From Bacteroidota bacterium (GTDB lineage: Bacteria; Bacteroidota; Bacteroidia; Chitinophagales; JADIYW01), in the NCBI GenBank assembly GCA_020436225.1, contig JAGQYE010000110.1, positions 1 to 64,000 of the forward strand: a stretch of 64,000 nucleotides of DNA. The letters run 5' to 3'. How positions within the stretch are numbered: position 1 is the first letter of the stretch; every line of letters starts with the position of its first letter. Positions 1-64,000 of the stretch are shown piece by piece. Below the pieces are notes generated by a model that had not been told where the DNA came from, searched no databases, and was given only the letters and a program-made list of their open reading frames with translations. The translations under genes and the position numbers were made by a program.

Positions 1-3
1 AAG

Positions 4-564
4 CTACCAATTCTTTATTTCTTGCAAGATGCGTTTAATAGGCAAACCCATTACATTTTGATATTCGCCTTCAATTTTTTCTACGCCGAAATATTCTTCG
101 ATATTATAAGCGCCGGCTTTATCCATAGGATTTCCGACTTCAATATATTTTATTATTTCTTCGGTTGTAAGTTCTTTAAAATGGACAATAGCTTGTTCGC
201 TAAATGAAATTTGTTTCTTTTTTTTGCGCATGCTTACGCCGGTTACTACTTCGTGCGATTTGCCGTTTAATGCTTTTAAATATTTGAATGCTTGTTCTAA
301 TGTTCTTGGTTTACCCAATAATTTTCCATTAAAAATAACAACTGTATCGGCACAAATTATAAAATCATCATCGTTTCCTAAATAAGAATAAACATCCCAA
401 ATTTTCAACTTAGATATGTATTCCGGCACTTTGTGAAAATTCAAATTATATGGGAATTGCTCTACGACGTTGGGTTTTACTACTTCTACTTCAAAGCCGG
501 CATCTTCCAATATATCTAAGCGTCTTGGCGATTTTGAACCTAATATTATTTTTGTTTTAGTCAC
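4..564 (-). CDS. maf: Maf-family nucleoside triphosphate pyrophosphatase
   Basis: 186 residues, the usual Maf length. The N-terminal GSKSPRR motif (residues 9-15), the ADTVV block near 73-77, LGKP near 83-86 and the later GKSHEVVTGV segment are the conserved blocks that bind the nucleotide and metal. Maf proteins hydrolyse non-canonical or modified NTPs (dTTP/UTP type) to the monophosphate in the cytoplasm, as house-cleaning and in septum control. It is the last gene of a minus-strand group after kdsC and the UbiA gene, with only 6 bp to the UbiA gene, so probably one operon. The ATG start lies directly behind the UbiA stop. The family is certain; the substrate preference cannot be read here. 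Confidence 0.93.
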   Translation of the reverse strand: MTKTKIILGSKSPRRLDILEDAGFEVEVVKPNVVEQFPYNLNFHKVPEYISKLKIWDVYSYLGNDDDFIICADTVVIFNGKLLGKPRTLEQAFKYLKALNGKSHEVVTGVSMRKKKKQISFSEQAIVHFKELTTEEIIKYIEVGNPMDKAGAYNIEEYFGVEKIEGEYQNVMGLPIKRILQEIKNW

Positions 565-570
565 GATGTA

Positions 571-1551
571 TTAAAATAGTTTCTTTAAAAAATTGACATA
601 TTGAACAAACACATAAGGTCCCATTCCATTCATAAAATACAACATGGTAAGTACACCAAGCAACATAATCATTTTTGTTGCATTACTTAACATATGAAAT
701 TGTTTTTTGGACTTTGCGATACCAATAAAAATACACAATGAAACGAGTGGAACCATTATAGTAAAAACAAGCACTAAAGCTGCTGTTTTCATTTTTAATT
801 GAGGAAGAAAAAAAGCAATAGAGCCTAAAAATAACAGTAATAAAATTCCGATAAAAATGGAAATTATTTTTGTTTTCTTGATACCAAAAACGATAGGTAT
901 GGTTTTACAATCGTATTGTTCGTCGCCGATTATATCTTCCATATCTTTTATTATTTCTCTTAAAAAAGTAGTAAAAAAAGCAAAACTACCATACACGATT
1001 GCTGCAGCAAAAATGCCACCTCTGATAGTTGCTTCATTTGTATTCACCATAGATTCGCCTCCACTTTCAAACAAGGCAATAAGCAATATCACAAAAGCCG
1101 TACACAACGACACGATGAAGTTGCCCACTATCAATTGTTTTTTGAATGTATGTGCATAGAAATTAAGTATCACCATAATTAAAACCGGAAACAACGATAA
1201 GCGAAAATTCTTAGTTAAAAATGCCAATACTATCGTACAAATAATTCCGACAAGACATAAGACTTTATAAAAATTATAAGCCTCATCTTCTGAAATTTCA
1301 TTACCAATTATGGTTTTATCTTTTTTATTGATTAAATCAATATCAGAATCAAATATATCGTTGATAACGTAGCCGCCCGCTGCAATAAATACGGTTGCTA
1401 TAGTTAATAAGAAAAATTCAATATTGCTTAAAACGGGTTCAACAAAAAATACTTTATATGGCGTGGCTGTAATAAAACAAAGTCTAAAAAGATACATCGT
1501 CAATATTATCATCAACAAGTTAATAGGACGAATAAGTTTTATATAATTCAT
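571..1551 (-). CDS. UbiA-family prenyltransferase (possibly geranylgeranylglycerol-phosphate type)
   Basis: 326-residue integral membrane protein with about eight or nine hydrophobic segments. Two Asp-rich motifs of the UbiA superfamily are intact: NDIFDSDID at 64-72 and KDMEDIIGD at 202-210, which hold Mg-prenyl diphosphate. Such enzymes attach a polyprenyl chain to an aromatic ring or to a glycerol phosphate. Bacteroidota homologues of this length beside maf and kdsC are often annotated as geranylgeranylglycerol-phosphate geranylgeranyltransferase, an annotation by similarity. The gene lies 8 bp after kdsC and 6 bp before maf. Menaquinone (MenA-like) or another acceptor is equally possible; there are no men genes beside it, although ubiE/menG is in the window. 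Confidence 0.85.
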   Translation of the reverse strand: MNYIKLIRPINLLMIILTMYLFRLCFITATPYKVFFVEPVLSNIEFFLLTIATVFIAAGGYVINDIFDSDIDLINKKDKTIIGNEISEDEAYNFYKVLCLVGIICTIVLAFLTKNFRLSLFPVLIMVILNFYAHTFKKQLIVGNFIVSLCTAFVILLIALFESGGESMVNTNEATIRGGIFAAAIVYGSFAFFTTFLREIIKDMEDIIGDEQYDCKTIPIVFGIKKTKIISIFIGILLLLFLGSIAFFLPQLKMKTAALVLVFTIMVPLVSLCIFIGIAKSKKQFHMLSNATKMIMLLGVLTMLYFMNGMGPYVFVQYVNFLKKLF

Positions 1552-1559
1552 GCTTACTT

Positions 1560-2072
1560 CTAAAATTTAAACCATTTATCTTGGACCTTCAATACCATTT
1601 CTATCACTTCGCGTACGCAAGCTTTGCCACCTTTATTGTTGGCAATATAAGCTGATATTTTTTGTATTTCAGGAACAGCATCATTCGGGCAACAGGCAAT
1701 TCCACAGTATTGCATCGCTTTATAATCCGGAATATCATCGCCCATAAACAAAGCTTGCTCTGCTTGCAAATTAGACTCCTTCAAAAATTTCTGGAGTACT
1801 TCTAATTTATTTTCCACTTTAGAATACACATGCTGAATGCCCAACAAAGAAAGACGCTTATATACACTTGATGCATTGCCACCTGTAATGATACAAACCT
1901 GATAGCCTCTTTCTATTGCTACTTTAACGGCGAAGCCATCTTTGGCATTAAATGAGCGCAATAATTCTCCGGATTCTGTTGCTAATAATTGATTGTTGGT
2001 AAATACGCCATCTACATCAAAAACGAACGCACGAATGGCATGCAGTTTTTGTAAAAAATGGGAATTACTCAT
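1560..2072 (-). CDS. kdsC: 3-deoxy-D-manno-octulosonate 8-phosphate phosphatase (KdsC-like HAD hydrolase)
   Basis: 170 residues, typical of stand-alone KdsC, a C0-type HAD enzyme without a cap domain. Motif I is FDVDGVFTN with nucleophile D19 and acid D21; motif II is IITGGN (61-66); motif IV is MGDDIPD (110-116). It removes phosphate from KDO-8-P to give KDO for lipid A inner core synthesis in the cytoplasm. The closely related NeuA-type or YrbI-like phosphatases are the alternative. It heads the kdsC-UbiA-maf group. A -7 promoter box ends only 4 nt before its ATG, so the mRNA may have no leader. Confidence 0.88.
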   Translation of the reverse strand: MSNSHFLQKLHAIRAFVFDVDGVFTNNQLLATESGELLRSFNAKDGFAVKVAIERGYQVCIITGGNASSVYKRLSLLGIQHVYSKVENKLEVLQKFLKESNLQAEQALFMGDDIPDYKAMQYCGIACCPNDAVPEIQKISAYIANNKGGKACVREVIEMVLKVQDKWFKF

Positions 2073-2076
2073 GGCG

Positions 2077-2107
2077 CAAATATACGTTTAGCAAGCGTTA
2101 TCTACAA
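2077..2107 (-). promoter_or_regulatory. Bacteroidota-type promoter of kdsC
   Basis: On the minus strand a TTG (-33 element, 2107-2105) is followed after 20 bp by TATATTTG (2084-2077), a full match to the TAnnTTTG -7 consensus known from Bacteroides and Flavobacterium. The box is separated from the kdsC ATG by four bases (CGCC). Transcription would then start at or within a base or two of the A of the ATG. Confidence 0.6.
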
Positions 2108-2179
2108 CAATACCAACTGTAATATCAAAGATTTTATGCTAATTAATTTTATTTAAGAAATGAAAATAAAAATAGGCAT

Positions 2180-3151
2180 TTACCAAACGGCATGATGGTC
2201 TTCAGCTACGCCAATCGCCGTAAATTTTTCTTGGATGCCATCAATTAAAACTGTTCCTTCTAATCTTCCGAATGGTTGAATAAATTTACTCTTCATAAGT
2301 ACAGCATTGATGTTTTCACTTCGCGCACCTTTTGGTGTAAGTTGACAATCTAAAATGCCATCTGCAGTTTTGATTTCCCAAACACTTGAATTATATGGTT
2401 GTTTCATAGAAAAATGGGCATTTGAAAGTTCCATTTTTTCGCCATTCAACCATAAAATATTTTCCATATTATCGTTGAATCTATCTACCAAATTGACTGC
2501 AATGGTTTTATTACTTTCTGTTTTGCCAATAAATGACAACCAATTCCAAATAGTTTCTCGCGGTGGAAATCCTTTTGTAAAATCAATGGCTGCATAATTG
2601 CCACTGCATGCATACGTATTGATGCCACCATTATTAATCTGTACTTTTGCCGGCACGCACATATTCTTATACGTAAAATTAAAAGGCCGCTCTCCTTTTG
2701 AAGGTGCTACTATGCTGACACCTTTTTCGTTATTTTCTATGTCGATATACAACTTATATTTTCCCAAATATTGCAAATGTGTCTTTCCCGAATTTGTTTT
2801 TATAGAATAATTTCCAAGTGTCCATTCGCTATCTAAATTGGGATTAAAATTACTGTCAAATCCTAATGGAACTGTGGTTTTATCTTCTTCAAAAATGCTG
2901 TCTTTAAATGAATAAAAATAAGAAAAAGCCGTTGCAACCATGCCGGCATCAACGATGGCGAAACCACAAATCAATTCAGGCGAAAACACACCGACAAAAA
3001 TCCATGTTTTGCGCTCTGTTCTTCTCTTTTTAGTTAAGAATCCTTGTTTGTCAAAAAATGAAGTGCTGACATCTCTAATCAAATCGTCATAAATTCCAAA
3101 TGGAATAACTTTTTCATTTTCGATTAAATGTTCTTGTTTAGGAAGTATCAT
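2180..3151 (-). CDS. DUF2804 family protein
   Basis: Cytoplasmic-looking protein of 323 residues from the chosen ATG, with no signal peptide. A TTG 24 bp upstream would extend it to 331 but abuts the stop of the preceding gene, so the ATG is preferred. It matches the DUF2804 family as I know it: an N-terminal segment with conserved Trp and KRRTERKTW, a long beta-rich middle, the PPRETIWNW segment, and a C-terminal EDHHAVW box. No biochemical function is established for the family; a lipocalin-like or tocopherol-cyclase-like fold has been suggested by similarity only. It directly follows the ALO-type flavoprotein gene on the same strand, so the two are probably co-transcribed and may act on one substrate. 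Confidence 0.75.
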   Translation of the reverse strand: MILPKQEHLIENEKVIPFGIYDDLIRDVSTSFFDKQGFLTKKRRTERKTWIFVGVFSPELICGFAIVDAGMVATAFSYFYSFKDSIFEEDKTTVPLGFDSNFNPNLDSEWTLGNYSIKTNSGKTHLQYLGKYKLYIDIENNEKGVSIVAPSKGERPFNFTYKNMCVPAKVQINNGGINTYACSGNYAAIDFTKGFPPRETIWNWLSFIGKTESNKTIAVNLVDRFNDNMENILWLNGEKMELSNAHFSMKQPYNSSVWEIKTADGILDCQLTPKGARSENINAVLMKSKFIQPFGRLEGTVLIDGIQEKFTAIGVAEDHHAVW

Positions 3152-3175
3152 AGTTATTGTTTTTGTAGAGAACAA

Positions 3176-4471
3176 TTATGAAAACAAGCGTTCTATATAG
3201 TTATTTTCAAATTTTTTATTGGGATCGAATTGCTGTTTTAATGCAATAAAATCGTTGTATTTTTCATATTGTTCAGCCAAATAATTCTTATCTGCTGAAA
3301 ACTCTTTTCCCCAATGCGGACGTCCGTTATGTTGCTTGGCAAAGTCCTCATATTTCGGCAAAACTGTGTCCCAATGTTCATGTTCATAAGCATACAAACC
3401 CAACCACATAGAGTTGCGTCCGTTTGATGCACTCAACCAAAAATTGTCAGCTTTAGAAAAACGTATTTCTTGAATAAAGTTGAGCTTGAATTTATTTTCT
3501 AACATAAATTGCTTGTAAGATTTCAGAATTTCTTTAGCATTAGCAACATCAAATGCCCATTCTGTTTCTCTGTGTTTTGGTGGCTCTGGAACAACAAATA
3601 CTTTATAACTTTTCTCAATTCTATCTATCGGACCTTTAGAACCATTCGTAAGTAAATTATTTATTGTTTTCGCCAACGCAGGAATTATTTTTCCTGTAAA
3701 TACCAAGAATCTATAAATATAAACAGAAAAAATAATATCATTAATATAAGCGCGCAACTTACTATCGTTTGATTTTTCTTGCGTTCTATTGTATTTATAC
3801 ACTACTACTTTATCTGTTGGCGGCAACCACCACAATTTAAAATGATCATTTTGAACTAAAAGAGTATCTAAATTTTCAATGACTTCATCAAAAGGAATTG
3901 TTGTCGTGTATTCATGTAGTTGAAATACATCAGTAACTTGAAGAACAACTTCAGAAATAATGCCTAAACAACCTAAGTTTACGATACTTGCAGCATAAAG
4001 TTCTTTGTCTTTTTCCTTGTTGATGATGAGTTTTTCGCCATTGGCTTTTATTAATGTTAATTCAAGAATTTGCGAACCTAAAATCTGAAAATCAATTCCT
4101 GTTCCATGTGTTCCGGTTGACGTTGCACCAACAATAGATTGTTGGTCGATTGAGCCTAAATTAATTAACGCTAATCCTACTTTGTCTAATTGTTCATTCA
4201 ATTGCCAAAGTTTTATGCCTGGTTGCGTGCGTACAATTTTATTCTGCTTATCAATTTTTAAAATTTTGTTGAATTTATCAAAGCTGATAAGTGCTTCGTT
4301 GGTAGCACAAATATCCGACCAAGAATGACCAGAACCAACAACTCGGATTTTATCGTATTGTTGAACAATTTGAATAATCTCTGCTTCTGTTTCAGGCTGA
4401 AAATAATTGGCAACTTCGCGTTGAATATTTTTTCCCCAATTTGTAAAATTATACTTCTGCTGATGTATCAT
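3176..4471 (-). CDS. FAD-linked sugar-lactone/alditol oxidase (ALO family)
   Basis: 431 residues with the two-domain architecture of aldonolactone oxidases. The N-terminal FAD-binding PCMH domain carries VVGSGHSWSDI (44-54), in which the His can hold FAD covalently in this family. The C-terminal ALO domain ends with the conserved GRPHWGKEF motif (around residue 393). Family members oxidise L-gulono-, L-galactono- or D-arabinono-1,4-lactone, or alditols such as xylitol, usually with O2 or a quinone as acceptor. No signal peptide or membrane anchor is seen. It is followed at once by the DUF2804 gene. The substrate cannot be assigned. Confidence 0.85.
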   Translation of the reverse strand: MIHQQKYNFTNWGKNIQREVANYFQPETEAEIIQIVQQYDKIRVVGSGHSWSDICATNEALISFDKFNKILKIDKQNKIVRTQPGIKLWQLNEQLDKVGLALINLGSIDQQSIVGATSTGTHGTGIDFQILGSQILELTLIKANGEKLIINKEKDKELYAASIVNLGCLGIISEVVLQVTDVFQLHEYTTTIPFDEVIENLDTLLVQNDHFKLWWLPPTDKVVVYKYNRTQEKSNDSKLRAYINDIIFSVYIYRFLVFTGKIIPALAKTINNLLTNGSKGPIDRIEKSYKVFVVPEPPKHRETEWAFDVANAKEILKSYKQFMLENKFKLNFIQEIRFSKADNFWLSASNGRNSMWLGLYAYEHEHWDTVLPKYEDFAKQHNGRPHWGKEFSADKNYLAEQYEKYNDFIALKQQFDPNKKFENNYIERLFS

Positions 4472-4545
4472 ATTTTAAAAGTAGGAAAAAGCAAAATGAT
4501 TTCAAACTTTTTTGAAATTAAATGAATGCTTTGTAGTATATGTAT

Positions 4546-6222
<1,677 letters not shown>

Positions 6223-6312
6223 TTAAAAGTTTACCGATTGTCTAAATGAATTAATGATTAAATGATTTGGATAAATTCTGTATAATAATGTAATTTACAG
6301 AAAATTATTGAG

Positions 6313-7971
6313 ATGCGACAAAACTGGTGGAAATGGGGCGACCCAAACGAAATAAAACACTTAAGCGATTATCCAAAGTTGAGAGATATGGTTGAAGAAA
6401 GATGGAAAACCAAACTGAGAGAAGATTTTTTCCCGCCTAAAAAAATTTCTATTCCTCCAATTCCGGAAAAGAAAAAAGATTTAATTAAAGATATTTTTGC
6501 TTCGATTCATCCTAAAAAAATATCTTTTAGTGCTGACGATAGACTTAGTGTTGCTTTAGGCAAAAGTTACCTTGATGTCATTCGCATTTTTAATGGAAAT
6601 GCATTTGCTGTACCTGATGTTGTTTTAAAACCAACATCGCACGAAGAAATACAAACTATCTTAACCAAAGCAAGCGAAAGTAATGTGCACCTTATTCCAT
6701 TCGGCGGCGGTACAAATGTAGTCGGTGCACTTACTATTTCGGAGACAAACTCAAAGCCGACTGCCATTTGCACTATAGATTTACGCAATTACAAACGTTC
6801 TATTTCTATAGATGAAGAACATTTAACTGCAACTTTCGAAGCCGGTATTTTAGGTCCTGAATTGGAGAAAATTCTCAATAATAAAGGTTATACTTTAGGC
6901 CATTTCCCGCAATCGTTTGAATATTCTACACTTGGAGGTTGGATAGTTACCAGAAGTGCCGGACAAGAATCTACTTATTACGGAAAAATTGAAGATATCG
7001 TAGAACGCATCAAAGTGGCAACGCCGAGTGGCACTTTAGAAAGCAATCCTTTTTCGCACGATGCATCAGGAATTAATATTTTATCTCTATTTGTTGGAAG
7101 TGAAGGAACACTTGGTGTGGTTACAGAAATCACGGTGAAAATCAAAAAATTGCCTAAAAATTATCGCTGGGTAATAGCGTTGTTTCCAACATTTAGAAAT
7201 GGTAATAACTACTTAAAAGCATTAGCACAATCAGGCGTAAAACCATCTGTTGTACGCTTGTCAGATGCGAATGAAACAAATTTATTTTCAAAAATGTCTT
7301 CATCTGAAGAACAAGAACCTAATCTTTTTAATAATCTAAAAAAAGAGGCACAAAAATTTATTCTACAATGGAAAAATTTAACCGAACCTTGTGTTTGTAT
7401 TTTGCGATTTCCTCAAGGTGATTTTAGTGTTTCATCTCAATTAATTCTTGCTAAAGATTTAGTTTCTAAACACGATGGCATGGTGGCACCCAATACTATC
7501 GGCGATAAATGGGCGGACAGTAGATTTAAACTTCCTTATTTACGCGACACTTTAGTTGAACATTCCATTTATATCGACACTATGGAAACCTTAGTACATT
7601 GGAAAGATACGATGAAACTACATCAAGCACTGAATAGAGAGTTAAGTAAATCAGTAGCATTCAACAAACAAAAAGGCATTTTTTTAGCACATATTTCTCA
7701 TATTTATCCGAATGCAGCTTGTATGTATTTTACCTTGATTACGCCAATGCAAAAAGGACGAGAAATTGAACAATGGCAAGAAATAAAAAATATTGCAACC
7801 AATACCATTATAAATAACAATGGTTCAGTTTCTCATCATCATAGTGTTGGAGCTGATCATCAAAGATGGTATAAACTTTTTTCTGATAACTTAGCATTGG
7901 AAGTTTTAGTTTCTATAAAAAATAAATTAGATCCAAAAGGAATAATGAATCCCGGAAAATTATTTAGCTAA
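6313..7971 (+). CDS. FAD-binding oxidase of the alkyl-DHAP synthase (AGPS) type
   Basis: 552 residues, close to the catalytic part of alkyldihydroxyacetonephosphate synthases. The start carries the WWKWGDPNE segment, equivalent to the KWNGWG motif of AGPS. The FAD PP-loop is PFGGGTNVVGAL (129-140), followed by GGWIVTRSAGQES. The C-terminal half holds the HHHSVGADHQRW motif (508-519), the poly-His active-site block of AGPS, and ends with MNPGKLFS. Authentic AGPS exchanges the acyl chain of acyl-DHAP for a fatty alcohol, the committed step to ether lipids. Several bacterial relatives are only AGPS-like, and D-lactate dehydrogenase-type flavoenzymes are more distant. The next genes, 15 and 40 bp apart, are glpD and a lipid kinase, which supports a glycerolipid role. 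Confidence 0.82.
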   Translation: MRQNWWKWGDPNEIKHLSDYPKLRDMVEERWKTKLREDFFPPKKISIPPIPEKKKDLIKDIFASIHPKKISFSADDRLSVALGKSYLDVIRIFNGNAFAVPDVVLKPTSHEEIQTILTKASESNVHLIPFGGGTNVVGALTISETNSKPTAICTIDLRNYKRSISIDEEHLTATFEAGILGPELEKILNNKGYTLGHFPQSFEYSTLGGWIVTRSAGQESTYYGKIEDIVERIKVATPSGTLESNPFSHDASGINILSLFVGSEGTLGVVTEITVKIKKLPKNYRWVIALFPTFRNGNNYLKALAQSGVKPSVVRLSDANETNLFSKMSSSEEQEPNLFNNLKKEAQKFILQWKNLTEPCVCILRFPQGDFSVSSQLILAKDLVSKHDGMVAPNTIGDKWADSRFKLPYLRDTLVEHSIYIDTMETLVHWKDTMKLHQALNRELSKSVAFNKQKGIFLAHISHIYPNAACMYFTLITPMQKGREIEQWQEIKNIATNTIINNNGSVSHHHSVGADHQRWYKLFSDNLALEVLVSIKNKLDPKGIMNPGKLFS

Positions 7972-7986
7972 ATCTATTATTTAATT

Positions 7987-9543
7987 ATGAATAGAGCCTA
8001 CAATATACAACGTGCAACAACCGAATACTTCGACGTTGTTGTTATTGGCGGTGGAATTACCGGAGCTGGCATTGCATTAATGGCTGCTCGCAAAGGCTGG
8101 AAAACCTTAATCATTGACAAAGAAGATTTTGCTTTTGGCACAAGTTCCCGTTCTGCAAAAATGATACATGGCGGTTTGCGATATTTGGAACAACTGCAAA
8201 TTAAATTAGTAAAAGAGGCATTGCATGAGCGTGAACATCTACTAAACGAATATCCGCATTTAGTAAAACCTCAACCTTTTTTCATGCCAATTTATAATTC
8301 CAGATTAAGTAAAATAAAATTAGGAATTGGTCTTTCTGGCTATGATTATTTAACCGGAGAAAGTAGCATGCCCAAACATGCAGATATTGGAATAGAAGAA
8401 ATCAAAAAAAGGTTTCCTCAAATAAATACAAAAAATTTATTAGGTGGATTTATCTATTATGATGCTAAAACAAATGACGCACGTTTAACTAATGACGTCA
8501 TCCAAGAAGCAACTGAATTAGGTGCTGTTGCGGTCAATTATTTTGAGTTAATAGAAATCAAAAAAAATAATTCAGAAATAAAAAGTATTATATGCCATGA
8601 TAAAATTTCTAAATTTTCACAATTGATAAAAGCTAAAATCTTTATTTCGGCAACAGGCATTTGGACAGATGAATTGATGCAGTCTTTTGATTCATCAGAA
8701 CAAAAAAAATATATGTCGCCGAGCAAAGGTATTCATTTAGTTGTTTCCGCAGATTATTTTCCAAAAGATTGCGTCATGCTTTTTCCAACTACAAATGGCG
8801 ATGGACGTATGATTTGGTGTATGCCTTGGGACGACAACCTTAACATAATTGGCACTACAGACACGGATTACGATGATGATAAAAATAAATTGCGCGTAAC
8901 GGAAGATGAAGTCAATTATATTTTAGAAAGCGTTAATGCTCAACTTAAAGACAAGAAAATTTTAGACGAAAATATATTGAGTGTTTATGCCGGTTTACGA
9001 CCATTATTAAATGATGATAATGCGGATAAAAAAAGTAAAGACAAATCACGTGATTATCAAATTTGGTGGAATAATGAAAATATGTTGACCATTTCTGGCG
9101 GAAAATTAACCTCATTTTTATCGATGGCTGAAAAAGTAATTGAAGCTATTGAAGAAAAACACAACATAAAGACATATAATAGTGATGAATTAAGAATAAA
9201 CAGTCTTATCGATTCTTTTAAACATCGATATGGAATTAAAAATGCAACTTTGATTGCTAAGATTGCTCAAGATGAAAAAATTGCAACAACAAATTTTACA
9301 AATTACAATTATAGTCCGGCAGAAATCTATTTTTTTATTCGTCATCAGCATGCACAAAAAATAGACGACATCCTGACAAGACGCACTCTAATTAGCTATC
9401 AAATGCAAAATTACGATGAAGAAGTCGTACAATACATTGCAAATATTTTAGCAAAAGAGTTAAATTGGACAAATGAACAAAAGCAAAACGAGATGGAAAA
9501 TTATAGACAAGCTTGGACATTAATGCACACTTGGAAAAATTAA
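7987..9543 (+). CDS. glpD: glycerol-3-phosphate dehydrogenase, FAD-dependent
   Basis: 518 residues with the Rossmann GGGITGAG (21-28), the FGTSSRSAKMIHGGLRYLEQ region (FAD and substrate contacts), VYAGLRPLL and the ISGGKLTSF motif, followed by the C-terminal helical domain. It oxidises sn-glycerol 3-phosphate to DHAP with transfer of electrons to the quinone pool, and is a monotopic membrane protein in other bacteria. It sits 15 bp after the AGPS-like gene and 40 bp before the lipid kinase gene, all on the plus strand. In this setting it may set the DHAP/G3P balance for lipid synthesis rather than glycerol use: no glpK or glpF is nearby. Confidence 0.93.
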   Translation: MNRAYNIQRATTEYFDVVVIGGGITGAGIALMAARKGWKTLIIDKEDFAFGTSSRSAKMIHGGLRYLEQLQIKLVKEALHEREHLLNEYPHLVKPQPFFMPIYNSRLSKIKLGIGLSGYDYLTGESSMPKHADIGIEEIKKRFPQINTKNLLGGFIYYDAKTNDARLTNDVIQEATELGAVAVNYFELIEIKKNNSEIKSIICHDKISKFSQLIKAKIFISATGIWTDELMQSFDSSEQKKYMSPSKGIHLVVSADYFPKDCVMLFPTTNGDGRMIWCMPWDDNLNIIGTTDTDYDDDKNKLRVTEDEVNYILESVNAQLKDKKILDENILSVYAGLRPLLNDDNADKKSKDKSRDYQIWWNNENMLTISGGKLTSFLSMAEKVIEAIEEKHNIKTYNSDELRINSLIDSFKHRYGIKNATLIAKIAQDEKIATTNFTNYNYSPAEIYFFIRHQHAQKIDDILTRRTLISYQMQNYDEEVVQYIANILAKELNWTNEQKQNEMENYRQAWTLMHTWKN

Positions 9544-9583
9544 TTTCAGTATCTAAATTATAAAAACCAAAAAAAACTAACCT

Positions 9584-10528
9584 ATGAAAATTGCATTCTT
9601 ATTAAATGGAACGATACATAAAATCGAAAAAATAAGAAAAAACATAGCCCTTGAATTTCAAGATATTGAACATAAAATTTTTATCTCGGAATACAGTGGA
9701 CATTTGACCGAATTAGCCAAAACTCATGCAGTAAAAGATTTCGACACCATCATTATTGGCGGTGGTGATGGCACCTTAAACGAAGGAATAAACGGCATTC
9801 TCGCTGCTTTTAAAAACGGCTTATGTGATACAGAAGCTGCTTATGATTGGGAAGCACTTAAAAAAATCAGAGTGGGCATGCTGCCGCTCGGAAGTGGCAA
9901 TGATTTTGCCAAAACTGTAGATGCCACTCAAGATATAAAACAACTCAAGAAAAAGATTATTGACAATAAAACACAATTAATTGATATTGGATGGGTTTCA
10001 TTTTTTAATGCAGAGCAAAATACAGCAACTCGTTTTTTTATCAATATTACAGATGTTGGAATGGGCGGAGAAGTAGTTTTAAAACTTCAAAACCGAGCTT
10101 CCATTTTAGGAACAGATATCAATTATTTTTGGGCAATTACATCTACTTTAGCAACTTATAAAAAGGTAAAAGTTAAAGCAAGTGGAGAAAATTTCCAATG
10201 GGAAGGAAAAATAATCAACTTTATAGTTGCTAACGGCAAATACTTTGGCAATGGTTTAGGCGTGGCACCGGAAGCATCCATTAGTGATGGCATGTTTGAA
10301 ATTGTTATTATCGGCGATATTACTCTTTTAGAGTATTTTAAAAACTTAAGTACAGTAAAAAAATGTCAAAAGGTTAACCATCCTGAAGTTCAATATCACC
10401 GCGTAAATAAAATCAACATTGAATCTATGGAAGCTAGAAAAATTTCTATAGATATGGACGGAGAATTCATTGGATATGCACCAATGACACTCCTAAATTT
10501 AAAGCAAAAAATAAACTTTATTTGCTAA
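9584..10528 (+). CDS. diacylglycerol kinase-like lipid kinase (DagK/YegS/LCB5 family)
   Basis: 314 residues with the DAGK catalytic motif IIIGGGDGTLNEGING (56-71) and the MLPLGSGNDFAK motif (99-110), then the beta-sandwich domain ending with IDMDGEF. The family phosphorylates diacylglycerol, sphingoid bases or related lipids with ATP at the inner face of the membrane. Third gene of the AGPS-like/glpD/lipid kinase group; spacing of 40 bp suggests the same transcript. Bacteroidota make sphingolipids, so a sphingosine-type substrate is possible, as is an alkyl-glycerol made by the upstream enzymes. Confidence 0.88.
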   Translation: MKIAFLLNGTIHKIEKIRKNIALEFQDIEHKIFISEYSGHLTELAKTHAVKDFDTIIIGGGDGTLNEGINGILAAFKNGLCDTEAAYDWEALKKIRVGMLPLGSGNDFAKTVDATQDIKQLKKKIIDNKTQLIDIGWVSFFNAEQNTATRFFINITDVGMGGEVVLKLQNRASILGTDINYFWAITSTLATYKKVKVKASGENFQWEGKIINFIVANGKYFGNGLGVAPEASISDGMFEIVIIGDITLLEYFKNLSTVKKCQKVNHPEVQYHRVNKINIESMEARKISIDMDGEFIGYAPMTLLNLKQKINFIC

Positions 10529-10536
10529 TGTAAATC

Positions 10537-11547
10537 TTACCAACGAGGGCAAGAGAACTTAACATTGTATGGATTTTTGCGACCTCCGCCACCTAACGAC
10601 TTACCTGTAATTGCAAACGAGAATGTAAGTTGAACATGGAAAAATTGGTCATTATCTTTACTATCTCCTCTTTGATTTCCTGAACCTCCAACATTTAAAG
10701 ATCCATCTGATTTCTTTTGACCTTCAACAAAGTTGAAAGCATTATCCGGATAATTTCCTGTATTGGCTCTATTTTGAAGAATTTGAGCTGTTGGATCTAA
10801 ACTAGCAATTTGATCAGGATTTACATAATTTCCACTAACGTCATCTAAATAATCTGTAAATGTTTGATGATAAATTCCTTCTAACGCAATAGAAAATTTA
10901 TTGGTTACATTATATTTAATACCAACCAATGCAATTAAGTCAAATTGAAAATTGCTATACATTTTTTTTACTCCAATAGTTTGTCCTTCTGTTCCCAATG
11001 GACGAAGTTTTACTTTTTCGCCATTTAATTTTGTATAAGGATTAAAATAGAAAAAACCTAAACCACCACCAATATAAGGCGCCCATCTTTCTTTAGAACC
11101 TTTAGATTGGTTGTGCATATATTTCTTTAAGTTGACTTCTGCCATTGCTTGAAACTCTACAATGTGTGTAGAAAAATTCAAGTTACGTCTTGCTCTGTAC
11201 CAGCTATCTGATGGCCCATTAGGTTGGTCGGGAGCAATACCATCTGTATTTTTATCATCGGCAGAAATCATTCCGTACATTAAGTTGGCACGCACTGCAA
11301 AAAACTTATTTACGTTATATCTATAAAATGCAGAAATACAAAAACGAGTAGATTTAAAATCAACGTCGCGAATAAAAGGAGAACCTATTTTCTTAGCTCC
11401 GCCTAAATCTGTTAAAGAGAAATTAGGACCAACGGAAAAGCCGACATCATGACCACTTCCATCGTATTGAGCCTGTGCTCCATAAGGCACAGAAATGAAT
11501 ATAATCAGTAAAATTAGACATTGCGTGATTTTCTTCATCGGGTTCAT
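10537..11547 (-). CDS. outer-membrane beta-barrel protein, PorG-like (DUF6089 type)
   Basis: About 336 residues from the ATG at 11547, which begins directly with a signal peptide (MNPMKKITQ, a hydrophobic run, then AQAQYDG). An upstream start at 11607 would overlap nth and place 20 non-signal residues first, so it is not used. The mature part alternates polar and hydrophobic residues, with RRNLNFSTHIVEFQAMAE, YIGGGLGFFYFNPY, and a final strand FHVQLTFSFAIT, typical of 8-14 stranded barrels. The arrangement resembles PorG, a T9SS accessory barrel that holds the PorK/N ring; a general porin-like OmpA-barrel is the alternative. It follows nth on the same strand and converges with the lipid kinase gene. 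Confidence 0.65.
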   Translation of the reverse strand: MNPMKKITQCLILLIIFISVPYGAQAQYDGSGHDVGFSVGPNFSLTDLGGAKKIGSPFIRDVDFKSTRFCISAFYRYNVNKFFAVRANLMYGMISADDKNTDGIAPDQPNGPSDSWYRARRNLNFSTHIVEFQAMAEVNLKKYMHNQSKGSKERWAPYIGGGLGFFYFNPYTKLNGEKVKLRPLGTEGQTIGVKKMYSNFQFDLIALVGIKYNVTNKFSIALEGIYHQTFTDYLDDVSGNYVNPDQIASLDPTAQILQNRANTGNYPDNAFNFVEGQKKSDGSLNVGGSGNQRGDSKDNDQFFHVQLTFSFAITGKSLGGGGRKNPYNVKFSCPRW

Positions 11548-11593
11548 TTTTAATTTCAAATTATTAAAACCATAAAAATAAACATTTATTATG

Positions 11594-12217
11594 TTATTTT
11601 CTTCCAATTTTTGAACAAATTACACAATTATTTGCATTATGCGTTCTTGCCATACAAAATTCTCGTCCGTAATAGATAATTTGTAAGTGTAATTTGTTCC
11701 AAATATCTTCCTGAAAGAATTTTTTTAAGTCTTTTTCGGTTTGTTCAACCGATTTTCCTGAGCTCAATTTCCATCTATAAGCCAAACGATGTATATGTGT
11801 ATCTACAGGAAATGCCGGAAATCCAAAAGCTTGACTCATTACCACACTTGCCGTTTTATGTCCAACACCGGGCAATGTTTCTAAATCTTCAAAAGTATTC
11901 GGCACTTTGCCATCGTATTTTTCTACTAAAATTTTTGACAATTCTGATATTGCACTTGATTTTCTCGGCGACAAGCCACATGGTCTTATAATTTCCTTGA
12001 TTTTTTCAACAGGAACTTTCGACATGGAATACGGATTATCGGCTAACTTAAACAAATCCGGTGTTACTTGATTAACGCGAACATCTGTACATTGTGCCGA
12101 CAACAAAACCGCAATTAATAATGTGTAAGCATCTTTATGATCTAATGGTATTGGAGGATTTGGATATAATTTATCCAAGGTTTGTGTAATAAATTCTCGT
12201 TTTTCTTGTTTGGTCAC
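11594..12217 (-). CDS. nth: endonuclease III (DNA glycosylase/AP lyase) with altered Fe-S site
   Basis: 207 residues. The helix-hairpin-helix LPGVGHKTASVVMS contains catalytic Lys121, and Asp139 lies in FPVDTHIHR, so the glycosylase and beta-lyase chemistry is intact; it removes oxidised pyrimidines. The C-terminus differs from classic Nth: Cys188, Cys198 and Cys201 are present, but with 9 residues between the first two instead of 6, and the fourth Cys is absent because the protein ends six residues after Cys201. The [4Fe-4S] cluster is therefore doubtful. It starts with GTG at 12217; a -7 box ends 4 nt upstream. It diverges from rnhA. Confidence 0.92.
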   Translation of the reverse strand: MTKQEKREFITQTLDKLYPNPPIPLDHKDAYTLLIAVLLSAQCTDVRVNQVTPDLFKLADNPYSMSKVPVEKIKEIIRPCGLSPRKSSAISELSKILVEKYDGKVPNTFEDLETLPGVGHKTASVVMSQAFGFPAFPVDTHIHRLAYRWKLSSGKSVEQTEKDLKKFFQEDIWNKLHLQIIYYGREFCMARTHNANNCVICSKIGRK

Positions 12218-12221
12218 GCAT

Positions 12222-12229
12222 CAAAAATA
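12222..12229 (-). promoter_or_regulatory. -7 promoter box of nth
   Basis: TATTTTTG on the minus strand, a full TAnnTTTG match, four bases before the GTG start of nth. It predicts a leaderless or nearly leaderless message. I see no clear -33 element. Confidence 0.45.
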
Positions 12230-12267
12230 AAACAAATCCTTTTATATTCGCTCGCAGTAATTTATTT

Positions 12268-12729
12268 ATGGTCGAAATTTATACAGATGGTTCATCTCGC
12301 GGAAATCCAGGTCCGGGTGGATATGGTATTGTGCTCTTAGCACAAGGTCATCGCAAAGAAATTGCAAAAGGTTATCGACTAACAACTAACAATAGAATGG
12401 AATTATTAGCCGTTATTGTTGCCTTAGAAGCTTTAAAGAAAAAGGATTTAGAAATTACACTTTATACTGACTCGAAATATGTGGTTGATTCCGTCGAAAA
12501 AGGTTGGGTTTTTCAATGGAATATGAAAGAAGATTTCGCAAAAAAGAAAAATCGCGATTTATGGAAACGCTTTTTGAAATTATACGAATATCAAAATATT
12601 CGATTTGTTTGGGTAAAAGGACACTCTACCAATAAAGAAAATATTCGATGTGATTTATTGGCAACAGAAGCTGCTGATGGTTATAATTTAGCAATTGATG
12701 AAGGTTATGAAAATAGTAAACAAGAATAA
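12268..12729 (+). CDS. rnhA: ribonuclease HI
   Basis: 153 residues, the normal bacterial length. All catalytic residues are present: Asp7 in IYTDGSSRGNPGPGGYG, Glu45 in NRMELLAVI, Asp68 in YTDSKYV, His119 in VKGHS and Asp129 in RCDLLA. It degrades the RNA strand of RNA-DNA hybrids in the cytoplasm. It diverges from nth across about 50 bp; a weaker -7 box TATATTCG sits at 12243-12250. It converges with a small membrane protein gene only 9 bp away. Confidence 0.96.
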   Translation: MVEIYTDGSSRGNPGPGGYGIVLLAQGHRKEIAKGYRLTTNNRMELLAVIVALEALKKKDLEITLYTDSKYVVDSVEKGWVFQWNMKEDFAKKKNRDLWKRFLKLYEYQNIRFVWVKGHSTNKENIRCDLLATEAADGYNLAIDEGYENSKQE

Positions 12730-12738
12730 AAGAAATAA

Positions 12739-13104
12739 TTATTCCAAACCCAAAGCACCATATTCTAAATTACCATCTTGCTTTAGTTCTACTTGATTAA
12801 ATTGTTCTCCAAGTGCAAACCCGTTAAGCTTAAAATGTATAGTTTTTATTCCATCAATTTGTTTCACTTTCACACGAATACGTTTATTAAAAGGTGCAAA
12901 AACTGTAAAATGTAAGACAGCATCTTGGTTTACATCATTTAATTCAAAATGTTTAAATTCAGCATCCACAGTAACTTGTTCTATTACTTTACCTGAATGG
13001 TTATATAGCACCATCTTGTTCATCGAATATAAATAAACTAATACCAATAACAACAGAACAATAACAAAAATGGTAGTTCGTTTTCTTAAAATGTTATTTT
13101 CCAT
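12739..13104 (-). CDS. small membrane-anchored protein of unknown function
   Basis: 121 residues that I do not recognise. A basic N-terminus (NNILRKRTT) is followed by one strong transmembrane helix (about residues 11-28), then a domain of alternating polar/hydrophobic strands without Cys. The positive-inside rule suggests the C-terminal domain is periplasmic, although a signal anchor cannot be told from a cleaved signal. It lies between rnhA (convergent) and fbp (same strand, 62 bp upstream), and no functional link is clear. Confidence 0.6.
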   Translation of the reverse strand: MENNILRKRTTIFVIVLLLLVLVYLYSMNKMVLYNHSGKVIEQVTVDAEFKHFELNDVNQDAVLHFTVFAPFNKRIRVKVKQIDGIKTIHFKLNGFALGEQFNQVELKQDGNLEYGALGLE

Positions 13105-13166
13105 AAATATATTGTTTGGTTGTTTAAGTACGAATCTAAAATCAACTATTAAATAGTTTCATTTTT

Positions 13167-14144
13167 TTATCCTTCCAACATTTCTACCATTTTTTCTGAG
13201 CCGATATAAACAGCTGTACGTTGATGTAACGCTGTTGGTTCAATATCTAAAATCCGAATTTTCCCATTCGTTGCTTTTCCTTTTGCTTGCTCTTGCAAAA
13301 ATGCCATTGGATTGCATTCATACATCAAGCGCAATTTTCCTTTCGGAGAACTCTTTGTAGAAGGATAAATATAAATGCCGCCTTTCAACAAATTGCGATG
13401 AAAATCTGCCACCATAGAGCCGATGTAGCGCAATGAAAATGCTTTCTTTTCTGTGCTATCTTGACAATAATCTACGAATTTTTTTACGTTGTCCGGAAAC
13501 GAATTATAATTACCTTGATTAATCGAATACGAAGCTGCTTTTTCGGGTGTTTTTATGTTGGGATGCGACAAGCAAAATTCACCAATTGAAGGATCTAAAG
13601 TAAAGCCGTTTACACCATTTCCAGTAGTATAAACCAACATCGTAGAAGAACCATAAATGACATATCCGGCTGCCACTTGCTCACTACCTTTTTGCAAAAA
13701 ATCTTCTAAAGTACACAAACCACCAACAGGAGATTTGCGTTTGAAAACAGAAAAAATTGTACCTACCGGAGCAATGACATCTATATTACTCGAACCATCT
13801 AACGGATCGAACAACACTACATATTTTGCTTTTTTTCTATTTTTAAACGCTACAAATTCTTCTTCTTCTTCGCTGGCAATGCCACAACATTCGCCACTAT
13901 TTTGCAAGCATTTTTTTAAAATATCATTGGCAATAACATCTAACTTTTTCACATCTTCGCCTTGTACATTTACTGTATTTGCATCGCCCAAAATCGCATC
14001 TACCAGGCCGGCTTTACTCAAATCTCTGTTCACAATTTTTGATGCCAATCCAATATCGCGCAGTAAGCCCGACAATTCGCCTGTAGCTTCCGGTAATTCT
14101 TGTTCTGTTTGGGCAATAAATTCATCTAATGTTACAAAGCGCAT
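13167..14144 (-). CDS. fbp: fructose-1,6-bisphosphatase class I
   Basis: 325 residues from the ATG at 14144 (MRFVTLDEF), which fits the family N-terminus; a start at 14252 would add 36 unrelated residues. The metal-binding signature [11 protein letters not shown] and the upstream SEEEEE acidic stretch are present, as is the KGGIYIYPS substrate segment near the C-terminus. It hydrolyses fructose 1,6-bisphosphate to fructose 6-phosphate in gluconeogenesis, in the cytoplasm. A weak -7 box (TATCTTTA) lies at 14170-14163. It diverges from the aspartate kinase gene. Confidence 0.95.
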
Positions 14145-14335
14145 GCTGTTTATTTTGGCGATAAAGATAAGAAGATAAAAGCGATTTATCGTCTTGAAAA
14201 ATGGAAAAATCCAAGCATAAATCCAAGCACAAATTCCATTATCATTAATCATTACTTAATAATTACTACTGCTTAAATCACTATCTTAGCTGTCCGAAAA
14301 ATTCAATATTGTATCATATCAATTTTATATAAGCA

Positions 14336-15589
14336 ATGCGCGTTTTTAAATTTGGAGGAGCATCAGTAAAAGATGCAGCAGGCATAAAAAATGTAGCCTC
14401 AATCATTCAACAATACGGAGAAAAAAATCTGGTGGTCGTTGTATCGGCAACAGGAAAAACCACGAATGCTTTAGAGTTAGTAATTAAAGCATATTTCGAT
14501 AATAGCGATGCTAAAGCTGCTTTTGATGTTGTCAAGAAAAATCATCATCAAATTTGTGTTGATTTATTTGGCACAGAAACGCACGAAGTTTTCGACAAAC
14601 TTCAAAATATTTATGCAGAAGTTGATTGGCAATTAGAAGAACATCGAAAAGAAAGTTATAACTATGTGTACGACCAAATCGTTTCTCAAGGCGAGTTGAT
14701 TTCATCAGTAATTTTAAGTGCTTATTTAAAAGAAGTCGGCGTAGCCAATGCATGGTTAGATGTGCGCGACGTGATGAAAACCGATGATACTTATCGCGAA
14801 GCTGTAGTAGATTGGGATAAAACACAATCGTTGATGAATACTATTGTAAAACCATTAGTGCAAGATAGCATTATAGTAACGCAAGGTTTTATCGGTTGTA
14901 CTGCAGAAAATTGTACAACAACTTTAGGTCGCGAAGGCTCGGATTACACAGCCGCTATTTTTGCCAATATGCTCGATGCCGAACACCAAACAATATGGAA
15001 AGATGTTCCCGGCGTTATGAATGGCGATCCGCGCGTGTTTGAAGATGCTGTTTTTATTGATGAGATTTCTTTTAATGAAGCGGTGGAAATGACCTTCTAC
15101 GGCGCAACGGTTATTCATCCAAAAACAATAAAACCACTTCAAAACAAGAATATTCCTTTATTGGTAAAATCGTTTATCAATCCGGAAGGTAAAGGCACAA
15201 AAGTTGGTGGCAACGACAACAACTTACCTCCTATTCGCATTGTAAAAAACAATCAAGCATTAATTACCTTGCATACTAAAGATTTTTCTTTTGTGGAAGA
15301 TGAAGTTGTTGCTGAGATTTTTACGGCGTTTTCTTCAGCCAATTTAAAACTCAATATGTTGCAACAAGGTGCTATTTCGTTTGAAGCTGTAGTTGATAAT
15401 ATTCCGGAAAAAATCACTAAAGTAAAAGAAAAATTAGAAGACAAATTCAAATTTGTTATCCAAGAAAATTTGAGCATTCTTACAATAAGACATTATCCAA
15501 ACTTCGACTATATCACTTCTTTTAAAGGTGATAAATTAGCACACTTAGAACAACGTCGAGTAAGCACTTATCAAGGATTATTGCAATAG
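14336..15589 (+). CDS. aspartate kinase (monofunctional)
   Basis: 417 residues with the N-terminal FKFGGASVKDA block (the usual KFGGTSV with Ala for Thr), the GREGSDYTAA nucleotide motif near residue 200, the VPGVMNGDPR block and C-terminal ACT-like regulatory segments. It phosphorylates L-aspartate, the first step to lysine, threonine, methionine and diaminopimelate. It is single-function: no homoserine dehydrogenase follows in frame. A near-consensus -7 box TATCTTAG at 14282-14289 predicts a leader of about 40 nt. A hairpin with a T-run follows at 15655. Which end product inhibits it cannot be read. Confidence 0.92.
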   Translation: MRVFKFGGASVKDAAGIKNVASIIQQYGEKNLVVVVSATGKTTNALELVIKAYFDNSDAKAAFDVVKKNHHQICVDLFGTETHEVFDKLQNIYAEVDWQLEEHRKESYNYVYDQIVSQGELISSVILSAYLKEVGVANAWLDVRDVMKTDDTYREAVVDWDKTQSLMNTIVKPLVQDSIIVTQGFIGCTAENCTTTLGREGSDYTAAIFANMLDAEHQTIWKDVPGVMNGDPRVFEDAVFIDEISFNEAVEMTFYGATVIHPKTIKPLQNKNIPLLVKSFINPEGKGTKVGGNDNNLPPIRIVKNNQALITLHTKDFSFVEDEVVAEIFTAFSSANLKLNMLQQGAISFEAVVDNIPEKITKVKEKLEDKFKFVIQENLSILTIRHYPNFDYITSFKGDKLAHLEQRRVSTYQGLLQ

Positions 15590-15654
15590 TCAAACAAGTA
15601 TAACCACAGATTGATTTTCTAATATAAAACTATGATTCTATGTGTAAAAAATAA

Positions 15655-15686
15655 AAATAGCTCGCATAATTGCGAGCCATTTTTTA
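15655..15686. terminator. bidirectional hairpin terminator
   Basis: GCTCGCA (15660-15666), loop TAAT, TGCGAGC (15671-15677), followed by CATTTTTT on the plus strand and preceded by an A-run (T-run on the minus strand). It lies between the convergent aspartate kinase and ndk genes and can end both. Confidence 0.8.
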
Positions 15687-15706
15687 ATTTATAAAGTAGA
15701 TACTTC

Positions 15707-16126
15707 TTAGAATCTTTCTAATTGACTAAAGAAGAAATTACCTTCTATTTGTGCATTTTCGTCAGAGTCAGAGCCATGTACAGCATTTTCTCCAATAGAT
15801 TTTGCAAAACGCTTGCGAATAGTTCCTTCTTCTGCTTGTGCCGGATTTGTTGCTCCAATCAAAGTACGAAAATCTTCAACTGCATTGTCTTTTTCTAAAA
15901 TAGCAGCTACAATCGGACCTCTACTCATAAACTCAACTAATTCGCCATAAAATGGTCTTTCTTTATGTATTTCATAAAACTTTCCTGCTTGTGCAGTAGA
16001 AAGTTGAGTATATTTCATTGCCACAATTTTAAATCCGGCTTCTGTCATCATTGCTAAAATAGAGCCTATATTATTCGCCTCCACAGCGTCGGGTTTAATC
16101 ATTGTAAAAGTTCTGTTGCCTGCCAT
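15707..16126 (-). CDS. ndk: nucleoside diphosphate kinase
   Basis: 139 residues. Catalytic His117 sits in NAVHGSDS and the ATP-contacting Lys11 in [19 protein letters not shown] and GATNPAQA are the standard conserved blocks. It transfers the gamma phosphate between NTPs and NDPs in the cytoplasm. A -7 box lies at 16150-16143, giving a leader near 12 nt. It diverges from the DHH phosphoesterase gene. Confidence 0.97.
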
Positions 16127-16142
16127 ATTATTTATTTTTTTG

Positions 16143-16150
16143 CAAAAATA
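16143..16150 (-). promoter_or_regulatory. -7 promoter box of ndk
   Basis: TATTTTTG on the minus strand, a full TAnnTTTG match 16 bases before the ndk ATG. No clear -33 TTTG is seen. Confidence 0.45.
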
Positions 16151-16302
16151 GTTATATCAACTTAGTTCTCCGTTGCATAATGAAAAGATTTACTATTACT
16201 TAACGTAACCTTGAGAGTTATGATAACTATTAACAATGAATCATAACCAATTGGATAAATCAATGATTACCAACTTAGAAACATACTTTCAGCTAACATT
16301 CG

Positions 16303-16310
16303 TATCTTTG
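16303..16310 (+). promoter_or_regulatory. -7 promoter box of the DHH phosphoesterase gene
   Basis: TATCTTTG, a full TAnnTTTG match, followed by only five bases (CACCA) before the ATG at 16316. A start 4-6 nt after the box would give a leaderless mRNA. Confidence 0.5.
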
Positions 16311-16315
16311 CACCA

Positions 16316-17317
16316 ATGGAAAACTTAGAGAAACTGCAAGCATTTCTAAAAACGCCTAAAAATATCGTCATCACCACACATCAAAAACCGGATGGCGACG
16401 CAATGGGTTCTTCGCTTGCCTTGTACAATTATTTAATAGAGTTCGGTCATACTATTCGCATAATAACGCCAACCGAATTTCCTGCTTATTTTCAATATTT
16501 GCCCAAATGCGATGAAGTTTGGAATTATTTGGAAAATCCAAGATTAAGTCAAATTGCCATCGAAGCTGCCGACATAATTTTTTGTTTAGATTTTAATGAT
16601 TTAAGTCGAGTTGATCCTTTAAATAATTACATCGAAAAAAATGAAAAAGCAAAGTTGGTGCTTATCGACCATCATCTTTTCCCAAAAGTAAATGCAGATT
16701 GGGTTTTGCATGATGTAAAAGCTTGTTCTACTTGTGAATTAGTTTATCGTTTCTTGGAAATGTTTGATACAAATTACACACCAACTCAATCTGTTGCGGA
16801 ATGTATTTACACCGGAATATTAACCGACACGGCAAGTTTTTCTAATGGCGCAACCAACAAGAAAGCCTTAGAAATTACAGCACATTTGTTGGATTGTGGA
16901 TTGAATATTATTTATGTCCAAGAGCAGCTCAACCAAAATGGACGTGAAGAAAAATTGCGTTTTTTAGGTCATGCCTTATATCGCAATATGATAATAAAAG
17001 AAGATATTGGAATTGGCATTATTGTGGTGGACAAAAAAGATGCATATCGCTTTAATTTACAAACCGGCGATACAGAAGGTTTAGTCAACTATCCATTGAC
17101 AATAAAAAATGTGAAAGTGGCCATTTTGCTTAAACAAGAACCGAAAATTATTAAACTATCTTTTAGAAGTAAAGGCGATTATTCGGTAGAAAAAATTTGC
17201 AGAGAACACTTTGAAGGCGGCGGCCATCGCAATGCTTCCGGCGGACGTTCATTCTCAACTGTTGGTGAAACTATTGAGAAAATAATTTCCATTTTTGAGA
17301 AAGAAAATTTAGTGTAA
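16316..17317 (+). CDS. DHH-DHHA1 phosphoesterase, NrnA-like nanoRNase/pAp phosphatase
   Basis: 333 residues with the DHH domain: HQKPDGDAMGSS (22-33), LDFND (91-95), the name-giving DHH (118-120) and DTASFSN. The C-terminal DHHA1 domain carries GGGHRNASGG (301-310). This architecture is that of NrnA, which removes 5'-terminal nucleotides from 2-5 nt RNAs and hydrolyses 3'-phosphoadenosine 5'-phosphate, with Mn. A c-di-AMP/pApA phosphodiesterase role is also seen in the family, but no GdpP-type sensory part is present. It has its own promoter just before the ATG, and the message ends near a hairpin-rich repeat. Confidence 0.9.
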   Translation: MENLEKLQAFLKTPKNIVITTHQKPDGDAMGSSLALYNYLIEFGHTIRIITPTEFPAYFQYLPKCDEVWNYLENPRLSQIAIEAADIIFCLDFNDLSRVDPLNNYIEKNEKAKLVLIDHHLFPKVNADWVLHDVKACSTCELVYRFLEMFDTNYTPTQSVAECIYTGILTDTASFSNGATNKKALEITAHLLDCGLNIIYVQEQLNQNGREEKLRFLGHALYRNMIIKEDIGIGIIVVDKKDAYRFNLQTGDTEGLVNYPLTIKNVKVAILLKQEPKIIKLSFRSKGDYSVEKICREHFEGGGHRNASGGRSFSTVGETIEKIISIFEKENLV

Positions 17318-17392
17318 TTTTTTTGATGTAAGGAAAAAGAAGATTTAGAAGATTTCCACTTTCGTTGGAATGACTTTGTGGTTAAATGTCAT

Positions 17393-17662
17393 CCGCCCTC
17401 AACGGGTCTTGTGACCCGTTTGACCCGCCCTCAACGGGTCTTGTGACCCGTTTGACTGCCATACCGAAATTCCTACTTTCGTGGTTAAATGTCATTTCCT
17501 TGTAAAAGGAAATCTCACTAATGATGATTAGTTTATCTATTTTCCGCCCTCAACGGGTCTTGTGACCCGTTTGACTGCCATACCGAAATTCCTACTTTCG
17601 TGGTTAAATGTCATTTCCTTGTAAAAGGAAATCTCACTAATGATGATTAGTTTATCTATTTT
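17393..17662. repeat. 119-bp tandem repeat with hairpins (REP/BIME-like)
   Basis: Fills most of the 356-bp gap between the DHH gene and pdxJ. Two identical 119-bp units occupy 17425-17543 and 17544-17662, preceded by a partial 32-bp copy of the unit start at 17393-17424. Each unit holds AACGGGTC-TTGT-GACCCGTT (8-bp perfect stem, GC-rich), CGAAA...TTTCG around TTCCTAC, ATTTCCTT-GTAA-AAGGAAAT (8-bp stem) and CTAAT-GATG-ATTAG. A degenerate version of the middle part (TTTCGTTGG...GTGGTTAAATGTCAT) precedes the array at about 17360-17392. No open frame crosses it. The hairpin style and the TTCCTACTTTCGT core resemble dispersed palindromic REP elements. No cas gene or unique spacers are present. Confidence 0.9.
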
Positions 17663-17673
17663 TGTAAAAATAA

Positions 17674-18390
17674 ATGATGACTCGACTTTCTGTAAATCTG
17701 AATAAAGTAGCTTTAATTCGCAATTCGCGTGGAAGTAATTTTCCTGATTTAATTCAAGTAGCCAAAGATTGCGAACGATTTGGAGCGCATGGCATTACTG
17801 TGCATCCACGCCCTGATGAGCGGCATTGCAAGTTTTCTGATTTACCTCTATTAAAAGAAAACTGCACGACAGAATTTAATATCGAAGGTTATCCAAGTCG
17901 GCATTTTTTAGATGAAGTAATCAAAGTAAAACCACATCAATGTACTTTAGTACCTGATGAACCTAACCAAATTACATCTGACCATGGTTGGGATACGATA
18001 AAGCATCAATCTTTTTTAAAAGAAATAATTCAAGAATTAAAAGCACATAAAATTCGAGTTTCTTTATTTATAGATGCTGATGTAAAATTGATTGAAGGTG
18101 CTGCAAATGTTGGTGCCGACAGAATTGAATATTATACCGGACCTTACGCAAAAAATTATTCTACTAATCCAATTTCAGCAATTAAAGAAATAAAAGATAC
18201 TTGCGCTGTTGCAGTTCAACTTGGTTTAGGAATTAATGCCGGACACGATTTGAATTTGGAAAATCTTCGATATTTAAAAGAAAATTTACCTCAATTAGAT
18301 GAAGTTTCTATTGGACATGCTCTTATTTGCGATGCACTTTATTTAGGATTGGAAAATACCATTCGACTTTATCTCAACAAATTAGCATAA
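17674..18390 (+). CDS. pdxJ: pyridoxine 5'-phosphate synthase
   Basis: 238 residues, as usual for PdxJ. It starts with TRLSVNLNKVALIRNSRG, the family's N-terminal phosphate-site segment; VHPRPDERH carries His44, Glu71 lies in FNIEGYPS, and a His near 194 lies in GINAGHDLN. It condenses 1-deoxyxylulose 5-phosphate with 3-amino-1-hydroxyacetone phosphate to PNP, the last step of the DXP-dependent vitamin B6 route. The start lies only 11 bp after the 119-bp repeat array, so the repeats form its 5' region. It converges with the E1 gene, with 4 bp between the stops. Confidence 0.95.
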   Translation: MMTRLSVNLNKVALIRNSRGSNFPDLIQVAKDCERFGAHGITVHPRPDERHCKFSDLPLLKENCTTEFNIEGYPSRHFLDEVIKVKPHQCTLVPDEPNQITSDHGWDTIKHQSFLKEIIQELKAHKIRVSLFIDADVKLIEGAANVGADRIEYYTGPYAKNYSTNPISAIKEIKDTCAVAVQLGLGINAGHDLNLENLRYLKENLPQLDEVSIGHALICDALYLGLENTIRLYLNKLA

Positions 18391-18394
18391 ACTT

Positions 18395-20833
18395 CTACCA
18401 AGCTAAAGGAAATTTCTTCGGATTGACTTCATGCATCATTTTGTTGATGGCATAGAAAATATCTTCTGAATTAGGTTTGCAAAAATAATCGCCATCGCTA
18501 CCAAAAGCACCTCGATGTTCTTTTGCAGAAATAGTAATTGGTTCGCTATCTAAATAACGGAAAATTTGTTGGTTTTCTACAACCTGTTGCAACATATAAG
18601 CTGTGCCTCCGCCCGGATAATCTTCATCTAAGAAAACAATTCTATTTGTTTTGCGAACAGAATTGCCTATTACGCCATAAATATCGAACGGTAAAAGTGT
18701 TTGTACATCAATTAACTCGACAGAAATGCCGACTTTCTTAAACATTGCCATCGCTTCTTGTGCAATGCGCACGCAAGAACCATACGTTACTAAAGTAACA
18801 TCATTTCCTTCTTGTAAAATTTCCGGAACGCCTAATGGCACTGTAAAATCGCCGACATTTGACGGCATTTTTTCTTTCAATCTATAGCCATTCAAACACT
18901 CGATAACCAATGCCGGTTCATCGCCTCTTAATAACAAATTATAGAAACCTGCAGCTTGTGTCATGCTTCTCGGAACACAAACATGCATACCGCGCAATGC
19001 TCCCAAAATCATTTGAATCGGCGAGCCGGTGTGCCAAATGCCTTCTAATCTATGTCCGCGTGTGCGTACAATTAAAGGTGCTTTTTGTCCGCCTTTGGTT
19101 CTATACGACAAACACGCTAAATCATCAGCCAAAGGTTGCAATCCATATAATAAATAATCAAGATATTGAATTTCTGCAATTGGTCGTAAGCCACGCATAG
19201 CTAAACCAATTCCTTCTCCCATAATGCTCGCTTCTCTGATGCCGGTATCATAAATTCGTTCGATACCAAATTTTTCTTGCAAGCCTGCAAATGCTTGGTT
19301 AACATCACCAATTTTCCCGACATCTTCGCCAAAAGCTACGATACTTTTATCGCGAGAAAAGTTGGCATCAAAACAAGCATTCAACACTTTAAAACCACTT
19401 ACATAAGTTACTTGTTCATTGTATTGAACCGGGACAATTGGCAACTTTAAAGGCGAATAAATTGAGTTGGTATGTTGATAGGATGAATAGCGCTCTTCGT
19501 TAACTTTTGTTTGCAATGCACGCCAATTTTTCATTGCATCAATTGCTTGATGTTTTTCATTTCTAACAAGCACCAAAACTTTAGATACTGTTTTGAGAAT
19601 TTCTGTGCGCATTGGATCAATAGCATGTTTTAATTCTTTTTCTATCTCTTCCAATTGCTCTTTATACGTTGATACTTCGGCTATTTGTTTAATAATGGCA
19701 TTCGCTTCTTGAACTTCTTCCATGATATTGCCATGAAATTTATTCCAAGAAATTTTCTTTTGTTCGGCAACATACGATTTTGCATCAGCTTCTATTTCCG
19801 ACAAAATTTCTTCGGTTGCCATTTTATTTTGCAAAATCCAAGTTCTGAATTTTGCGTTACAATCGTGTTCTCTTTCCCATTCTAATCGCTCTTTTGATTT
19901 ATAGCGTTCATGAGAACCCGAAGTAGAATGACCTTGCGGTTGTGTTAATTCTTCAACATGTATGATAGCGGGAATATGTGTTTTTCTGGTCTTGTCTGCA
20001 GCTTGTTTGTAAGTAGCCACTAATTGCGGATAATTCCAACCTTTTACTACGTAAATATCATAGCCGTTGCTTTTACCGCTGCGTTGAAAGCCTTTTAAAA
20101 CTTGAGAAATACTTCCTTTTGTAGTTTGATATTTTTTAGGAACAGAAATGCCGTAACCATCATCCCAAACAGAAATAACTAAAGGCACTTGCAACACGCC
20201 GCCGGCATTCACAACTTCCCAAAAAATTCCTTCCGAAGTTGACGCATCGCCGATAGTAGCAAAACAAACTTCGTTGCCGTTATTGCTGAAATTATTTTCG
20301 CCTATTTGTGCTTGTAATTGTCTGTATTTTTTTGATGCCAATGCCAAACCTAATGCGCGAATCATTTGCGATGCAGTCGGCGAATTATCGGCTGCAGAAT
20401 TTTTTTGATTTTTTAAATTCTTCCAAGTGCCATCCGGAAAAATATTGCGTGTAGCAAAATGGTTATTCATTTGTCTTCCGCCGGAATGAGGATCTTCTTC
20501 TAAAGAAGGATTAGCGTATAATTGACCAAATAATTGTTCGGTATTGACGATGCCTGTAGCTAACGCAAAAGTTTGGTCGCGGTAATAACCGGCTCTAAAA
20601 TCGCCGTTTTCAAATACTTTGGCTAATGCTATTTGAGGCAGTTCTTTGCCATCGCCAAAAATGCCGAATTTGGCTTTTCCTGTCAATACTTCTTTTCTGC
20701 CGGTTAAGCTAATTTCCCGGCTGATACAAGCCAATTTGTAATCATCTAACACTTCTTTTTTAAACTCGTCAAATGTTACTGCTTGGCTTACACCTTTCGT
20801 AATCAATGTATTAGAATCCAATAATGTCATCAT
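18395..20833 (-). CDS. 2-oxoacid dehydrogenase E1, fused alpha and beta subunits
   Basis: 812 residues. The first half is an E1 alpha domain with GYYRDQTFALATG and the ThDP motif GDASTSEG...WDDGYGIS (about 195-230). A linker around 370-440 is rich in charged residues. The second half is an E1 beta domain with AFGEDVGKIGDVNQ, RIYDTGIREASI and LDEDYPGGGTAYM. Such alpha-beta fusions are common in Bacteroidota and are annotated as branched-chain 2-oxoisovalerate or pyruvate dehydrogenase E1. The complex would feed acyl-CoA synthesis, including iso-branched fatty acids, with separate E2 and E3, neither of which is in the window. Two adjacent ATG codons (20833, 20830) can start it. Confidence 0.9.
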   Translation of the reverse strand: MMTLLDSNTLITKGVSQAVTFDEFKKEVLDDYKLACISREISLTGRKEVLTGKAKFGIFGDGKELPQIALAKVFENGDFRAGYYRDQTFALATGIVNTEQLFGQLYANPSLEEDPHSGGRQMNNHFATRNIFPDGTWKNLKNQKNSAADNSPTASQMIRALGLALASKKYRQLQAQIGENNFSNNGNEVCFATIGDASTSEGIFWEVVNAGGVLQVPLVISVWDDGYGISVPKKYQTTKGSISQVLKGFQRSGKSNGYDIYVVKGWNYPQLVATYKQAADKTRKTHIPAIIHVEELTQPQGHSTSGSHERYKSKERLEWEREHDCNAKFRTWILQNKMATEEILSEIEADAKSYVAEQKKISWNKFHGNIMEEVQEANAIIKQIAEVSTYKEQLEEIEKELKHAIDPMRTEILKTVSKVLVLVRNEKHQAIDAMKNWRALQTKVNEERYSSYQHTNSIYSPLKLPIVPVQYNEQVTYVSGFKVLNACFDANFSRDKSIVAFGEDVGKIGDVNQAFAGLQEKFGIERIYDTGIREASIMGEGIGLAMRGLRPIAEIQYLDYLLYGLQPLADDLACLSYRTKGGQKAPLIVRTRGHRLEGIWHTGSPIQMILGALRGMHVCVPRSMTQAAGFYNLLLRGDEPALVIECLNGYRLKEKMPSNVGDFTVPLGVPEILQEGNDVTLVTYGSCVRIAQEAMAMFKKVGISVELIDVQTLLPFDIYGVIGNSVRKTNRIVFLDEDYPGGGTAYMLQQVVENQQIFRYLDSEPITISAKEHRGAFGSDGDYFCKPNSEDIFYAINKMMHEVNPKKFPLAW

Positions 20834-20999
20834 ACAAAATTCGTCATAAAGTTACACTTTAAATTCGACATTAGGATAAGTTTACCCACATTTGAAAAAG
20901 GTGTTAATCACTCGTTAAATAGTTTAAAAATCTTGTTACTTTGGTACATTTTTTGTGAGATTTACGCAATCAATTTATTTTATAAATAAACACACACCA

Positions 21000-21416
21000 A
21001 TGAGAAATTCCTTACTTTTTACAATTTTATCTTTGTTTATACTTAGTATTCATGCTGAACCACCAACGGCTTCTCAGCTTAAATTCAATACCTTAGAACT
21101 TGATTTTGGTAATAAACCTCAAAATAAACCGGTTACTTATGAATTTGAATTTACCAATGTAAGCGATGAACCATTGATTTTAGAAAATGTGAAAGCATCT
21201 TGTGGATGTACTACTCCAACCTGGACAAAAGAACCTGTTATGGCTGGGAAAAAAGGTAATATTGTTGTTCAATATAATATGGCAAGAGAAGGTGCATTTA
21301 GAAAATCTATCTCTGTAGATACTAAAAACGGAGAACATTTTGTCTTATATATTTCAGGAAATGCTGTTCCTCAAAAACCCGGCGTAGATGAAGCGGAAGA
21401 CAATATTTTGAAATAA
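21000..21416 (+). CDS. secreted DUF1573 protein
   Basis: 138 residues from the ATG at 21000; an upstream GTG at 20955 would place 15 polar residues before the signal peptide and is rejected. A clear signal peptide (hydrophobic residues 4-17, cut after about IHA) is followed by one DUF1573 Ig-like domain: LDFGNKPQNKPVTYEFEFTN and the hallmark KASCGCTTPTW. DUF1573 is very common in Bacteroidota and related to ASH/HYDIN domains; its role is unknown. A single-gene unit: near-consensus -7 box TTACTTTG at 20936-20943 and a strong terminator at 21455. Confidence 0.85.
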   Translation: MRNSLLFTILSLFILSIHAEPPTASQLKFNTLELDFGNKPQNKPVTYEFEFTNVSDEPLILENVKASCGCTTPTWTKEPVMAGKKGNIVVQYNMAREGAFRKSISVDTKNGEHFVLYISGNAVPQKPGVDEAEDNILK

Positions 21417-21454
21417 CTTATCAGTTTCAAAATTAAATATTTATAAAAGAATGC

Positions 21455-21484
21455 AAACTCCATATAAATTATATGGAGTTTTTT
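21455..21484 (+). terminator. Rho-independent terminator after the DUF1573 gene
   Basis: Perfect 13-bp inverted repeat AAACTCCATATAA / TTATATGGAGTTT (21455-21467 and 21469-21481) running into a T-run and TTAATTTT. It lies 38 bp after the stop. Confidence 0.85.
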
Positions 21485-21491
21485 AATTTTG
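21484..21491 (+). promoter_or_regulatory. -7 promoter box of the aminotransferase gene
   Basis: TAATTTTG, a full TAnnTTTG match, formed directly at the tail of the preceding terminator and eight bases before the ATG at 21500. It predicts a leader of a few nucleotides at most. The -33 region falls inside the terminator stem and shows no TTTG. Confidence 0.4.
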
Positions 21492-21499
21492 TTGAACTT

Positions 21500-22705
21500 A
21501 TGCCAAAAATTTCTATCAAAGGCAAAAATATGCCGGCTTCTCCTATTCGCAAATTAGCACCTTTTGCTGAACAAGCGAAGAAAAACGGCGTGCATATCTA
21601 TCATCTCAATATTGGACAACCGGATATTGAAACGCCGCATCAATTTTGGGATGCTATAAAAAAAATAGACCGAAAAGTTTTAGAATATTCTCCTTCTGAT
21701 GGATTTGAAGAAATAAGAAAAAAATATGCTCAATTTTTTCAGAAGCGTTATGGTTTACATAATTTGTTGCCGGAAGATGTGTTGGTTACAACAGGTGGCT
21801 CGGAAGCGTTGATGTTTACCTTGTTTTCTATTCTTGATAGAGATGACGAAATTATAATTCCGGAACCACTTTACGCTAATTATATTGGGTTTTCTAAAAG
21901 CGGAAGCATTAACGTACGTCCCATTCCTACTACATTTGAAAACGGATTTGCTTTACCTTCTATTGATGAGTTTGAACATGTTATTAATCCAAAAACAAAA
22001 GCAGTTTTAATTTGCAATCCAAACAACCCAACAGGCTATGCGTATAGTGATGAAGAATTGCACAGGCTGAAAGAGATTGTATTAAAACACGATTTGTTTT
22101 TGATAAGCGATGAGGTTTATCGCGATTTTATTTATTCGGATAATCAACATTATACTTCGATATTTAGTTTCCCGGAAATTGAACAACAAGCCATACTTGT
22201 CGATTCTCTTTCTAAGCGATTTAGTGCTTGTGGCGCAAGAATTGGTATGGTAGCCACAAAAAATAAAGAAGTTCTACAAACGGTTTTAAAATTTGCCCAA
22301 CAAAGATTAAGTCCGCCAACGGTAGAGCAACTTGGTGCCATTGCCATGTTTGATGTAGAGAATGATTATTTCACAAAAGTAAATATTGAATATAGAAAAC
22401 GCCGAGACGTTTTGGTGGAAGGTTTAAATGCCATTGATGGTGTAAAATGCCATACGCCCGGCGGTGCTTTTTATTGTATTGTTCAATTACCGGTTGATGA
22501 TGCCGATGATTTTTGCCAATGGATGCTGAGTGATTACAGTTACGAGAATGCTACTGTGATGATGGCTCCGGCAAGTGGATTTTATGCCACAGAAGGTAAA
22601 GGAAAAAATGAAGTTAGAATGGCTTATGTTTTAAATCGGGAAGATTTAAAGAAAGCGATAAAATGTTTGGAAGAAGGTTTGAAAGTGTATAACACAAAAA
22701 AATAG
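21500..22705 (+). CDS. pyridoxal-phosphate aminotransferase, class I (aspartate aminotransferase-like)
   Basis: 401 residues from the ATG at 21500; a start at 21473 would sit inside the upstream terminator stem. Fold-type I blocks are seen: LNIGQPDIETP near residue 45, TTGGSEALMF, CNPNNPTGYAYS, SDEVYRDFIY, and the PLP Lys in DSLSKRFSACGARIG, followed by the substrate-carboxylate Arg region (KNEVRMAY) near the C-terminus. Class I enzymes of this kind act on aspartate, aromatic amino acids or N-succinyl-diaminopimelate; the substrate cannot be fixed here. It stands alone, followed by ssrA on the same strand. Confidence 0.9.
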   Translation: MPKISIKGKNMPASPIRKLAPFAEQAKKNGVHIYHLNIGQPDIETPHQFWDAIKKIDRKVLEYSPSDGFEEIRKKYAQFFQKRYGLHNLLPEDVLVTTGGSEALMFTLFSILDRDDEIIIPEPLYANYIGFSKSGSINVRPIPTTFENGFALPSIDEFEHVINPKTKAVLICNPNNPTGYAYSDEELHRLKEIVLKHDLFLISDEVYRDFIYSDNQHYTSIFSFPEIEQQAILVDSLSKRFSACGARIGMVATKNKEVLQTVLKFAQQRLSPPTVEQLGAIAMFDVENDYFTKVNIEYRKRRDVLVEGLNAIDGVKCHTPGGAFYCIVQLPVDDADDFCQWMLSDYSYENATVMMAPASGFYATEGKGKNEVRMAYVLNREDLKKAIKCLEEGLKVYNTKK

Positions 22706-22808
22706 TTTTAATGATTCTATTTATTCGGAACTTTTCCAATCAAAATTGAGTTTTATAAATGATGTTCTTTGAAATATAATGCTATCAAAGATTTCTTACA
22801 ACATATTT

Positions 22809-23176
22809 GGGGTTGACAGGAATTGACGGCAGGATAGTTGGTAAGTAAGCATGCCGAGCATTGTGCAATTTGGCTCGTTAAACTCAACGCATGAAACTTT
22901 TTTATATGGCGAGAATAATTTCGCGTTGGCTGCTTAATACAGGTTATTAAGCTTGGCCTTTGCTCCTCGAATTGGTTTTTCCGATGCCATTCGACTGAGC
23001 ATCATCCAATCGGAATAGTGGCTTATTGGTTTCGAATAAGCGATGAAATATAGAAACTAAGATTTTAATCGGTTTGCAAAAACGCCTGTTAGAATACGAA
23101 AATCAAGTTTAGGCTAAGCATGTAGAAAGCTTATGAACGTTTTGTCCGGACGCGAGTTCAAATCTCGCCAGCTCCA
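22809..23176 (+). ncRNA. ssrA: transfer-messenger RNA (tmRNA)
   Basis: The 5' end GGGGTTG (22809-22815) pairs with CAGCTCC (23169-23175) as a 7-bp acceptor stem, followed by discriminator A. The T arm is GCGAG-TTCAAAT-CTCGC. The tag frame is at 22908-22937: GGC GAG AAT AAT TTC GCG TTG GCT GCT TAA, coding GENNFALAA. Several pseudoknot-type inverted segments follow the tag. The template continues ACGA after the acceptor stem, so the 3' CCA is not encoded and must be added. tmRNA with SmpB frees stalled ribosomes and marks the product for proteolysis. A terminator follows immediately. Confidence 0.97.
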
Positions 23177-23178
23177 CG

Positions 23179-23216
23179 AAAAAATGCCATTCTTTTTTTA
23201 AGGATGGCATTTTTTA
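23179..23216 (+). terminator. terminator of ssrA
   Basis: AAAAATGCCAT-TCTT, a T-rich loop, AAGG-ATGGCATTTTTT: a stem of about 15 bp with one G-T pair, starting two bases after the tmRNA end. Confidence 0.85.
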
Positions 23217-23257
23217 TTTATAAAATAAGAAAGTATATACTATCAACTACAACGCTG

Positions 23258-23566
23258 TTATTTCTTCTTCTTTGTTTTATATTTATTTCTTGGATTTCTA
23301 CGCTGGTGGAAAATTGAAACAACAACGATTAAATTTATCTCTTCTTCTATAGTATAGATGATTGTAAATGGGAATTTTGTTACAATCGCTTCAAAGTAAT
23401 TTTTGTATTTATTTTTATTTAGATATGGAGAACTCCGAATCTGTGTTATAGTTTGTTCTATAGCATTAATAAAATTAAGTGTTGCTTGTTCGCTTCTTTG
23501 TAAATAATATTCAACAGATTCTTCAAACTCAATTTGTGCTTTGGGTTCTAATAAGTATTTATACAT
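23258..23566 (-). CDS. ParE/RelE-family toxin
   Basis: 102 residues. The sequence pattern is that of the ParE/RelE superfamily: an N-terminal EPKAQIEFEESVEYY helix pair, SPYLNKNKYKNY, then FPFTIIYTIEEEINLIVVVSIFHQRRNP, where the final strand with HxRR is typical. The tail is very Lys-rich. Family members either block DNA gyrase (ParE) or cut mRNA on the ribosome (RelE); the sequence is closer to ParE. It lies 10 bp after the antitoxin gene on the same strand, in the classical antitoxin-toxin order, immediately downstream of ssrA. Confidence 0.85.
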   Translation of the reverse strand: MYKYLLEPKAQIEFEESVEYYLQRSEQATLNFINAIEQTITQIRSSPYLNKNKYKNYFEAIVTKFPFTIIYTIEEEINLIVVVSIFHQRRNPRNKYKTKKKK

Positions 23567-23576
23567 TTCTACTTAT

Positions 23577-23828
23577 TCACAATTTTTCCTTTAGTATTTT
23601 TTTTATTCTGTTTCTACTTTGTGTAGGCGTTACCATTTTTGTTTTTCCTGACTTATATGTTTCATATCTTTTATCTAATTCTAACTTTAATTCGTCAGTA
23701 TATTCGTCAGATGTTTCTTCTTTTATATCTTTTTCAAGCAACGTATAAAATGCCTTGATTTTTTTATCATCTAAATTTTTAATATAGTGTAGTAATTCTT
23801 CTCGTTGAGTGTTGATATTAATACTCAT
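23577..23828 (-). CDS. antitoxin partner of the ParE-type toxin
   Basis: 83 residues, strongly charged and helical, rich in Lys and Glu. Its layout (an N-terminal helical repeat EELLHYIKNLDDKKIKAFYTLL, then a Glu/Lys-rich segment and ELDKRYETYKSGKTKM) is like the addiction-module components that pair with ParE/RelE toxins in Bacteroidota. No clear ribbon-helix-helix or HTH DNA-binding motif is visible, so autoregulation is uncertain. The assignment rests mainly on its position directly before the toxin gene. Confidence 0.75.
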   Translation of the reverse strand: MSININTQREELLHYIKNLDDKKIKAFYTLLEKDIKEETSDEYTDELKLELDKRYETYKSGKTKMVTPTQSRNRIKKILKEKL

Positions 23829-23931
23829 TTCCTTATTTTATGGACTAAATAATTTCTTCAAGTAAAAATTAAATATAGCAATTTATGGTGAAATATTGAA
23901 AACTAAAAAATGGAAATATTAAAAAGAACTA

Positions 23932-24474
23932 TTATGATTTTCTTGTTAGCTTCAATTTTTTCACAAAATCCCAAATTACAATACCTGCAGAAACAGAAAT
24001 ATTGAGCGAATGTTTCATACCAAATTGTGGAATTTCAATACAGGCCTTAGCATATTGCATAGCAAACTCAGAAACGCCATCTACTTCATTGCCAAAAATC
24101 AAAGCATATTTTTCATTTTGTTTCGGCATAAATTCATGTAAATAAACAGCATCGTCAGCTTGTTCTATCGTCAACACTTCAACTTTTTCTTCACGTAAAG
24201 ATGCAATACAATCTTTTATGGTTTCAAAATATTTCCAAGCAACTGTTTCCGTTGCACCTAATGCCGATTTATGAATTTCACGATTGGGCGGCTTGGCACA
24301 AATGCCAACTATATAAATCGCTTCAATTAAAAAAGCATCGCAAGTTCTAAAAACAGAACCGATATTAGCTGCACTTCTGATATCTTCCAACACAATAATA
24401 ATTGGAATTTTTTCTGCTTGTTTAAATTCTTCTGTGGATAATCTATTCAGTTCGTCTAATTTTAGTTTGCGCAT
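23932..24474 (-). CDS. TrmH/SpoU-family RNA 2'-O-methyltransferase
   Basis: 180 residues from the ATG at 24474; the upstream start at 24522 would precede the predicted promoter. The SPOUT blocks are present: LEDIRSAANIGSVFRTCDA (motif 1), ALIFGNEVDGVSE (motif 2, with the SAM-binding knot) and IEIPQFGMKHSLNISVSAGI (motif 3). It methylates a ribose 2'-OH in tRNA or rRNA; the target, tRNA G18 (TrmH) or another, cannot be decided. A -7 box TATCTTTG at 24514-24507 drives it, and it diverges from mutS. Confidence 0.9.
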   Translation of the reverse strand: MRKLKLDELNRLSTEEFKQAEKIPIIIVLEDIRSAANIGSVFRTCDAFLIEAIYIVGICAKPPNREIHKSALGATETVAWKYFETIKDCIASLREEKVEVLTIEQADDAVYLHEFMPKQNEKYALIFGNEVDGVSEFAMQYAKACIEIPQFGMKHSLNISVSAGIVIWDFVKKLKLTRKS

Positions 24475-24493
24475 AAATTGTATTTTTGTACTA

Positions 24494-24580
24494 ACCGCAA
24501 AGAGTGCAAAGATAACACGCAAAGTGCACTAAGTATATTTTTCTTTGCAAACTTTGCGTAAACTTCAGTTGCTTTTGCGT
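24494..24580. repeat. GCAAAG/CTTTGC repeat-rich divergent promoter region of trmH and mutS
   Basis: Three GCAAAG words (about 24497-24523) face CTTTGC words on the other side; ACGCAAAGT (24517-24525) and ACTTTGCGT (24551-24559) are a perfect 9-bp inverted repeat. One GCAAAG copy forms the trmH -7 box (TATCTTTG, minus strand 24514-24507). Similar CTTTGCGT-rich patches occur between many genes of Bacteroidota and Chlorobi as I know them, so this may be a dispersed element that supplies promoters. Confidence 0.6.
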
Positions 24581-24599
24581 GGCTTAAAATTAAGAAATC

Positions 24600-27212
24600 G
24601 TGGCAAAAGAGAAAGTAGCGAAAGAAACGCCATTAATGGCGCAATACAATAAGATAAAACAAAAATATCCTGATGCTATTTTGCTGTTTCGCGTTGGCGA
24701 TTTCTATGAAACTTTTGGTTCTGATGCCATTAAAGCATCCGAAATTTTAGGTATTGTTCTAACCAAACGAGCCAATGGAAGTCAGACAAATTTAGAGTTA
24801 GCCGGTTTTCCGCATCATTCTGTAGAAACCTATCTTCCTAAATTAGTAAAAGCCGGTTATCGCGTAGCCATTTGTGAGCAGTTGGAAGATCCAAAAATGG
24901 TAAAAGGCATTGTAAAACGTGGCGTTACCGAATTAATTACGCCGGGCGTTGCCATCAACGATAAAATTCTCGACCATAAATCGAATAATTTTTTAGCTTC
25001 TGTTTTTTTTACAGATAATAAAATCGGCATAGCCTTTATTGATATTTCTACAGGCGAATTTTTATTGTCGGAAGGTGATGAATCGTATATCGATAAATTG
25101 ATACAAAGCTTCTCTCCTGCTGAAATTATTTTTCCGAAATATCAACAGAAAAAATTTGTACAAATCTATGGCAATAAATACTACACGTTTGCTTTAGAAG
25201 ATTGGATTTATCAAGATGAATTTTTGAAAGATAAAGTGCACCAACATTTTCAAATACAAACACTAAAAGGATTTGGCATTGAAGAAATGGAAACAGGCAT
25301 AAAAGCTGCCGGTGCCTGTTTGTATTATTTATCAGAAACGGAACACAACCAACTGCAACACATTACCTCTTTATCCAGAATTGAACACGATAAATATGTT
25401 TGGATAGACAGGTTTACTGCGCGCAATTTAGAGTTGGTGCAAAGTACACACGAAAAAGGTGTTCCACTTATTCAAATTTTAGATAAAACGATTTCGCCTA
25501 TGGGCAGCCGTTTGTTGAAACGTTGGATAGTATTGCCATTAAAAGATATTCATCAAATAAATGAGCGTTTAGATGCTGTTGAATTTTTAATTAAAGAACA
25601 AGAAATTCATCAAACTATTGTTCAACATATCAAACAAATTGGCGATTTAGAACGCTTAATTTCTAAAGTACCTTTAGGTAAAATTAATCCAAGAGAAGTT
25701 ATTCAATTAAACCGAGCATTGCAAGCCATTCAACCCATAAAAGAAATTTGTCAAGCTTCAAAAAATAATGGCTTACAAAAGATTGGCGAACAGCTGCAAT
25801 TGTGTCAACTTATAAAAGATAAAATTGAACATACCTTAAACGAAGATGCGCCGGTTGCCGTACAAAAAGGCAATGCCATCAAATCGGGAATTTCAACAGA
25901 GTTAGATGAATTGCGAACGCTATCTTCTTCCGGAAAAAATTATTTGTTAGAAATTCAAAATAGAGAAAGTGAGCGCACGCAAATTCCATCTTTAAAAATT
26001 GGTTTTAATAATGTGTTTGGATATTATTTGGAAGTGCGCAACACGCACAAAGATAAAGTTCCGAATGATTGGATTCGCAAGCAAACACTTACAGGTGCAG
26101 AGCGTTACATCACACCGGAATTGAAAGAATACGAAGAAAAAATTTTAGGTGCTGACGAAAAAATCCTGGCATTAGAAATAAAATTATTTGAAGCATTGAT
26201 TGCTGAAATGCTTGATTTTATTCAGCCGATACAAGTCAATGCGCATTTAATTGCGCGTTTAGATATTTTACAATCGTTTGCAACTATTGCATTGAAGCAA
26301 CATTATCGTCGACCAAAATTATCTGATGATACTGTTTTAAAAATTAAAGAAGGCCGGCATCCTGTGATTGAAATGCAATTGCCATTGGGCGAGCAATACA
26401 TTCCAAATGATGTGTATTTACAGCCGGAAGAACAACAAATAATAATTATTACCGGTCCGAATATGTCAGGAAAATCAGCGATTTTACGACAAACTGCATT
26501 AATTGTTTTAATGGCACAAATAGGAAGCTTTGTGCCTGCTCAGGAAGCGCAAATCGGAATAGTTGATAAAATTTTTACGCGCGTTGGTGCCAGCGATAAT
26601 TTGAGTTTAGGCGAATCGACATTTATGGTGGAAATGATAGAAACGGCGAGCATCGTTAATAATATTTCGGAAAGAAGTTTAGTATTGTTAGATGAGATTG
26701 GACGAGGCACCAGCACCTATGACGGCATTTCTATCGCTTGGAGTTTGGTGGAATTTTTACACAACAACAAACAAGCAAAACCTAAAACGATGTTTGCTAC
26801 GCATTACCATGAATTAAATGAGTTGGCAGACAAATTTCCTAGAATAAAAAATTACAATGTTGCCGTGAAAGAAAGTGGCAACAAAGTGTTGTTTATGCGT
26901 AAATTGGTAGAAGGTGGCTCTCAACATAGTTTTGGTATTCATGTTGCAAAAATGGCAGGAATGCCAAATGAAATTATAAAGCGTGCCAATGAAATTTTGA
27001 ATGAATTGGAATCGCAACGCAATTTAGCATCAGATATTTCATCTACATTAAAAAATATTCCGGCAAAAACAGACGAAATTCAACTCAATATGTTTGCAAT
27101 GGACGACCCACGTTTATTAAAGCTGAAAGAAGTATTGGAGCAAGTCAACATCAACACGATGACGCCAATTGAAGCAATGATGAAGTTAGATGAATTGAGG
27201 AAATTGCTTTGA
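24600..27212 (+). CDS. mutS: DNA mismatch repair protein MutS
   Basis: 870 residues, normal for MutS1. The N-terminal mismatch-reading motif is FRVGDFYETFG, with Phe and Glu of the FxE contact. The connector, lever and clamp domains follow. The ATPase has Walker A ITGPNMSGKSAILRQ, Walker B LVLLDEIGRGTSTYDG and ATHYHELNEL. It recognises mismatches and recruits MutL. The start is GTG at 24600, just before AKEKVAKETPLMAQYN, which matches the family's N-terminus; no ATG gives a better start. It diverges from trmH. Confidence 0.98.
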   Translation: MAKEKVAKETPLMAQYNKIKQKYPDAILLFRVGDFYETFGSDAIKASEILGIVLTKRANGSQTNLELAGFPHHSVETYLPKLVKAGYRVAICEQLEDPKMVKGIVKRGVTELITPGVAINDKILDHKSNNFLASVFFTDNKIGIAFIDISTGEFLLSEGDESYIDKLIQSFSPAEIIFPKYQQKKFVQIYGNKYYTFALEDWIYQDEFLKDKVHQHFQIQTLKGFGIEEMETGIKAAGACLYYLSETEHNQLQHITSLSRIEHDKYVWIDRFTARNLELVQSTHEKGVPLIQILDKTISPMGSRLLKRWIVLPLKDIHQINERLDAVEFLIKEQEIHQTIVQHIKQIGDLERLISKVPLGKINPREVIQLNRALQAIQPIKEICQASKNNGLQKIGEQLQLCQLIKDKIEHTLNEDAPVAVQKGNAIKSGISTELDELRTLSSSGKNYLLEIQNRESERTQIPSLKIGFNNVFGYYLEVRNTHKDKVPNDWIRKQTLTGAERYITPELKEYEEKILGADEKILALEIKLFEALIAEMLDFIQPIQVNAHLIARLDILQSFATIALKQHYRRPKLSDDTVLKIKEGRHPVIEMQLPLGEQYIPNDVYLQPEEQQIIIITGPNMSGKSAILRQTALIVLMAQIGSFVPAQEAQIGIVDKIFTRVGASDNLSLGESTFMVEMIETASIVNNISERSLVLLDEIGRGTSTYDGISIAWSLVEFLHNNKQAKPKTMFATHYHELNELADKFPRIKNYNVAVKESGNKVLFMRKLVEGGSQHSFGIHVAKMAGMPNEIIKRANEILNELESQRNLASDISSTLKNIPAKTDEIQLNMFAMDDPRLLKLKEVLEQVNINTMTPIEAMMKLDELRKLL

Positions 27213-27287
27213 GCATTTCTATTCACCATCTTAACTATATTATTTACTATTTCAAAGTTTCTGTGTAACTTTAGATAAAGAATAATT

Positions 27288-28961
27288 ATGAAAAAAATAA
27301 TTCCTTACATACTTTTTTTGTTTTGTTGTATTTCTATAACAAATGTACAAGCATATTACATTAGCTATATTAAATATAAAGACGGAGGATTTCAATTTCT
27401 AGTTAATGCCGGCTACGATAGTTGTCATTATGTCGGAGAATATAAAGAATATTTCTTTTTTTTTGAGGCAGACAAAGCCATTCAGAATTTCCCTTTATTA
27501 GATTTTACACAACCTAACGAATTTAAAACATCTAAAGCTTCCTTCATAAATTTAGTCAACGACACAGCATTTATTAAATCTTCTCATATTGATGATCCGG
27601 TGATAGTAAAATTAGATACCATTACTTCATGTGACCCACTTACATCGATATGTAATACCGACACGCTTACTATTGAATATGGAAATGTTTTTAAACATGA
27701 ATTTTGGGATTATATCTATAACAAAAACAACAATTCCATTTACACAAAGATTTTCACATTACAATTTAATAAAGAATTGACAGCTCTTCAATATACTGAT
27801 GCGTATCTAATAAAGAAAAAACCTACAAATTCTCATAATTTCCCTATCTTCTCTAATACAGAAAATTATGATTATGATTCAGTTTACGCATGTTTTAGAC
27901 TAACTCCTTATTTATCTAATACTACTCCAATTGTTGGAGACAATGATACCATCCTTTTATTCGATTTTCGTGATTGGTCGTATAATGATCCAGGTGATTA
28001 TAAATTTATGGTTTATAAATTGGATGCTGATTTAAATTTAGTAGATAGTGCATTATTTATAAAAAATAAAAACCTTATTTATGGGACGGTTATTAGCCCT
28101 CGCATTGTTGAATTAAACGATTACATATATGTATCATTAACTCATATGATGATATCTATTCCTGAGAAATACGAAGTATGGAAATTTGATAAAAATTTAA
28201 GGTTAGTAGATTCAATGCAAACTGATGATTGGTCTGTGTATAAGTCATACTTTTTAAGCGAAAAAAATAAAAACGTAATAATTACTTCTAGTTATAATCG
28301 GACAGATATAAAGATTATCAATAATCTTAATGATACTGTTCACTCTTTTGCAATTGCACCAATTGATAATATTTTAATCAGTAGAGATACGTCATTTATT
28401 ATTCTAAAAATGGAATTAATTCCTCCTGATACGAATTATGTTCCAATCATGTATGTTTGGGATAAAGAAGGAACACTAATAAATAGATTTAACTTAAGAA
28501 ATCTACCTTATTTTAAAGAGATCTATTTTCCGGCAATAAGTCACAATAATAGTGATTTTTTTGTGAGTTTTTATGCCATTGATAGCTTTGATAATATTGC
28601 CTATTATTATTCTAATAATATATCATCATATGACTGTCCAACGAATCCTGAAGGTATCAGCATTGGCGTTTTTAATTTACATGAAAGTATTGTTAGTGCC
28701 GTAAAAAATAATACTTCAAAAATTAAATCAACAATCTATCCAAATCCATTTACAGATAAAATTTCTATGCAATTTGAATACCAACAGCCAAGCATTTTAT
28801 ATCTCTATTCATTACAAGGAAACATTATTCAAAAATTAGAATCTGCAACTAATTCTTATACTATTAATAGAAATAATTTGCCTGCAGGAATGTACTTGTA
28901 TCAACTGCGAGATAAAAACAACAACTCTTTATTAGATTCAGGAAAAATTATTGCCCAATAA
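27288..28961 (+). CDS. secreted protein with T9SS type A sorting domain, function unknown
   Basis: 557 residues. A signal peptide (MKKIIPYILFLFCCISIT..., cut after about VQA) is followed by about 440 residues rich in Tyr, Asp and Asn, resembling beta-propeller-like repeats (for example VYKLDADLNLVDSALF and VWKFDKNLRLVDSM), and a C-terminal sorting domain: STIYPNPFTDKISMQFEY, LYLYSLQGNII, NLPAGMYLYQLRD, ending GKIIAQ. Type A domains direct export by T9SS and are cleaved by PorU at the surface. The near-consensus -7 box TAACTTTA at 27266-27273 gives a short leader. No enzyme motif was found. Confidence 0.8.
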   Translation: MKKIIPYILFLFCCISITNVQAYYISYIKYKDGGFQFLVNAGYDSCHYVGEYKEYFFFFEADKAIQNFPLLDFTQPNEFKTSKASFINLVNDTAFIKSSHIDDPVIVKLDTITSCDPLTSICNTDTLTIEYGNVFKHEFWDYIYNKNNNSIYTKIFTLQFNKELTALQYTDAYLIKKKPTNSHNFPIFSNTENYDYDSVYACFRLTPYLSNTTPIVGDNDTILLFDFRDWSYNDPGDYKFMVYKLDADLNLVDSALFIKNKNLIYGTVISPRIVELNDYIYVSLTHMMISIPEKYEVWKFDKNLRLVDSMQTDDWSVYKSYFLSEKNKNVIITSSYNRTDIKIINNLNDTVHSFAIAPIDNILISRDTSFIILKMELIPPDTNYVPIMYVWDKEGTLINRFNLRNLPYFKEIYFPAISHNNSDFFVSFYAIDSFDNIAYYYSNNISSYDCPTNPEGISIGVFNLHESIVSAVKNNTSKIKSTIYPNPFTDKISMQFEYQQPSILYLYSLQGNIIQKLESATNSYTINRNNLPAGMYLYQLRDKNNNSLLDSGKIIAQ

Positions 28962-28969
28962 AATGCTGA

Positions 28970-29004
28970 TTAAGATGAAGTAAGCTTTGCTTACTTCATC
29001 TTAA
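28970..29004. repeat. 35-bp perfect palindrome between convergent T9SS cargo genes
   Basis: TTAAGATGAAGTAAGC (28970-28985), loop TTT, GCTTACTTCATCTTAA (28989-29004): a 16-bp perfect stem. The right arm is the last codons and stop of the SGNH gene; the left arm is its exact inverse copy just past the end of the upstream gene. No T-run follows on either strand. It may end or stabilise both messages. Confidence 0.8.
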
Positions 29005-30694
29005 CAAATGTGCCAACCGAATTTTGTTGTTCATTTTCTATTCCAAGAATATAACTTCCTTCTGCTAACGAAGAAATATCAATCGGAATTTGTTGTGTAT
29101 GATTGCTCGTTATAGTTTGGCTATTGACTAATTTTCCTTCAACATTGTAAATAGAAAGCGTTGCTTGTTTATTTATCCAATATTTATTGAGGTCAACCGA
29201 AATAGTATTGGTTGCCGGGTTTGGAAAAATTGTAAGCGTTTGTTCTATATTTTTCTGTGGTCGAATTGCTGTTACCAATTCTGTAGAATCATAATATACA
29301 TCTAAATAAGGTCCTTCAAAGGCTGTGGTATCGCCATTAAAAAAGGTAATTAAATTATCATCGTTTAATGTAAGCCTGAATTGTGTAAGTCCGGTTTTAT
29401 TGATGTACTGCAATGCATCTTCAGTTAAATCGGCACGTAAGGCATAATCCACACCACGAAGTCGTCCGGCAAAACAAGCAACATCATTCATAGAAGCATC
29501 GGCATTAAAATCAGAACTTTCAATTGTCGGATTTCCAAAACTTCCTTGTTTAATATCTAATTGGAAAATCTGAGGAAACGTTGTGCCCATCGGATAAATC
29601 GTTTTAATATCTTTACATTTTAAGAAAAGCGAAGCTCGTTTTATAATTTTATTATCCGGAATGTCGGCAGTATTAAAACTAAAAATGCCTTTGGTGTTTT
29701 GTGCATTTCGTTTTCCTACTAACACATCTCCTATTCCCGACACATTATTTTCTGAAATCCAACCATCATAATTTTGACCCGAAGAATAGAATGTAGTATC
29801 CCTAAATCGTCTAAAATAATTGCTGATAAATTTACGCATATATGCTTCTGCCAAATACGTAAAACTTTGCGGGCCTAAATGATAAGTATCGTTATTTAAC
29901 AATCCCATTGCCGGCAATGGAGTTGGATAATTAATGTTGCCATAAGGCAACGGCACCGAGCGTGGCGGATATGTGCCATAAGGTGGATAGCGCAATGGTG
30001 TTAATTGACCATATCTCCATTGCATTAAACCAAGTAAATTATAAAAGTGCATATAATCCTTTCCTCTTGCATTATAACCTTGCACAACCGTATCTTGGAA
30101 ATCAGTCATGTAGCCCATCATTCTATTCAATTCATAAGGTGTAGGATATCCTTTATCTTCCCACAAATCGCAATACGGATTCCAAGGTACATTTAAACAT
30201 GGATCATTGAAATTCGGATAATCATAACTTTGCCAAAATATCTGACCATTTGGATAAACAGAATGTATGTAATCAAAAATACTATCCATAAATAATCGAG
30301 CTTCTTGTAAATCATTATCCAACACATTTAAAGAATCTCCACTATGCATTCCAAAGGCAACATCATTTCCTCCTAAAGAAACCATAATGATATCAATAGG
30401 TCGAACGGCATCTGAACCTAAAGCAGCTTCTAAAGCAAATCTCGCCAAAGGAAATTGCCACCAAGTCTCTGCTGTCATACTAATCAATACACTTCCGTCA
30501 CCTATAGAATAATAATCTGCGAAACCATATTTTGCTAAAGCAGAATCGTAGGATTCATATATTGTTGGGAAATGCGCCCAACTGTCTCCAACTATACGAA
30601 TGTGCGCGCTCCTTTTTTGCGAACAAGCATTTTGAGCATCGATTACATTAAATATACAACAAGACAAAAAGGTTAATAGTAAAATTTTTTTCAC
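28991..30694 (-). CDS. secreted SGNH/GDSL hydrolase with T9SS sorting domain
   Basis: 567 residues from a GTG start. Signal peptide of about 20 residues, then an SGNH fold: block I IVGDSW (Ser38), block III SLGGND (108-111 with Asn), and block V DTYHLG (His near 275 with the Asp three before). The family cleaves esters such as acetylated polysaccharides or lipids. A beta-rich region (about 310-470) carries DNKIIKRASLFLKC, like DNRLRE/TGF-beta-propeptide-type modules. The C-terminal sorting domain begins at LTIFPNPATNTI and ends TFVKMK. Exported by T9SS in all likelihood. It converges with the other cargo gene. Confidence 0.85.
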   Translation of the reverse strand: MKKILLLTFLSCCIFNVIDAQNACSQKRSAHIRIVGDSWAHFPTIYESYDSALAKYGFADYYSIGDGSVLISMTAETWWQFPLARFALEAALGSDAVRPIDIIMVSLGGNDVAFGMHSGDSLNVLDNDLQEARLFMDSIFDYIHSVYPNGQIFWQSYDYPNFNDPCLNVPWNPYCDLWEDKGYPTPYELNRMMGYMTDFQDTVVQGYNARGKDYMHFYNLLGLMQWRYGQLTPLRYPPYGTYPPRSVPLPYGNINYPTPLPAMGLLNNDTYHLGPQSFTYLAEAYMRKFISNYFRRFRDTTFYSSGQNYDGWISENNVSGIGDVLVGKRNAQNTKGIFSFNTADIPDNKIIKRASLFLKCKDIKTIYPMGTTFPQIFQLDIKQGSFGNPTIESSDFNADASMNDVACFAGRLRGVDYALRADLTEDALQYINKTGLTQFRLTLNDDNLITFFNGDTTAFEGPYLDVYYDSTELVTAIRPQKNIEQTLTIFPNPATNTISVDLNKYWINKQATLSIYNVEGKLVNSQTITSNHTQQIPIDISSLAEGSYILGIENEQQNSVGTFVKMK

Positions 30695-30771
30695 AGAAAT
30701 AGTTTATATTTAGTTAAACAAAAATGACATACTAATATAATGAAAAAGACGTTAAACAAAAAAATAAAATT

Positions 30772-31662
30772 ATGAGAATCAAGTATTTCCCTTTATTTCT
30801 GATTTTAATATCTTCTTCTTTAGAAACGTTTTGCAAAGCAATTCCGTTGCAAGATGCTATTGTAAAAAAGATGGTGCATTGTACAATAACAGGCAACGAT
30901 GCCAGTATTCATTATTTAGAGCCTATCATTATTGCAGTTGAAAACAAAGGAAATCAAACACTTCAACTTACAATAAATTCCGGAGATTTATTTATTCCAA
31001 ATGATGAAAAGAGACAAAATATTATTGCCACACAAGCTGAATTAATCGTATTAAAGCCAAATGAAAAAATACAGAAAAAAATAAGAGGCATGTGCACTGA
31101 GCAATCTGATATGAGTGGAAATAGCAGTATTCATTATTCCATTCGTCCTTCAAAAAATGATACTTTAACAGAACTTGCAAACTTCATTGCCGCCAATAAA
31201 TTTCAATCGGCTGCCGGACAATTGGCTGTTTGGACAATTGCGGACAATAGTGATATAAATACGGTGTTTTCTGCTGATTCGACTGAACAAGAAATTTTAA
31301 AAAAATATTTAGCGCAGCTTACCGGAAAAACTTTTGCTGTAAAAACAAATGATTACAAAACAAATTATTATGCACCGCCAAAATCAAAAGTGAGTGGCAG
31401 CATAGAGTTTAATTTCTTAGACACTAAAGATGTACAAGTAGCGATGTTTAATGAGAATGGAATTTTGGTGCGAGAAATTTATAATCAAAAAAATATTCCA
31501 CCCGGCAAACACACGTTTCAATTTTCGTATGATGGTTCTATCTATACTGATGATATTTATCACATCAAATTAATTGCCGGAATGGATGTTATGGTAGATA
31601 GAGTTTGGGATGTAAAAGCAATGCGCGATGCGCTAATAAAGAAAATAGAAGACAAAAATTAG
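30772..31662 (+). CDS. secreted protein of unknown function
   Basis: 296 residues, not recognised. Signal peptide of about 22 residues, then a beta-rich domain (LQLTINSGDLFIPND, residues about 62-76) that resembles an Ig-like or macroglobulin-like module; a middle helical part (LANFIAANKFQSAAGQLAVW); and a C-terminal strand domain GSIEFNFLDTKDVQVAMFNE with ILVREIYNQKNIPPGKHTF, similar to FlgD-like Ig folds. It ends MRDALIKKIEDKN, so there is no T9SS sorting domain. Single gene, diverging from the SGNH hydrolase gene. Confidence 0.65.
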   Translation: MRIKYFPLFLILISSSLETFCKAIPLQDAIVKKMVHCTITGNDASIHYLEPIIIAVENKGNQTLQLTINSGDLFIPNDEKRQNIIATQAELIVLKPNEKIQKKIRGMCTEQSDMSGNSSIHYSIRPSKNDTLTELANFIAANKFQSAAGQLAVWTIADNSDINTVFSADSTEQEILKKYLAQLTGKTFAVKTNDYKTNYYAPPKSKVSGSIEFNFLDTKDVQVAMFNENGILVREIYNQKNIPPGKHTFQFSYDGSIYTDDIYHIKLIAGMDVMVDRVWDVKAMRDALIKKIEDKN

Positions 31663-31709
31663 TCATTTTTGATTTTCTATTTTTTGTTTACTTTTAAAAA
31701 AAATATGTA

Positions 31710-32126
31710 ATGAATTATTGGTTGATGAAATCAGAACCGGATGTTTTTTCTTATGATGATTTAGTAAAAAAGAAACGAGAACTTTGGGATGGCGTTCGCA
31801 ATTATACTGCACGAAATAATATGCGTGCTATGAAAAAAGGTGATTTAGCATTTTTTTATCATAGCAATATCGGAAAAGAAATTGTAGGCATAGTAAAAAT
31901 TGTAAAAGAAGCCTATCCCGACCCAACCACCAACGATGCTGCTTGGGTTTGTGTAGATGTGGCACCCAAGCAAAAATTGAAAAATCCGGTAAGTTTGGTT
32001 GACATAAAAGCTAATCCTAAATTAGCCAATATGAAACTTGTTAAACAAAGCCGACTTTCTGTTTCAGATGTAACAAAAGAAGAATTCGAAGAAATTCTAA
32101 AAATGAGTCAAACAAGTTTAAAATAA
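31710..32126 (+). CDS. EVE-domain protein
   Basis: 138 residues, a stand-alone EVE domain (PUA-like). The family blocks are NYWLMKSEPDVFSYDDL, WDGVRNYTARNNMRAMKKGD, FFYHSNIGKEIVGIVKIV and the C-terminal LSVSDVTKEEFEEIL. EVE proteins bind modified bases in RNA or DNA and are thought to link to RNA modification or restriction. No restriction or modification gene lies nearby. Its stop overlaps the next start (TAATG), indicating translational coupling to the membrane methyltransferase-like gene. Confidence 0.9.
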   Translation: MNYWLMKSEPDVFSYDDLVKKKRELWDGVRNYTARNNMRAMKKGDLAFFYHSNIGKEIVGIVKIVKEAYPDPTTNDAAWVCVDVAPKQKLKNPVSLVDIKANPKLANMKLVKQSRLSVSDVTKEEFEEILKMSQTSLK

Positions 32127-32692
32127 TGCAGGCATACATCGGTTTCTTTGTTTTTATTTTATTATTTCTTTGTGTAAGATACAAGGCAAAGCGTTTAGAA
32201 AATGAAGGAATTAAAGCAGTCGAATTTGGTCAAAAAGATAAAACCGATTTAATTTTACTTCCATTTGCCGTTTTCTATGTATTTATGTTATCAGCAAATG
32301 CTTTTCATTATTGTAAAACACCGGGTCGTCTTTTATTCGAATCACAAATAATAAATTGGATAGGTGTTTTAGTATGTTTTATTTCTATTCTATTCTTTTT
32401 ATGGGCATTGGTTTCATTTAAGAAAAGTTTTCGTGTTGGATTAGTAGAAAATATAGAACAAGGTTTAATAACAAGTGGTGCATTTTCCATCAGTCGAAAT
32501 CCAATTTATGTTGCATTTGCATTAATGTTGATTGGTCAATTTTTGATATTTCCCAATTGGATTTTATTAATTTATATTATTGCCGGATGTTGTACATTTC
32601 ATTATAGAATTTTACTGGAAGAAAAATTTCTAATACAACAATATGGAAAAAGTGCTACCGATTATTTTTCTAAAGTGCGCCGATATTTATAA
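32126..32692 (+). CDS. isoprenylcysteine carboxyl methyltransferase-like membrane protein
   Basis: 188 residues with about five hydrophobic helices. The C-terminal half has the ICMT/PEMT signature: GLITSGAFSISRNPIYVAF, then YRILLEEKFLIQQYGKSATDYFSKVRRYL, which bind SAM in the family. Known members methylate prenylated Cys or phospholipid head groups; bacterial copies are mostly of unknown target. It starts at the A of the EVE stop codon (TAATG), so it is co-translated with the EVE gene. It converges with the transporter gene. Confidence 0.8.
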   Translation: MQAYIGFFVFILLFLCVRYKAKRLENEGIKAVEFGQKDKTDLILLPFAVFYVFMLSANAFHYCKTPGRLLFESQIINWIGVLVCFISILFFLWALVSFKKSFRVGLVENIEQGLITSGAFSISRNPIYVAFALMLIGQFLIFPNWILLIYIIAGCCTFHYRILLEEKFLIQQYGKSATDYFSKVRRYL

Positions 32693-32727
32693 AAAAATTC
32701 TTGAACAAAATAAAAGATAAATTATTC

Positions 32728-34095
32728 TCAACTTACATCTTTGTATTTTCTCATTACTAAAAATGCAGCAAAACTAAATAACAACGAAACAAGCGCCACC
32801 ATTCTAATACCAAAAGGATTATCCGGCGTTTTTCCCAAAAGCAATAAAGATGGGAAAATTAAACTGGTTATGGCAACACCAACTTTCATCATAAAAGTTT
32901 TTAAAGCAAAATAAGAAGCATTTTTTGCCACGCCGGTTTGTTTAAAATCATGTTCGGCATTATCGCCTGCTAATGCCATTGGTAAAATGCCCAACACAGC
33001 CGTTGGATACATATTCACAATAATGTAAATAATCACAAACACTAAAGTTGGCAATTCATACAAACCAATGGTTGCCGTAAACAAATAAGCAACAACCAAA
33101 CTCAACAAAGCAGATTGCATTATCTTTTTCTTCCCGTATCGAACGACCAACTTATCTATTATCGGATATAAAACAAGCGAAAAAATACCGACACTATATA
33201 AAATTATTGCCGTATAAACATTATCTAATTTGAATAGCGAAGCCACAAAATAAGGAACGGCAGCAATAAAAATTTTCTGAGGAAACCAATAGATCAACTC
33301 CACAATTAATAACACTCGATAATTTTTATCGTTCCATACTTCAATCATATTATCAAAAATACCGGTATGTGCTTTGTCGTATTTTAATTCTTCTGTTGTG
33401 ATGTGTTTTCCTGTTTCATCTTTTACAAACAAAACCGGCAATAACATCAATATCAATGCTATCGTTGCATAAACTAAAATGCATATTTGAAAAATTGACT
33501 CATTAGACATTTGTCCTGAGAAAACGGACAAAAATACATTAATAGTTTGACCTATTCCTATTCCTAATGCATAGGTAATCGACAGCATCATTACAATATG
33601 TAATCGCTCTTTTTCTTCTTTTGCAATTTCATTTATCATAGCATTAAATGGTGTGGTATAAAAACACTTGACCACAAATGCTAATAAAACCGTACAAGAC
33701 AACCAAACCGTATTTAATGGATGCACACCTTCTCGAAGTGGAAAAAATACTGCTGCTGAAAGTGCTGCGAACGGTACAACAGCAAATGCCATAAACGTTT
33801 TGCGTTTGCCAAATTTAAACGTACTTCTGTCGCTCCAACTGCCGACAATCGGTTCCATTAAAGCGCTTAACAAATAACCTATTGCCGACAAAATCCCAAC
33901 GATTGTAAATACTTTAAAAACTGCACCTTGGAAAACAAAAGGTTTGAACATTGCCTTGCCATTATCCGGCGGCAAATAGAACATAAATATCAACTCGGTA
34001 AAACCAAAAACGGCTAAACTCCATCCGGTTTGTCCTAATACGAATGCTATTTTTCTAAGCATTGGGACTTTTACATTCTCAGACGTTTGGTTCAT
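32728..34095 (-). CDS. MFS transporter of the GPH (sugar:cation symporter) type
   Basis: 455 residues with about 12 transmembrane helices. The loop after helix 2 carries MEPIVGSWSDRSTFKFGKRKTF, the GPH/MelB-type motif, and LLGKTPDNPFGIRM lies in the last third. GPH members import glycosides, pentosides or hexuronides with Na+ or H+; no sugar-catabolism gene is beside it, so the substrate is open. A near-consensus -7 box ends four bases before the ATG. Confidence 0.85.
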   Translation of the reverse strand: MNQTSENVKVPMLRKIAFVLGQTGWSLAVFGFTELIFMFYLPPDNGKAMFKPFVFQGAVFKVFTIVGILSAIGYLLSALMEPIVGSWSDRSTFKFGKRKTFMAFAVVPFAALSAAVFFPLREGVHPLNTVWLSCTVLLAFVVKCFYTTPFNAMINEIAKEEKERLHIVMMLSITYALGIGIGQTINVFLSVFSGQMSNESIFQICILVYATIALILMLLPVLFVKDETGKHITTEELKYDKAHTGIFDNMIEVWNDKNYRVLLIVELIYWFPQKIFIAAVPYFVASLFKLDNVYTAIILYSVGIFSLVLYPIIDKLVVRYGKKKIMQSALLSLVVAYLFTATIGLYELPTLVFVIIYIIVNMYPTAVLGILPMALAGDNAEHDFKQTGVAKNASYFALKTFMMKVGVAITSLIFPSLLLLGKTPDNPFGIRMVALVSLLFSFAAFLVMRKYKDVS

Positions 34096-34099
34096 CGAA

Positions 34100-34107
34100 C
34101 GAAGATA
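34100..34107 (-). promoter_or_regulatory. putative -7 box of the GPH transporter gene
   Basis: TATCTTCG on the minus strand, one mismatch to TAnnTTTG, then TTCG and the ATG at 34095. It predicts a leaderless message. No -33 element is seen. Confidence 0.35.
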
Positions 34108-34138
34108 AACATAAAAGTGATTTTATAAAAAGTAAGAA

Positions 34139-35011
34139 TTAATGAAACGGACATTTTGCAGATTTCATTAATTTATCCGGACCTAAATCGTCTATTGTAT
34201 ATCCATTTGGATAGGTAATGTATTTTTTATCTTTGGTATGGTAATAAGGTTTATTTTTTGGAAAAAAACTTTCAATTTTACTTCGAGCTTGCAATACTTG
34301 TTTCACAAAATTTCTCATTTTTTCGCCGGGTTCTTCATATCGAAATGCTTTTAACAAATGAGGTTCCAAAACAGCATACAAAAATGGCTTTGCCATTCCA
34401 TGTAAATATTTTGGAAGAAACATATTTAAGAAAATTTTTTCAGTAGCCTTCCCAACTTTTACATTCGTTTCTGAATAAACAAAATTTTGTTTTTCATAAT
34501 CATCGTGAAATTGTTTAAATTCTATAATAGAATCCGGAATATGTTTGATATTCATATTCTCTCCTATTTCTTTCCAAACATAAAAACCTGCCAATTCTTC
34601 GGTATTCGTCAAACTGCGATATGCAAAATTGTTAATCCAATAATAAACATCAAATAAAAATGTACTCAATACATATAAAAAATCATCATTGCTGATATTG
34701 TATTGTGCGTGAATCCAATTCATTCTTTCAAGTGCCGCTCTTCCTCTTCCGTCTTTTATACCATACTCCAACATTTCACTAATAAAAATATCGGTATCAT
34801 CGTATCGCTTTTGTGGAAACTTTTCAAATTCTCTCGTTTTATGTAACAAAGAAGAAATAGAAGGAACGGCATACGTTTTATATAAAGCAAATTCGGTTCC
34901 TCGATTCAAATCCCAAGGAAATTCATATAACATAGCTAAGCGAATAATTTCCCAAGCATCATGTTTAGGATGCATGGTTTCAATTTTACGTAAAGCTTCC
35001 GATTTGAACAT
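34139..35011 (-). CDS. DUF2236 protein, MpaB/latex-clearing-like oxygenase family
   Basis: 290 residues, all helical. Features of the DUF2236 family: DLNRGTEFALYKTYAVPSIS, GRGRAALERMNWIHAQYNI (His carried by the R-x3-IH-x2-Y motif), FLFDVYYWINNFAYRSLT and LPKYLHGMAKPFLYAVLEP. The family includes fungal MpaB and rubber oxygenase Lcp, which hold heme b; bacterial copies such as this have no known substrate. No signal peptide. It follows the peroxiredoxin gene on the same strand behind a terminator, so it needs its own promoter, which I could not see. Confidence 0.8.
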   Translation of the reverse strand: MFKSEALRKIETMHPKHDAWEIIRLAMLYEFPWDLNRGTEFALYKTYAVPSISSLLHKTREFEKFPQKRYDDTDIFISEMLEYGIKDGRGRAALERMNWIHAQYNISNDDFLYVLSTFLFDVYYWINNFAYRSLTNTEELAGFYVWKEIGENMNIKHIPDSIIEFKQFHDDYEKQNFVYSETNVKVGKATEKIFLNMFLPKYLHGMAKPFLYAVLEPHLLKAFRYEEPGEKMRNFVKQVLQARSKIESFFPKNKPYYHTKDKKYITYPNGYTIDDLGPDKLMKSAKCPFH

Positions 35012-35027
35012 ACCTTATTATAAATAT

Positions 35028-35060
35028 AAATAAAAAAGATTAGCAAAAATGCTAATCTTC
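35028..35060 (-). terminator. terminator of the peroxiredoxin gene
   Basis: On the minus strand AAGATTAGCA (35059-35050), a T-rich loop, TGCTAATCTT (35045-35036), then TTTTAT: a 10-bp perfect stem and T-run about 30 bp after the stop. Confidence 0.85.
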
Positions 35061-35090
35061 TTACAGTAGTTAATAAATAACTAAAGATAA

Positions 35091-35726
35091 TTATTTATTC
35101 GGCTGTGGTGTTGTTCTCAAATATGGTTTGATTGTTTTAAAACCTTTTGGGAATTTCACTTTTGCATCTTCATCAGAAATAGAAGGAGCAATAACAACAT
35201 CTTCGCCTTCGTTCCAATTTACAGGTGTGGCAACATTGTAATTTGCTGTTAATTGTAATGAATCCAACACGCGTAAAATTTCATCAAAATTTCTTCCTGT
35301 TGATGCCGGATAGGTAATCGTTAATTTTATTTTTTTATCTGGTGCAATAATAAAAACCGAACGCACGGTAAATTTCTCTGACTCGTTTGGATGCATCATG
35401 CCATATAAGGTTGCAACCTTTTTTTCAGGGTCGGCAATAATTGGAAAATTCATCGACACATTTTGTGTTTCTTCAATGTCTTTTACCCAACCATTGTGCG
35501 AATCTAAAGAATCAACACTAACCGCAATTGCTTTTGCATTTCTTTTGGCAAACTCCTCTTTTAATTTCGCCGTATAACCTAATTCTGTAGTACAAACCGG
35601 TGTAAAATCTGCCGGATGAGAAAATAAAATTGTCCATTGGTCGCCCATCCATTCATGGAAATTTACGGGACCGGCTGTAGTTTCTGCGGAAAAATCCGGA
35701 GCTACATCTCCTAATCGTAATGACAT
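35091..35726 (-). CDS. 1-Cys peroxiredoxin (Prx6 type)
   Basis: 211 residues. The peroxidatic Cys is in HPADFTPVCTTELGY (Thr and Cys of the PxxxTxxC motif), with the conserved Arg in FTVRSVFIIAP. The long C-terminal arm (about residues 150-211) places it in the Prx6 group, which lacks a resolving Cys in the AhpC position. It reduces H2O2, alkyl hydroperoxides or phospholipid hydroperoxides, taking electrons from glutathione-like or other small thiols. The gene ends in a clear terminator and stands alone. Confidence 0.94.
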   Translation of the reverse strand: MSLRLGDVAPDFSAETTAGPVNFHEWMGDQWTILFSHPADFTPVCTTELGYTAKLKEEFAKRNAKAIAVSVDSLDSHNGWVKDIEETQNVSMNFPIIADPEKKVATLYGMMHPNESEKFTVRSVFIIAPDKKIKLTITYPASTGRNFDEILRVLDSLQLTANYNVATPVNWNEGEDVVIAPSISDEDAKVKFPKGFKTIKPYLRTTPQPNK

Positions 35727-35836
35727 ATTAATAAAATTTAATGGTGAAAAAATACTTTATATGTAAATATAGCTTTAAATGTATCAAAGGTTTTTAAATA
35801 AACATTAAAATTCCTATTTTTAACCAAATTGTTTCT

Positions 35837-36262
35837 ATGACTTCTATCTCAATGACTCAAACTTTTAATGCACCGCAACAAGAAATTTTTAATTACTTGA
35901 GCGACCATAATAATTTAGGTTCCGTATTAAATGCACAAATAACAAGAATAAAGAATGCGGAAGGAAAAAATCCTAATGGAGTAGGTTCTGTAAGAAGTAT
36001 AAAAATGGGCATTGAAATATTACAAGAAACTGTTGTAACATTTGATGAACCGAATTTGATAGAATACAAAATCAGTAGCAATGCACCAATAAATTACCAT
36101 TTAGGTAGATTGGAATTTTCTACACCTGAAACCGGGAAAACATTATTACATTATACCATTGATATGGAAAGCAAATTAAGTTTTGCAGATGGAATTGTTG
36201 GCTTTATTTTGAAAACAGTTATTAGTAATGGTTTAAAAAACTTAGCTAAGAAATATAAATAA
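35837..36262 (+). CDS. SRPBCC-superfamily (START/Bet v1-like) protein, copy 1
   Basis: 141 residues with the helix-grip fold pattern: TQTFNAPQQEIFNYLSDHNNL at the N-terminus, GVGSVRSIKMG, VTFDEPNLIEYKI, and a long C-terminal helix ending LKNLAKKYK. These proteins bind hydrophobic ligands or act as polyketide cyclases or dehydratases; the ligand is unknown. The -7 box may be TATTTTTA at 35815. Its stop and the next start overlap (TAATG), and the next protein is a clear paralogue, so it is a duplicated pair made together. Confidence 0.8.
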   Translation: MTSISMTQTFNAPQQEIFNYLSDHNNLGSVLNAQITRIKNAEGKNPNGVGSVRSIKMGIEILQETVVTFDEPNLIEYKISSNAPINYHLGRLEFSTPETGKTLLHYTIDMESKLSFADGIVGFILKTVISNGLKNLAKKYK

Positions 36263-36732
36263 TGCTTGGATTATTAGTAAAAAGAGAACAACAAAAATTA
36301 CATTTTCTACAAGATTTTGATGCACCTATCAAAAACGTATTTTCTTTTTTTAGCGACCACAATCGGCTGAGTGAAATTTATCCGGCTTTTATAAAACGAA
36401 TTATTGATGCACCCAATCCAACTAACTGTAATGATGTAGGTTCTTCAAGAATTATTGTGCGTTTACCGCTTATTATTCAGGAAACTGTAACCAGCTACAA
36501 CGAACCTAATTACTTAGAATATAAAATTACATTTGGAAGTCCGCTAAAACATCACGTTGGCAAAATGCAATTTATTGAGTTATCTTCCTCTCGAACAAGA
36601 TTAGATTATACTATAGAATTTGAACCTCTAATTCCGTACACAGGTTTTCTTTTACATCAACTAAATGCAAAAGTAGTACAAGATGCTTTAAGTACACTTG
36701 CCCGAAAATTCAGGCAAAATCCTAACTATTAA
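36262..36732 (+). CDS. SRPBCC-superfamily protein, copy 2
   Basis: 156 residues, a diverged paralogue of the preceding protein: both share an SDHN motif near the N-terminus, a VGS segment near residue 56, QETV, then EPNYLEYKI (EPNLIEYKI in copy 1), and a C-terminal LARKF/LAKKY helix. The N-terminus begins with 16 extra residues. It is translationally coupled to copy 1. The two chains could form a heterodimer or act on related ligands. The conserved blocks lie in the fold core and do not show which residues bind ligand. Confidence 0.8.
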   Translation: MLGLLVKREQQKLHFLQDFDAPIKNVFSFFSDHNRLSEIYPAFIKRIIDAPNPTNCNDVGSSRIIVRLPLIIQETVTSYNEPNYLEYKITFGSPLKHHVGKMQFIELSSSRTRLDYTIEFEPLIPYTGFLLHQLNAKVVQDALSTLARKFRQNPNY

Positions 36733-36825
36733 TAAGCATTGTAATTTTTTTTTATTTTTTCTTCACTGTCAATTAAACCTTGAAAATTTTGTTCGGTCTA
36801 TATAAGTAACCAAAACAAAATTATC

Positions 36826-37692
36826 ATGAAAACAAATTTTATTTCGTCAAGGCTGTTGCTAATAGTAGCAACGTTGACACTCGGCTTTATGTCTTGCAAC
36901 AAAGACAATTTATCAGATGTAAGCGATGAAGAATCTGTTGCTTCTCAAGGATTAAGTATAGCTGCTGTAGAAGACGGCAACACGATGTTGATGGCCGATC
37001 AAGCAGAAGCAAATGGTTCAGTCTCTAATATGCGTGTGGCAACAATTAATGATGGAACCGACGCTGATATTTTAGGCGATTGTGCTGTAATTACAAGAGA
37101 TACTATGTCTTCTCCAAAGAAAATTATTATTGACTTTGGTACAGGTTGTACAAGTCATAATGGTGTTACCAGAAAAGGTAAAATCATTATTACATATAAT
37201 GGCGGTTATCGCGAAATTGGAACGGTAATTCATGTTCAAACCGAAGATTATTATGTAAACGACAACAAAGTAGAAATTAACAAAACTGTAAAAAATTTGG
37301 GACCAAATGAAAATGGCAATTTAACTTTTGAAGTTAATTCAACTAGAGTTGTAACTTTTCCAAATGGAAAATTCACATCCAGTACTGCTGTAAAACAACG
37401 TGAATGGTTACATGGTGCTAATACTCCTTTAGATTTTTCTGACGATGTGTTTAGAGTTAATACACAAGGCGTTCATACATCAAGAAATGGAGTTATTTAT
37501 ACTTTCCATTCATTAACTGATTTAATAAGAAATGTTAGCTGCCACGAATTTGTAAGTGGTGAGTTGAGAGTATCTCGTAAAGATAATGCAAATAGATATT
37601 TCATTATTAATTATGGTACCGGCGATTGTGATGATGAAGCTACAGTTACTTTAGATAATGGTCGTTCATTTACGATAGATTTAAGACATTAA
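36826..37692 (+). CDS. Bacteroidota lipoprotein of unknown function
   Basis: 288 residues. Signal peptide with a lipobox, LTLGFMSCNKDN, so Cys near 25 is lipidated and the protein is anchored in the outer membrane. The mature part carries two related segments: KIIIDFGTGCTSHNGVTRKG (about 105-124) and YFIINYGTGDCDDEATVTL (about 257-275), each with a TG and a Cys, suggesting an internal duplication and perhaps disulphides. Proteins of this layout are frequent in Bacteroidota; no function is known. It ends at a strong terminator. Confidence 0.7.
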   Translation: MKTNFISSRLLLIVATLTLGFMSCNKDNLSDVSDEESVASQGLSIAAVEDGNTMLMADQAEANGSVSNMRVATINDGTDADILGDCAVITRDTMSSPKKIIIDFGTGCTSHNGVTRKGKIIITYNGGYREIGTVIHVQTEDYYVNDNKVEINKTVKNLGPNENGNLTFEVNSTRVVTFPNGKFTSSTAVKQREWLHGANTPLDFSDDVFRVNTQGVHTSRNGVIYTFHSLTDLIRNVSCHEFVSGELRVSRKDNANRYFIINYGTGDCDDEATVTLDNGRSFTIDLRH

Positions 37693-37710
37693 TTCTTAAA
37701 AAAAGTGTGT

Positions 37711-37750
37711 TTGAGGCTGAACGTTTTGTTCAGCCTCAATTTTTATTTTA
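37711..37750. terminator. bidirectional terminator between the lipoprotein and DUF218 genes
   Basis: TTGAGGCTGAA (37711-37721), loop CGTTTTG, TTCAGCCTCAA (37729-37739), then TTTTTATTTT; on the minus strand the stem is followed by a T-run further on. It starts 18 bp after the lipoprotein stop and just past the stop of the DUF218 gene. Confidence 0.85.
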
Positions 37751-38396
37751 TAAACTTAGGTTTTCCTAAAAAATGCGGTTGAGTATGAAATAAAAAATCT
37801 AAAAACATCAAAACACGTGCTGCTTTTTCTCTGAAAAAATTACGTAAACCATCTTTAAAGCTTACATCTTTAGCATTAAATCCGAAAGCATTTATATCAT
37901 TTTCTTTAGCAATGTATAATGCACGTTCATTGTGAAATTGTTGAGAGATAACAGTTACACTTTTTTGTCCGAAGATTTCTTTACAACGAATAATAGAATC
38001 AAAAGTTCTAAAACCGGCATAGTCACAAACTATACAAGAATCGGGAACACCTAAAGCCATGAGTGCTTCTTTAAAATCGAGCGGCTCGTTGTAACCATGC
38101 CAGCCATTATCACCGGAAACTAAAATGTATTTTATTTTATTTGATTTCCATAAAATATATGCAGCGTCCAATCTATTTTTCCAAAACGGATTAATCGTTT
38201 TTTTATCTTTTAAAGTTTTACAAGTGCCGAGCAATAAACCAACTTTATTGTATGGAATTGTTGAAAGCGTTGAATAAGTTTTTCCTTCTGCATTTTTTTC
38301 AACTTGATAATTACAATAAAATACAAGACAAACAATAAAAAAAGTAAGCATCAAAAATACGACGCTCAGAAATTTAAAATTCCAAAATTTCTTCAT
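37743..38396 (-). CDS. DUF218 (SanA/ElyC-like) membrane-anchored protein
   Basis: 217 residues. One N-terminal transmembrane helix (about 9-30), then a DUF218 domain with VGLLLGTCKTL, ILVSGDNGWHGYNEPLDFKEALMALGV, and TVISQQFHNERALYIAKE. The layout is that of SanA, a periplasmic or membrane DUF218 protein linked in E. coli to envelope barrier function and vancomycin resistance. The enzyme activity is unknown. It is followed by the terminator at 37711 and preceded by a secreted-protein gene 17 bp away on the same strand. Confidence 0.82.
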   Translation of the reverse strand: MKKFWNFKFLSVVFLMLTFFIVCLVFYCNYQVEKNAEGKTYSTLSTIPYNKVGLLLGTCKTLKDKKTINPFWKNRLDAAYILWKSNKIKYILVSGDNGWHGYNEPLDFKEALMALGVPDSCIVCDYAGFRTFDSIIRCKEIFGQKSVTVISQQFHNERALYIAKENDINAFGFNAKDVSFKDGLRNFFREKAARVLMFLDFLFHTQPHFLGKPKFIK

Positions 38397-38413
38397 TAAA
38401 GAAACAAGTTGCT

Positions 38414-39496
38414 TTATTTTATTTTATAGAAATATTTCAACTGCATATCTAAAGACAAAGAAGCATAGCTGAAAAAATTCTCTTTAAACTGTACTTTATT
38501 TTTTATCAGTAAGCGCAACATATTAAATCCTGTGATGCCGGCATAAGGTGTTTTATCATTCAAGTCTGTATATTTATTGATATCTAATGTTGGCGCAACG
38601 TAATCTTGTTTATACATTGGGTCGTTTTGTGCTAATGTTGAAGATGTCGGTGCTTGTTGGAAATTTTCAATTAATTCAGTTTCCATCAACATACAAGTGC
38701 CTTCTAATTTTTCCCAAAATCCTTCCGGTGCAGAAACCCAAGTATTTTTATCTTTATAATATTGTTTGTATCTATTGGCTCTTGCTTTTAGAAATAATTC
38801 AACTAAACTTTTTTCTTCATCAAAAGAAGTGGCTGCGTACGCTTTCTTCAATAATTCGTTTTCTTTTTGTAACGTATCATTATATGCTGTTACATTTCTA
38901 TAAATACCTTGTAAACTATCTAATTCTATCATCTTGCGTTCATCATATAAACGAATTGCATACGTCAACATGGCATCATTAGAATATTGATATTGACGAA
39001 ACAATTGATGTAAAACCGGAATTGCCCAATCTTGTGTAGAGTTGACATTTTTATCTCGTTTTTGTGTTAATTCAGGCGAGCTGATAAACAACACAGGCGT
39101 TTTGTAATTGATGTAATGTTTCTCTGATTTTGGATTGAGTTGGAATTGCGTTTCTATCACGTACGGAACAGTATCTAACGGCATATACATGCGCCAAATA
39201 TTCCAATTGTATTCATTTTCCAAAACGGAATAAGTGCTCACTTGTTCTTTCATCTTCGGTTGTGGATTGATGAAATACGAAGTTGAGTCAGCGAAATAAA
39301 CAATGGTATTCGGGAAATTTTCACCTGAAAAACCGCTCCAAAAAATCGAACCTACAAAATTTTTAATAGACCTGATATATTCCATTCTATCTTCCACTAA
39401 TTTATCTTTTGAATTTGCTTGAACAAATTGTCCAGGCGTTTGAGCAAACGTCATCGCTGAAATAAATAAACTAAAAATTAAAAAACGTGTTTTCAT
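38414..39496 (-). CDS. secreted protein of unknown function
   Basis: 360 residues, signal peptide MKTRFLIFSLFISAMTFAQ cut after residue 19. The mature part has no motif I recognise: it is helical and Tyr/Gln/Asn-rich (NPMYKQDYVAPTLDIN), with VLFISSPELTQKRDKNVN and TGFNMLRLLIKNKVQFKENF near the end. No lipobox or T9SS domain. It lies between the DUF218 gene and a phosphoribosyltransferase gene, each under 20 bp away on the same strand, so a three-gene unit is likely, though no link in function is obvious. Confidence 0.6.
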   Translation of the reverse strand: MKTRFLIFSLFISAMTFAQTPGQFVQANSKDKLVEDRMEYIRSIKNFVGSIFWSGFSGENFPNTIVYFADSTSYFINPQPKMKEQVSTYSVLENEYNWNIWRMYMPLDTVPYVIETQFQLNPKSEKHYINYKTPVLFISSPELTQKRDKNVNSTQDWAIPVLHQLFRQYQYSNDAMLTYAIRLYDERKMIELDSLQGIYRNVTAYNDTLQKENELLKKAYAATSFDEEKSLVELFLKARANRYKQYYKDKNTWVSAPEGFWEKLEGTCMLMETELIENFQQAPTSSTLAQNDPMYKQDYVAPTLDINKYTDLNDKTPYAGITGFNMLRLLIKNKVQFKENFFSYASLSLDMQLKYFYKIK

Positions 39497-39515
39497 AAAT
39501 TAAAATTAATGTCGT

Positions 39516-40034
39516 TTAAAATAAATATGCACCTTCCACTTTTTTATCTTCAATTTTTACAATGATATGTTCATTCAAAGTGGTAGCTATTGGAAACCCA
39601 ACTATATCGGCATGAACCGGAAACATTTTATGTGTTCTATCTACCAATACTGCAATAATAATTTTTTTAGGTTGAAATTTAGTAAGTGGTTGCAAAGCAT
39701 AAAACAAAGTTCTGCCTGTATTGCCAACATCATCTACCAACAAAATGGTTTTATTATTTAAGTCGATATCTTTATTGATTTTAATTTCTGTTTGCAATGG
39801 CTCCGGTTTGTTTATTTTGATAGATGCAAATTCTATTTTCTTTGTATCATCAAACTGTTCAATTTTTGTTCCAAGAATTCGTGCAATATCCAAACCGCCT
39901 CCGGGTTCAATTCCAAGCAAAACAATTTCATTGGTGTTATAGGTTAATTCTAATGCTTGAAAAGCCATTCTATCTAAAATTAACTCAATTTTATCGTCGT
40001 TTAATATCCTTTGTGCAGTCTTTGGAATCAGCAT
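39516..40034 (-). CDS. PyrR-like phosphoribosyltransferase
   Basis: 172 residues with the type I PRTase PRPP loop TILLVDDVGNTGRTL (about residues 94-108) and the pyrophosphate-site segment LLGIEPGGGLDIARIL. The N-terminal RILNDDKIELILDRMAFQALE is close to PyrR (a uracil PRTase that regulates pyr genes by RNA binding), and PVHADIVGFPIATT matches its C-terminal part. The regulatory role cannot be judged; no pyr operon is in the window. It heads the group with the secreted protein and DUF218 genes. Confidence 0.85.
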   Translation of the reverse strand: MLIPKTAQRILNDDKIELILDRMAFQALELTYNTNEIVLLGIEPGGGLDIARILGTKIEQFDDTKKIEFASIKINKPEPLQTEIKINKDIDLNNKTILLVDDVGNTGRTLFYALQPLTKFQPKKIIIAVLVDRTHKMFPVHADIVGFPIATTLNEHIIVKIEDKKVEGAYLF

Positions 40035-40157
40035 ATTTAATTAATTTAGATTTTTTCTAAATAGAAATAGAATTCAAAATTGTTTAAAAGTGGAAATAAA
40101 AATAACCTTATAAAAATGTATTTTCGCACATTGTTCATATAATTTCTAAAAAGTTTT

Positions 40158-41477
40158 ATGGTAATCCTTCAAATTATACTATTTATTGCTTTAACAGGTG
40201 TTACATTTTATTTCGCTTTTGCCAAATTTAAGGAAATATACGATAACGTTAACTTAGGAAAACCTGAAAAAATCGATACACCTTTAAGTTTCCGCTTAAA
40301 GAAAATGATGTTAATTGCGTTTGGACAAAAGAAAATGTTCAAAATTACATTTCCTGCTCTTTTACACTTGGTTATTTATGCTTCATTTCTGATTACACAA
40401 ATCGAATTATTAGAAATATTTATTGATGGATTTATTGGTACACACCGAATTATCTATCATTTATCTGAAGGCACATTTATTAATTCACTTTACATTTTTG
40501 TCATCAACTTTATCGAAATTCTTTCGTTGCTAACTTTCTTCGTTACATTAATCTTCATTATAAGAAGAACTATCTTAAAAATTGATAGATTCAAAAAACC
40601 TGAAATGAAAGGTTGGGCAACAAAAGATGGTTTACTAATCCTTGCATTAGAACTTACCTTAATCACTTTTATTTTTATGATGAATGGCGGTGATAGCGCT
40701 TTGCATATCAAAGAAACCGGAAAAGATTACGGTTTTATTCTTAGCGGAATATTAGGCAGTGCATTAACAGGTTTACCCGATTGGTTATTACTCACCATTG
40801 AAAAAATTGGTTGGTGGGGACACATTATGACCGTTTTTGCATTTTTACTTTATTTGCCATATTCTAAGCATTTACACATTATGTTGGCTTTCCCAAATAC
40901 ATTTTTCTCTCGTCCTGAGCCTAAAGGAGAAATGCATAATATGCCGGCAATTCAACATGAAGTTCATGCTATGCTCGACCCAAGTTTTGTGGCACCTGAA
41001 GCAGAAGGCGAAATGCAATTCGGCGCAAAAGATGTGTACGATTTATCTTGGAAGAGCTTATTAGATGCTTATACTTGTACAGAATGCGGACGTTGTACTG
41101 CGGCTTGTCCGGCAAATCAAACAGGCAAAAAATTATCGCCAAGAAAAATAATGATGGATACACGCGATAGAATGGAAGAAATTGCTAAATGCAAGAAAGA
41201 ACACGGTCCGGATTTTGTAGATAATAAAACACTTTTAGGCGATTATATCACCGGAGAAGAATTAAGAGCTTGTACTACTTGTAATGCTTGTGTAGAAGAA
41301 TGTCCGGTTAATATTTCTCCATTAAACATCATCTTAGAATTGAGAAGAAATCTAATCATGGAGCAATCTGATTCTCCGGCTGAATGGAACAACGTTTTCG
41401 CTAATATGGAAAACAACCAAGCGCCATGGCAGTTTTCTCCAAGCGATAGATTGAACTGGACAAACGAATTAAATTAA
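40158..41477 (+). CDS. membrane protein with [4Fe-4S] ferredoxin pair, HdrC/GlcF-like
   Basis: 439 residues. The first half has about five transmembrane helices (from residue 3 to near 245) with several His residues on or near helices, as in NarI-like heme b subunits. The cytoplasmic second half has two CxxCxxCxxxCP motifs (C307-C317, CTECGRCTAACP; and C372-C382, CTTCNACVEECP), each for a [4Fe-4S] cluster. It would pass electrons between a quinone pool and a partner protein. The next gene, 31 bp on, encodes a CCG-domain protein. The pair is common in Bacteroidota and of unknown physiological function. Confidence 0.85.
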   Translation: MVILQIILFIALTGVTFYFAFAKFKEIYDNVNLGKPEKIDTPLSFRLKKMMLIAFGQKKMFKITFPALLHLVIYASFLITQIELLEIFIDGFIGTHRIIYHLSEGTFINSLYIFVINFIEILSLLTFFVTLIFIIRRTILKIDRFKKPEMKGWATKDGLLILALELTLITFIFMMNGGDSALHIKETGKDYGFILSGILGSALTGLPDWLLLTIEKIGWWGHIMTVFAFLLYLPYSKHLHIMLAFPNTFFSRPEPKGEMHNMPAIQHEVHAMLDPSFVAPEAEGEMQFGAKDVYDLSWKSLLDAYTCTECGRCTAACPANQTGKKLSPRKIMMDTRDRMEEIAKCKKEHGPDFVDNKTLLGDYITGEELRACTTCNACVEECPVNISPLNIILELRRNLIMEQSDSPAEWNNVFANMENNQAPWQFSPSDRLNWTNELN

Positions 41478-41508
41478 TCTCATTTTATAAATCAACAATA
41501 ATAATATT

Positions 41509-42294
41509 ATGCAATATAAAGTACCTGTAATGTCTGATTTAGTGGCTGAAGGCAAAACGCCTGAAGTCATTTTTTGGGTAGGTTGTGCAGGCAGTTTCGA
41601 CCAAAGAGCACAACGCGTTACCTTAGCTTTTACTAAGATTTTAAATCAACTCAATATAAATTTTGCTGTATTAGGAACAGAAGAAGCCTGCACCGGCGAC
41701 CCGGCAAGACGTGCCGGCAATGAATTTGTTTTCCAAATGTTAGCACAACAAAATATCGCTACCTTAAACGGTTATGGCGTAAAGAAAATATTGACTACTT
41801 GCCCACATTGCTTCAATATCATCAAAAACGAATATCCGGCATTAGGTGGAAATTATGAAGTGTTACATCACTCCACTTATTTACAGCAATTAATCAACGA
41901 AGGAAAATTAAAAGTTGAAGGCGGTCAGTTTAAAGGTCGTCGAATTACTTATCACGATTCTTGTTATTTAGGAAGAGCAAATGAAATATACGAAGCACCA
42001 CGTTCTGTAATTGAAGCTTTAGACGCCGATTTAGTCGAAATCAACAAAAGCAAAGCTAACGGATTGTGTTGTGGTGCCGGCGGTGCGCAAATGTTTAAAG
42101 AAGATGAACCTGGCAAAAAACGCATCAACATACAACGCACAGAACAATTGATGGAAGTATATCCTGATATCATTGCTGTGGCTTGTCCGTTTTGCAATAC
42201 CATGTTGACAGATGGTGTGAAAAATGAAAATAAACAAGATGAGATTAAAGTTGTTGATATAGCAGAATTGGTAGCACAAGCCAATAAATATTAA
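41509..42294 (+). CDS. CCG-domain Fe-S protein, HdrB-like
   Basis: 261 residues of the cysteine-rich (CCG) family. FWVGCAGSFDQR opens the domain; CTGDPARRAG, TTCPHCFNIIKNE, TYHDSCYLGRANE, GLCCGAGGAQMF and VACPFCNTML are the cysteine blocks. HdrB, GlcF and LutA-type subunits carry such CCG pairs holding cubane clusters. It presumably couples with the preceding membrane Fe-S protein to oxidise a substrate or reduce a disulphide. No HdrA or flavoprotein gene is near, so the redox partner remains open. Confidence 0.86.
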   Translation: MQYKVPVMSDLVAEGKTPEVIFWVGCAGSFDQRAQRVTLAFTKILNQLNINFAVLGTEEACTGDPARRAGNEFVFQMLAQQNIATLNGYGVKKILTTCPHCFNIIKNEYPALGGNYEVLHHSTYLQQLINEGKLKVEGGQFKGRRITYHDSCYLGRANEIYEAPRSVIEALDADLVEINKSKANGLCCGAGGAQMFKEDEPGKKRINIQRTEQLMEVYPDIIAVACPFCNTMLTDGVKNENKQDEIKVVDIAELVAQANKY

Positions 42295-42311
42295 TCAACA
42301 AAATAAAAAAA

Positions 42312-42803
42312 ATGCTTACGCCTTATCATATTTTGCCGGACGATACAAGAGTTTGGGTTTATCAGGCAAACAGAACGCTTACACAAGATGAAGTGTGGGA
42401 AATCAGTGATATTTTAGAAAATTTTGCCGACAGATGGCAAGCACACCAACAAAATGTACACGGTTTAGCTTCTATTTATTATCGACGTTTTATTGTTTTA
42501 ATGGCGGATGAAAGTAAATGTGAAATTAGCGGTTGTTCAATTGATAGTTCAGTTCGCTTGATAAAAGAATTGGAGCAAGCTTATCAACTTAATTTCTTCG
42601 ACAGAATGAAATTCTGCTATAAAATAACCAGCGATATGGTGGGCAGTTTTTCGGTACATCAACTTCCCGAATTAATAGAAAGTGGGAAGCTAAAAGAGGA
42701 CACTATCGTTTTCAATAATTTAGTTGCTACAAAAAAAGATTTTGAAACGAAATGGGAAATTCCATTTAAAGAATCGGCATATACTCGATTTGCTTCTGCT
42801 TAA
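42312..42803 (+). CDS. conserved Bacteroidota protein (often misnamed ABC transporter ATPase)
   Basis: 163 residues, soluble, beginning LTPYHILPDDTRVWVYQANRT and with CEISGCSIDSSVRLIKELEQ in the middle (Cys pair). No Walker motif is present, so the ABC ATPase name seen on homologues is wrong. It lies 18 bp after the HdrB-like gene, and I recall the same order in other Bacteroidota, which suggests a functional or assembly link with the Fe-S pair. Role unknown; the Cys residues could bind a metal or a cluster. Confidence 0.7.
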   Translation: MLTPYHILPDDTRVWVYQANRTLTQDEVWEISDILENFADRWQAHQQNVHGLASIYYRRFIVLMADESKCEISGCSIDSSVRLIKELEQAYQLNFFDRMKFCYKITSDMVGSFSVHQLPELIESGKLKEDTIVFNNLVATKKDFETKWEIPFKESAYTRFASA

Positions 42804-42841
42804 TTCCAAATAATTTCTGTATTTTTATTCCAAACATTTCC

Positions 42842-43507
42842 ATGCGGATGAAAAGAGTTTTCATAGTATTCTTAGCATTTTTAATTTCCGGTTGCGCACA
42901 TACTTACAGAACAATTAAGATGTCTGATATTCCGTTTAACGAATTTAGAAATGATAATAATATCAGCTATTCCATTCGTCAAGGTGTGATGTTTAATCTT
43001 AAAAATAAATTCTTTTTTAAGCGCGAAGTGAAAAGAGATATCGACCTTATCGCTTTTAAAATTGTAAATAAAACAGACCAAACTATTAGCATTAGCGATA
43101 TGGATTTTTTCTGTGGAGCAACACTTCCGCTACAAAGAATTAGTGTTGACGAATATTACAATTCGATAAAACAAAAATCAAATTTATATTGGCTTTATTC
43201 TGTTGGAATGGTTGTATATCCTAAACCTGCAGTGTATAAATTGTCGAATAATACGTCTGCCAATAAACCTGATAATCCAAAAAAATTTATTAAAAACGGC
43301 AAACAATTTATTCCGCTTCCTTTTGGTTTACCTATGGCTGCAGTAAATTATGGTATTTCAAAAAAAGCAAATAATAAATTGCAACTCAATCTGCAATTGT
43401 TGGATTTAAGTAATAAAGTGATACAACCGCATGATAGCATTTCCGGAATTTTGACATTTAAAAACGTAGGCAACTGCGGTGATATATTTATTTCGATTAA
43501 AAATTAA
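42842..43507 (+). CDS. lipoprotein of unknown function
   Basis: 221 residues. The signal peptide MRMKRVFIVFLAFLISGCAHTY has a lipobox with Cys near 18, so an outer or inner membrane lipoprotein. The mature part is beta-rich (LIAFKIVNKTDQTISISDMDF, about 67-88) and ends HDSISGILTFKNVGNCGDIFISIKN, a pattern like an Ig-fold or LEA-type domain. The family is not recognised. It follows the small conserved gene by 38 bp; the DUF3817 gene follows after 5 bp. Confidence 0.7.
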   Translation: MRMKRVFIVFLAFLISGCAHTYRTIKMSDIPFNEFRNDNNISYSIRQGVMFNLKNKFFFKREVKRDIDLIAFKIVNKTDQTISISDMDFFCGATLPLQRISVDEYYNSIKQKSNLYWLYSVGMVVYPKPAVYKLSNNTSANKPDNPKKFIKNGKQFIPLPFGLPMAAVNYGISKKANNKLQLNLQLLDLSNKVIQPHDSISGILTFKNVGNCGDIFISIKN

Positions 43508-43512
43508 TTTTC

Positions 43513-43806
43513 ATGAACGAACAAAACAACACTTCTCTTACACAAAAATATTTATCTATAGGAAAACTCGAAGGCTACAGTTATCTGATTTTGTTATGTA
43601 TTGCCATGCCTTTAAAATATGTTTATGGTTATCCGATTGCTGTTAAAATTGCCGGTTCTTTACATGGCATTTTGTTTATTGCTTTTGTTTATTATATCTT
43701 CAAGATGTATCAAGATAAACAACTCGATATAAAATCTGCAGCAATTGCATTATTGCTTTCCATCATACCATTTGGAACATTTTTCTTGAGAAAAACATTG
43801 AAATAA
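43513..43806 (+). CDS. DUF3817 small membrane protein
   Basis: 97 residues with about three transmembrane helices. It has the DUF3817 pattern: LSIGKLEGYSYLILLCIAMPLKYVYGYP, the central KIAGSLHGILFIAFVYYI with a conserved His, and C-terminal IPFGTFFLRKTL. Widely conserved in Actinobacteria and Bacteroidota; function unknown. It lies 5 bp after the lipoprotein gene, so last in a plus-strand run that begins with the membrane Fe-S gene. It converges with murF. Confidence 0.85.
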   Translation: MNEQNNTSLTQKYLSIGKLEGYSYLILLCIAMPLKYVYGYPIAVKIAGSLHGILFIAFVYYIFKMYQDKQLDIKSAAIALLLSIIPFGTFFLRKTLK

Positions 43807-43822
43807 ATTGAAAGTCGGAAAA

Positions 43823-45106
43823 CTATTCGATTACTTTTTCCATTTTCATACTTCGCGAACCTTTCAATAAAATAACAGCATCTTGGAATTGCTGTTGCTT
43901 AAACCATTGTTGTGCTTTTGTTGTATCAGCAAAGACAAGAATTTCATTTGAGTGATTAGTTTTTGCAAACTCCTCGCCTACCAAAACGATTGTATTAAAA
44001 CGTAATGATGAAGCTAAATCTACAATCTTCTGATGTTCTTGCGCTGCATATTCGCCTAACTCAAACATATCGCCTAAGATGACAATTTTATTTTTTGTAG
44101 CTGATTGTGCCAAACTTTCTAAAGCATGTTGCATACTTGTAGGGTTGGCATTGTAAGCATCTAAAATTAATTTATAATCGCCTTTCTCAATCATTTGCGA
44201 GCGTGCATTATTCGGAAAATAATTTTCAATGGCTTGTTTGATTTGTTCATTTTTTACATTAAAAGATTTCCCAACGGCAACAGCACACATGATGTTGGTG
44301 TAATTATAACTTCCAAACAAATTAGATTGGATAATCACATCTTCAAATTGAATTTTCAAAAAAGGTTGTTCTTGAATAATTTTACCTTGATACTTGTTAA
44401 ATGTATTTTTTCCATATCGAATAATATGTTCGAGTTTTCTTTCTTTCAACATTTCTATCAAAATTCCATCATCTCCATTTACGAAAACTGTTCCATCGTG
44501 TTGAGCTAAATAATCATACAACTCACCTTTACCTTTACGTACTCCAACTTCGCCTCCAAATCCTTCTAAATGTGCCTTACCACAATTAGTAATAATGCCA
44601 TGTGTGGGTTCTACATAAGTACAATATTGCTCAATTTCTTTTTGATGATTTGCACCCATTTCTATTACGGCAATATCAGTATTTGCAGGCATTTCCAATA
44701 AGGTCAATGGAATTCCAATATGATTGTTGTAATTTCCTTTAGTATAATGTGTATTGTATGTTGTTGATAAAACTGCGTGCACCAATTCTTTAGTTGTCGT
44801 TTTCCCATTTGAACCGGTTATAGCCAAAATTGTTTTCGGTCGTATTTGATGCAAATGATAATTCGCTAATTGTTGCAATGTAGTCAATACATCATCAACT
44901 AAAATGCATTTCTCGTTTGTTTGATATTCGGGTTCATCAATAATACTATATGTAGCACCTAATTCTAAAGCCCTTTGTGCAAACGAATTTCCATTAAAAT
45001 TTTCGCCTCTTAAAGCGAAAAACAATTGGTTTTGATTAATTTTTCTTGAGTCTGATGTTACACCGGAAGAAGCACAAAAAAGTGCATACAATTCTTGAAT
45101 ATTCAT
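43823..45106 (-). CDS. murF: UDP-MurNAc-tripeptide--D-alanyl-D-alanine ligase
   Basis: 427 residues, slightly short for MurF. ATP-binding motif ILAITGSNGKTTTKELV near residues 90-107, NYNNHIGIPLTLLEM, VIEMGANHQKEIEQY and the domain-3 motifs ILDAYNANPTSMQHAL and LLKGSRSMKMEKVIE are all present, and the latter pair with YNANP distinguishes MurF from MurC/D/E. It adds D-Ala-D-Ala to UDP-MurNAc-tripeptide in peptidoglycan synthesis. It follows gldJ on the same strand, but a terminator separates them, and it has its own -7 box. Confidence 0.95.
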   Translation of the reverse strand: MNIQELYALFCASSGVTSDSRKINQNQLFFALRGENFNGNSFAQRALELGATYSIIDEPEYQTNEKCILVDDVLTTLQQLANYHLHQIRPKTILAITGSNGKTTTKELVHAVLSTTYNTHYTKGNYNNHIGIPLTLLEMPANTDIAVIEMGANHQKEIEQYCTYVEPTHGIITNCGKAHLEGFGGEVGVRKGKGELYDYLAQHDGTVFVNGDDGILIEMLKERKLEHIIRYGKNTFNKYQGKIIQEQPFLKIQFEDVIIQSNLFGSYNYTNIMCAVAVGKSFNVKNEQIKQAIENYFPNNARSQMIEKGDYKLILDAYNANPTSMQHALESLAQSATKNKIVILGDMFELGEYAAQEHQKIVDLASSLRFNTIVLVGEEFAKTNHSNEILVFADTTKAQQWFKQQQFQDAVILLKGSRSMKMEKVIE

Positions 45107-45110
45107 GTAC

Positions 45111-45118
45111 CAAAAATA
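45111..45118 (-). promoter_or_regulatory. putative -7 box of murF
   Basis: TATTTTTG on the minus strand, a full TAnnTTTG match, made by the T-run of the gldJ terminator and ending four bases before the murF ATG. No -33 element; it could be fortuitous because the T-run favours such matches. Confidence 0.35.
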
Positions 45119-45147
45119 AAAAAGTCCCGAATAATCGGGACTTTTTT
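45118..45147 (-). terminator. terminator after gldJ
   Basis: AAAAAGTCCCGA, loop ATAA, TCGGGACTTTTT: a perfect 12-bp stem. On the minus strand it lies 22 bp after the gldJ stop and ends in T residues. Confidence 0.9.
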
Positions 45148-45168
45148 AGATATTATTATTTGTTGATT

Positions 45169-46653
45169 TTAATATTTTCTCGCTTTTTTGTTATTAGAGA
45201 TTGTTTTCTTCATCTCGCCAAATCCTTTACCGCCAAACATATTTCCATCAGGAGAACCTACGCGTACCATTGCACAACGGAAGCCGATATCATCAGTTGA
45301 TTGATCTTCATTTAAGAATCTTCTTGTACCAGGAGATAAGTAATAACCTCTATCTCTCCAAGAGCCGCCTTTATAAACTCTTGCTTTGTTATTAACTAAG
45401 GTAGAAACTCCATATTGATATTCCACTTGAGATGAAGAATCGCCATCATTATAATCTAATGCAAATGCTTTTCTGTAGTTTCTTCTATTTGTTAAATCTC
45501 CGTCGTCTTCACGAACATATTTAATTCTGCCCATGCTATCTAAACCTTGGTCATAAACCGGTTTAGTAAAGATATTACCACGGAAAGTGTTCAAATCATC
45601 GCCATCAGATTCTGTCATTGGACGATAAACGTCTTGTGTCCATTCGTTAACGTTACCAGCCATATTAAACAAGCCAAAATCATTTGGATAGTTAGCATGT
45701 ACATCACCAGGAATTTCAGCATTATCATTTAATGCACCGGCAACCCCCATATAGTCACCACGACCACGCATAAAGTTCGCCATGAAATCACCTTGATTTT
45801 TATTGTGTTTTTGATAACGGAAAGTAGCACCATCCCAAGGATAGATTCTTCTATCAGAAATAACTTCTTCTCCTTTTAATGGCATATTTCCTCTTAAACC
45901 TAAAGCTGCATATTCCCATTCAGCTTCAGTTGGAAGTCTGTAATCCGGTAATAAAATACCATCGCCGAAATTCACATTTCTTTTTCCTGAACCATTTGGA
46001 TTTAAGTCTTCTTTTTGTTTTTTAGTTGCACCTTGATATAAACCTAAAGAATACGCTTCTGTGTTGAAGTTATCTTCATTTTTTTGGTTTACGTTCAAAT
46101 CTAAATAACCTTCTTTAATCAAAATCATTTCGTTCACACGGTCAGTACGCCATTTACAATATTCTGTTGCTTGCAACCAATTTACCCCAACAACAGGATA
46201 AGTATTGTATGAAGGATGAGTGAAATAATATTTCACATAAGGTTCATTAAACGCTAAATTTCTTCTCCAGCACATAGAATCCGGTTTTGCTGTAGTAACA
46301 AATTCCGGATGATCTGTACCAAATACTCTTTCTAACCAATAAACGTATTCACGATAATCTAAATTGGTAACTTCTGTTTCATCCATGTAAAAAGAAGAAA
46401 CGGTAACACGTCTTTGGACGTTGTTGTTTTCATAAAGCAAGTCGTCTTCGGTTGCTCCCATTGAAAACGTACCACCTTCTACCAAAACTAAATTTGGACC
46501 GGTAATTTGGTTGGTGTTTTCAGAGCGTTCAAATCCGCCCCAATTTTTATCATTATAATTCCAACCTGTAGTTGCGGAAGAGTTACTTTTCCCACCTTTA
46601 CAACTAACAGCTAATACACTTGCTACAATACAGAAGTGTAAGAATTTTTTCAT
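45169..46653 (-). CDS. gldJ: gliding motility/T9SS lipoprotein GldJ
   Basis: 494 residues from the ATG at 46653; a second ATG at 46668 would add 5 residues. The N-terminus MKKFLHFCIVASVLAVSCKG holds a lipobox (Cys near 20). The rest is a sulfatase-modifying-factor (SUMF1/FGE-like) fold: VEGGTFSMGATEDD, METEVTN-type block DETEVTNLDYREY, FGLFNMAGNVNEWTQDVY, KGGSWRDR and GFRCAMV. GldJ is an outer-membrane-associated lipoprotein needed with GldK for T9SS secretion and gliding, though the SUMF1 fold here is structural. Next to porU-porV, as known in Flavobacterium. GldK is the close alternative, but position supports GldJ. Confidence 0.88.
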   Translation of the reverse strand: MKKFLHFCIVASVLAVSCKGGKSNSSATTGWNYNDKNWGGFERSENTNQITGPNLVLVEGGTFSMGATEDDLLYENNNVQRRVTVSSFYMDETEVTNLDYREYVYWLERVFGTDHPEFVTTAKPDSMCWRRNLAFNEPYVKYYFTHPSYNTYPVVGVNWLQATEYCKWRTDRVNEMILIKEGYLDLNVNQKNEDNFNTEAYSLGLYQGATKKQKEDLNPNGSGKRNVNFGDGILLPDYRLPTEAEWEYAALGLRGNMPLKGEEVISDRRIYPWDGATFRYQKHNKNQGDFMANFMRGRGDYMGVAGALNDNAEIPGDVHANYPNDFGLFNMAGNVNEWTQDVYRPMTESDGDDLNTFRGNIFTKPVYDQGLDSMGRIKYVREDDGDLTNRRNYRKAFALDYNDGDSSSQVEYQYGVSTLVNNKARVYKGGSWRDRGYYLSPGTRRFLNEDQSTDDIGFRCAMVRVGSPDGNMFGGKGFGEMKKTISNNKKARKY

Positions 46654-46693
46654 TCTTTTAAAGGTCATTATTTCGGCTTTTTATTATAAAAAT

Positions 46694-46724
46694 CAAAGAT
46701 AGTTCAAATAAATTAATTTGCAAA
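46694..46724 (-). promoter_or_regulatory. promoter of gldJ, full consensus
   Basis: On the minus strand TTTG (46724-46721), 19 bp, TATCTTTG (46701-46694): the exact TTTG-N19-TAnnTTTG consensus. It predicts a leader of about 36 nt. It is the best promoter match in the window. Confidence 0.75.
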
Positions 46725-46842
46725 ATATTTAGGCTAACTTTATAAACGTAAAAATCTTTATCTTATTGTTATTTTGGCTAAATATTGCATAATATTTTAA
46801 ATTCATTGAATTTTGCACTTATTTTTTTAGATTTATCAATTC

Positions 46843-49800
46843 ATGGCAGCGAATTTATTCTATAAAAAAACTGGACTTCTGGTATTATTTTGTGCTCAGA
46901 TTATTTTTTCATTTTCTCAATCTATTTTTAATCAACCTTTTTCTGTTTCATTAAATTGGAAAGCTACAAATAATAACATTTCATTTAATAATGCTGCATA
47001 TTCTTCTGAATATGATTATCTACCTACGTTTGTATGGAGTCACACAATTGGCACGACCAAAAATTTTGATGTAAAGCTATCTAATGAGGTATATTCTCCA
47101 TTAGAAAATTTCTCGTTAAATGATAATCAAAAAAATCTCATAAAAAACTCCATTGTACTCAACAAAGAAATAGGCAGTGCTCGACATGAAAACATTGCAT
47201 CTATTACAATTTTTCCATTCAGAAACAACAATGGACAAATTGAAGTTTTGAAAAGTTTTGACTTCACTTTAGTTCCCACTACAACAGAAAATGCACAAAG
47301 ATTTGGCTTAAATGAAAATTCGCAAAGAGTTTACGCTCCCAATTCAATTTTAAGATCAGGAAATTGGTATAAATTCGGAGTAACAAAAGCAGGAGTTTAT
47401 AAATTGGATTATAAATTCCTAAAAACTCTTGGAATGAACGTTGATGGTATCTCTCCTCAAAACATACGTATTTTCGGGCATCGAGCAGGTATGCTACCGG
47501 AATTAGCAGGTGCTGACAGAGAAGACGACCCTTTGGAAATTCCGATAAAAGTTGTAACGGCAAATTCATCTCAATTCCAAGCAAATGATTATATCTTAGC
47601 TTATCTTCCGGGTCCCGAAAAATGGACATATCAACCTGCAACTCAAACATTCAAAGCCACTAAACATTATTACAGCGATACCAAGAACTTTTTTATTACT
47701 GCAGATGTCGGCTCCGGAGCACGAATTCCAAGCATAAATTCTACTGCATTACCAGAAAATACTACTATTTCCACGTATGACGATTATGGGTTTATTGAAG
47801 ATGATATAAGTAATATTGCACTTTCAGGCAAACAATTTGTTGGAGATGAATTTGGTGGCATAACAGATAAATCGTATGCTTTTAATTTCCCAAATTTAAA
47901 TTCTTCACAACCTGTAAAAGTTTTAATTTCACTTGTTGCCACGTCTAAATATGCAGGCTCAACTTTTACTGTTACATCCGATGGTGGTAATAATAGCAAC
48001 AGCATTTTTATTCCAAACGTTTCGATTATTGCAGGAATTGAAAATTATGCAGAAAAAGCAGAGCGATTGCTCACGCTTAATAATTTATCTCCACAATTTA
48101 ATATTCAGCTCAACTATAATAGAAACGGTGATTTCAGTACAAAAGGTTGGTTAGATTATCTTCAAATCAATGCGATGTCAACTCTGCAATACAATGGACA
48201 ACCTTTATATTTTAGGAGTAAAGCTTCAATTGGTGCAGGCAATGTATCCAAATTTATTATTCAAAATATGAATTCAAATGTTGAAATTTGGGATGTTACC
48301 AATCCATTTGAAATCCAAAAAATAAACTACCAATTATCCGGCAATACAGCATCCTTCACTTTAGCAACTGACACTTTGAAAGAGTTTGTTGCTGTAGAAA
48401 ATTCCGATTTAATACCAACTGCTTTTGGTGCCCTATCGAACCAAAATATCCACGCATTAGAGCAACAAGATATGTTGATATTTACACGTTCTGCTTTATT
48501 ATCTCAAGCCAATGAATTGGCACAATTCCATCGAGATAAACAAGGATTGCGCGTTGCTGTATTAGAACTTAATCAAGTTTATAACGAATTTTCTTCCGGC
48601 ACAAATGACCCTACAGCTATTAGAAATTGCATAAAAATGTTCTACGACAGAGCCAATGGAGATGTAACACAAATGCCAAAATATGTTTTGATTTTTGGAG
48701 ATGGAACATACGACAATAAAAATCTCGGCGACTATTTAATGCCTACTTATGAAAGTTATAAAACGTACGAAGCCTTAGAAACTTTTGTATCTGATGATTA
48801 TTTCGGTTTATTAGATGATAATGAAGGTGCAGATATTACGAATACAGCAACAGAGAAATTAGATGTTAGTGTTGGTCGAATTCCTGCAGATGATATTTCA
48901 AAAGCTCAAAATGCCGTAAATAAAATCAAGCAATATGCTTCGAAAGAGGCTTATGGCGATTGGCGCAACCAAGGTACTTTTATTGCTGACGATGAAGATT
49001 ACAATATCCATATTCAAGATGCTGACGAAATTGCAACAAATGTTTCAACCGCACAAAATAAAATCAATATTGATAAAATATATTTAGATGCATTTAAACA
49101 ACAAATTGCTTCCGGCAATGAATCCTATCCGGATGTTACAGATGCCATCAACAAAAAAATGTTTTCAGGAACTTTGTTTATTAATTATGTTGGACATGGT
49201 GGTCCGTTAGGATTGGCAAAAGAAAGAATTTTAGATTATGAAGATATAAATCAATGGAGCAACAGCACCAAACTGCCTGTATTTATTACTGCTTCTTGCG
49301 AATTTGCACCTTTTGATCTCACTAATCAATACACAGCCGGAGAACGTGTTTTGTTTCAATCTAATGGTGGTGGAATTGCCTTAGTTACAACCACCAGAAT
49401 TGTATATTCAAACAGAAACAAAGTGATGAACCAAAATTTTATGACGCAGTTTGTAAACGCATATTCTAACAAAGATTTAAAATTGGGTGATGTTTTAAGA
49501 ATTGCTAAAAACAACACTAATACCGGCGATGGAAACAGAAAATTTTCTCTTTTAGGTGACCCAGCAATCGAGTTAGCTATTCCAAAATATAATGTAGTTG
49601 CAACAAAATTAAACTCCGTTCCTATTTCTTCTCCGCATGACACTTTAAAAGCATTATCAAAAATAACAATTGAAGGAGAAGTTAGAGATTTAAGTAATTC
49701 ATTAATGAGCGATTTCAATGGTATTACTGCCATTAATATCTACGACAAAACAAAAAATGTAAATACATTACAAAACGACCCGCAGAGTTTAGCTTTTTCA

Positions 49801-50667
49801 TTTTCTTTACAAAAAAACATCATTTATAAAGGAAAAACACAAACGACTAACGGAAAATTTACCACTACTTTTTTAGTGCCTAAAGATATCGACTATACTT
49901 ACGGTACGGGCAAAATAAGTTTGTACTCCTATTCAGATACTACAGATGCTGCAGGTTATTCAAATGATATTATAGTTGGAGGCGCCAGCGATACTTTCCC
50001 GACCGATAATAAAGGACCGGAAATTGATGTTTTTATGAATGATGATAAATTTGTATTCGGTGGAATTACAGATGAAAGTCCTAAATTATTTTGTAAGTTT
50101 TATGATGAAAATGGCATCAATACTTCCGGAAATGGATTAGGACACGACATTACCGCAATTATTGACAATGACACGAAAAACTTTTATACCTTAAACGATT
50201 TTTACGAAACCGAAGTTGATGATATCAGTAATGGGAAATTGTTGTATCCATTTTCTAAACTCTCTAAAGGAAGACATACATTAGAAGTAAAAGCTTGGGA
50301 TGTACTTAATAATTCAGGCGTTGGATACACTGAATTTTTAGTGGAAGAAAATGCCAAATTAGCTTTGTCGCATGTACTCAATTATCCAAATCCGTTTACA
50401 ACCTACACTCGATTTATGTTTGAGCATAATCGCCCCGGAGCTTCATTAGATTTAAAGATTGAAATTTTCTCGGTTTCGGGTAAAGTAATTAAAACAATTA
50501 CGCGTAATATAAATACTTCAGGATATCGTGTAGACGATATTACTTGGGATGGTTTGGATGATTTCGGCGATAAAATAGGAAATGGCATCTATATCTACCG
50601 AATAACTTTAAAAGATGATAGTGGAAAAAAAGTCAGTCAATACCAAAAATTAGTGGTGTTAAATTAG
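46843..50667 (+). CDS. porU: T9SS C-terminal signal peptidase PorU (gingipain-family C25)
   Basis: 1274 residues. Signal peptide to about residue 26. The C25 peptidase domain has catalytic His785 in NYVGHGGPLGL and Cys819 in ITASCEFAPF, as in gingipains. The C-terminal 90 residues form a sorting-type domain starting with YPNPFTTYTRFM near 1181 and ending KKVSQYQKLVVLN. PorU sits on the cell surface with PorV and cuts the sorting domain off T9SS cargo, attaching it to A-LPS. It diverges from gldJ and is followed by porV at 55 bp. Confidence 0.95.
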   Translation: MAANLFYKKTGLLVLFCAQIIFSFSQSIFNQPFSVSLNWKATNNNISFNNAAYSSEYDYLPTFVWSHTIGTTKNFDVKLSNEVYSPLENFSLNDNQKNLIKNSIVLNKEIGSARHENIASITIFPFRNNNGQIEVLKSFDFTLVPTTTENAQRFGLNENSQRVYAPNSILRSGNWYKFGVTKAGVYKLDYKFLKTLGMNVDGISPQNIRIFGHRAGMLPELAGADREDDPLEIPIKVVTANSSQFQANDYILAYLPGPEKWTYQPATQTFKATKHYYSDTKNFFITADVGSGARIPSINSTALPENTTISTYDDYGFIEDDISNIALSGKQFVGDEFGGITDKSYAFNFPNLNSSQPVKVLISLVATSKYAGSTFTVTSDGGNNSNSIFIPNVSIIAGIENYAEKAERLLTLNNLSPQFNIQLNYNRNGDFSTKGWLDYLQINAMSTLQYNGQPLYFRSKASIGAGNVSKFIIQNMNSNVEIWDVTNPFEIQKINYQLSGNTASFTLATDTLKEFVAVENSDLIPTAFGALSNQNIHALEQQDMLIFTRSALLSQANELAQFHRDKQGLRVAVLELNQVYNEFSSGTNDPTAIRNCIKMFYDRANGDVTQMPKYVLIFGDGTYDNKNLGDYLMPTYESYKTYEALETFVSDDYFGLLDDNEGADITNTATEKLDVSVGRIPADDISKAQNAVNKIKQYASKEAYGDWRNQGTFIADDEDYNIHIQDADEIATNVSTAQNKINIDKIYLDAFKQQIASGNESYPDVTDAINKKMFSGTLFINYVGHGGPLGLAKERILDYEDINQWSNSTKLPVFITASCEFAPFDLTNQYTAGERVLFQSNGGGIALVTTTRIVYSNRNKVMNQNFMTQFVNAYSNKDLKLGDVLRIAKNNTNTGDGNRKFSLLGDPAIELAIPKYNVVATKLNSVPISSPHDTLKALSKITIEGEVRDLSNSLMSDFNGITAINIYDKTKNVNTLQNDPQSLAFSFSLQKNIIYKGKTQTTNGKFTTTFLVPKDIDYTYGTGKISLYSYSDTTDAAGYSNDIIVGGASDTFPTDNKGPEIDVFMNDDKFVFGGITDESPKLFCKFYDENGINTSGNGLGHDITAIIDNDTKNFYTLNDFYETEVDDISNGKLLYPFSKLSKGRHTLEVKAWDVLNNSGVGYTEFLVEENAKLALSHVLNYPNPFTTYTRFMFEHNRPGASLDLKIEIFSVSGKVIKTITRNINTSGYRVDDITWDGLDDFGDKIGNGIYIYRITLKDDSGKKVSQYQKLVVLN

Positions 50668-50722
50668 ATTATTTAAAATAAATTTGCCATTTTAACGTTT
50701 CCAAATTCAGCGAATACTATTT

Positions 50723-51997
50723 ATGAGATACAATCCAATTTCTACCTACATATTTACAACAGCCATTCTACTTCTTTTCTGTACTACTTTGCATGCTCAA
50801 ATAAATAGTAGTAAAGGAGGTATCAATACTGTTAATAGTGCTGTTCCATTTCTCAGAATTATTCCCGACGCTAGAGGTGGCGGAATGGGCGATGTGGGAA
50901 TTGCAACTTCCGTTGATCCGAATGCTTCTTTCTACAATGCATCTAAATTGGCATTCGCCAAACGAAAGCTCGGATTTTCTTTATCGTATGCACCATGGTT
51001 GCGCGCCTTAGGTATTACGGATATTTTTATGACTCATTTCACTTTCTATTATAAAGTTACTCCAAATGATGTTATTCATACTTCGCTAAAGTTTTTTAGT
51101 TTGGGAGATATTGAATTCACAGATAATGCCGGAAACTCTATTGGAAACGGAAGTCCACGTGAATTATCTTTTGATGCCGGTTATACCAGACGCTTAGGTA
51201 AACATTTCGGATTAGGTGTTGCCTTTAGATATATTTATTCCAACTTAGCACAAGGTCAAAGTATTGGTAGTGTTCCTATCAAAGCAGGACATGCCGGAGC
51301 AGCTGATTTAACTGCTACTTATAACTTGGATATGAAAGTCGGAAAAAGAAAGAAAATGGATGGCAATTTTATGGCTGGAATTGCTATTACCAATATGGGC
51401 TCAAAAATTTCTTATACAGCAGATGCTGTAGAGAAAGACTTTATTCCGGCAAACTTGGGCATCGGTGTTGGTTTCAGACTTCAACCTACTAAACAACATG
51501 AATGGGGAATTTATTTAGATGCTAATAAATTATTAGTTCCAACTCCGGATTCTACAGATAGCGATGGCGACAATATTCCTGACTTTAAACAACAATCTTC
51601 GTTTAAAGGTTTGTTTACTTCTTTAGGTGATGCACCTGGTGGTTTTAAAGAAGAAATGCGCGAATGGACAATGGGCATTGGTACAGAATATTGGTACGAT
51701 CATATTTTCGGCGTTCGTGCCGGCTATTTTTTAGAGGCCAAAGACAAAGGATATAGAAGATTTGTTTCTACAGGAATTGGTGTAAAATACAGCGTATTCG
51801 GATTAGATTTTTCTTATTTGATTCCAACGGGCGGTGCACGTAATCCGCTGGATAATACTTTCCGTTTTACCTTGAAATTTGACTTTGCAAAAGTGGGTGG
51901 CAACAAAGTAGATATTGATGGAGATGATATCAATGATGCAACAGACAAAGTGGATAAAGGAACGAGAAAACGCTTAAAGAAACAAAAAGCAGATTGA
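50723..51997 (+). CDS. porV: T9SS outer-membrane shuttle protein PorV (LptO)
   Basis: 424 residues. Signal peptide cut after LHAQ. The start of the mature protein, AVPFLRIIPDARGGGMGDVGIATSVDPNASFYN, is the hallmark of PorV; a FadL-like 14-strand barrel follows. Two acidic, Ca-site-like segments stand out: DSTDSDGDNIPDF (276-288) and VDIDGDDINDATDK near 396-409, the latter close to the Lys-rich C-terminus. PorV carries cargo from the translocon to PorU at the surface. It lies in the porU operon. Confidence 0.94.
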   Translation: MRYNPISTYIFTTAILLLFCTTLHAQINSSKGGINTVNSAVPFLRIIPDARGGGMGDVGIATSVDPNASFYNASKLAFAKRKLGFSLSYAPWLRALGITDIFMTHFTFYYKVTPNDVIHTSLKFFSLGDIEFTDNAGNSIGNGSPRELSFDAGYTRRLGKHFGLGVAFRYIYSNLAQGQSIGSVPIKAGHAGAADLTATYNLDMKVGKRKKMDGNFMAGIAITNMGSKISYTADAVEKDFIPANLGIGVGFRLQPTKQHEWGIYLDANKLLVPTPDSTDSDGDNIPDFKQQSSFKGLFTSLGDAPGGFKEEMREWTMGIGTEYWYDHIFGVRAGYFLEAKDKGYRRFVSTGIGVKYSVFGLDFSYLIPTGGARNPLDNTFRFTLKFDFAKVGGNKVDIDGDDINDATDKVDKGTRKRLKKQKAD

Positions 51998-52116
51998 GCA
52001 TTTATCAAAATTTATGCTTGTTTTTTCTATTGATTTTCCATTTAGAAAATTACTAACTGCAATGGCTTGTGTCTTCACAAAACATAAATAATCTTGTTCA
52101 CACTTTTTTCTTATCG

Positions 52117-52134
52117 GTCGGTGTCCTCACCGAC
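52117..52134. repeat. GC-rich intergenic hairpin between porV and porT
   Basis: GTCGGTG-TCCT-CACCGAC, a perfect 7-bp stem in the 251-bp gap between porV and porT. No T-run directly follows (AGAAAATT), so it is unlike a terminator; it resembles the hairpin at the head of each 119-bp repeat unit in design. The rest of the gap shows no frame or promoter I trust. Confidence 0.6.
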
Positions 52135-52248
52135 AGAAAATTACTTAAAGTGTTTTTTAATTTACCACTAAGAACTCAAAAGAAAGTAAATTAAATGTTC
52201 TGGCTTCAGAAATGAGTCGCTGTTAAAATAAACTAGAATAAAAGAAAA

Positions 52249-52977
52249 TTATCCTTCAAAATTGATGGAAAAAGTAAACGCTCGATTGTATAATCCTTTT
52301 ATAAATTTAGATGCCGGCAATGAGTTGTCATATTTATGAATATTCAACACAGAATTTGACATCTTAAATTCAGGAGAAAGAATAAATAACGGGAAATGTA
52401 TTTCTAATCCAGCTCCATAATTTATTGCAAAGTCGTGCGGTGATTGTAAAGGCATATTCACTTGTCTTCTCGCCTTAAAATTTCGTCCAACATCATAAGA
52501 ATATTTGAAACCGGCAATCAAATATAATTTTACATCTCGAAGCGGTTGCGATTTGAATTTAAATTCTATCGGAAATTCAAAAAATATTTGAGGAATATCT
52601 TTTTTTTCTGTTGATGCATTGCTATACGTATAATTAAGTTGTTTGTTAGAAAAAACAAAACCAGGCAAAGTGCGCAACTCTACATATCTATTGATGTGAA
52701 AGCTAATTAAAGCACCAATACCAAAATCAATACCATATTTAGATTTAATAGCTAAAATGCTATCGCTAGCGGCAAAAAGTTCGTTGTGTTTTATTTTGAA
52801 ATCAGAAAAGCCACTGGCTAAATGAATACCGAAATGATACCTTTTTCTGGCAAACTTCATATCATTTTCCATTACATTACGTTGTGCAAACGTAAGAACC
52901 GGAACAAACAAGAATAATAATAAGATTATTTTTCTGCTATATAGATGGTACTTATGCCAAAAGTAAGTTGTTTGCAT
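52249..52977 (-). CDS. porT: T9SS protein PorT (outer membrane beta-barrel)
   Basis: 242 residues. The N-terminus has a signal peptide (RKIILLLFLFVPVLTFAQ), placed after 15 extra residues because the ATG overlaps ubiE by 52 bp; no other in-frame ATG lies before the hydrophobic stretch. The barrel has FGIHLASGFSDFKIKHN, KYGIDFGIGALISFHINRYVELR and PQIFFEFPIEFKFKSQPLRD, which are PorT family blocks. PorT is needed for T9SS secretion. The ubiE-porT neighbourhood is known in Bacteroidota and supports the call. Confidence 0.88.
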   Translation of the reverse strand: MQTTYFWHKYHLYSRKIILLLFLFVPVLTFAQRNVMENDMKFARKRYHFGIHLASGFSDFKIKHNELFAASDSILAIKSKYGIDFGIGALISFHINRYVELRTLPGFVFSNKQLNYTYSNASTEKKDIPQIFFEFPIEFKFKSQPLRDVKLYLIAGFKYSYDVGRNFKARRQVNMPLQSPHDFAINYGAGLEIHFPLFILSPEFKMSNSVLNIHKYDNSLPASKFIKGLYNRAFTFSINFEG

Positions 52978-53642
52978 TCAATTTTTTTAAATCCGGCGTA
53001 TTGTAATAATTCAACAAATTTTTTCCCGTCTGGAAAGATGCGAACGCTTTCAGGTAAATAACTGTAAGCACTATCATCTTTCGAAACTAATTTTCCCACA
53101 AACGGTAAAACGTTACAAAAATAAAAATAGTATAGTTTTTTGATAAACCAATTTTGTGGTTTAGAGAATTCTAAAACAAAAATTTTTCCTCCAACATTTA
53201 AAACGCGACGCATTTCTCCTAATCCTGCAATGGCATTTTCAAAATTACGAATGCCGAATGCGATGGTAACAACATCAAAAGTATTATCATGAAAAGGAAG
53301 ATTTTCGCCATCAGCTAATTGCAAATCAATATTGGGATATTTTTTGATTTTTTGTTTGCCTACTTCCAACATTTTCTCCGAAATATCAACGCCAATAATT
53401 TTTTCCGGATTTACTGCCGTTGCCGCAATCGCTAAGTCGGCTGTTCCGGTTGCTACGTCTAAAATTTGCTTCGGATTTGATTTTCTCAGCAATGAAATTA
53501 ATTTCCTTCGCCATAACTTATCAATGCCCAACGAAAAAAAATGATTCAAAAAATCATACGTGCCGGCAACGTTATTAAACATTGTCGCAATTTGCTGCTT
53601 CTTGCTTTCGTTTGAATTATATGGTGTTAATGGTGTGCCCAT
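52926..53642 (-). CDS. ubiE: demethylmenaquinone/ubiquinone methyltransferase
   Basis: 238 residues from the ATG at 53642 (MGTPLTPYNSNESKKQQ); starts at 53660 and 53702 are possible, but 53702 coincides with the -7 box (TACTTTTG, 53709-53702) and is excluded. Blocks: FNNVAGTYDFLNHFFSLGIDKLWRR, the SAM site ILDVATGTADLAI, ADGENLPF, AFGIRNFE and the C-terminal FGISTIYIAEK. In Bacteroidota it methylates demethylmenaquinone to menaquinone (MenG role). Its end overlaps porT, so the two are coupled. Confidence 0.94.
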   Translation of the reverse strand: MGTPLTPYNSNESKKQQIATMFNNVAGTYDFLNHFFSLGIDKLWRRKLISLLRKSNPKQILDVATGTADLAIAATAVNPEKIIGVDISEKMLEVGKQKIKKYPNIDLQLADGENLPFHDNTFDVVTIAFGIRNFENAIAGLGEMRRVLNVGGKIFVLEFSKPQNWFIKKLYYFYFCNVLPFVGKLVSKDDSAYSYLPESVRIFPDGKKFVELLQYAGFKKIECKQLTFGISTIYIAEK

Positions 53643-53769
53643 TGAATTTCTATTAATCATTAAAATAAGAAACAATTTTTTCTTATTTATTTCAGATTGC
53701 ACAAAAGTAGAAAATTAAAATTCAATCTATGGAAAATAGTATTCATCTTTGCATTAAATAAACTAAAAT

Positions 53770-54375
53770 TTGATACGTTCAGCAAAATTTATAGGTTCTT
53801 TCCCGAAAACAGATGATTGTCCGAAAGAAAATTTTCCGGAATTTGCCTTTATAGGAAGAAGTAATGTCGGCAAATCTTCGCTTATAAACTTATTGACTAA
53901 TAAAAAAGAATTAGCCAAAGTTTCTAAAACGCCGGGAAAAACTCAAAACATTAATTTTTTCTTGATTGATGAGCATTGGCATTTGGTGGATTTGCCCGGC
54001 TATGGTTATGCTCGCGTATCCAAAACCACGCGACAAGGTTTTGATAAAATGATTCGATATTATATTTCGCATCGTCAACAATTACTTACACTTTTTGTGT
54101 TGGTAGATGTTACTATTTCACCACAAAAAATTGATTTAGATTTTATTAATTGGTTAGGTGAAATGCGTATTCCGTTTTCTGTAATTTTTACCAAATCTGA
54201 CCGAGAAAAAGCAAACACCATCAAGAAAAATGTAAAGAATTTCAATGAAAAACTATTAGAAAATTGGGAAAGTCTGCCGAATTATTTCATTACTTCTTCA
54301 GAAAAAAACAGAGGTAAAGAAGAAGTGTTGACTTATATCACTTCGCTTATTCAACTAGAAACAGAAACTATTTAA
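53770..54375 (+). CDS. engB: ribosome biogenesis GTPase EngB (YihA/YsxC)
   Basis: 201 residues. G motifs: FIGRSNVGKSSLINLLT (G1), TPGKTQNINFF (G2), VDLPGYGYARVSK (G3), FTKSDREK (G4) and a C-terminal SSEKNRGKEEV (G5). It acts in large-subunit assembly. The start is TTG at 53770, then IRSAKFIGSFPK, which matches the family N-terminus; no ATG is upstream in frame. A near-consensus -7 box CATCTTTG at 53744-53751 lies upstream. It diverges from ubiE. Confidence 0.95.
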   Translation: MIRSAKFIGSFPKTDDCPKENFPEFAFIGRSNVGKSSLINLLTNKKELAKVSKTPGKTQNINFFLIDEHWHLVDLPGYGYARVSKTTRQGFDKMIRYYISHRQQLLTLFVLVDVTISPQKIDLDFINWLGEMRIPFSVIFTKSDREKANTIKKNVKNFNEKLLENWESLPNYFITSSEKNRGKEEVLTYITSLIQLETETI

Positions 54376-54440
54376 CTAGGCTTATTGCATTTATCCACAT
54401 TCATTTGGCAACAAAATTGCTGAATACTTTTCAATTAGAT

Positions 54441-54448
54441 TATTTTTG
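54441..54448 (+). promoter_or_regulatory. -7 promoter box of the gene at 54455
   Basis: TATTTTTG, full TAnnTTTG match, with a TTG 21 bp upstream (54417-54419) as -33 element, and only six bases (CATCAA) before the ATG. It predicts a leader of 0-3 nt. Confidence 0.5.
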
Positions 54449-54454
54449 CATCAA

Positions 54455-55492
54455 ATGAAACGAATTATTCCATTCTTTTTTTTATTGATTTCTATTTTTC
54501 ATTCTAAAGCACAAGATATCGACGGAAAATGGATTGGGCATTTTATTCAATATGTACACAATCGTTATGAAGTAGAATTAGATGTTGAGAAATTGCCTCC
54601 GGGAAATATTTTTTCTGCACGAATGCGTGTCATGGATAATTTTTATTATGGCGAATACAATGTCAGTGGTTATATCTGCAACAAGAAATTTTTAGAAATT
54701 ACAACTATCGTTTTATTATATGAAAACAGACCAGGCAGTTGGATTGATTGCTTAAATGGTACTTTTGATTTGAATGATGATGAAACTCTATTAACTTTTA
54801 CCGATACTTGGCTTCAACGTGAGCAAAAAAATAATGCCTGTAAAGTAAAGTATATTCAAAAAGATATGTTTCAATGTTTGCGCTCTGCCTATTTGCACAA
54901 ACCTAAATATCAATCTGAAATTACAGCATTTGAACAAAAATGGAATGATGTTAAACAACCGAAATTGTTAGCTACAAAAATAAAGAAGCCGGAAACTAAA
55001 AAACCTGAAGTAAAAGAAGAAACGAAACCGATTCCTGATAATAGCATCAATATTGCTACAAATGCAGATTTCCAAAATACGGAAACAAAAATTGTGGCTA
55101 AAAATGAAGATCGAGCACCAATAATCGATACATTTGAAACCGTTCAGACAAGACAAGTTGTTGTAAAAGATGAAATCGAGGTATCTCAAAAAGAAATTAC
55201 CATTGAATATTGGGACAGATACAACGAAGATGGCGACTCAGTCAACATTTTCCTCAATAAAAAACCAATTCTAAAAAATGTCCTTTTAACAAAAGAAAGA
55301 AAATCAATTACTATACAATTGGAACAAAAAGTGAATTATTTAGTTTTAGATGCTATAAATCAAGGAACAGAACCACCAAATACTGCTTCTATTACGGTGA
55401 AAGATGGCAAAAAAATTCAAAATATATCGTTGACTTCGAATATGCAACGCAGCGGGGCGCTCAAAATTGTATATAAAAAACCTGATAAATAA
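54455..55492 (+). CDS. secreted two-domain protein of unknown function
   Basis: 345 residues from the ATG at 54455 (an upstream TTG lies in the promoter box). Signal peptide cut after SKAQ. The first domain (about 25-165) begins [26 protein letters not shown], a lipocalin-like opening with a GKW motif. A Lys/Glu/Pro-rich linker (about 168-200) follows. The last 110 residues are a beta domain: [25 protein letters not shown]...[11 protein letters not shown]-type repeat, similar to domains found in many Bacteroidota secreted proteins. Function unknown. Confidence 0.65.
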
Positions 55493-55559
55493 AAGTAACT
55501 TTCACGTTTTCAGCATATTAATAGTTTACTTATCCTTAATAATAAACTCATTCTCAAAC

Positions 55560-55590
55560 TTTATTATTTATAAAAAAAATTGTATCTTTG
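55560..55590 (+). promoter_or_regulatory. promoter of rpmE2
   Basis: TTTA (55560-55563), 19 bp, TATCTTTG (55583-55590), then CAGTCC: the Bacteroidota promoter with one change in the -33 element. The predicted leader is about 22 nt before the ATG at 55617. Confidence 0.6.
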
Positions 55591-55616
55591 CAGTCCAAAT
55601 AAGAAAAATAACAAAA

Positions 55617-55865
55617 ATGAAAGCAGATATCCATCCAAAAGAATACAGATTTGTGGTTTTTAAAGATTTCTCTTGTGACCATACCTTTTTAGGCAAATCT
55701 TGTGCATCAACTAAAGAAACCATAAAATGGGAAGACGGCAACGAATATCCATTAGTAAAATTAGAGGTTTCTAACGTTTCGCATCCATATTATACTGGAA
55801 AACAAAAATTATTAGATACAGCAGGTCGTATCGACAAATTCAACAAAAAATACGGCAAAAAATAA
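55617..55865 (+). CDS. rpmE2: 50S ribosomal protein L31, type B
   Basis: 82 residues, [28 protein letters not shown] at the start and [23 protein letters not shown] at the end, the L31 type B pattern. It lacks the CxxC zinc pairs of type A. In many bacteria the type B form replaces zinc-binding L31 under zinc shortage; as the only L31 in view here it could be the sole form. A longer frame reading upstream to 55467 crosses the promoter and is not used. It has its own promoter and terminator. Confidence 0.95.
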
Positions 55866-55887
55866 TTTTATTTTGCACTCAAATTTT

Positions 55888-55921
55888 AAAAGTCTATTCT
55901 TAATTGGATAGACTTTTTTTA
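55888..55921 (+). terminator. terminator of rpmE2
   Basis: AAAAGTCTATTC (55888-55899), loop TTAATT, GGATAGACTTTT (55906-55917), then T residues: a 12-bp stem with one G-T pair. Confidence 0.85.
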
Positions 55922-55993
55922 TTGAAAAAAATCAGCCTAAAAAGCAAGCAATATCCTTTTCAGTTTGTACGCTTTTTATTTTATTTTTACACT

Positions 55994-57166
55994 ATGTCCA
56001 CACAACATATTGTACTCTTTGATGCAAACACTCGCGACAATTTATTGCCATTAGTAGCCACTCGTGCTGTGGCAGATATTCGCATCGGCATATTAACACT
56101 AAAAGAAAAATGGGAAAAATATTTCAATTGTACAATTGAGGTTTTAACACAACCTTATTTGCAAAATAAATATCCGTTTTCATCTCAAGAAAATGCGATA
56201 TACGTCAACGCACAAGTATTGCCAAATAAAAAAATTGTTGATGCTATCTTACAATTAGATGAAAATGAGTTATTACAAAGCCAGCAACAAATTCTTGCTT
56301 TTAAATCCACTTCGGCTATTCAAAAAATAGAAGAATTTGCGGAACAAAATTTCCAAAAAACAGAATTTAATGAAGCAACTTTTATTAATTATTGTTGGGA
56401 TATTTTTACTTACAACGGACAAGAAATACGCAATGATATTCAACTGTTAGGATTAAAACCAAATCCGGAAAAACTATCTAAAACCAACACACTTTTAGGA
56501 AATGAAATTTATGTAGAGGAAGGTGCGCAATGCGAATGTTCCGTTTTAAATAGCAATAACGGACCAATTTATTTAGGTAAAGATAGTGAAGTGATGGAAG
56601 GCTGCACCATTAGAGCGCCATTTGCATTAGGCGAACACGCCACATTAAAAATGCAAACAAAAATTTATGGCGATACTACTGTTGGTCCACATTGCAAAGT
56701 CGGTGGCGAAGTTTCCAATTCGGTGCTCTTCTCCTACTCAAACAAAGGCCACGATGGTTTTTTGGGAAATGCAGTAATTGGTGAATGGTGCAACTTAGGC
56801 GCAGACACCAATAATTCCAACTTAAAGAACAATTATTCTTCCGTAAAGGCTTATCATTATCCAAACAAAAATCTTATCGATACAGGTTTGCAATTCTGTG
56901 GTTTAATTATGGGCGACCATGCCAAAGCTGCCATTAACACGCAATTTAATACAGGCACTGTTGTCGGCGTATTTGCCAATGTTTTTTCTGCCGGATTTCC
57001 ACCGAAATTTATTCCTGATTTTGCTTGGAACAACGATATTTTCGATTTAGAAAAAGCCTACGAAGTAGCACAACGTGTAATGGAACGCCGCAACATACAA
57101 CTCAGCGCAAACGACAAAGAAATTTTAAAATACATTTTTGAACAAGCAAAACAAGATAAGAAATGA
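55994..57166 (+). CDS. GlmU-like sugar nucleotidyltransferase with left-handed beta-helix
   Basis: 390 residues from the ATG at 55994; a start at 55904 would fall in the rpmE2 terminator. The N-terminal part has LLPLVATRAVADIRIGILTLKEKW, a nucleotidyltransferase-like opening without the standard LAAGxGTRM loop, so catalysis is doubtful. The second half is a hexapeptide repeat helix (IYLGKDSEVMEGCTIRAPF, TVGPHCKVGGEVSNS). This Bacteroidota family is called GlmU family or putative sugar nucleotidyltransferase. The overlap with tpiA (4 bp, ATGA) suggests coupling. A UDP-GlcNAc pathway role is plausible only. Confidence 0.8.
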   Translation: MSTQHIVLFDANTRDNLLPLVATRAVADIRIGILTLKEKWEKYFNCTIEVLTQPYLQNKYPFSSQENAIYVNAQVLPNKKIVDAILQLDENELLQSQQQILAFKSTSAIQKIEEFAEQNFQKTEFNEATFINYCWDIFTYNGQEIRNDIQLLGLKPNPEKLSKTNTLLGNEIYVEEGAQCECSVLNSNNGPIYLGKDSEVMEGCTIRAPFALGEHATLKMQTKIYGDTTVGPHCKVGGEVSNSVLFSYSNKGHDGFLGNAVIGEWCNLGADTNNSNLKNNYSSVKAYHYPNKNLIDTGLQFCGLIMGDHAKAAINTQFNTGTVVGVFANVFSAGFPPKFIPDFAWNNDIFDLEKAYEVAQRVMERRNIQLSANDKEILKYIFEQAKQDKK

Positions 57167-57930
57167 GAAAGAAAATTATTGCCGGAAATTGGAAGATGAA
57201 TACTGTTAAAGAAGAAGCTGAAAGTTTATTAAAATCTATCTCAGCGCAAACAGCTACTTCAAATTTATCAGAAAATAAAATTGTAGTTGTGGCAACACCA
57301 TTTCCATTTATTCCTTTTTGTGTTGACACATTTTCCGGATTTTCTCATATCTATTCAGCCGCACAAAATTGCAGCGAACACGAACAAGGTGCTTATACAG
57401 GAGAAGTTTCAGCAAAAATGTTAGCTTCATTAAATGTTCAGTATGTAATTCTCGGACATTCTGAAAGACGACAATATTACAACGAAAGCGATGCACTCAT
57501 TTTACAAAAAATAAAACAAGCACAATCGCAACAACTAATTCCCATTTTTTGCTGTGGCGAATCTTTAGAGATTCGAGAAAAACAACAGCATTTCGATTTT
57601 ATAAAAACGCAATTAGAGCAATGTATTTTTCAATTATCTGAAGATGAAATAAAAAATTTAGTAATTGCTTACGAACCAATTTGGGCAATTGGAACAGGCA
57701 AAACAGCAACACCGGAACAAGCACAAGAAATCCACGCATTTATAAGAAATGAACTTACAAAAAAATACAACGAAACTTTGGCGCAAGAAATTTCTATTCT
57801 TTACGGCGGAAGCGTGAATGCAAAAAATGCGCAAGAATTATTTGCTTGTGATGATATTGATGGCGGTTTGGTTGGTGGCGCATCATTGAAAGCCGATGAA
57901 TTTATAAACATCATAAATGCTATGTCATGA
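57163..57930 (+). CDS. tpiA: triosephosphate isomerase
   Basis: 255 residues. Active-site blocks: KIIAGNWKMNT (Lys of the N-terminal GNWKMN), VILGHSERRQYY with His, and AYEPIWAIGTGKTATPEQAQ carrying the catalytic Glu; the phosphate loop is YGGSVNAKN and GGLVGGASLK. It interconverts DHAP and glyceraldehyde 3-phosphate in glycolysis. It overlaps the preceding GlmU-like gene by 4 bp (ATGA) and the following prmA gene by 4 bp (ATGA). Confidence 0.97.
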   Translation: MRKKIIAGNWKMNTVKEEAESLLKSISAQTATSNLSENKIVVVATPFPFIPFCVDTFSGFSHIYSAAQNCSEHEQGAYTGEVSAKMLASLNVQYVILGHSERRQYYNESDALILQKIKQAQSQQLIPIFCCGESLEIREKQQHFDFIKTQLEQCIFQLSEDEIKNLVIAYEPIWAIGTGKTATPEQAQEIHAFIRNELTKKYNETLAQEISILYGGSVNAKNAQELFACDDIDGGLVGGASLKADEFINIINAMS

Positions 57931-58745
57931 TTTATGTCGTTTCCGTATCGTATCCTGCAACATTAGAAAAAGAAGATTTTGTTGGTTTATTTTTCGAGAT
58001 AGAACATGAAGGCATGCAAGAAAATGAATCTACTTTAGATGTATTTTGCAATGAAGAACAACTTGATGAACTTGAAAAATTTATTGCTGAACTATCGGAA
58101 AGCTTTGAATTAAAATCAACAAAAAAAATATTGGAAAACAAAAATTGGAATGCGCAATGGGAAAGTTCATTTCAACCTATACAAGTAGATGATGATTTTT
58201 ATATACGAGCAACTTTTCATCCCAAAAACAAAAATGTAAAACAGGAAATCATTATAGAACCTAAAATGTCATTTGGAACCGGACATCATGCAACGACTTA
58301 CCAAATGATACAAAATATGTGTTTGTTGCCATTAGAAAACAAAACCGTTTTAGATCTTGGCTCAGGCACCGGAATTTTAGCTATTGTTGCAGAAAAATTA
58401 GGCGTAGCAAATGTTGTTGCTATCGATTATGATGAATGGTGTTATAAAAATTGCTTGGAAAATATAGCATTAAACAATGCTCAAAATATAGAAACAAAAC
58501 TCGGCGAGATACACGACATCAAACAGCAAAAATTTGATATTATTTTAGCCAATATTCATCGCAATTATTTGGTAGAAAATATGGAAATACTTCAATCTAT
58601 TTTGTCCGAAGATGGATATTTAGTAATTTCAGGTTTCTACATTGCCGACTGTAAACAACTTCTTGATAAAGCTCTGGAATATAATTTGATAGCACATTAC
58701 CAAACTACTCGTGAAAATTGGAGTTGTATTGTATTTAAAAAATAA
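57927..58745 (+). CDS. prmA: ribosomal protein L11 methyltransferase
   Basis: 272 residues, a short PrmA. PKMSFGTGHHATTYQM is the PrmA substrate/SAM block, VLDLGSGTGILAIVAEK the SAM site, AIDYDEWC the acidic motif, and ILANIHRNYL the post-II motif (NxHRN, here the Asn-Ile-His form in place of NILA). PrmA trimethylates L11. It starts four bases before the tpiA stop, thus translationally coupled to it. The N-terminal substrate-recognition domain is present. Confidence 0.92.
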   Translation: MIYVVSVSYPATLEKEDFVGLFFEIEHEGMQENESTLDVFCNEEQLDELEKFIAELSESFELKSTKKILENKNWNAQWESSFQPIQVDDDFYIRATFHPKNKNVKQEIIIEPKMSFGTGHHATTYQMIQNMCLLPLENKTVLDLGSGTGILAIVAEKLGVANVVAIDYDEWCYKNCLENIALNNAQNIETKLGEIHDIKQQKFDIILANIHRNYLVENMEILQSILSEDGYLVISGFYIADCKQLLDKALEYNLIAHYQTTRENWSCIVFKK

Positions 58746-58763
58746 ATTGAAACAAGAAATCTT

Positions 58764-61700
58764 ATGAAGAAACTAATTTCTATTGTTGTATTTACTTTCA
58801 CTATATTCTATACGTTTGCTCAATATCCAAAAGAATTTCCGACTGACCAAACCGGTTTTGGAAAGACTTATGCTGAGCTAATAAAAAAATATTGTTCGCG
58901 CGATGATTGCAAAGCTGTTGCAGAACAATTACCAAATGCCATTAATTCAGGAAAAGCTGCATCTTATTTTTTTAAGATTAAAGGAATTGCACAATCTATG
59001 TTATTGAAAAAAGCCGGAGCTTATCCAACGTTTTTTCAATTCGGACAACTATTGCTTTCTCTTGATAAAACCAACATCAATACTGATGCTATTGACAAAA
59101 ATTTTGATATTCTACAATCGTTGATTGATGATGCAAACCCAGGAAACATTAAGGAATTCACCAATTATATTGAATATCTCAACAATTTATACATCTATAA
59201 TACTTTGTATTATACTAACACCAACATTTGGAAGGCATCCGGAAGTTTCTCTGTCGATTTAATCAATAAAAAACCGGTTTATACATTCAATTCCACCGAT
59301 TTAACAGGCATTTCTAATGTGGATACATTAACGTTAGAAAATGAAAGTGGACAATATTATCCGTTAGAAAATTTATGGATTGGAGAAAAAGGAAAAATAG
59401 CGTTGAAGCGCGCAGGATTTAATCCGGCAAATAATTTTGTTACTTTTGGAAATCATCAGATTAATTTTTCTAAATCTGATATTGAAATCGACTCGGCAAA
59501 TTTTACCTTCAAGCCCGTATTAGATGAAGTATTGAAAGGAAAATATATCGACAAATTACTGCAAGCGAAATCTCAAGGAACATATTATCCTAAATTTCGT
59601 TCTTACAATACCAATGTTCACTTTAATACTTTATCAAAAGAAGTTACACTTAAAGCCGGTTTTGAATTAGAAGGCACAAATGTGTATGGTGTTGGCTCTG
59701 ATACTGTTTTACCTACAATTACATTGAAAGGGAAAGACAATAAAGAAAAAGTTCGAGTAACGGCAAATAGAATCCAACTTAAAGAATTTAAAGATATCGA
59801 TATTGAAGATGCTTCTTTGACTATCTTTTTAGATAGCAATACTATTATTCATCCTTTCGTTAATTTCTCTTATAAAGCTGACAAAAAAGCAATAAAAGCT
59901 TACCGCGACAATAAACCACTTTCTAAACAACCTTTTACAAGTGAATATCATAAAATGTTTATTTATGCTGATATTTTAGAATGGAATTTAGACAGCTTAA
60001 ATATGCGCTTTAGTATGATTACTTATTCCGGCGACAAACCGGCTATTTTCGAATCGTTTAATTACTATCAACCTAATTTAGAAAACAAATACAAAGGAAC
60101 AAACGAACGTGGTCCAATTGATAAAATATACAGTTATTATGAAAGTTCAGGCGATCGTTTTATAGATGCACAAAGTATAGCCGGAGAAATTAATCCGAAT
60201 GTACCTTTTAAATCTACTGAATATATTTTCTACAAATTGGTGGAAGATGCATACATCAATTATTATCCTGAAACACGAACTATTGAAGTAAAAGAAAAAC
60301 TCATTAATCATGCACTTTCAGCAAAAGGCAAACAGGATTACGACTTTATAAAATTCGCTTCCTTTAATCGAAATCTAAATGCACGATTAAATGTCAAAAC
60401 AAATATTCTGGAAATTTATGGTGTGGAAGAAATTAATATGAGCACAAAATCGGGCGTAAAATTTATTCCGATAAATGATACCGTTCGCATTGCCAAAAAC
60501 AGAGTGATGACCTTGAGTGGGAAAATTCAAGTTGGCAATTTTGATTTCATTGCGAAACGTGTCGATTTTGATTACGACAACTACGCCTTCAAGATGAAAA
60601 ATATAGATTCTATGGTAATATATGTTCCGGAATCTGACAAACCCAATGAACAAGGCGTTATTCGCATGATTCGTTCTAAAACACCTATTCAAAATATTTC
60701 CGGCATTTTACATATTGCAGAGCCGGACAATAAATCAGGCACCAACAACAACCAAAAATATCCATTCTTCTCCAGTGGCGATACTTCTACTATTGCTTAT
60801 GACAAAGGCGACAATGGAAAAAAATACGCAAAAGACAAATTTTATTATCAAGTTTTTCCTTTCGAATTAGATAGTTTAAATCAACTCAATACATCCAACT
60901 TAGAATTAAATGGTCAACTAATTTCAGGTGGAATTTTTGCACCAATTAAATCTGATTTGAAATTGCAAAACGACAAATCTTTTGGAGTTAATGTAAATAC
61001 AGGAAGTGAAGGTTATAATTTATTTGGCAATAAAGGAAAATATACAGCCGATTTAAAATTGGACAACAATGGTCTTTCAGGAAAAGGCGTTTTTGAATTT
61101 GGGCCGGTAAAACTATATGCTGATACAACTTTCTTCTTCACTGACAGCGTATATGCGCAATTAGATAGTGTCAGAATTACGGAAGATACAAAAGCTAATT
61201 TACCACAAGCCATGATTAATCAATCTTCATTTATTTGGAATGTAAATAAAGATTCATTGACAATTTCTGAAAATAAAGGTGAAGTATTTAGTATGTACAA
61301 CAGTACAACTAACTTCGATGGCAAATTGATTTTACATCAAAATAAATTATCCGGACTTGGAACTTTATCTTGGAATCATACCAAAATTACATCCGATAAT
61401 ATCGACTTTAAAGCAAGAGCATTTATTGCAAAAAATGGTCAACTTAATTTATCTACAGATGAAGGTATCTCGCTGTTGTCTTCTAACGACGTAAACGCAA
61501 CATTCGATTTAACTAATAAAATTGCCGACATCGAATTAAATAAAAATGATACCATTCCATTAGAATCCTTTAAGTATGTAGCTAACCCAAAATTCTTGCA
61601 TTTTGATTTAGCTAAAAATAAATTGACTTTGAATGCCGCTTCTAAAAGTGCTAAATTCTTTTTGTTGTCCACCGACCCAATCAAAGATTCTTTAAAATTT

Positions 61701-63323
61701 ATAACCTCAACTGCTGATTTAGATTTGAACGACAATTCTATTCACTTCGATGGAATTAATGAATTGCTTTTAGCCGATTCAAAAATCATTCCTGATAAAG
61801 GTGAAATATTTATTGAACAAGATGGAACTGTTCGTACGCTAAAAAATGCTACAGTAATTTTTAACGCAGAAAAAGCCTATCACAAAATCAAGAATGCAGA
61901 GATTAATGTAATTGGAAGAAATGATTTTAATGGAAGCGGAGTTTATGATTTTGTGTTGAATGATGGCACTTCAGAAAATGTACATATTGCGATGATTCAT
62001 GTAAAAAATCCGGATAAAGAAAATGGAATTTTAGAAAAGAAAAGCAAACGTGATAAAAATGAAACCGATAACAAAGCTGCATTTTATACAGTTGCCAATA
62101 CAGATATTTTAGAAGAAGATAATTTTAGATTAGACAAAAAAGTGTACTACAAAGGACATTTTGATTTCGATTCTAAGAGTAAAGACATCTATTTAGATGG
62201 TGCAATTAAAATTGATATTGAAAATAACGCCAGTGATTGGTTGCCAAATAAACAAACATTAAATCCGGAAAATCCGAAGATAAAATTAGACAGCATCTTA
62301 AATAATGCAGATAATAATTTAGTAGTAGGATTGCTTTTAGATAAAAGTATTCCTGATTTTTATACTTCCATTTTACAAACCAAACATGGATTTAATGATG
62401 CAACCATTATGAATGTAAAAGGGAAAATGGCTTATAGTAAAACGGAACCGAATACAGTGATTTTCGGAGATGAAAATGCAATGACTTCACCTTATTCGCA
62501 TAGTTCTTGTTTAAAATATAATGAAAAAACAAGAGTAGTAGATGCAGCCGGAGAAATAAACTTCGGATTAAATCTGGCACCTTGTAAAGCTACATCTGTT
62601 GGTTCGTTTACTTACACACCAAATACTAATAATTTAGTCATCACATCAGATTTAGCTGTAAAATTTTTATTACAACCTTACGTAGCCAATTCGATAATCA
62701 ACGAGTTTTTAGTGGGTGAAGGCGCAGCTAATTTTGTTACTTATCGAAGAGATAAAACGTTCTTTAAAACTGTTTCTATTCTAGCAAAAGATACAGTCGA
62801 ATCAAATCATCTTATTGCTAATTTATATGCATCCGATTCGATGTTTATTCCGAAAAGTATGGATTACAATATGCTACTTTCCGGAAGTAAATTTTATTGG
62901 GATAACCAAGATGCAACATTCAAAAGTGTAGAAACTGTGAGCTTAGCATTCTTTGGCTCAACAATTATCAAAAGAAGCTATGATGCATATATTGAATTGG
63001 GTTATGCATATGGCAGCGACTTTATAAATATTTATTTACAAGGAAGTTCAGGCAATTGGTTGTTTATAAAAATCAAGAGCGGACAAATGGGCATTGCTTC
63101 TTCTGTTCCTGATGTTCAAAATACTATTTTGCTCTTAAAAGATTCTGAAAGATTGTACAGAGAAGGAAAACAAATTATTTTTGAACTGATGCCGGCTGAT
63201 TTATCTATGCGCGATAATTTTGTTTTGAGAATGGAAGATTTCAAAGCTCGATATAAAGTAGGAAAAGATATCAATAAACCAATTACAACACCTACAGAAA
63301 GCGAGCCGGTAACTCCTGAATAA
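58764..63323 (+). CDS. very large secreted beta-rich protein of unknown function (1519 residues)
   Basis: 1519 residues. Signal peptide MKKLISIVVFTFTIFYTFAQ, then no sorting domain and no lipobox. The chain is a long run of short strands separated by Asn/Asp/Lys/Ser-rich turns (for example FVTFGNHQINFSKSDIEIDSANF, GLSGKGVFEFGPVKLYADTTFFF, NKLSGLGTLSWNHTKI), like an AsmA/LptA-type beta-solenoid or a beta-taco; the C-terminus is GKDINKPITTPTESEPVTPE. The sequence repeats a strand-turn design without obvious identical repeats. Only 18 bp after prmA. A lipid-transport or envelope-bridging role is one possibility; unproven. Confidence 0.7.
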   Translation: MKKLISIVVFTFTIFYTFAQYPKEFPTDQTGFGKTYAELIKKYCSRDDCKAVAEQLPNAINSGKAASYFFKIKGIAQSMLLKKAGAYPTFFQFGQLLLSLDKTNINTDAIDKNFDILQSLIDDANPGNIKEFTNYIEYLNNLYIYNTLYYTNTNIWKASGSFSVDLINKKPVYTFNSTDLTGISNVDTLTLENESGQYYPLENLWIGEKGKIALKRAGFNPANNFVTFGNHQINFSKSDIEIDSANFTFKPVLDEVLKGKYIDKLLQAKSQGTYYPKFRSYNTNVHFNTLSKEVTLKAGFELEGTNVYGVGSDTVLPTITLKGKDNKEKVRVTANRIQLKEFKDIDIEDASLTIFLDSNTIIHPFVNFSYKADKKAIKAYRDNKPLSKQPFTSEYHKMFIYADILEWNLDSLNMRFSMITYSGDKPAIFESFNYYQPNLENKYKGTNERGPIDKIYSYYESSGDRFIDAQSIAGEINPNVPFKSTEYIFYKLVEDAYINYYPETRTIEVKEKLINHALSAKGKQDYDFIKFASFNRNLNARLNVKTNILEIYGVEEINMSTKSGVKFIPINDTVRIAKNRVMTLSGKIQVGNFDFIAKRVDFDYDNYAFKMKNIDSMVIYVPESDKPNEQGVIRMIRSKTPIQNISGILHIAEPDNKSGTNNNQKYPFFSSGDTSTIAYDKGDNGKKYAKDKFYYQVFPFELDSLNQLNTSNLELNGQLISGGIFAPIKSDLKLQNDKSFGVNVNTGSEGYNLFGNKGKYTADLKLDNNGLSGKGVFEFGPVKLYADTTFFFTDSVYAQLDSVRITEDTKANLPQAMINQSSFIWNVNKDSLTISENKGEVFSMYNSTTNFDGKLILHQNKLSGLGTLSWNHTKITSDNIDFKARAFIAKNGQLNLSTDEGISLLSSNDVNATFDLTNKIADIELNKNDTIPLESFKYVANPKFLHFDLAKNKLTLNAASKSAKFFLLSTDPIKDSLKFITSTADLDLNDNSIHFDGINELLLADSKIIPDKGEIFIEQDGTVRTLKNATVIFNAEKAYHKIKNAEINVIGRNDFNGSGVYDFVLNDGTSENVHIAMIHVKNPDKENGILEKKSKRDKNETDNKAAFYTVANTDILEEDNFRLDKKVYYKGHFDFDSKSKDIYLDGAIKIDIENNASDWLPNKQTLNPENPKIKLDSILNNADNNLVVGLLLDKSIPDFYTSILQTKHGFNDATIMNVKGKMAYSKTEPNTVIFGDENAMTSPYSHSSCLKYNEKTRVVDAAGEINFGLNLAPCKATSVGSFTYTPNTNNLVITSDLAVKFLLQPYVANSIINEFLVGEGAANFVTYRRDKTFFKTVSILAKDTVESNHLIANLYASDSMFIPKSMDYNMLLSGSKFYWDNQDATFKSVETVSLAFFGSTIIKRSYDAYIELGYAYGSDFINIYLQGSSGNWLFIKIKSGQMGIASSVPDVQNTILLLKDSERLYREGKQIIFELMPADLSMRDNFVLRMEDFKARYKVGKDINKPITTPTESEPVTPE

Positions 63324-63334
63324 TTTTTTCTACG

Positions 63335-63988
63335 TTGAATAAACTATTAAAATTTGCCAGCTATTTTTTCGATATTCCATTGAAAAAAGTACATAGTCAG
63401 TATAGTGATGAAGTGCAAGTTTCTGTTCATCTTGGACAATATAAACTCAGCACTAAAAATGCTATTTATTCTTTCGGAAAAAAATATACTTCTTTTGAAA
63501 CTGCAATTCAACAAATAAAATCAAAACAACGAATACAACAGGTTTTAGTGCTTGGATTTGGCTTAGGAAGTGTTGTCGATTTGTTAGAAAACCACATCAA
63601 CATAAAAAAAATAGTTGCTGTTGATGCAGATAAAATTATTCTTCAATTAGCTCAACGCTACTCACAAGCAAAATTGAAAAATAAAGTAAATTATGTGTGT
63701 GATGATGCTATTCATTTTATTCAAAATAATACTTCAGTTTTTGATTTAGTGTTGGTGGATTTATTTATCGACGATAAAACACCTAAACAATTTTTAGAAA
63801 CATCTTTTCTAAATCAACTAAAAAAAAGTGTAGCACAAAATGGTATTTTAATTTTCTCCAAGTTGGACGATTCGCAAGAAAACAAAAATGAAAATGCGCT
63901 TTTTGAAAATCATTTTTCAAACATATTTAACGAAAGTTATGCCATAGAAACAGATGGCAATAAACTCTTTATTTGGAAAAATAATTAA
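63335..63988 (+). CDS. class I SAM methyltransferase, spermidine-synthase-like
   Basis: 217 residues from a TTG start at 63335 (NKLLKFASYFFD). The Rossmann SAM fold is seen: VLVLGFGLGSVVDLL (SAM loop), VAVDADKIIL with the acidic motif-II Asp, VCDDAIHFI, and the catalytic-side DLVLVDLFIDDKTP. It resembles spermidine synthase-type methyltransferases without the full polyamine motif. It lies 11 bp after the 1519-residue gene, so it belongs to the same run. The substrate is unknown. Confidence 0.78.
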   Translation: MNKLLKFASYFFDIPLKKVHSQYSDEVQVSVHLGQYKLSTKNAIYSFGKKYTSFETAIQQIKSKQRIQQVLVLGFGLGSVVDLLENHINIKKIVAVDADKIILQLAQRYSQAKLKNKVNYVCDDAIHFIQNNTSVFDLVLVDLFIDDKTPKQFLETSFLNQLKKSVAQNGILIFSKLDDSQENKNENALFENHFSNIFNESYAIETDGNKLFIWKNN

Positions 63989-64000
63989 ATCTTATTGTCT

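Follow-up and report, generated by a model that had tools for sequence, protein, structure and literature searches.

Textbook ether-lipid synthesis needs GNPAT, FAR and AGPS, the alkyl-DHAP synthase. AGPS works through an FAD N5 adduct at C1, and residues R352, R447 and Y508 have been named as important in the Dictyostelium enzyme (PMC3509576); the titles of mutant structures in the PDB also point to roles of the AGPS catalytic residues. AGMO, a pterin-dependent monooxygenase, has been described as the sole enzyme known to cleave alkylglycerols (PMC7911779). Black Sea metagenomes contain AGPS homologues from many phyla (PMC11868695). In Myxococcus xanthus, AGPS belongs to the MXAN_1676-1674 operon, where its partners are a FAR/GNPAT-like protein and an NAD-dependent epimerase/dehydratase, and without it ether lipids fall only slightly (PMC9131029). 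In mycobacteria, Rv2249c (glpD1), Rv2250c (a regulator), Rv2251 (a flavoprotein) and Rv2252 (a DAG kinase) change together in a BCG expression table (PMC4564863), and Rv2252 has been reported to act as a DAG kinase that supplies PIM synthesis (PMC3229680). Within the open-access literature that we searched, we found no paper treating an AGPS-GlpD-kinase trio as a pathway.

Here we analyzed such a trio in a Chitinophagales bacterium, known from a 2.69 Mb draft genome. At positions 6313-10528 of the window, as we call the whole stretch of 64,000 nucleotides under analysis, adjoining genes encode an AGPS relative, a second, dedicated GlpD (GlpD2) and a lipid kinase (Table 1). The original prediction of three plus-strand genes separated by two short gaps was borne out by the ORF coordinates, and its gene identities (AGPS-like, GlpD and lipid kinase) by Pfam, where all domains of genes 1 to 3 exceeded the gathering score, and by sequence matches. 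As in M. tuberculosis Rv2249c-Rv2250c-Rv2251-Rv2252, the same three gene families are found in one cluster. However, in the actinobacterial cluster GlpD and the regulator run divergently from AGPS-DagK, whereas all three genes of the window are co-directional and no TetR or other regulator accompanies them. As in M. xanthus, a bacterial AGPS lies among lipid genes, but its partners here are GlpD and a lipid kinase.

Table 1. Features of the AGPS-GlpD2-kinase locus and its flanks (window coordinates)
Feature	Position	Strand	Length	Domains or orientation
ABC-F ATPase (flank)	4546-6198	minus		divergent from cluster
AGPS-family FAD enzyme (gene 1)	6313..7971	+	552 aa	FAD_binding_4 + FAD-oxidase_C
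Intergenic gap, genes 1/2	7972..7986	+	15 bp	
GlpD2, cluster-specific glycerol-3-phosphate dehydrogenase paralogue (gene 2)	7987..9543	+	518 aa	DAO + DAO_C
Intergenic gap, genes 2/3	9544..9583	+	40 bp	
YegS/DagK-family lipid kinase (gene 3)	9584..10528	+	314 aa	DAGK_cat + YegS_C
Outer-membrane barrel protein (flank)	10537-11607	minus		convergent to cluster

A phmmer search of PDB chains with gene 1 returned Dictyostelium AGPS (2uuu; 319.7 bits, E 3e-94, residues 48-550) and guinea pig AGPS (4bby; 232.5 bits, E 9e-68), while the best non-AGPS chain scored 88.3 bits (E 5e-24). Structure prediction, which had been proposed as a check, gave a consistent picture: the AlphaFold2 model (pLDDT 87) matched AGPS chains only in its top 37 PDB fold matches (E about 1e-40 to 1e-34), with TM-scores over the whole fold mostly of 0.8-0.86, and the first non-AGPS match was D-lactate dehydrogenase (E 8e-26). 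Residues R315, R411, Y472 and H508-510 align with guinea pig R419, R515, Y578 and H615-617, are invariant across 12 orthologues of gene 1, and the first three are the counterparts of the Dictyostelium residues mentioned above. The HHHSVGADHQRW block of alkyl-DHAP synthase, reported from the first reading of the DNA, is indeed present, with its histidines at 508-510. GlcD-like proteins of related genomes carry HxGDGNxH in 14 cases and SGEHGIG in 13/14, whereas gene 1 reads SHHHSVG and is devoid of HxGDGNxH. A GlcD-type oxidase identity is therefore ruled out by motifs, match scores and fold, and the same evidence contradicts the ordinary flavoprotein oxidase that the original prediction had kept as an alternative. 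Its sequence places gene 1 in the AGPS family with the catalytic residues intact, the alkyl-DHAP synthase activity itself being predicted. It shares with eukaryotic AGPS full-length homology, the predicted fold and the Arg/Arg/Tyr/His-loop set, but differs in being bacterial, in having no peroxisomal GNPAT partner and in adjoining a GlpD paralogue and a lipid kinase.

We also recovered a second AGPS-like group, made up of 16 Myxococcota loci and 4 Bacteroidota paralogues, in which GlpD was adjacent in 0/20 loci. This group likewise keeps HHH and the tyrosine, while the residue corresponding to R411 varies. Because a group never found with GlpD carries HHH too, the HHH block by itself cannot diagnose AGPS and does not suffice as proof of it. 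The Arg/Arg/Tyr/His-loop residues as a whole are necessary but not sufficient for AGPS membership, since they are mostly found in the second group as well. In a tree, gene 1 of the window grouped with GlpD-associated AGPS and Dictyostelium AGPS, outside the second group, and eukaryotic AGPS branched within the GlpD-associated group. None of 27 widened loci from 113 Myxococcota genomes was recognized as a FAR/GNPAT-associated AGPS locus of the M. xanthus type.

GlpD2 had GlpD/GlpO structures as its best matches, and its model matched them along its entire length; the closest known enzymes are E. coli GlpD (2qcu), the Bacillus halodurans protein (3da1) and Streptococcus GlpO. GlpD2 keeps all residues aligned with E. 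coli H50, R54, Y55, H233, R317, R332 and K354, which we take to be the G3P-site residues, and so resembles the aerobic G3P dehydrogenases/oxidases in both fold and site. Another GlpD, 38% identical to GlpD2, is encoded elsewhere in the same genome. Across 61 genomes (the source genome and 60 order-level relatives), an AGPS orthologue was present in 14, and 13 of these 14 had two GlpDs, compared to none of the 47 AGPS-less genomes with more than one. GlpD2 is thus a second paralogue that, among order-level relatives, occurs essentially only alongside AGPS. In a tree of 108 GlpDs, the Bacteroidota cluster GlpDs formed their own clade (support 1.0), apart from the canonical GlpDs of the same genomes, and the actinobacterial cluster GlpDs formed another (support 1.0; 33 members, a few of them from other phyla), separate from the canonical actinobacterial copies. 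A single monophyletic family of cluster GlpDs over phyla was not supported, as the Bacteroidota and actinobacterial clades are separate and other phyla group differently. Unlike canonical GlpD, the Bacteroidota cluster copies carry a leucine in place of an arginine (E. coli R359). Comparison of the cluster GlpDs yielded no residue signature revealing their substrate, with one common position (Pro245) against three in a control comparison. In some distant genomes the cluster GlpD was the sole GlpD found, and there it may therefore simply act on G3P.

Gene 3 scored above the cut-off of TIGR00147, had DgkB (2qv7) as its best PDB match and carries the motifs GGGDGTLNEG and PLGSGNDFAKT. The syntenic site of a congener (G001) retains the ABC-F gene and the kinase, while AGPS and GlpD2 are both cleanly absent and no remnants of either were detectable at the site. 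AGPS and GlpD2 thus behave as a tight pair and the kinase as a looser member. A tie to archaeal-type GGGPS/UbiA genes was considered and ruled out, as the same congener keeps both although it has no AGPS.

The order AGPS-GlpD-DagK is kept within the genus, and other genera and another family share it at 40-47% identity; several relatives (L040, L041, L042 and L043) have an overlap of about 8 bp between AGPS and GlpD. The trait is nevertheless rare and patchy in Bacteroidota: only one other genome among 392 evenly drawn ones matched at 1e-60, and it did so with a divergent relative (30% identity). We then compared the orthologue alignment with named genomes across phyla, all counts referring to the best 80 loci. 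These 80 span Bacteroidota, Actinobacteria, Chloroflexi (including Dehalococcoidia), Alphaproteobacteria, Acidobacteria-type Blastocatellia, Spirochaetia and Planctomycetota, together with a few MAGs labelled archaeal. GlpD lay within 6 kb of AGPS in 62/80, and all three genes were found together in 40/80, in several orders and orientations: AGPS>GlpD>DagK in 10, GlpD< AGPS> DagK> in 26 (actinobacteria) and GlpD>DagK>AGPS> in 3 (alphaproteobacteria). Set against 0/20 in the second AGPS-like group, the GlpD association gives a Fisher p of 6e-11, which is only indicative because the loci are related and not independent. The trio is conserved across phyla and the grouping is not accidental. Of the expected conservation of the three-gene order, the association therefore stood, over phyla, while the order itself varied among these loci. 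The mycobacterial grouping of an AGPS-like gene, a kinase and glpD named in the original prediction was supported: a Mycobacterium locus (L074), arranged like Rv2249c-Rv2252, reads GlpD, a 244-aa gene on the GlpD strand, AGPS and DagK, and plasmids of Tsukamurella tyrosinosolvens and Streptomyces fungicidicus have the same layout in public annotation (GlpD, TetR, FAD-binding oxidoreductase and lipid kinase), the second gene being annotated as TetR. The Rv2249c-Rv2252 cluster agrees with this (PMC4564863).

Turning to the remaining genes of ether-lipid metabolism, we found the PlsB/GNPAT-class acyltransferase (PF19277, GPAT_C) to be absent from the whole genome, while the E. coli control and two relatives were positive. 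The acyl-DHAP-forming enzyme that had been noted as lacking beside the cluster is thus missing, as far as this class is concerned, genome-wide. The CarF/PEDS1 plasmalogen desaturase (PF10520) was absent from this genome as well, with a model that works, as shown by a match at 4e-31 in a relative (G055). The searches for FAR were uninformative in both directions, PF03015 matching in no genome, controls included, and PF07993 matching in every genome examined. Esterases, GMC oxidoreductases, aldehyde dehydrogenases and glycerophosphodiesterases occur beside the module in only a few loci, as small raw counts with no matched background, and there are none of these catabolic neighbours in the window. 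At one locus (L062), a PlsC-type acyltransferase lies beside the module instead of catabolic genes.

Overall, the three genes likely form a functional module acting on sn-glycerol 3-phosphate lipids and centred on AGPS chemistry. The glycerolipid role suggested by the original prediction is supported by the AGPS identity, by the association with GlpD and kinase over phyla and by the restriction of the second GlpD to AGPS carriers. The trio is probably a real, uncharacterized pathway for ether-type lipids, serving either their synthesis or, with a slight edge in likelihood, their breakdown. Since the genome has a second GlpD, GlpD2 is not needed for the supply of DHAP, and on an economical reading it works on a lipid form, alkyl-G3P or acyl-G3P, its product being the AGPS substrate. 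GlpD2 fits the oxidation of lipid-linked G3P at least as well as DHAP supply, so that breakdown is as open as synthesis. Kinase, GlpD2 and AGPS would then act as one chain, which, starting from alkylglycerol, would end in ether cleavage and, starting from acyl-G3P, could yield acyl-DHAP for ether synthesis in replacement of GNPAT.

We tentatively favor, slightly over synthesis and with somewhat less than an even chance of being right, turnover or salvage of alkylglycerol (ether) lipids as the direction of the module. In this scheme, the kinase would phosphorylate alkylglycerol freed from ether lipids to 1-alkyl-G3P, and GlpD2, with its intact G3P site and electrons passing to quinone, would oxidize C2 to give 1-alkyl-DHAP. 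The AGPS-like enzyme would then run in the cleaving sense: an FAD N5 adduct would form at C1 of the DHAP lipid and the alcohol would leave, to be replaced by water or a fatty acid; the products would be DHAP (or acyl-DHAP) plus a fatty alcohol. Oxidation at C2 would thereby labilize the otherwise inert ether bond without AGMO. We lean towards this direction because GlpD is oxidizing, because neither PlsB/GNPAT nor CarF/PEDS1 is present and because catabolic neighbours occur at some loci. Against it, characterized AGPS enzymes act in synthesis, that of M. xanthus contributing slightly (PMC9131029), and Rv2252, the actinobacterial kinase, is reported to be a DAG kinase for PIM synthesis (PMC3229680). 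Moreover, roughly half of the loci have no adjacent kinase and G001 has the kinase without its partners, so this gene may have a different role. Catabolic neighbours are confined to a few loci and absent from the window, L062 has its PlsC-type gene, and the cluster GlpDs, as judged from their alignment, appear to carry no substrate-specific residue signature.

Ether-lipid synthesis, the closest competitor, strikes us as possible but rather doubtful. Gene 1 would here be a true AGPS converting acyl-DHAP and a fatty alcohol to alkyl-DHAP, which a reductase would turn into alkyl-G3P, while GlpD2 would either supply DHAP or oxidize 1-acyl-G3P (from the kinase or PlsY) to 1-acyl-DHAP in place of a DHAP acyltransferase. 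The retention of every AGPS catalytic residue in gene 1 and the branching of eukaryotic AGPS inside the GlpD-associated group are in agreement with synthesis, as are the participation of M. xanthus AGPS in it (PMC9131029) and the identity of Rv2252 as a DAG kinase (PMC3229680). The lack of a GNPAT-type gene in the genome speaks against synthesis, although it would be explained if GlpD2 made acyl-DHAP. Furthermore, glycolysis and the other GlpD already give DHAP, so that DHAP supply hardly accounts for a dedicated GlpD. Nor, to our knowledge, have plasmanyl lipids been reported as regular constituents of Streptomyces or mycobacteria, which weighs in the same direction.

It is unlikely that gene 1 keeps the AGPS fold and residues for another substrate, be it a DHAP- or G3P-linked compound other than an alkyl ether or an oxidase reaction. 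That the AGPS fold can be reused is suggested by the second AGPS-like group, which has HHH and the tyrosine and sits in other gene contexts; one member, on a plasmid of the dioxane degrader Xanthobacter dioxanivorans, lies beside two aldehyde dehydrogenases and glcDEF-like genes. However, gene 1 falls with the GlpD-associated and Dictyostelium AGPS and keeps the R411 that varies in that group, and its association with GlpD and a lipid kinase suggests action on DHAP/G3P lipids. Very improbable, finally, is a generic flavoprotein dehydrogenase beside housekeeping GlpD and DagK with no common pathway: both families are common and the kinase occurs alone in G001, but the association is kept over phyla in differing arrangements, the second GlpD is restricted to AGPS carriers, and the motifs of gene 1 are those of AGPS, not GlcD.

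A widespread, monooxygenase-free breakdown of ether lipids, in which a kinase, C2 oxidation by a dedicated GlpD and AGPS in reverse would act together, is conceivable, although we rate it as less than an even prospect. If true, bacteria would have an equivalent of AGMO that relies on unrelated chemistry, and mycobacterial Rv2249c/Rv2251 would gain a function. Many bacterial phyla contain scattered AGPS homologues, which serve as markers of organisms producing ether lipids; should most of these homologues belong to GlpD-kinase modules that degrade such lipids instead of making them, these predictions of producers would have to be revised. The module thus offers a testable hypothesis for mycobacterial Rv2251 and for the bacterial handling of eukaryotic and microbial ether lipids.

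In the congener G001, the alkyl-DHAP synthase (AGPS) gene and the gene of the second GlpD paralogue, GlpD2, were precisely missing (site L131:7913-8860), with the kinase gene still found at the same place. This suggests that AGPS and GlpD2 have been gained or lost as one unit. Upstream of the cluster, an ALO/sugar-lactone-oxidase-type FAD enzyme was encoded that was not found at the equivalent position in the congeners compared, and this gene thus looks like a recent arrival.

Genes potentially involved in archaeal-type ether lipids were also found. A potential for such lipids has been reported in the FCB group (PMC7852524), and the UbiA-family and GGGP synthase genes of the source genome would represent this potential; GGGP synthase (PF01884) was also present in 19 of the 21 genomes tested. 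Since G001 has both genes in spite of lacking AGPS, a link between them and the AGPS cluster was rejected.

Features in the window, its genome and the second AGPS-like group
Feature	Location	Strand	Remark
UbiA-family protein	window 571-1551	-	closest models: geranylgeranylglycerol-phosphate geranylgeranyltransferase
ALO/sugar-lactone-oxidase-type FAD enzyme	window 3176-4471	-	between DUF2804 and ABC-F genes
tmRNA gene	window 22809-23177	+	tag peptide GENNFALAA
GGGP synthase (PF01884)	G000:C13:896-1567		same genome, outside window
Second-group AGPS-like protein	L244:5968-7635		Xanthobacter dioxanivorans YN2 plasmid

A second AGPS-like group, comprising the locus L244, L045-L048 and the Myxococcota loci L215-L234, retained the HHH and Tyr, and GlpD was never found close to its members. 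On the plasmid of the dioxane degrader X. dioxanivorans YN2 (L244), the neighbors were aldehyde dehydrogenases, a GST and glcDEF-like genes. This group represents a different use of the AGPS fold, perhaps a catabolic one.

The AGPS locus L089 lies on a contig titled Bifidobacterium breve (MAG), and because its upstream gene-length pattern is that of Solirubrobacterales loci, such as L119, this MAG is probably mislabeled or contaminated. AGPS with GlpD also occurred in MAGs labeled Nanoarchaeota and Euryarchaeota (L062, L073 and L126), the last two loci also harboring DagK. If these MAGs are not misbinned, a bacterial module would be held by archaea that have their own ether lipids.
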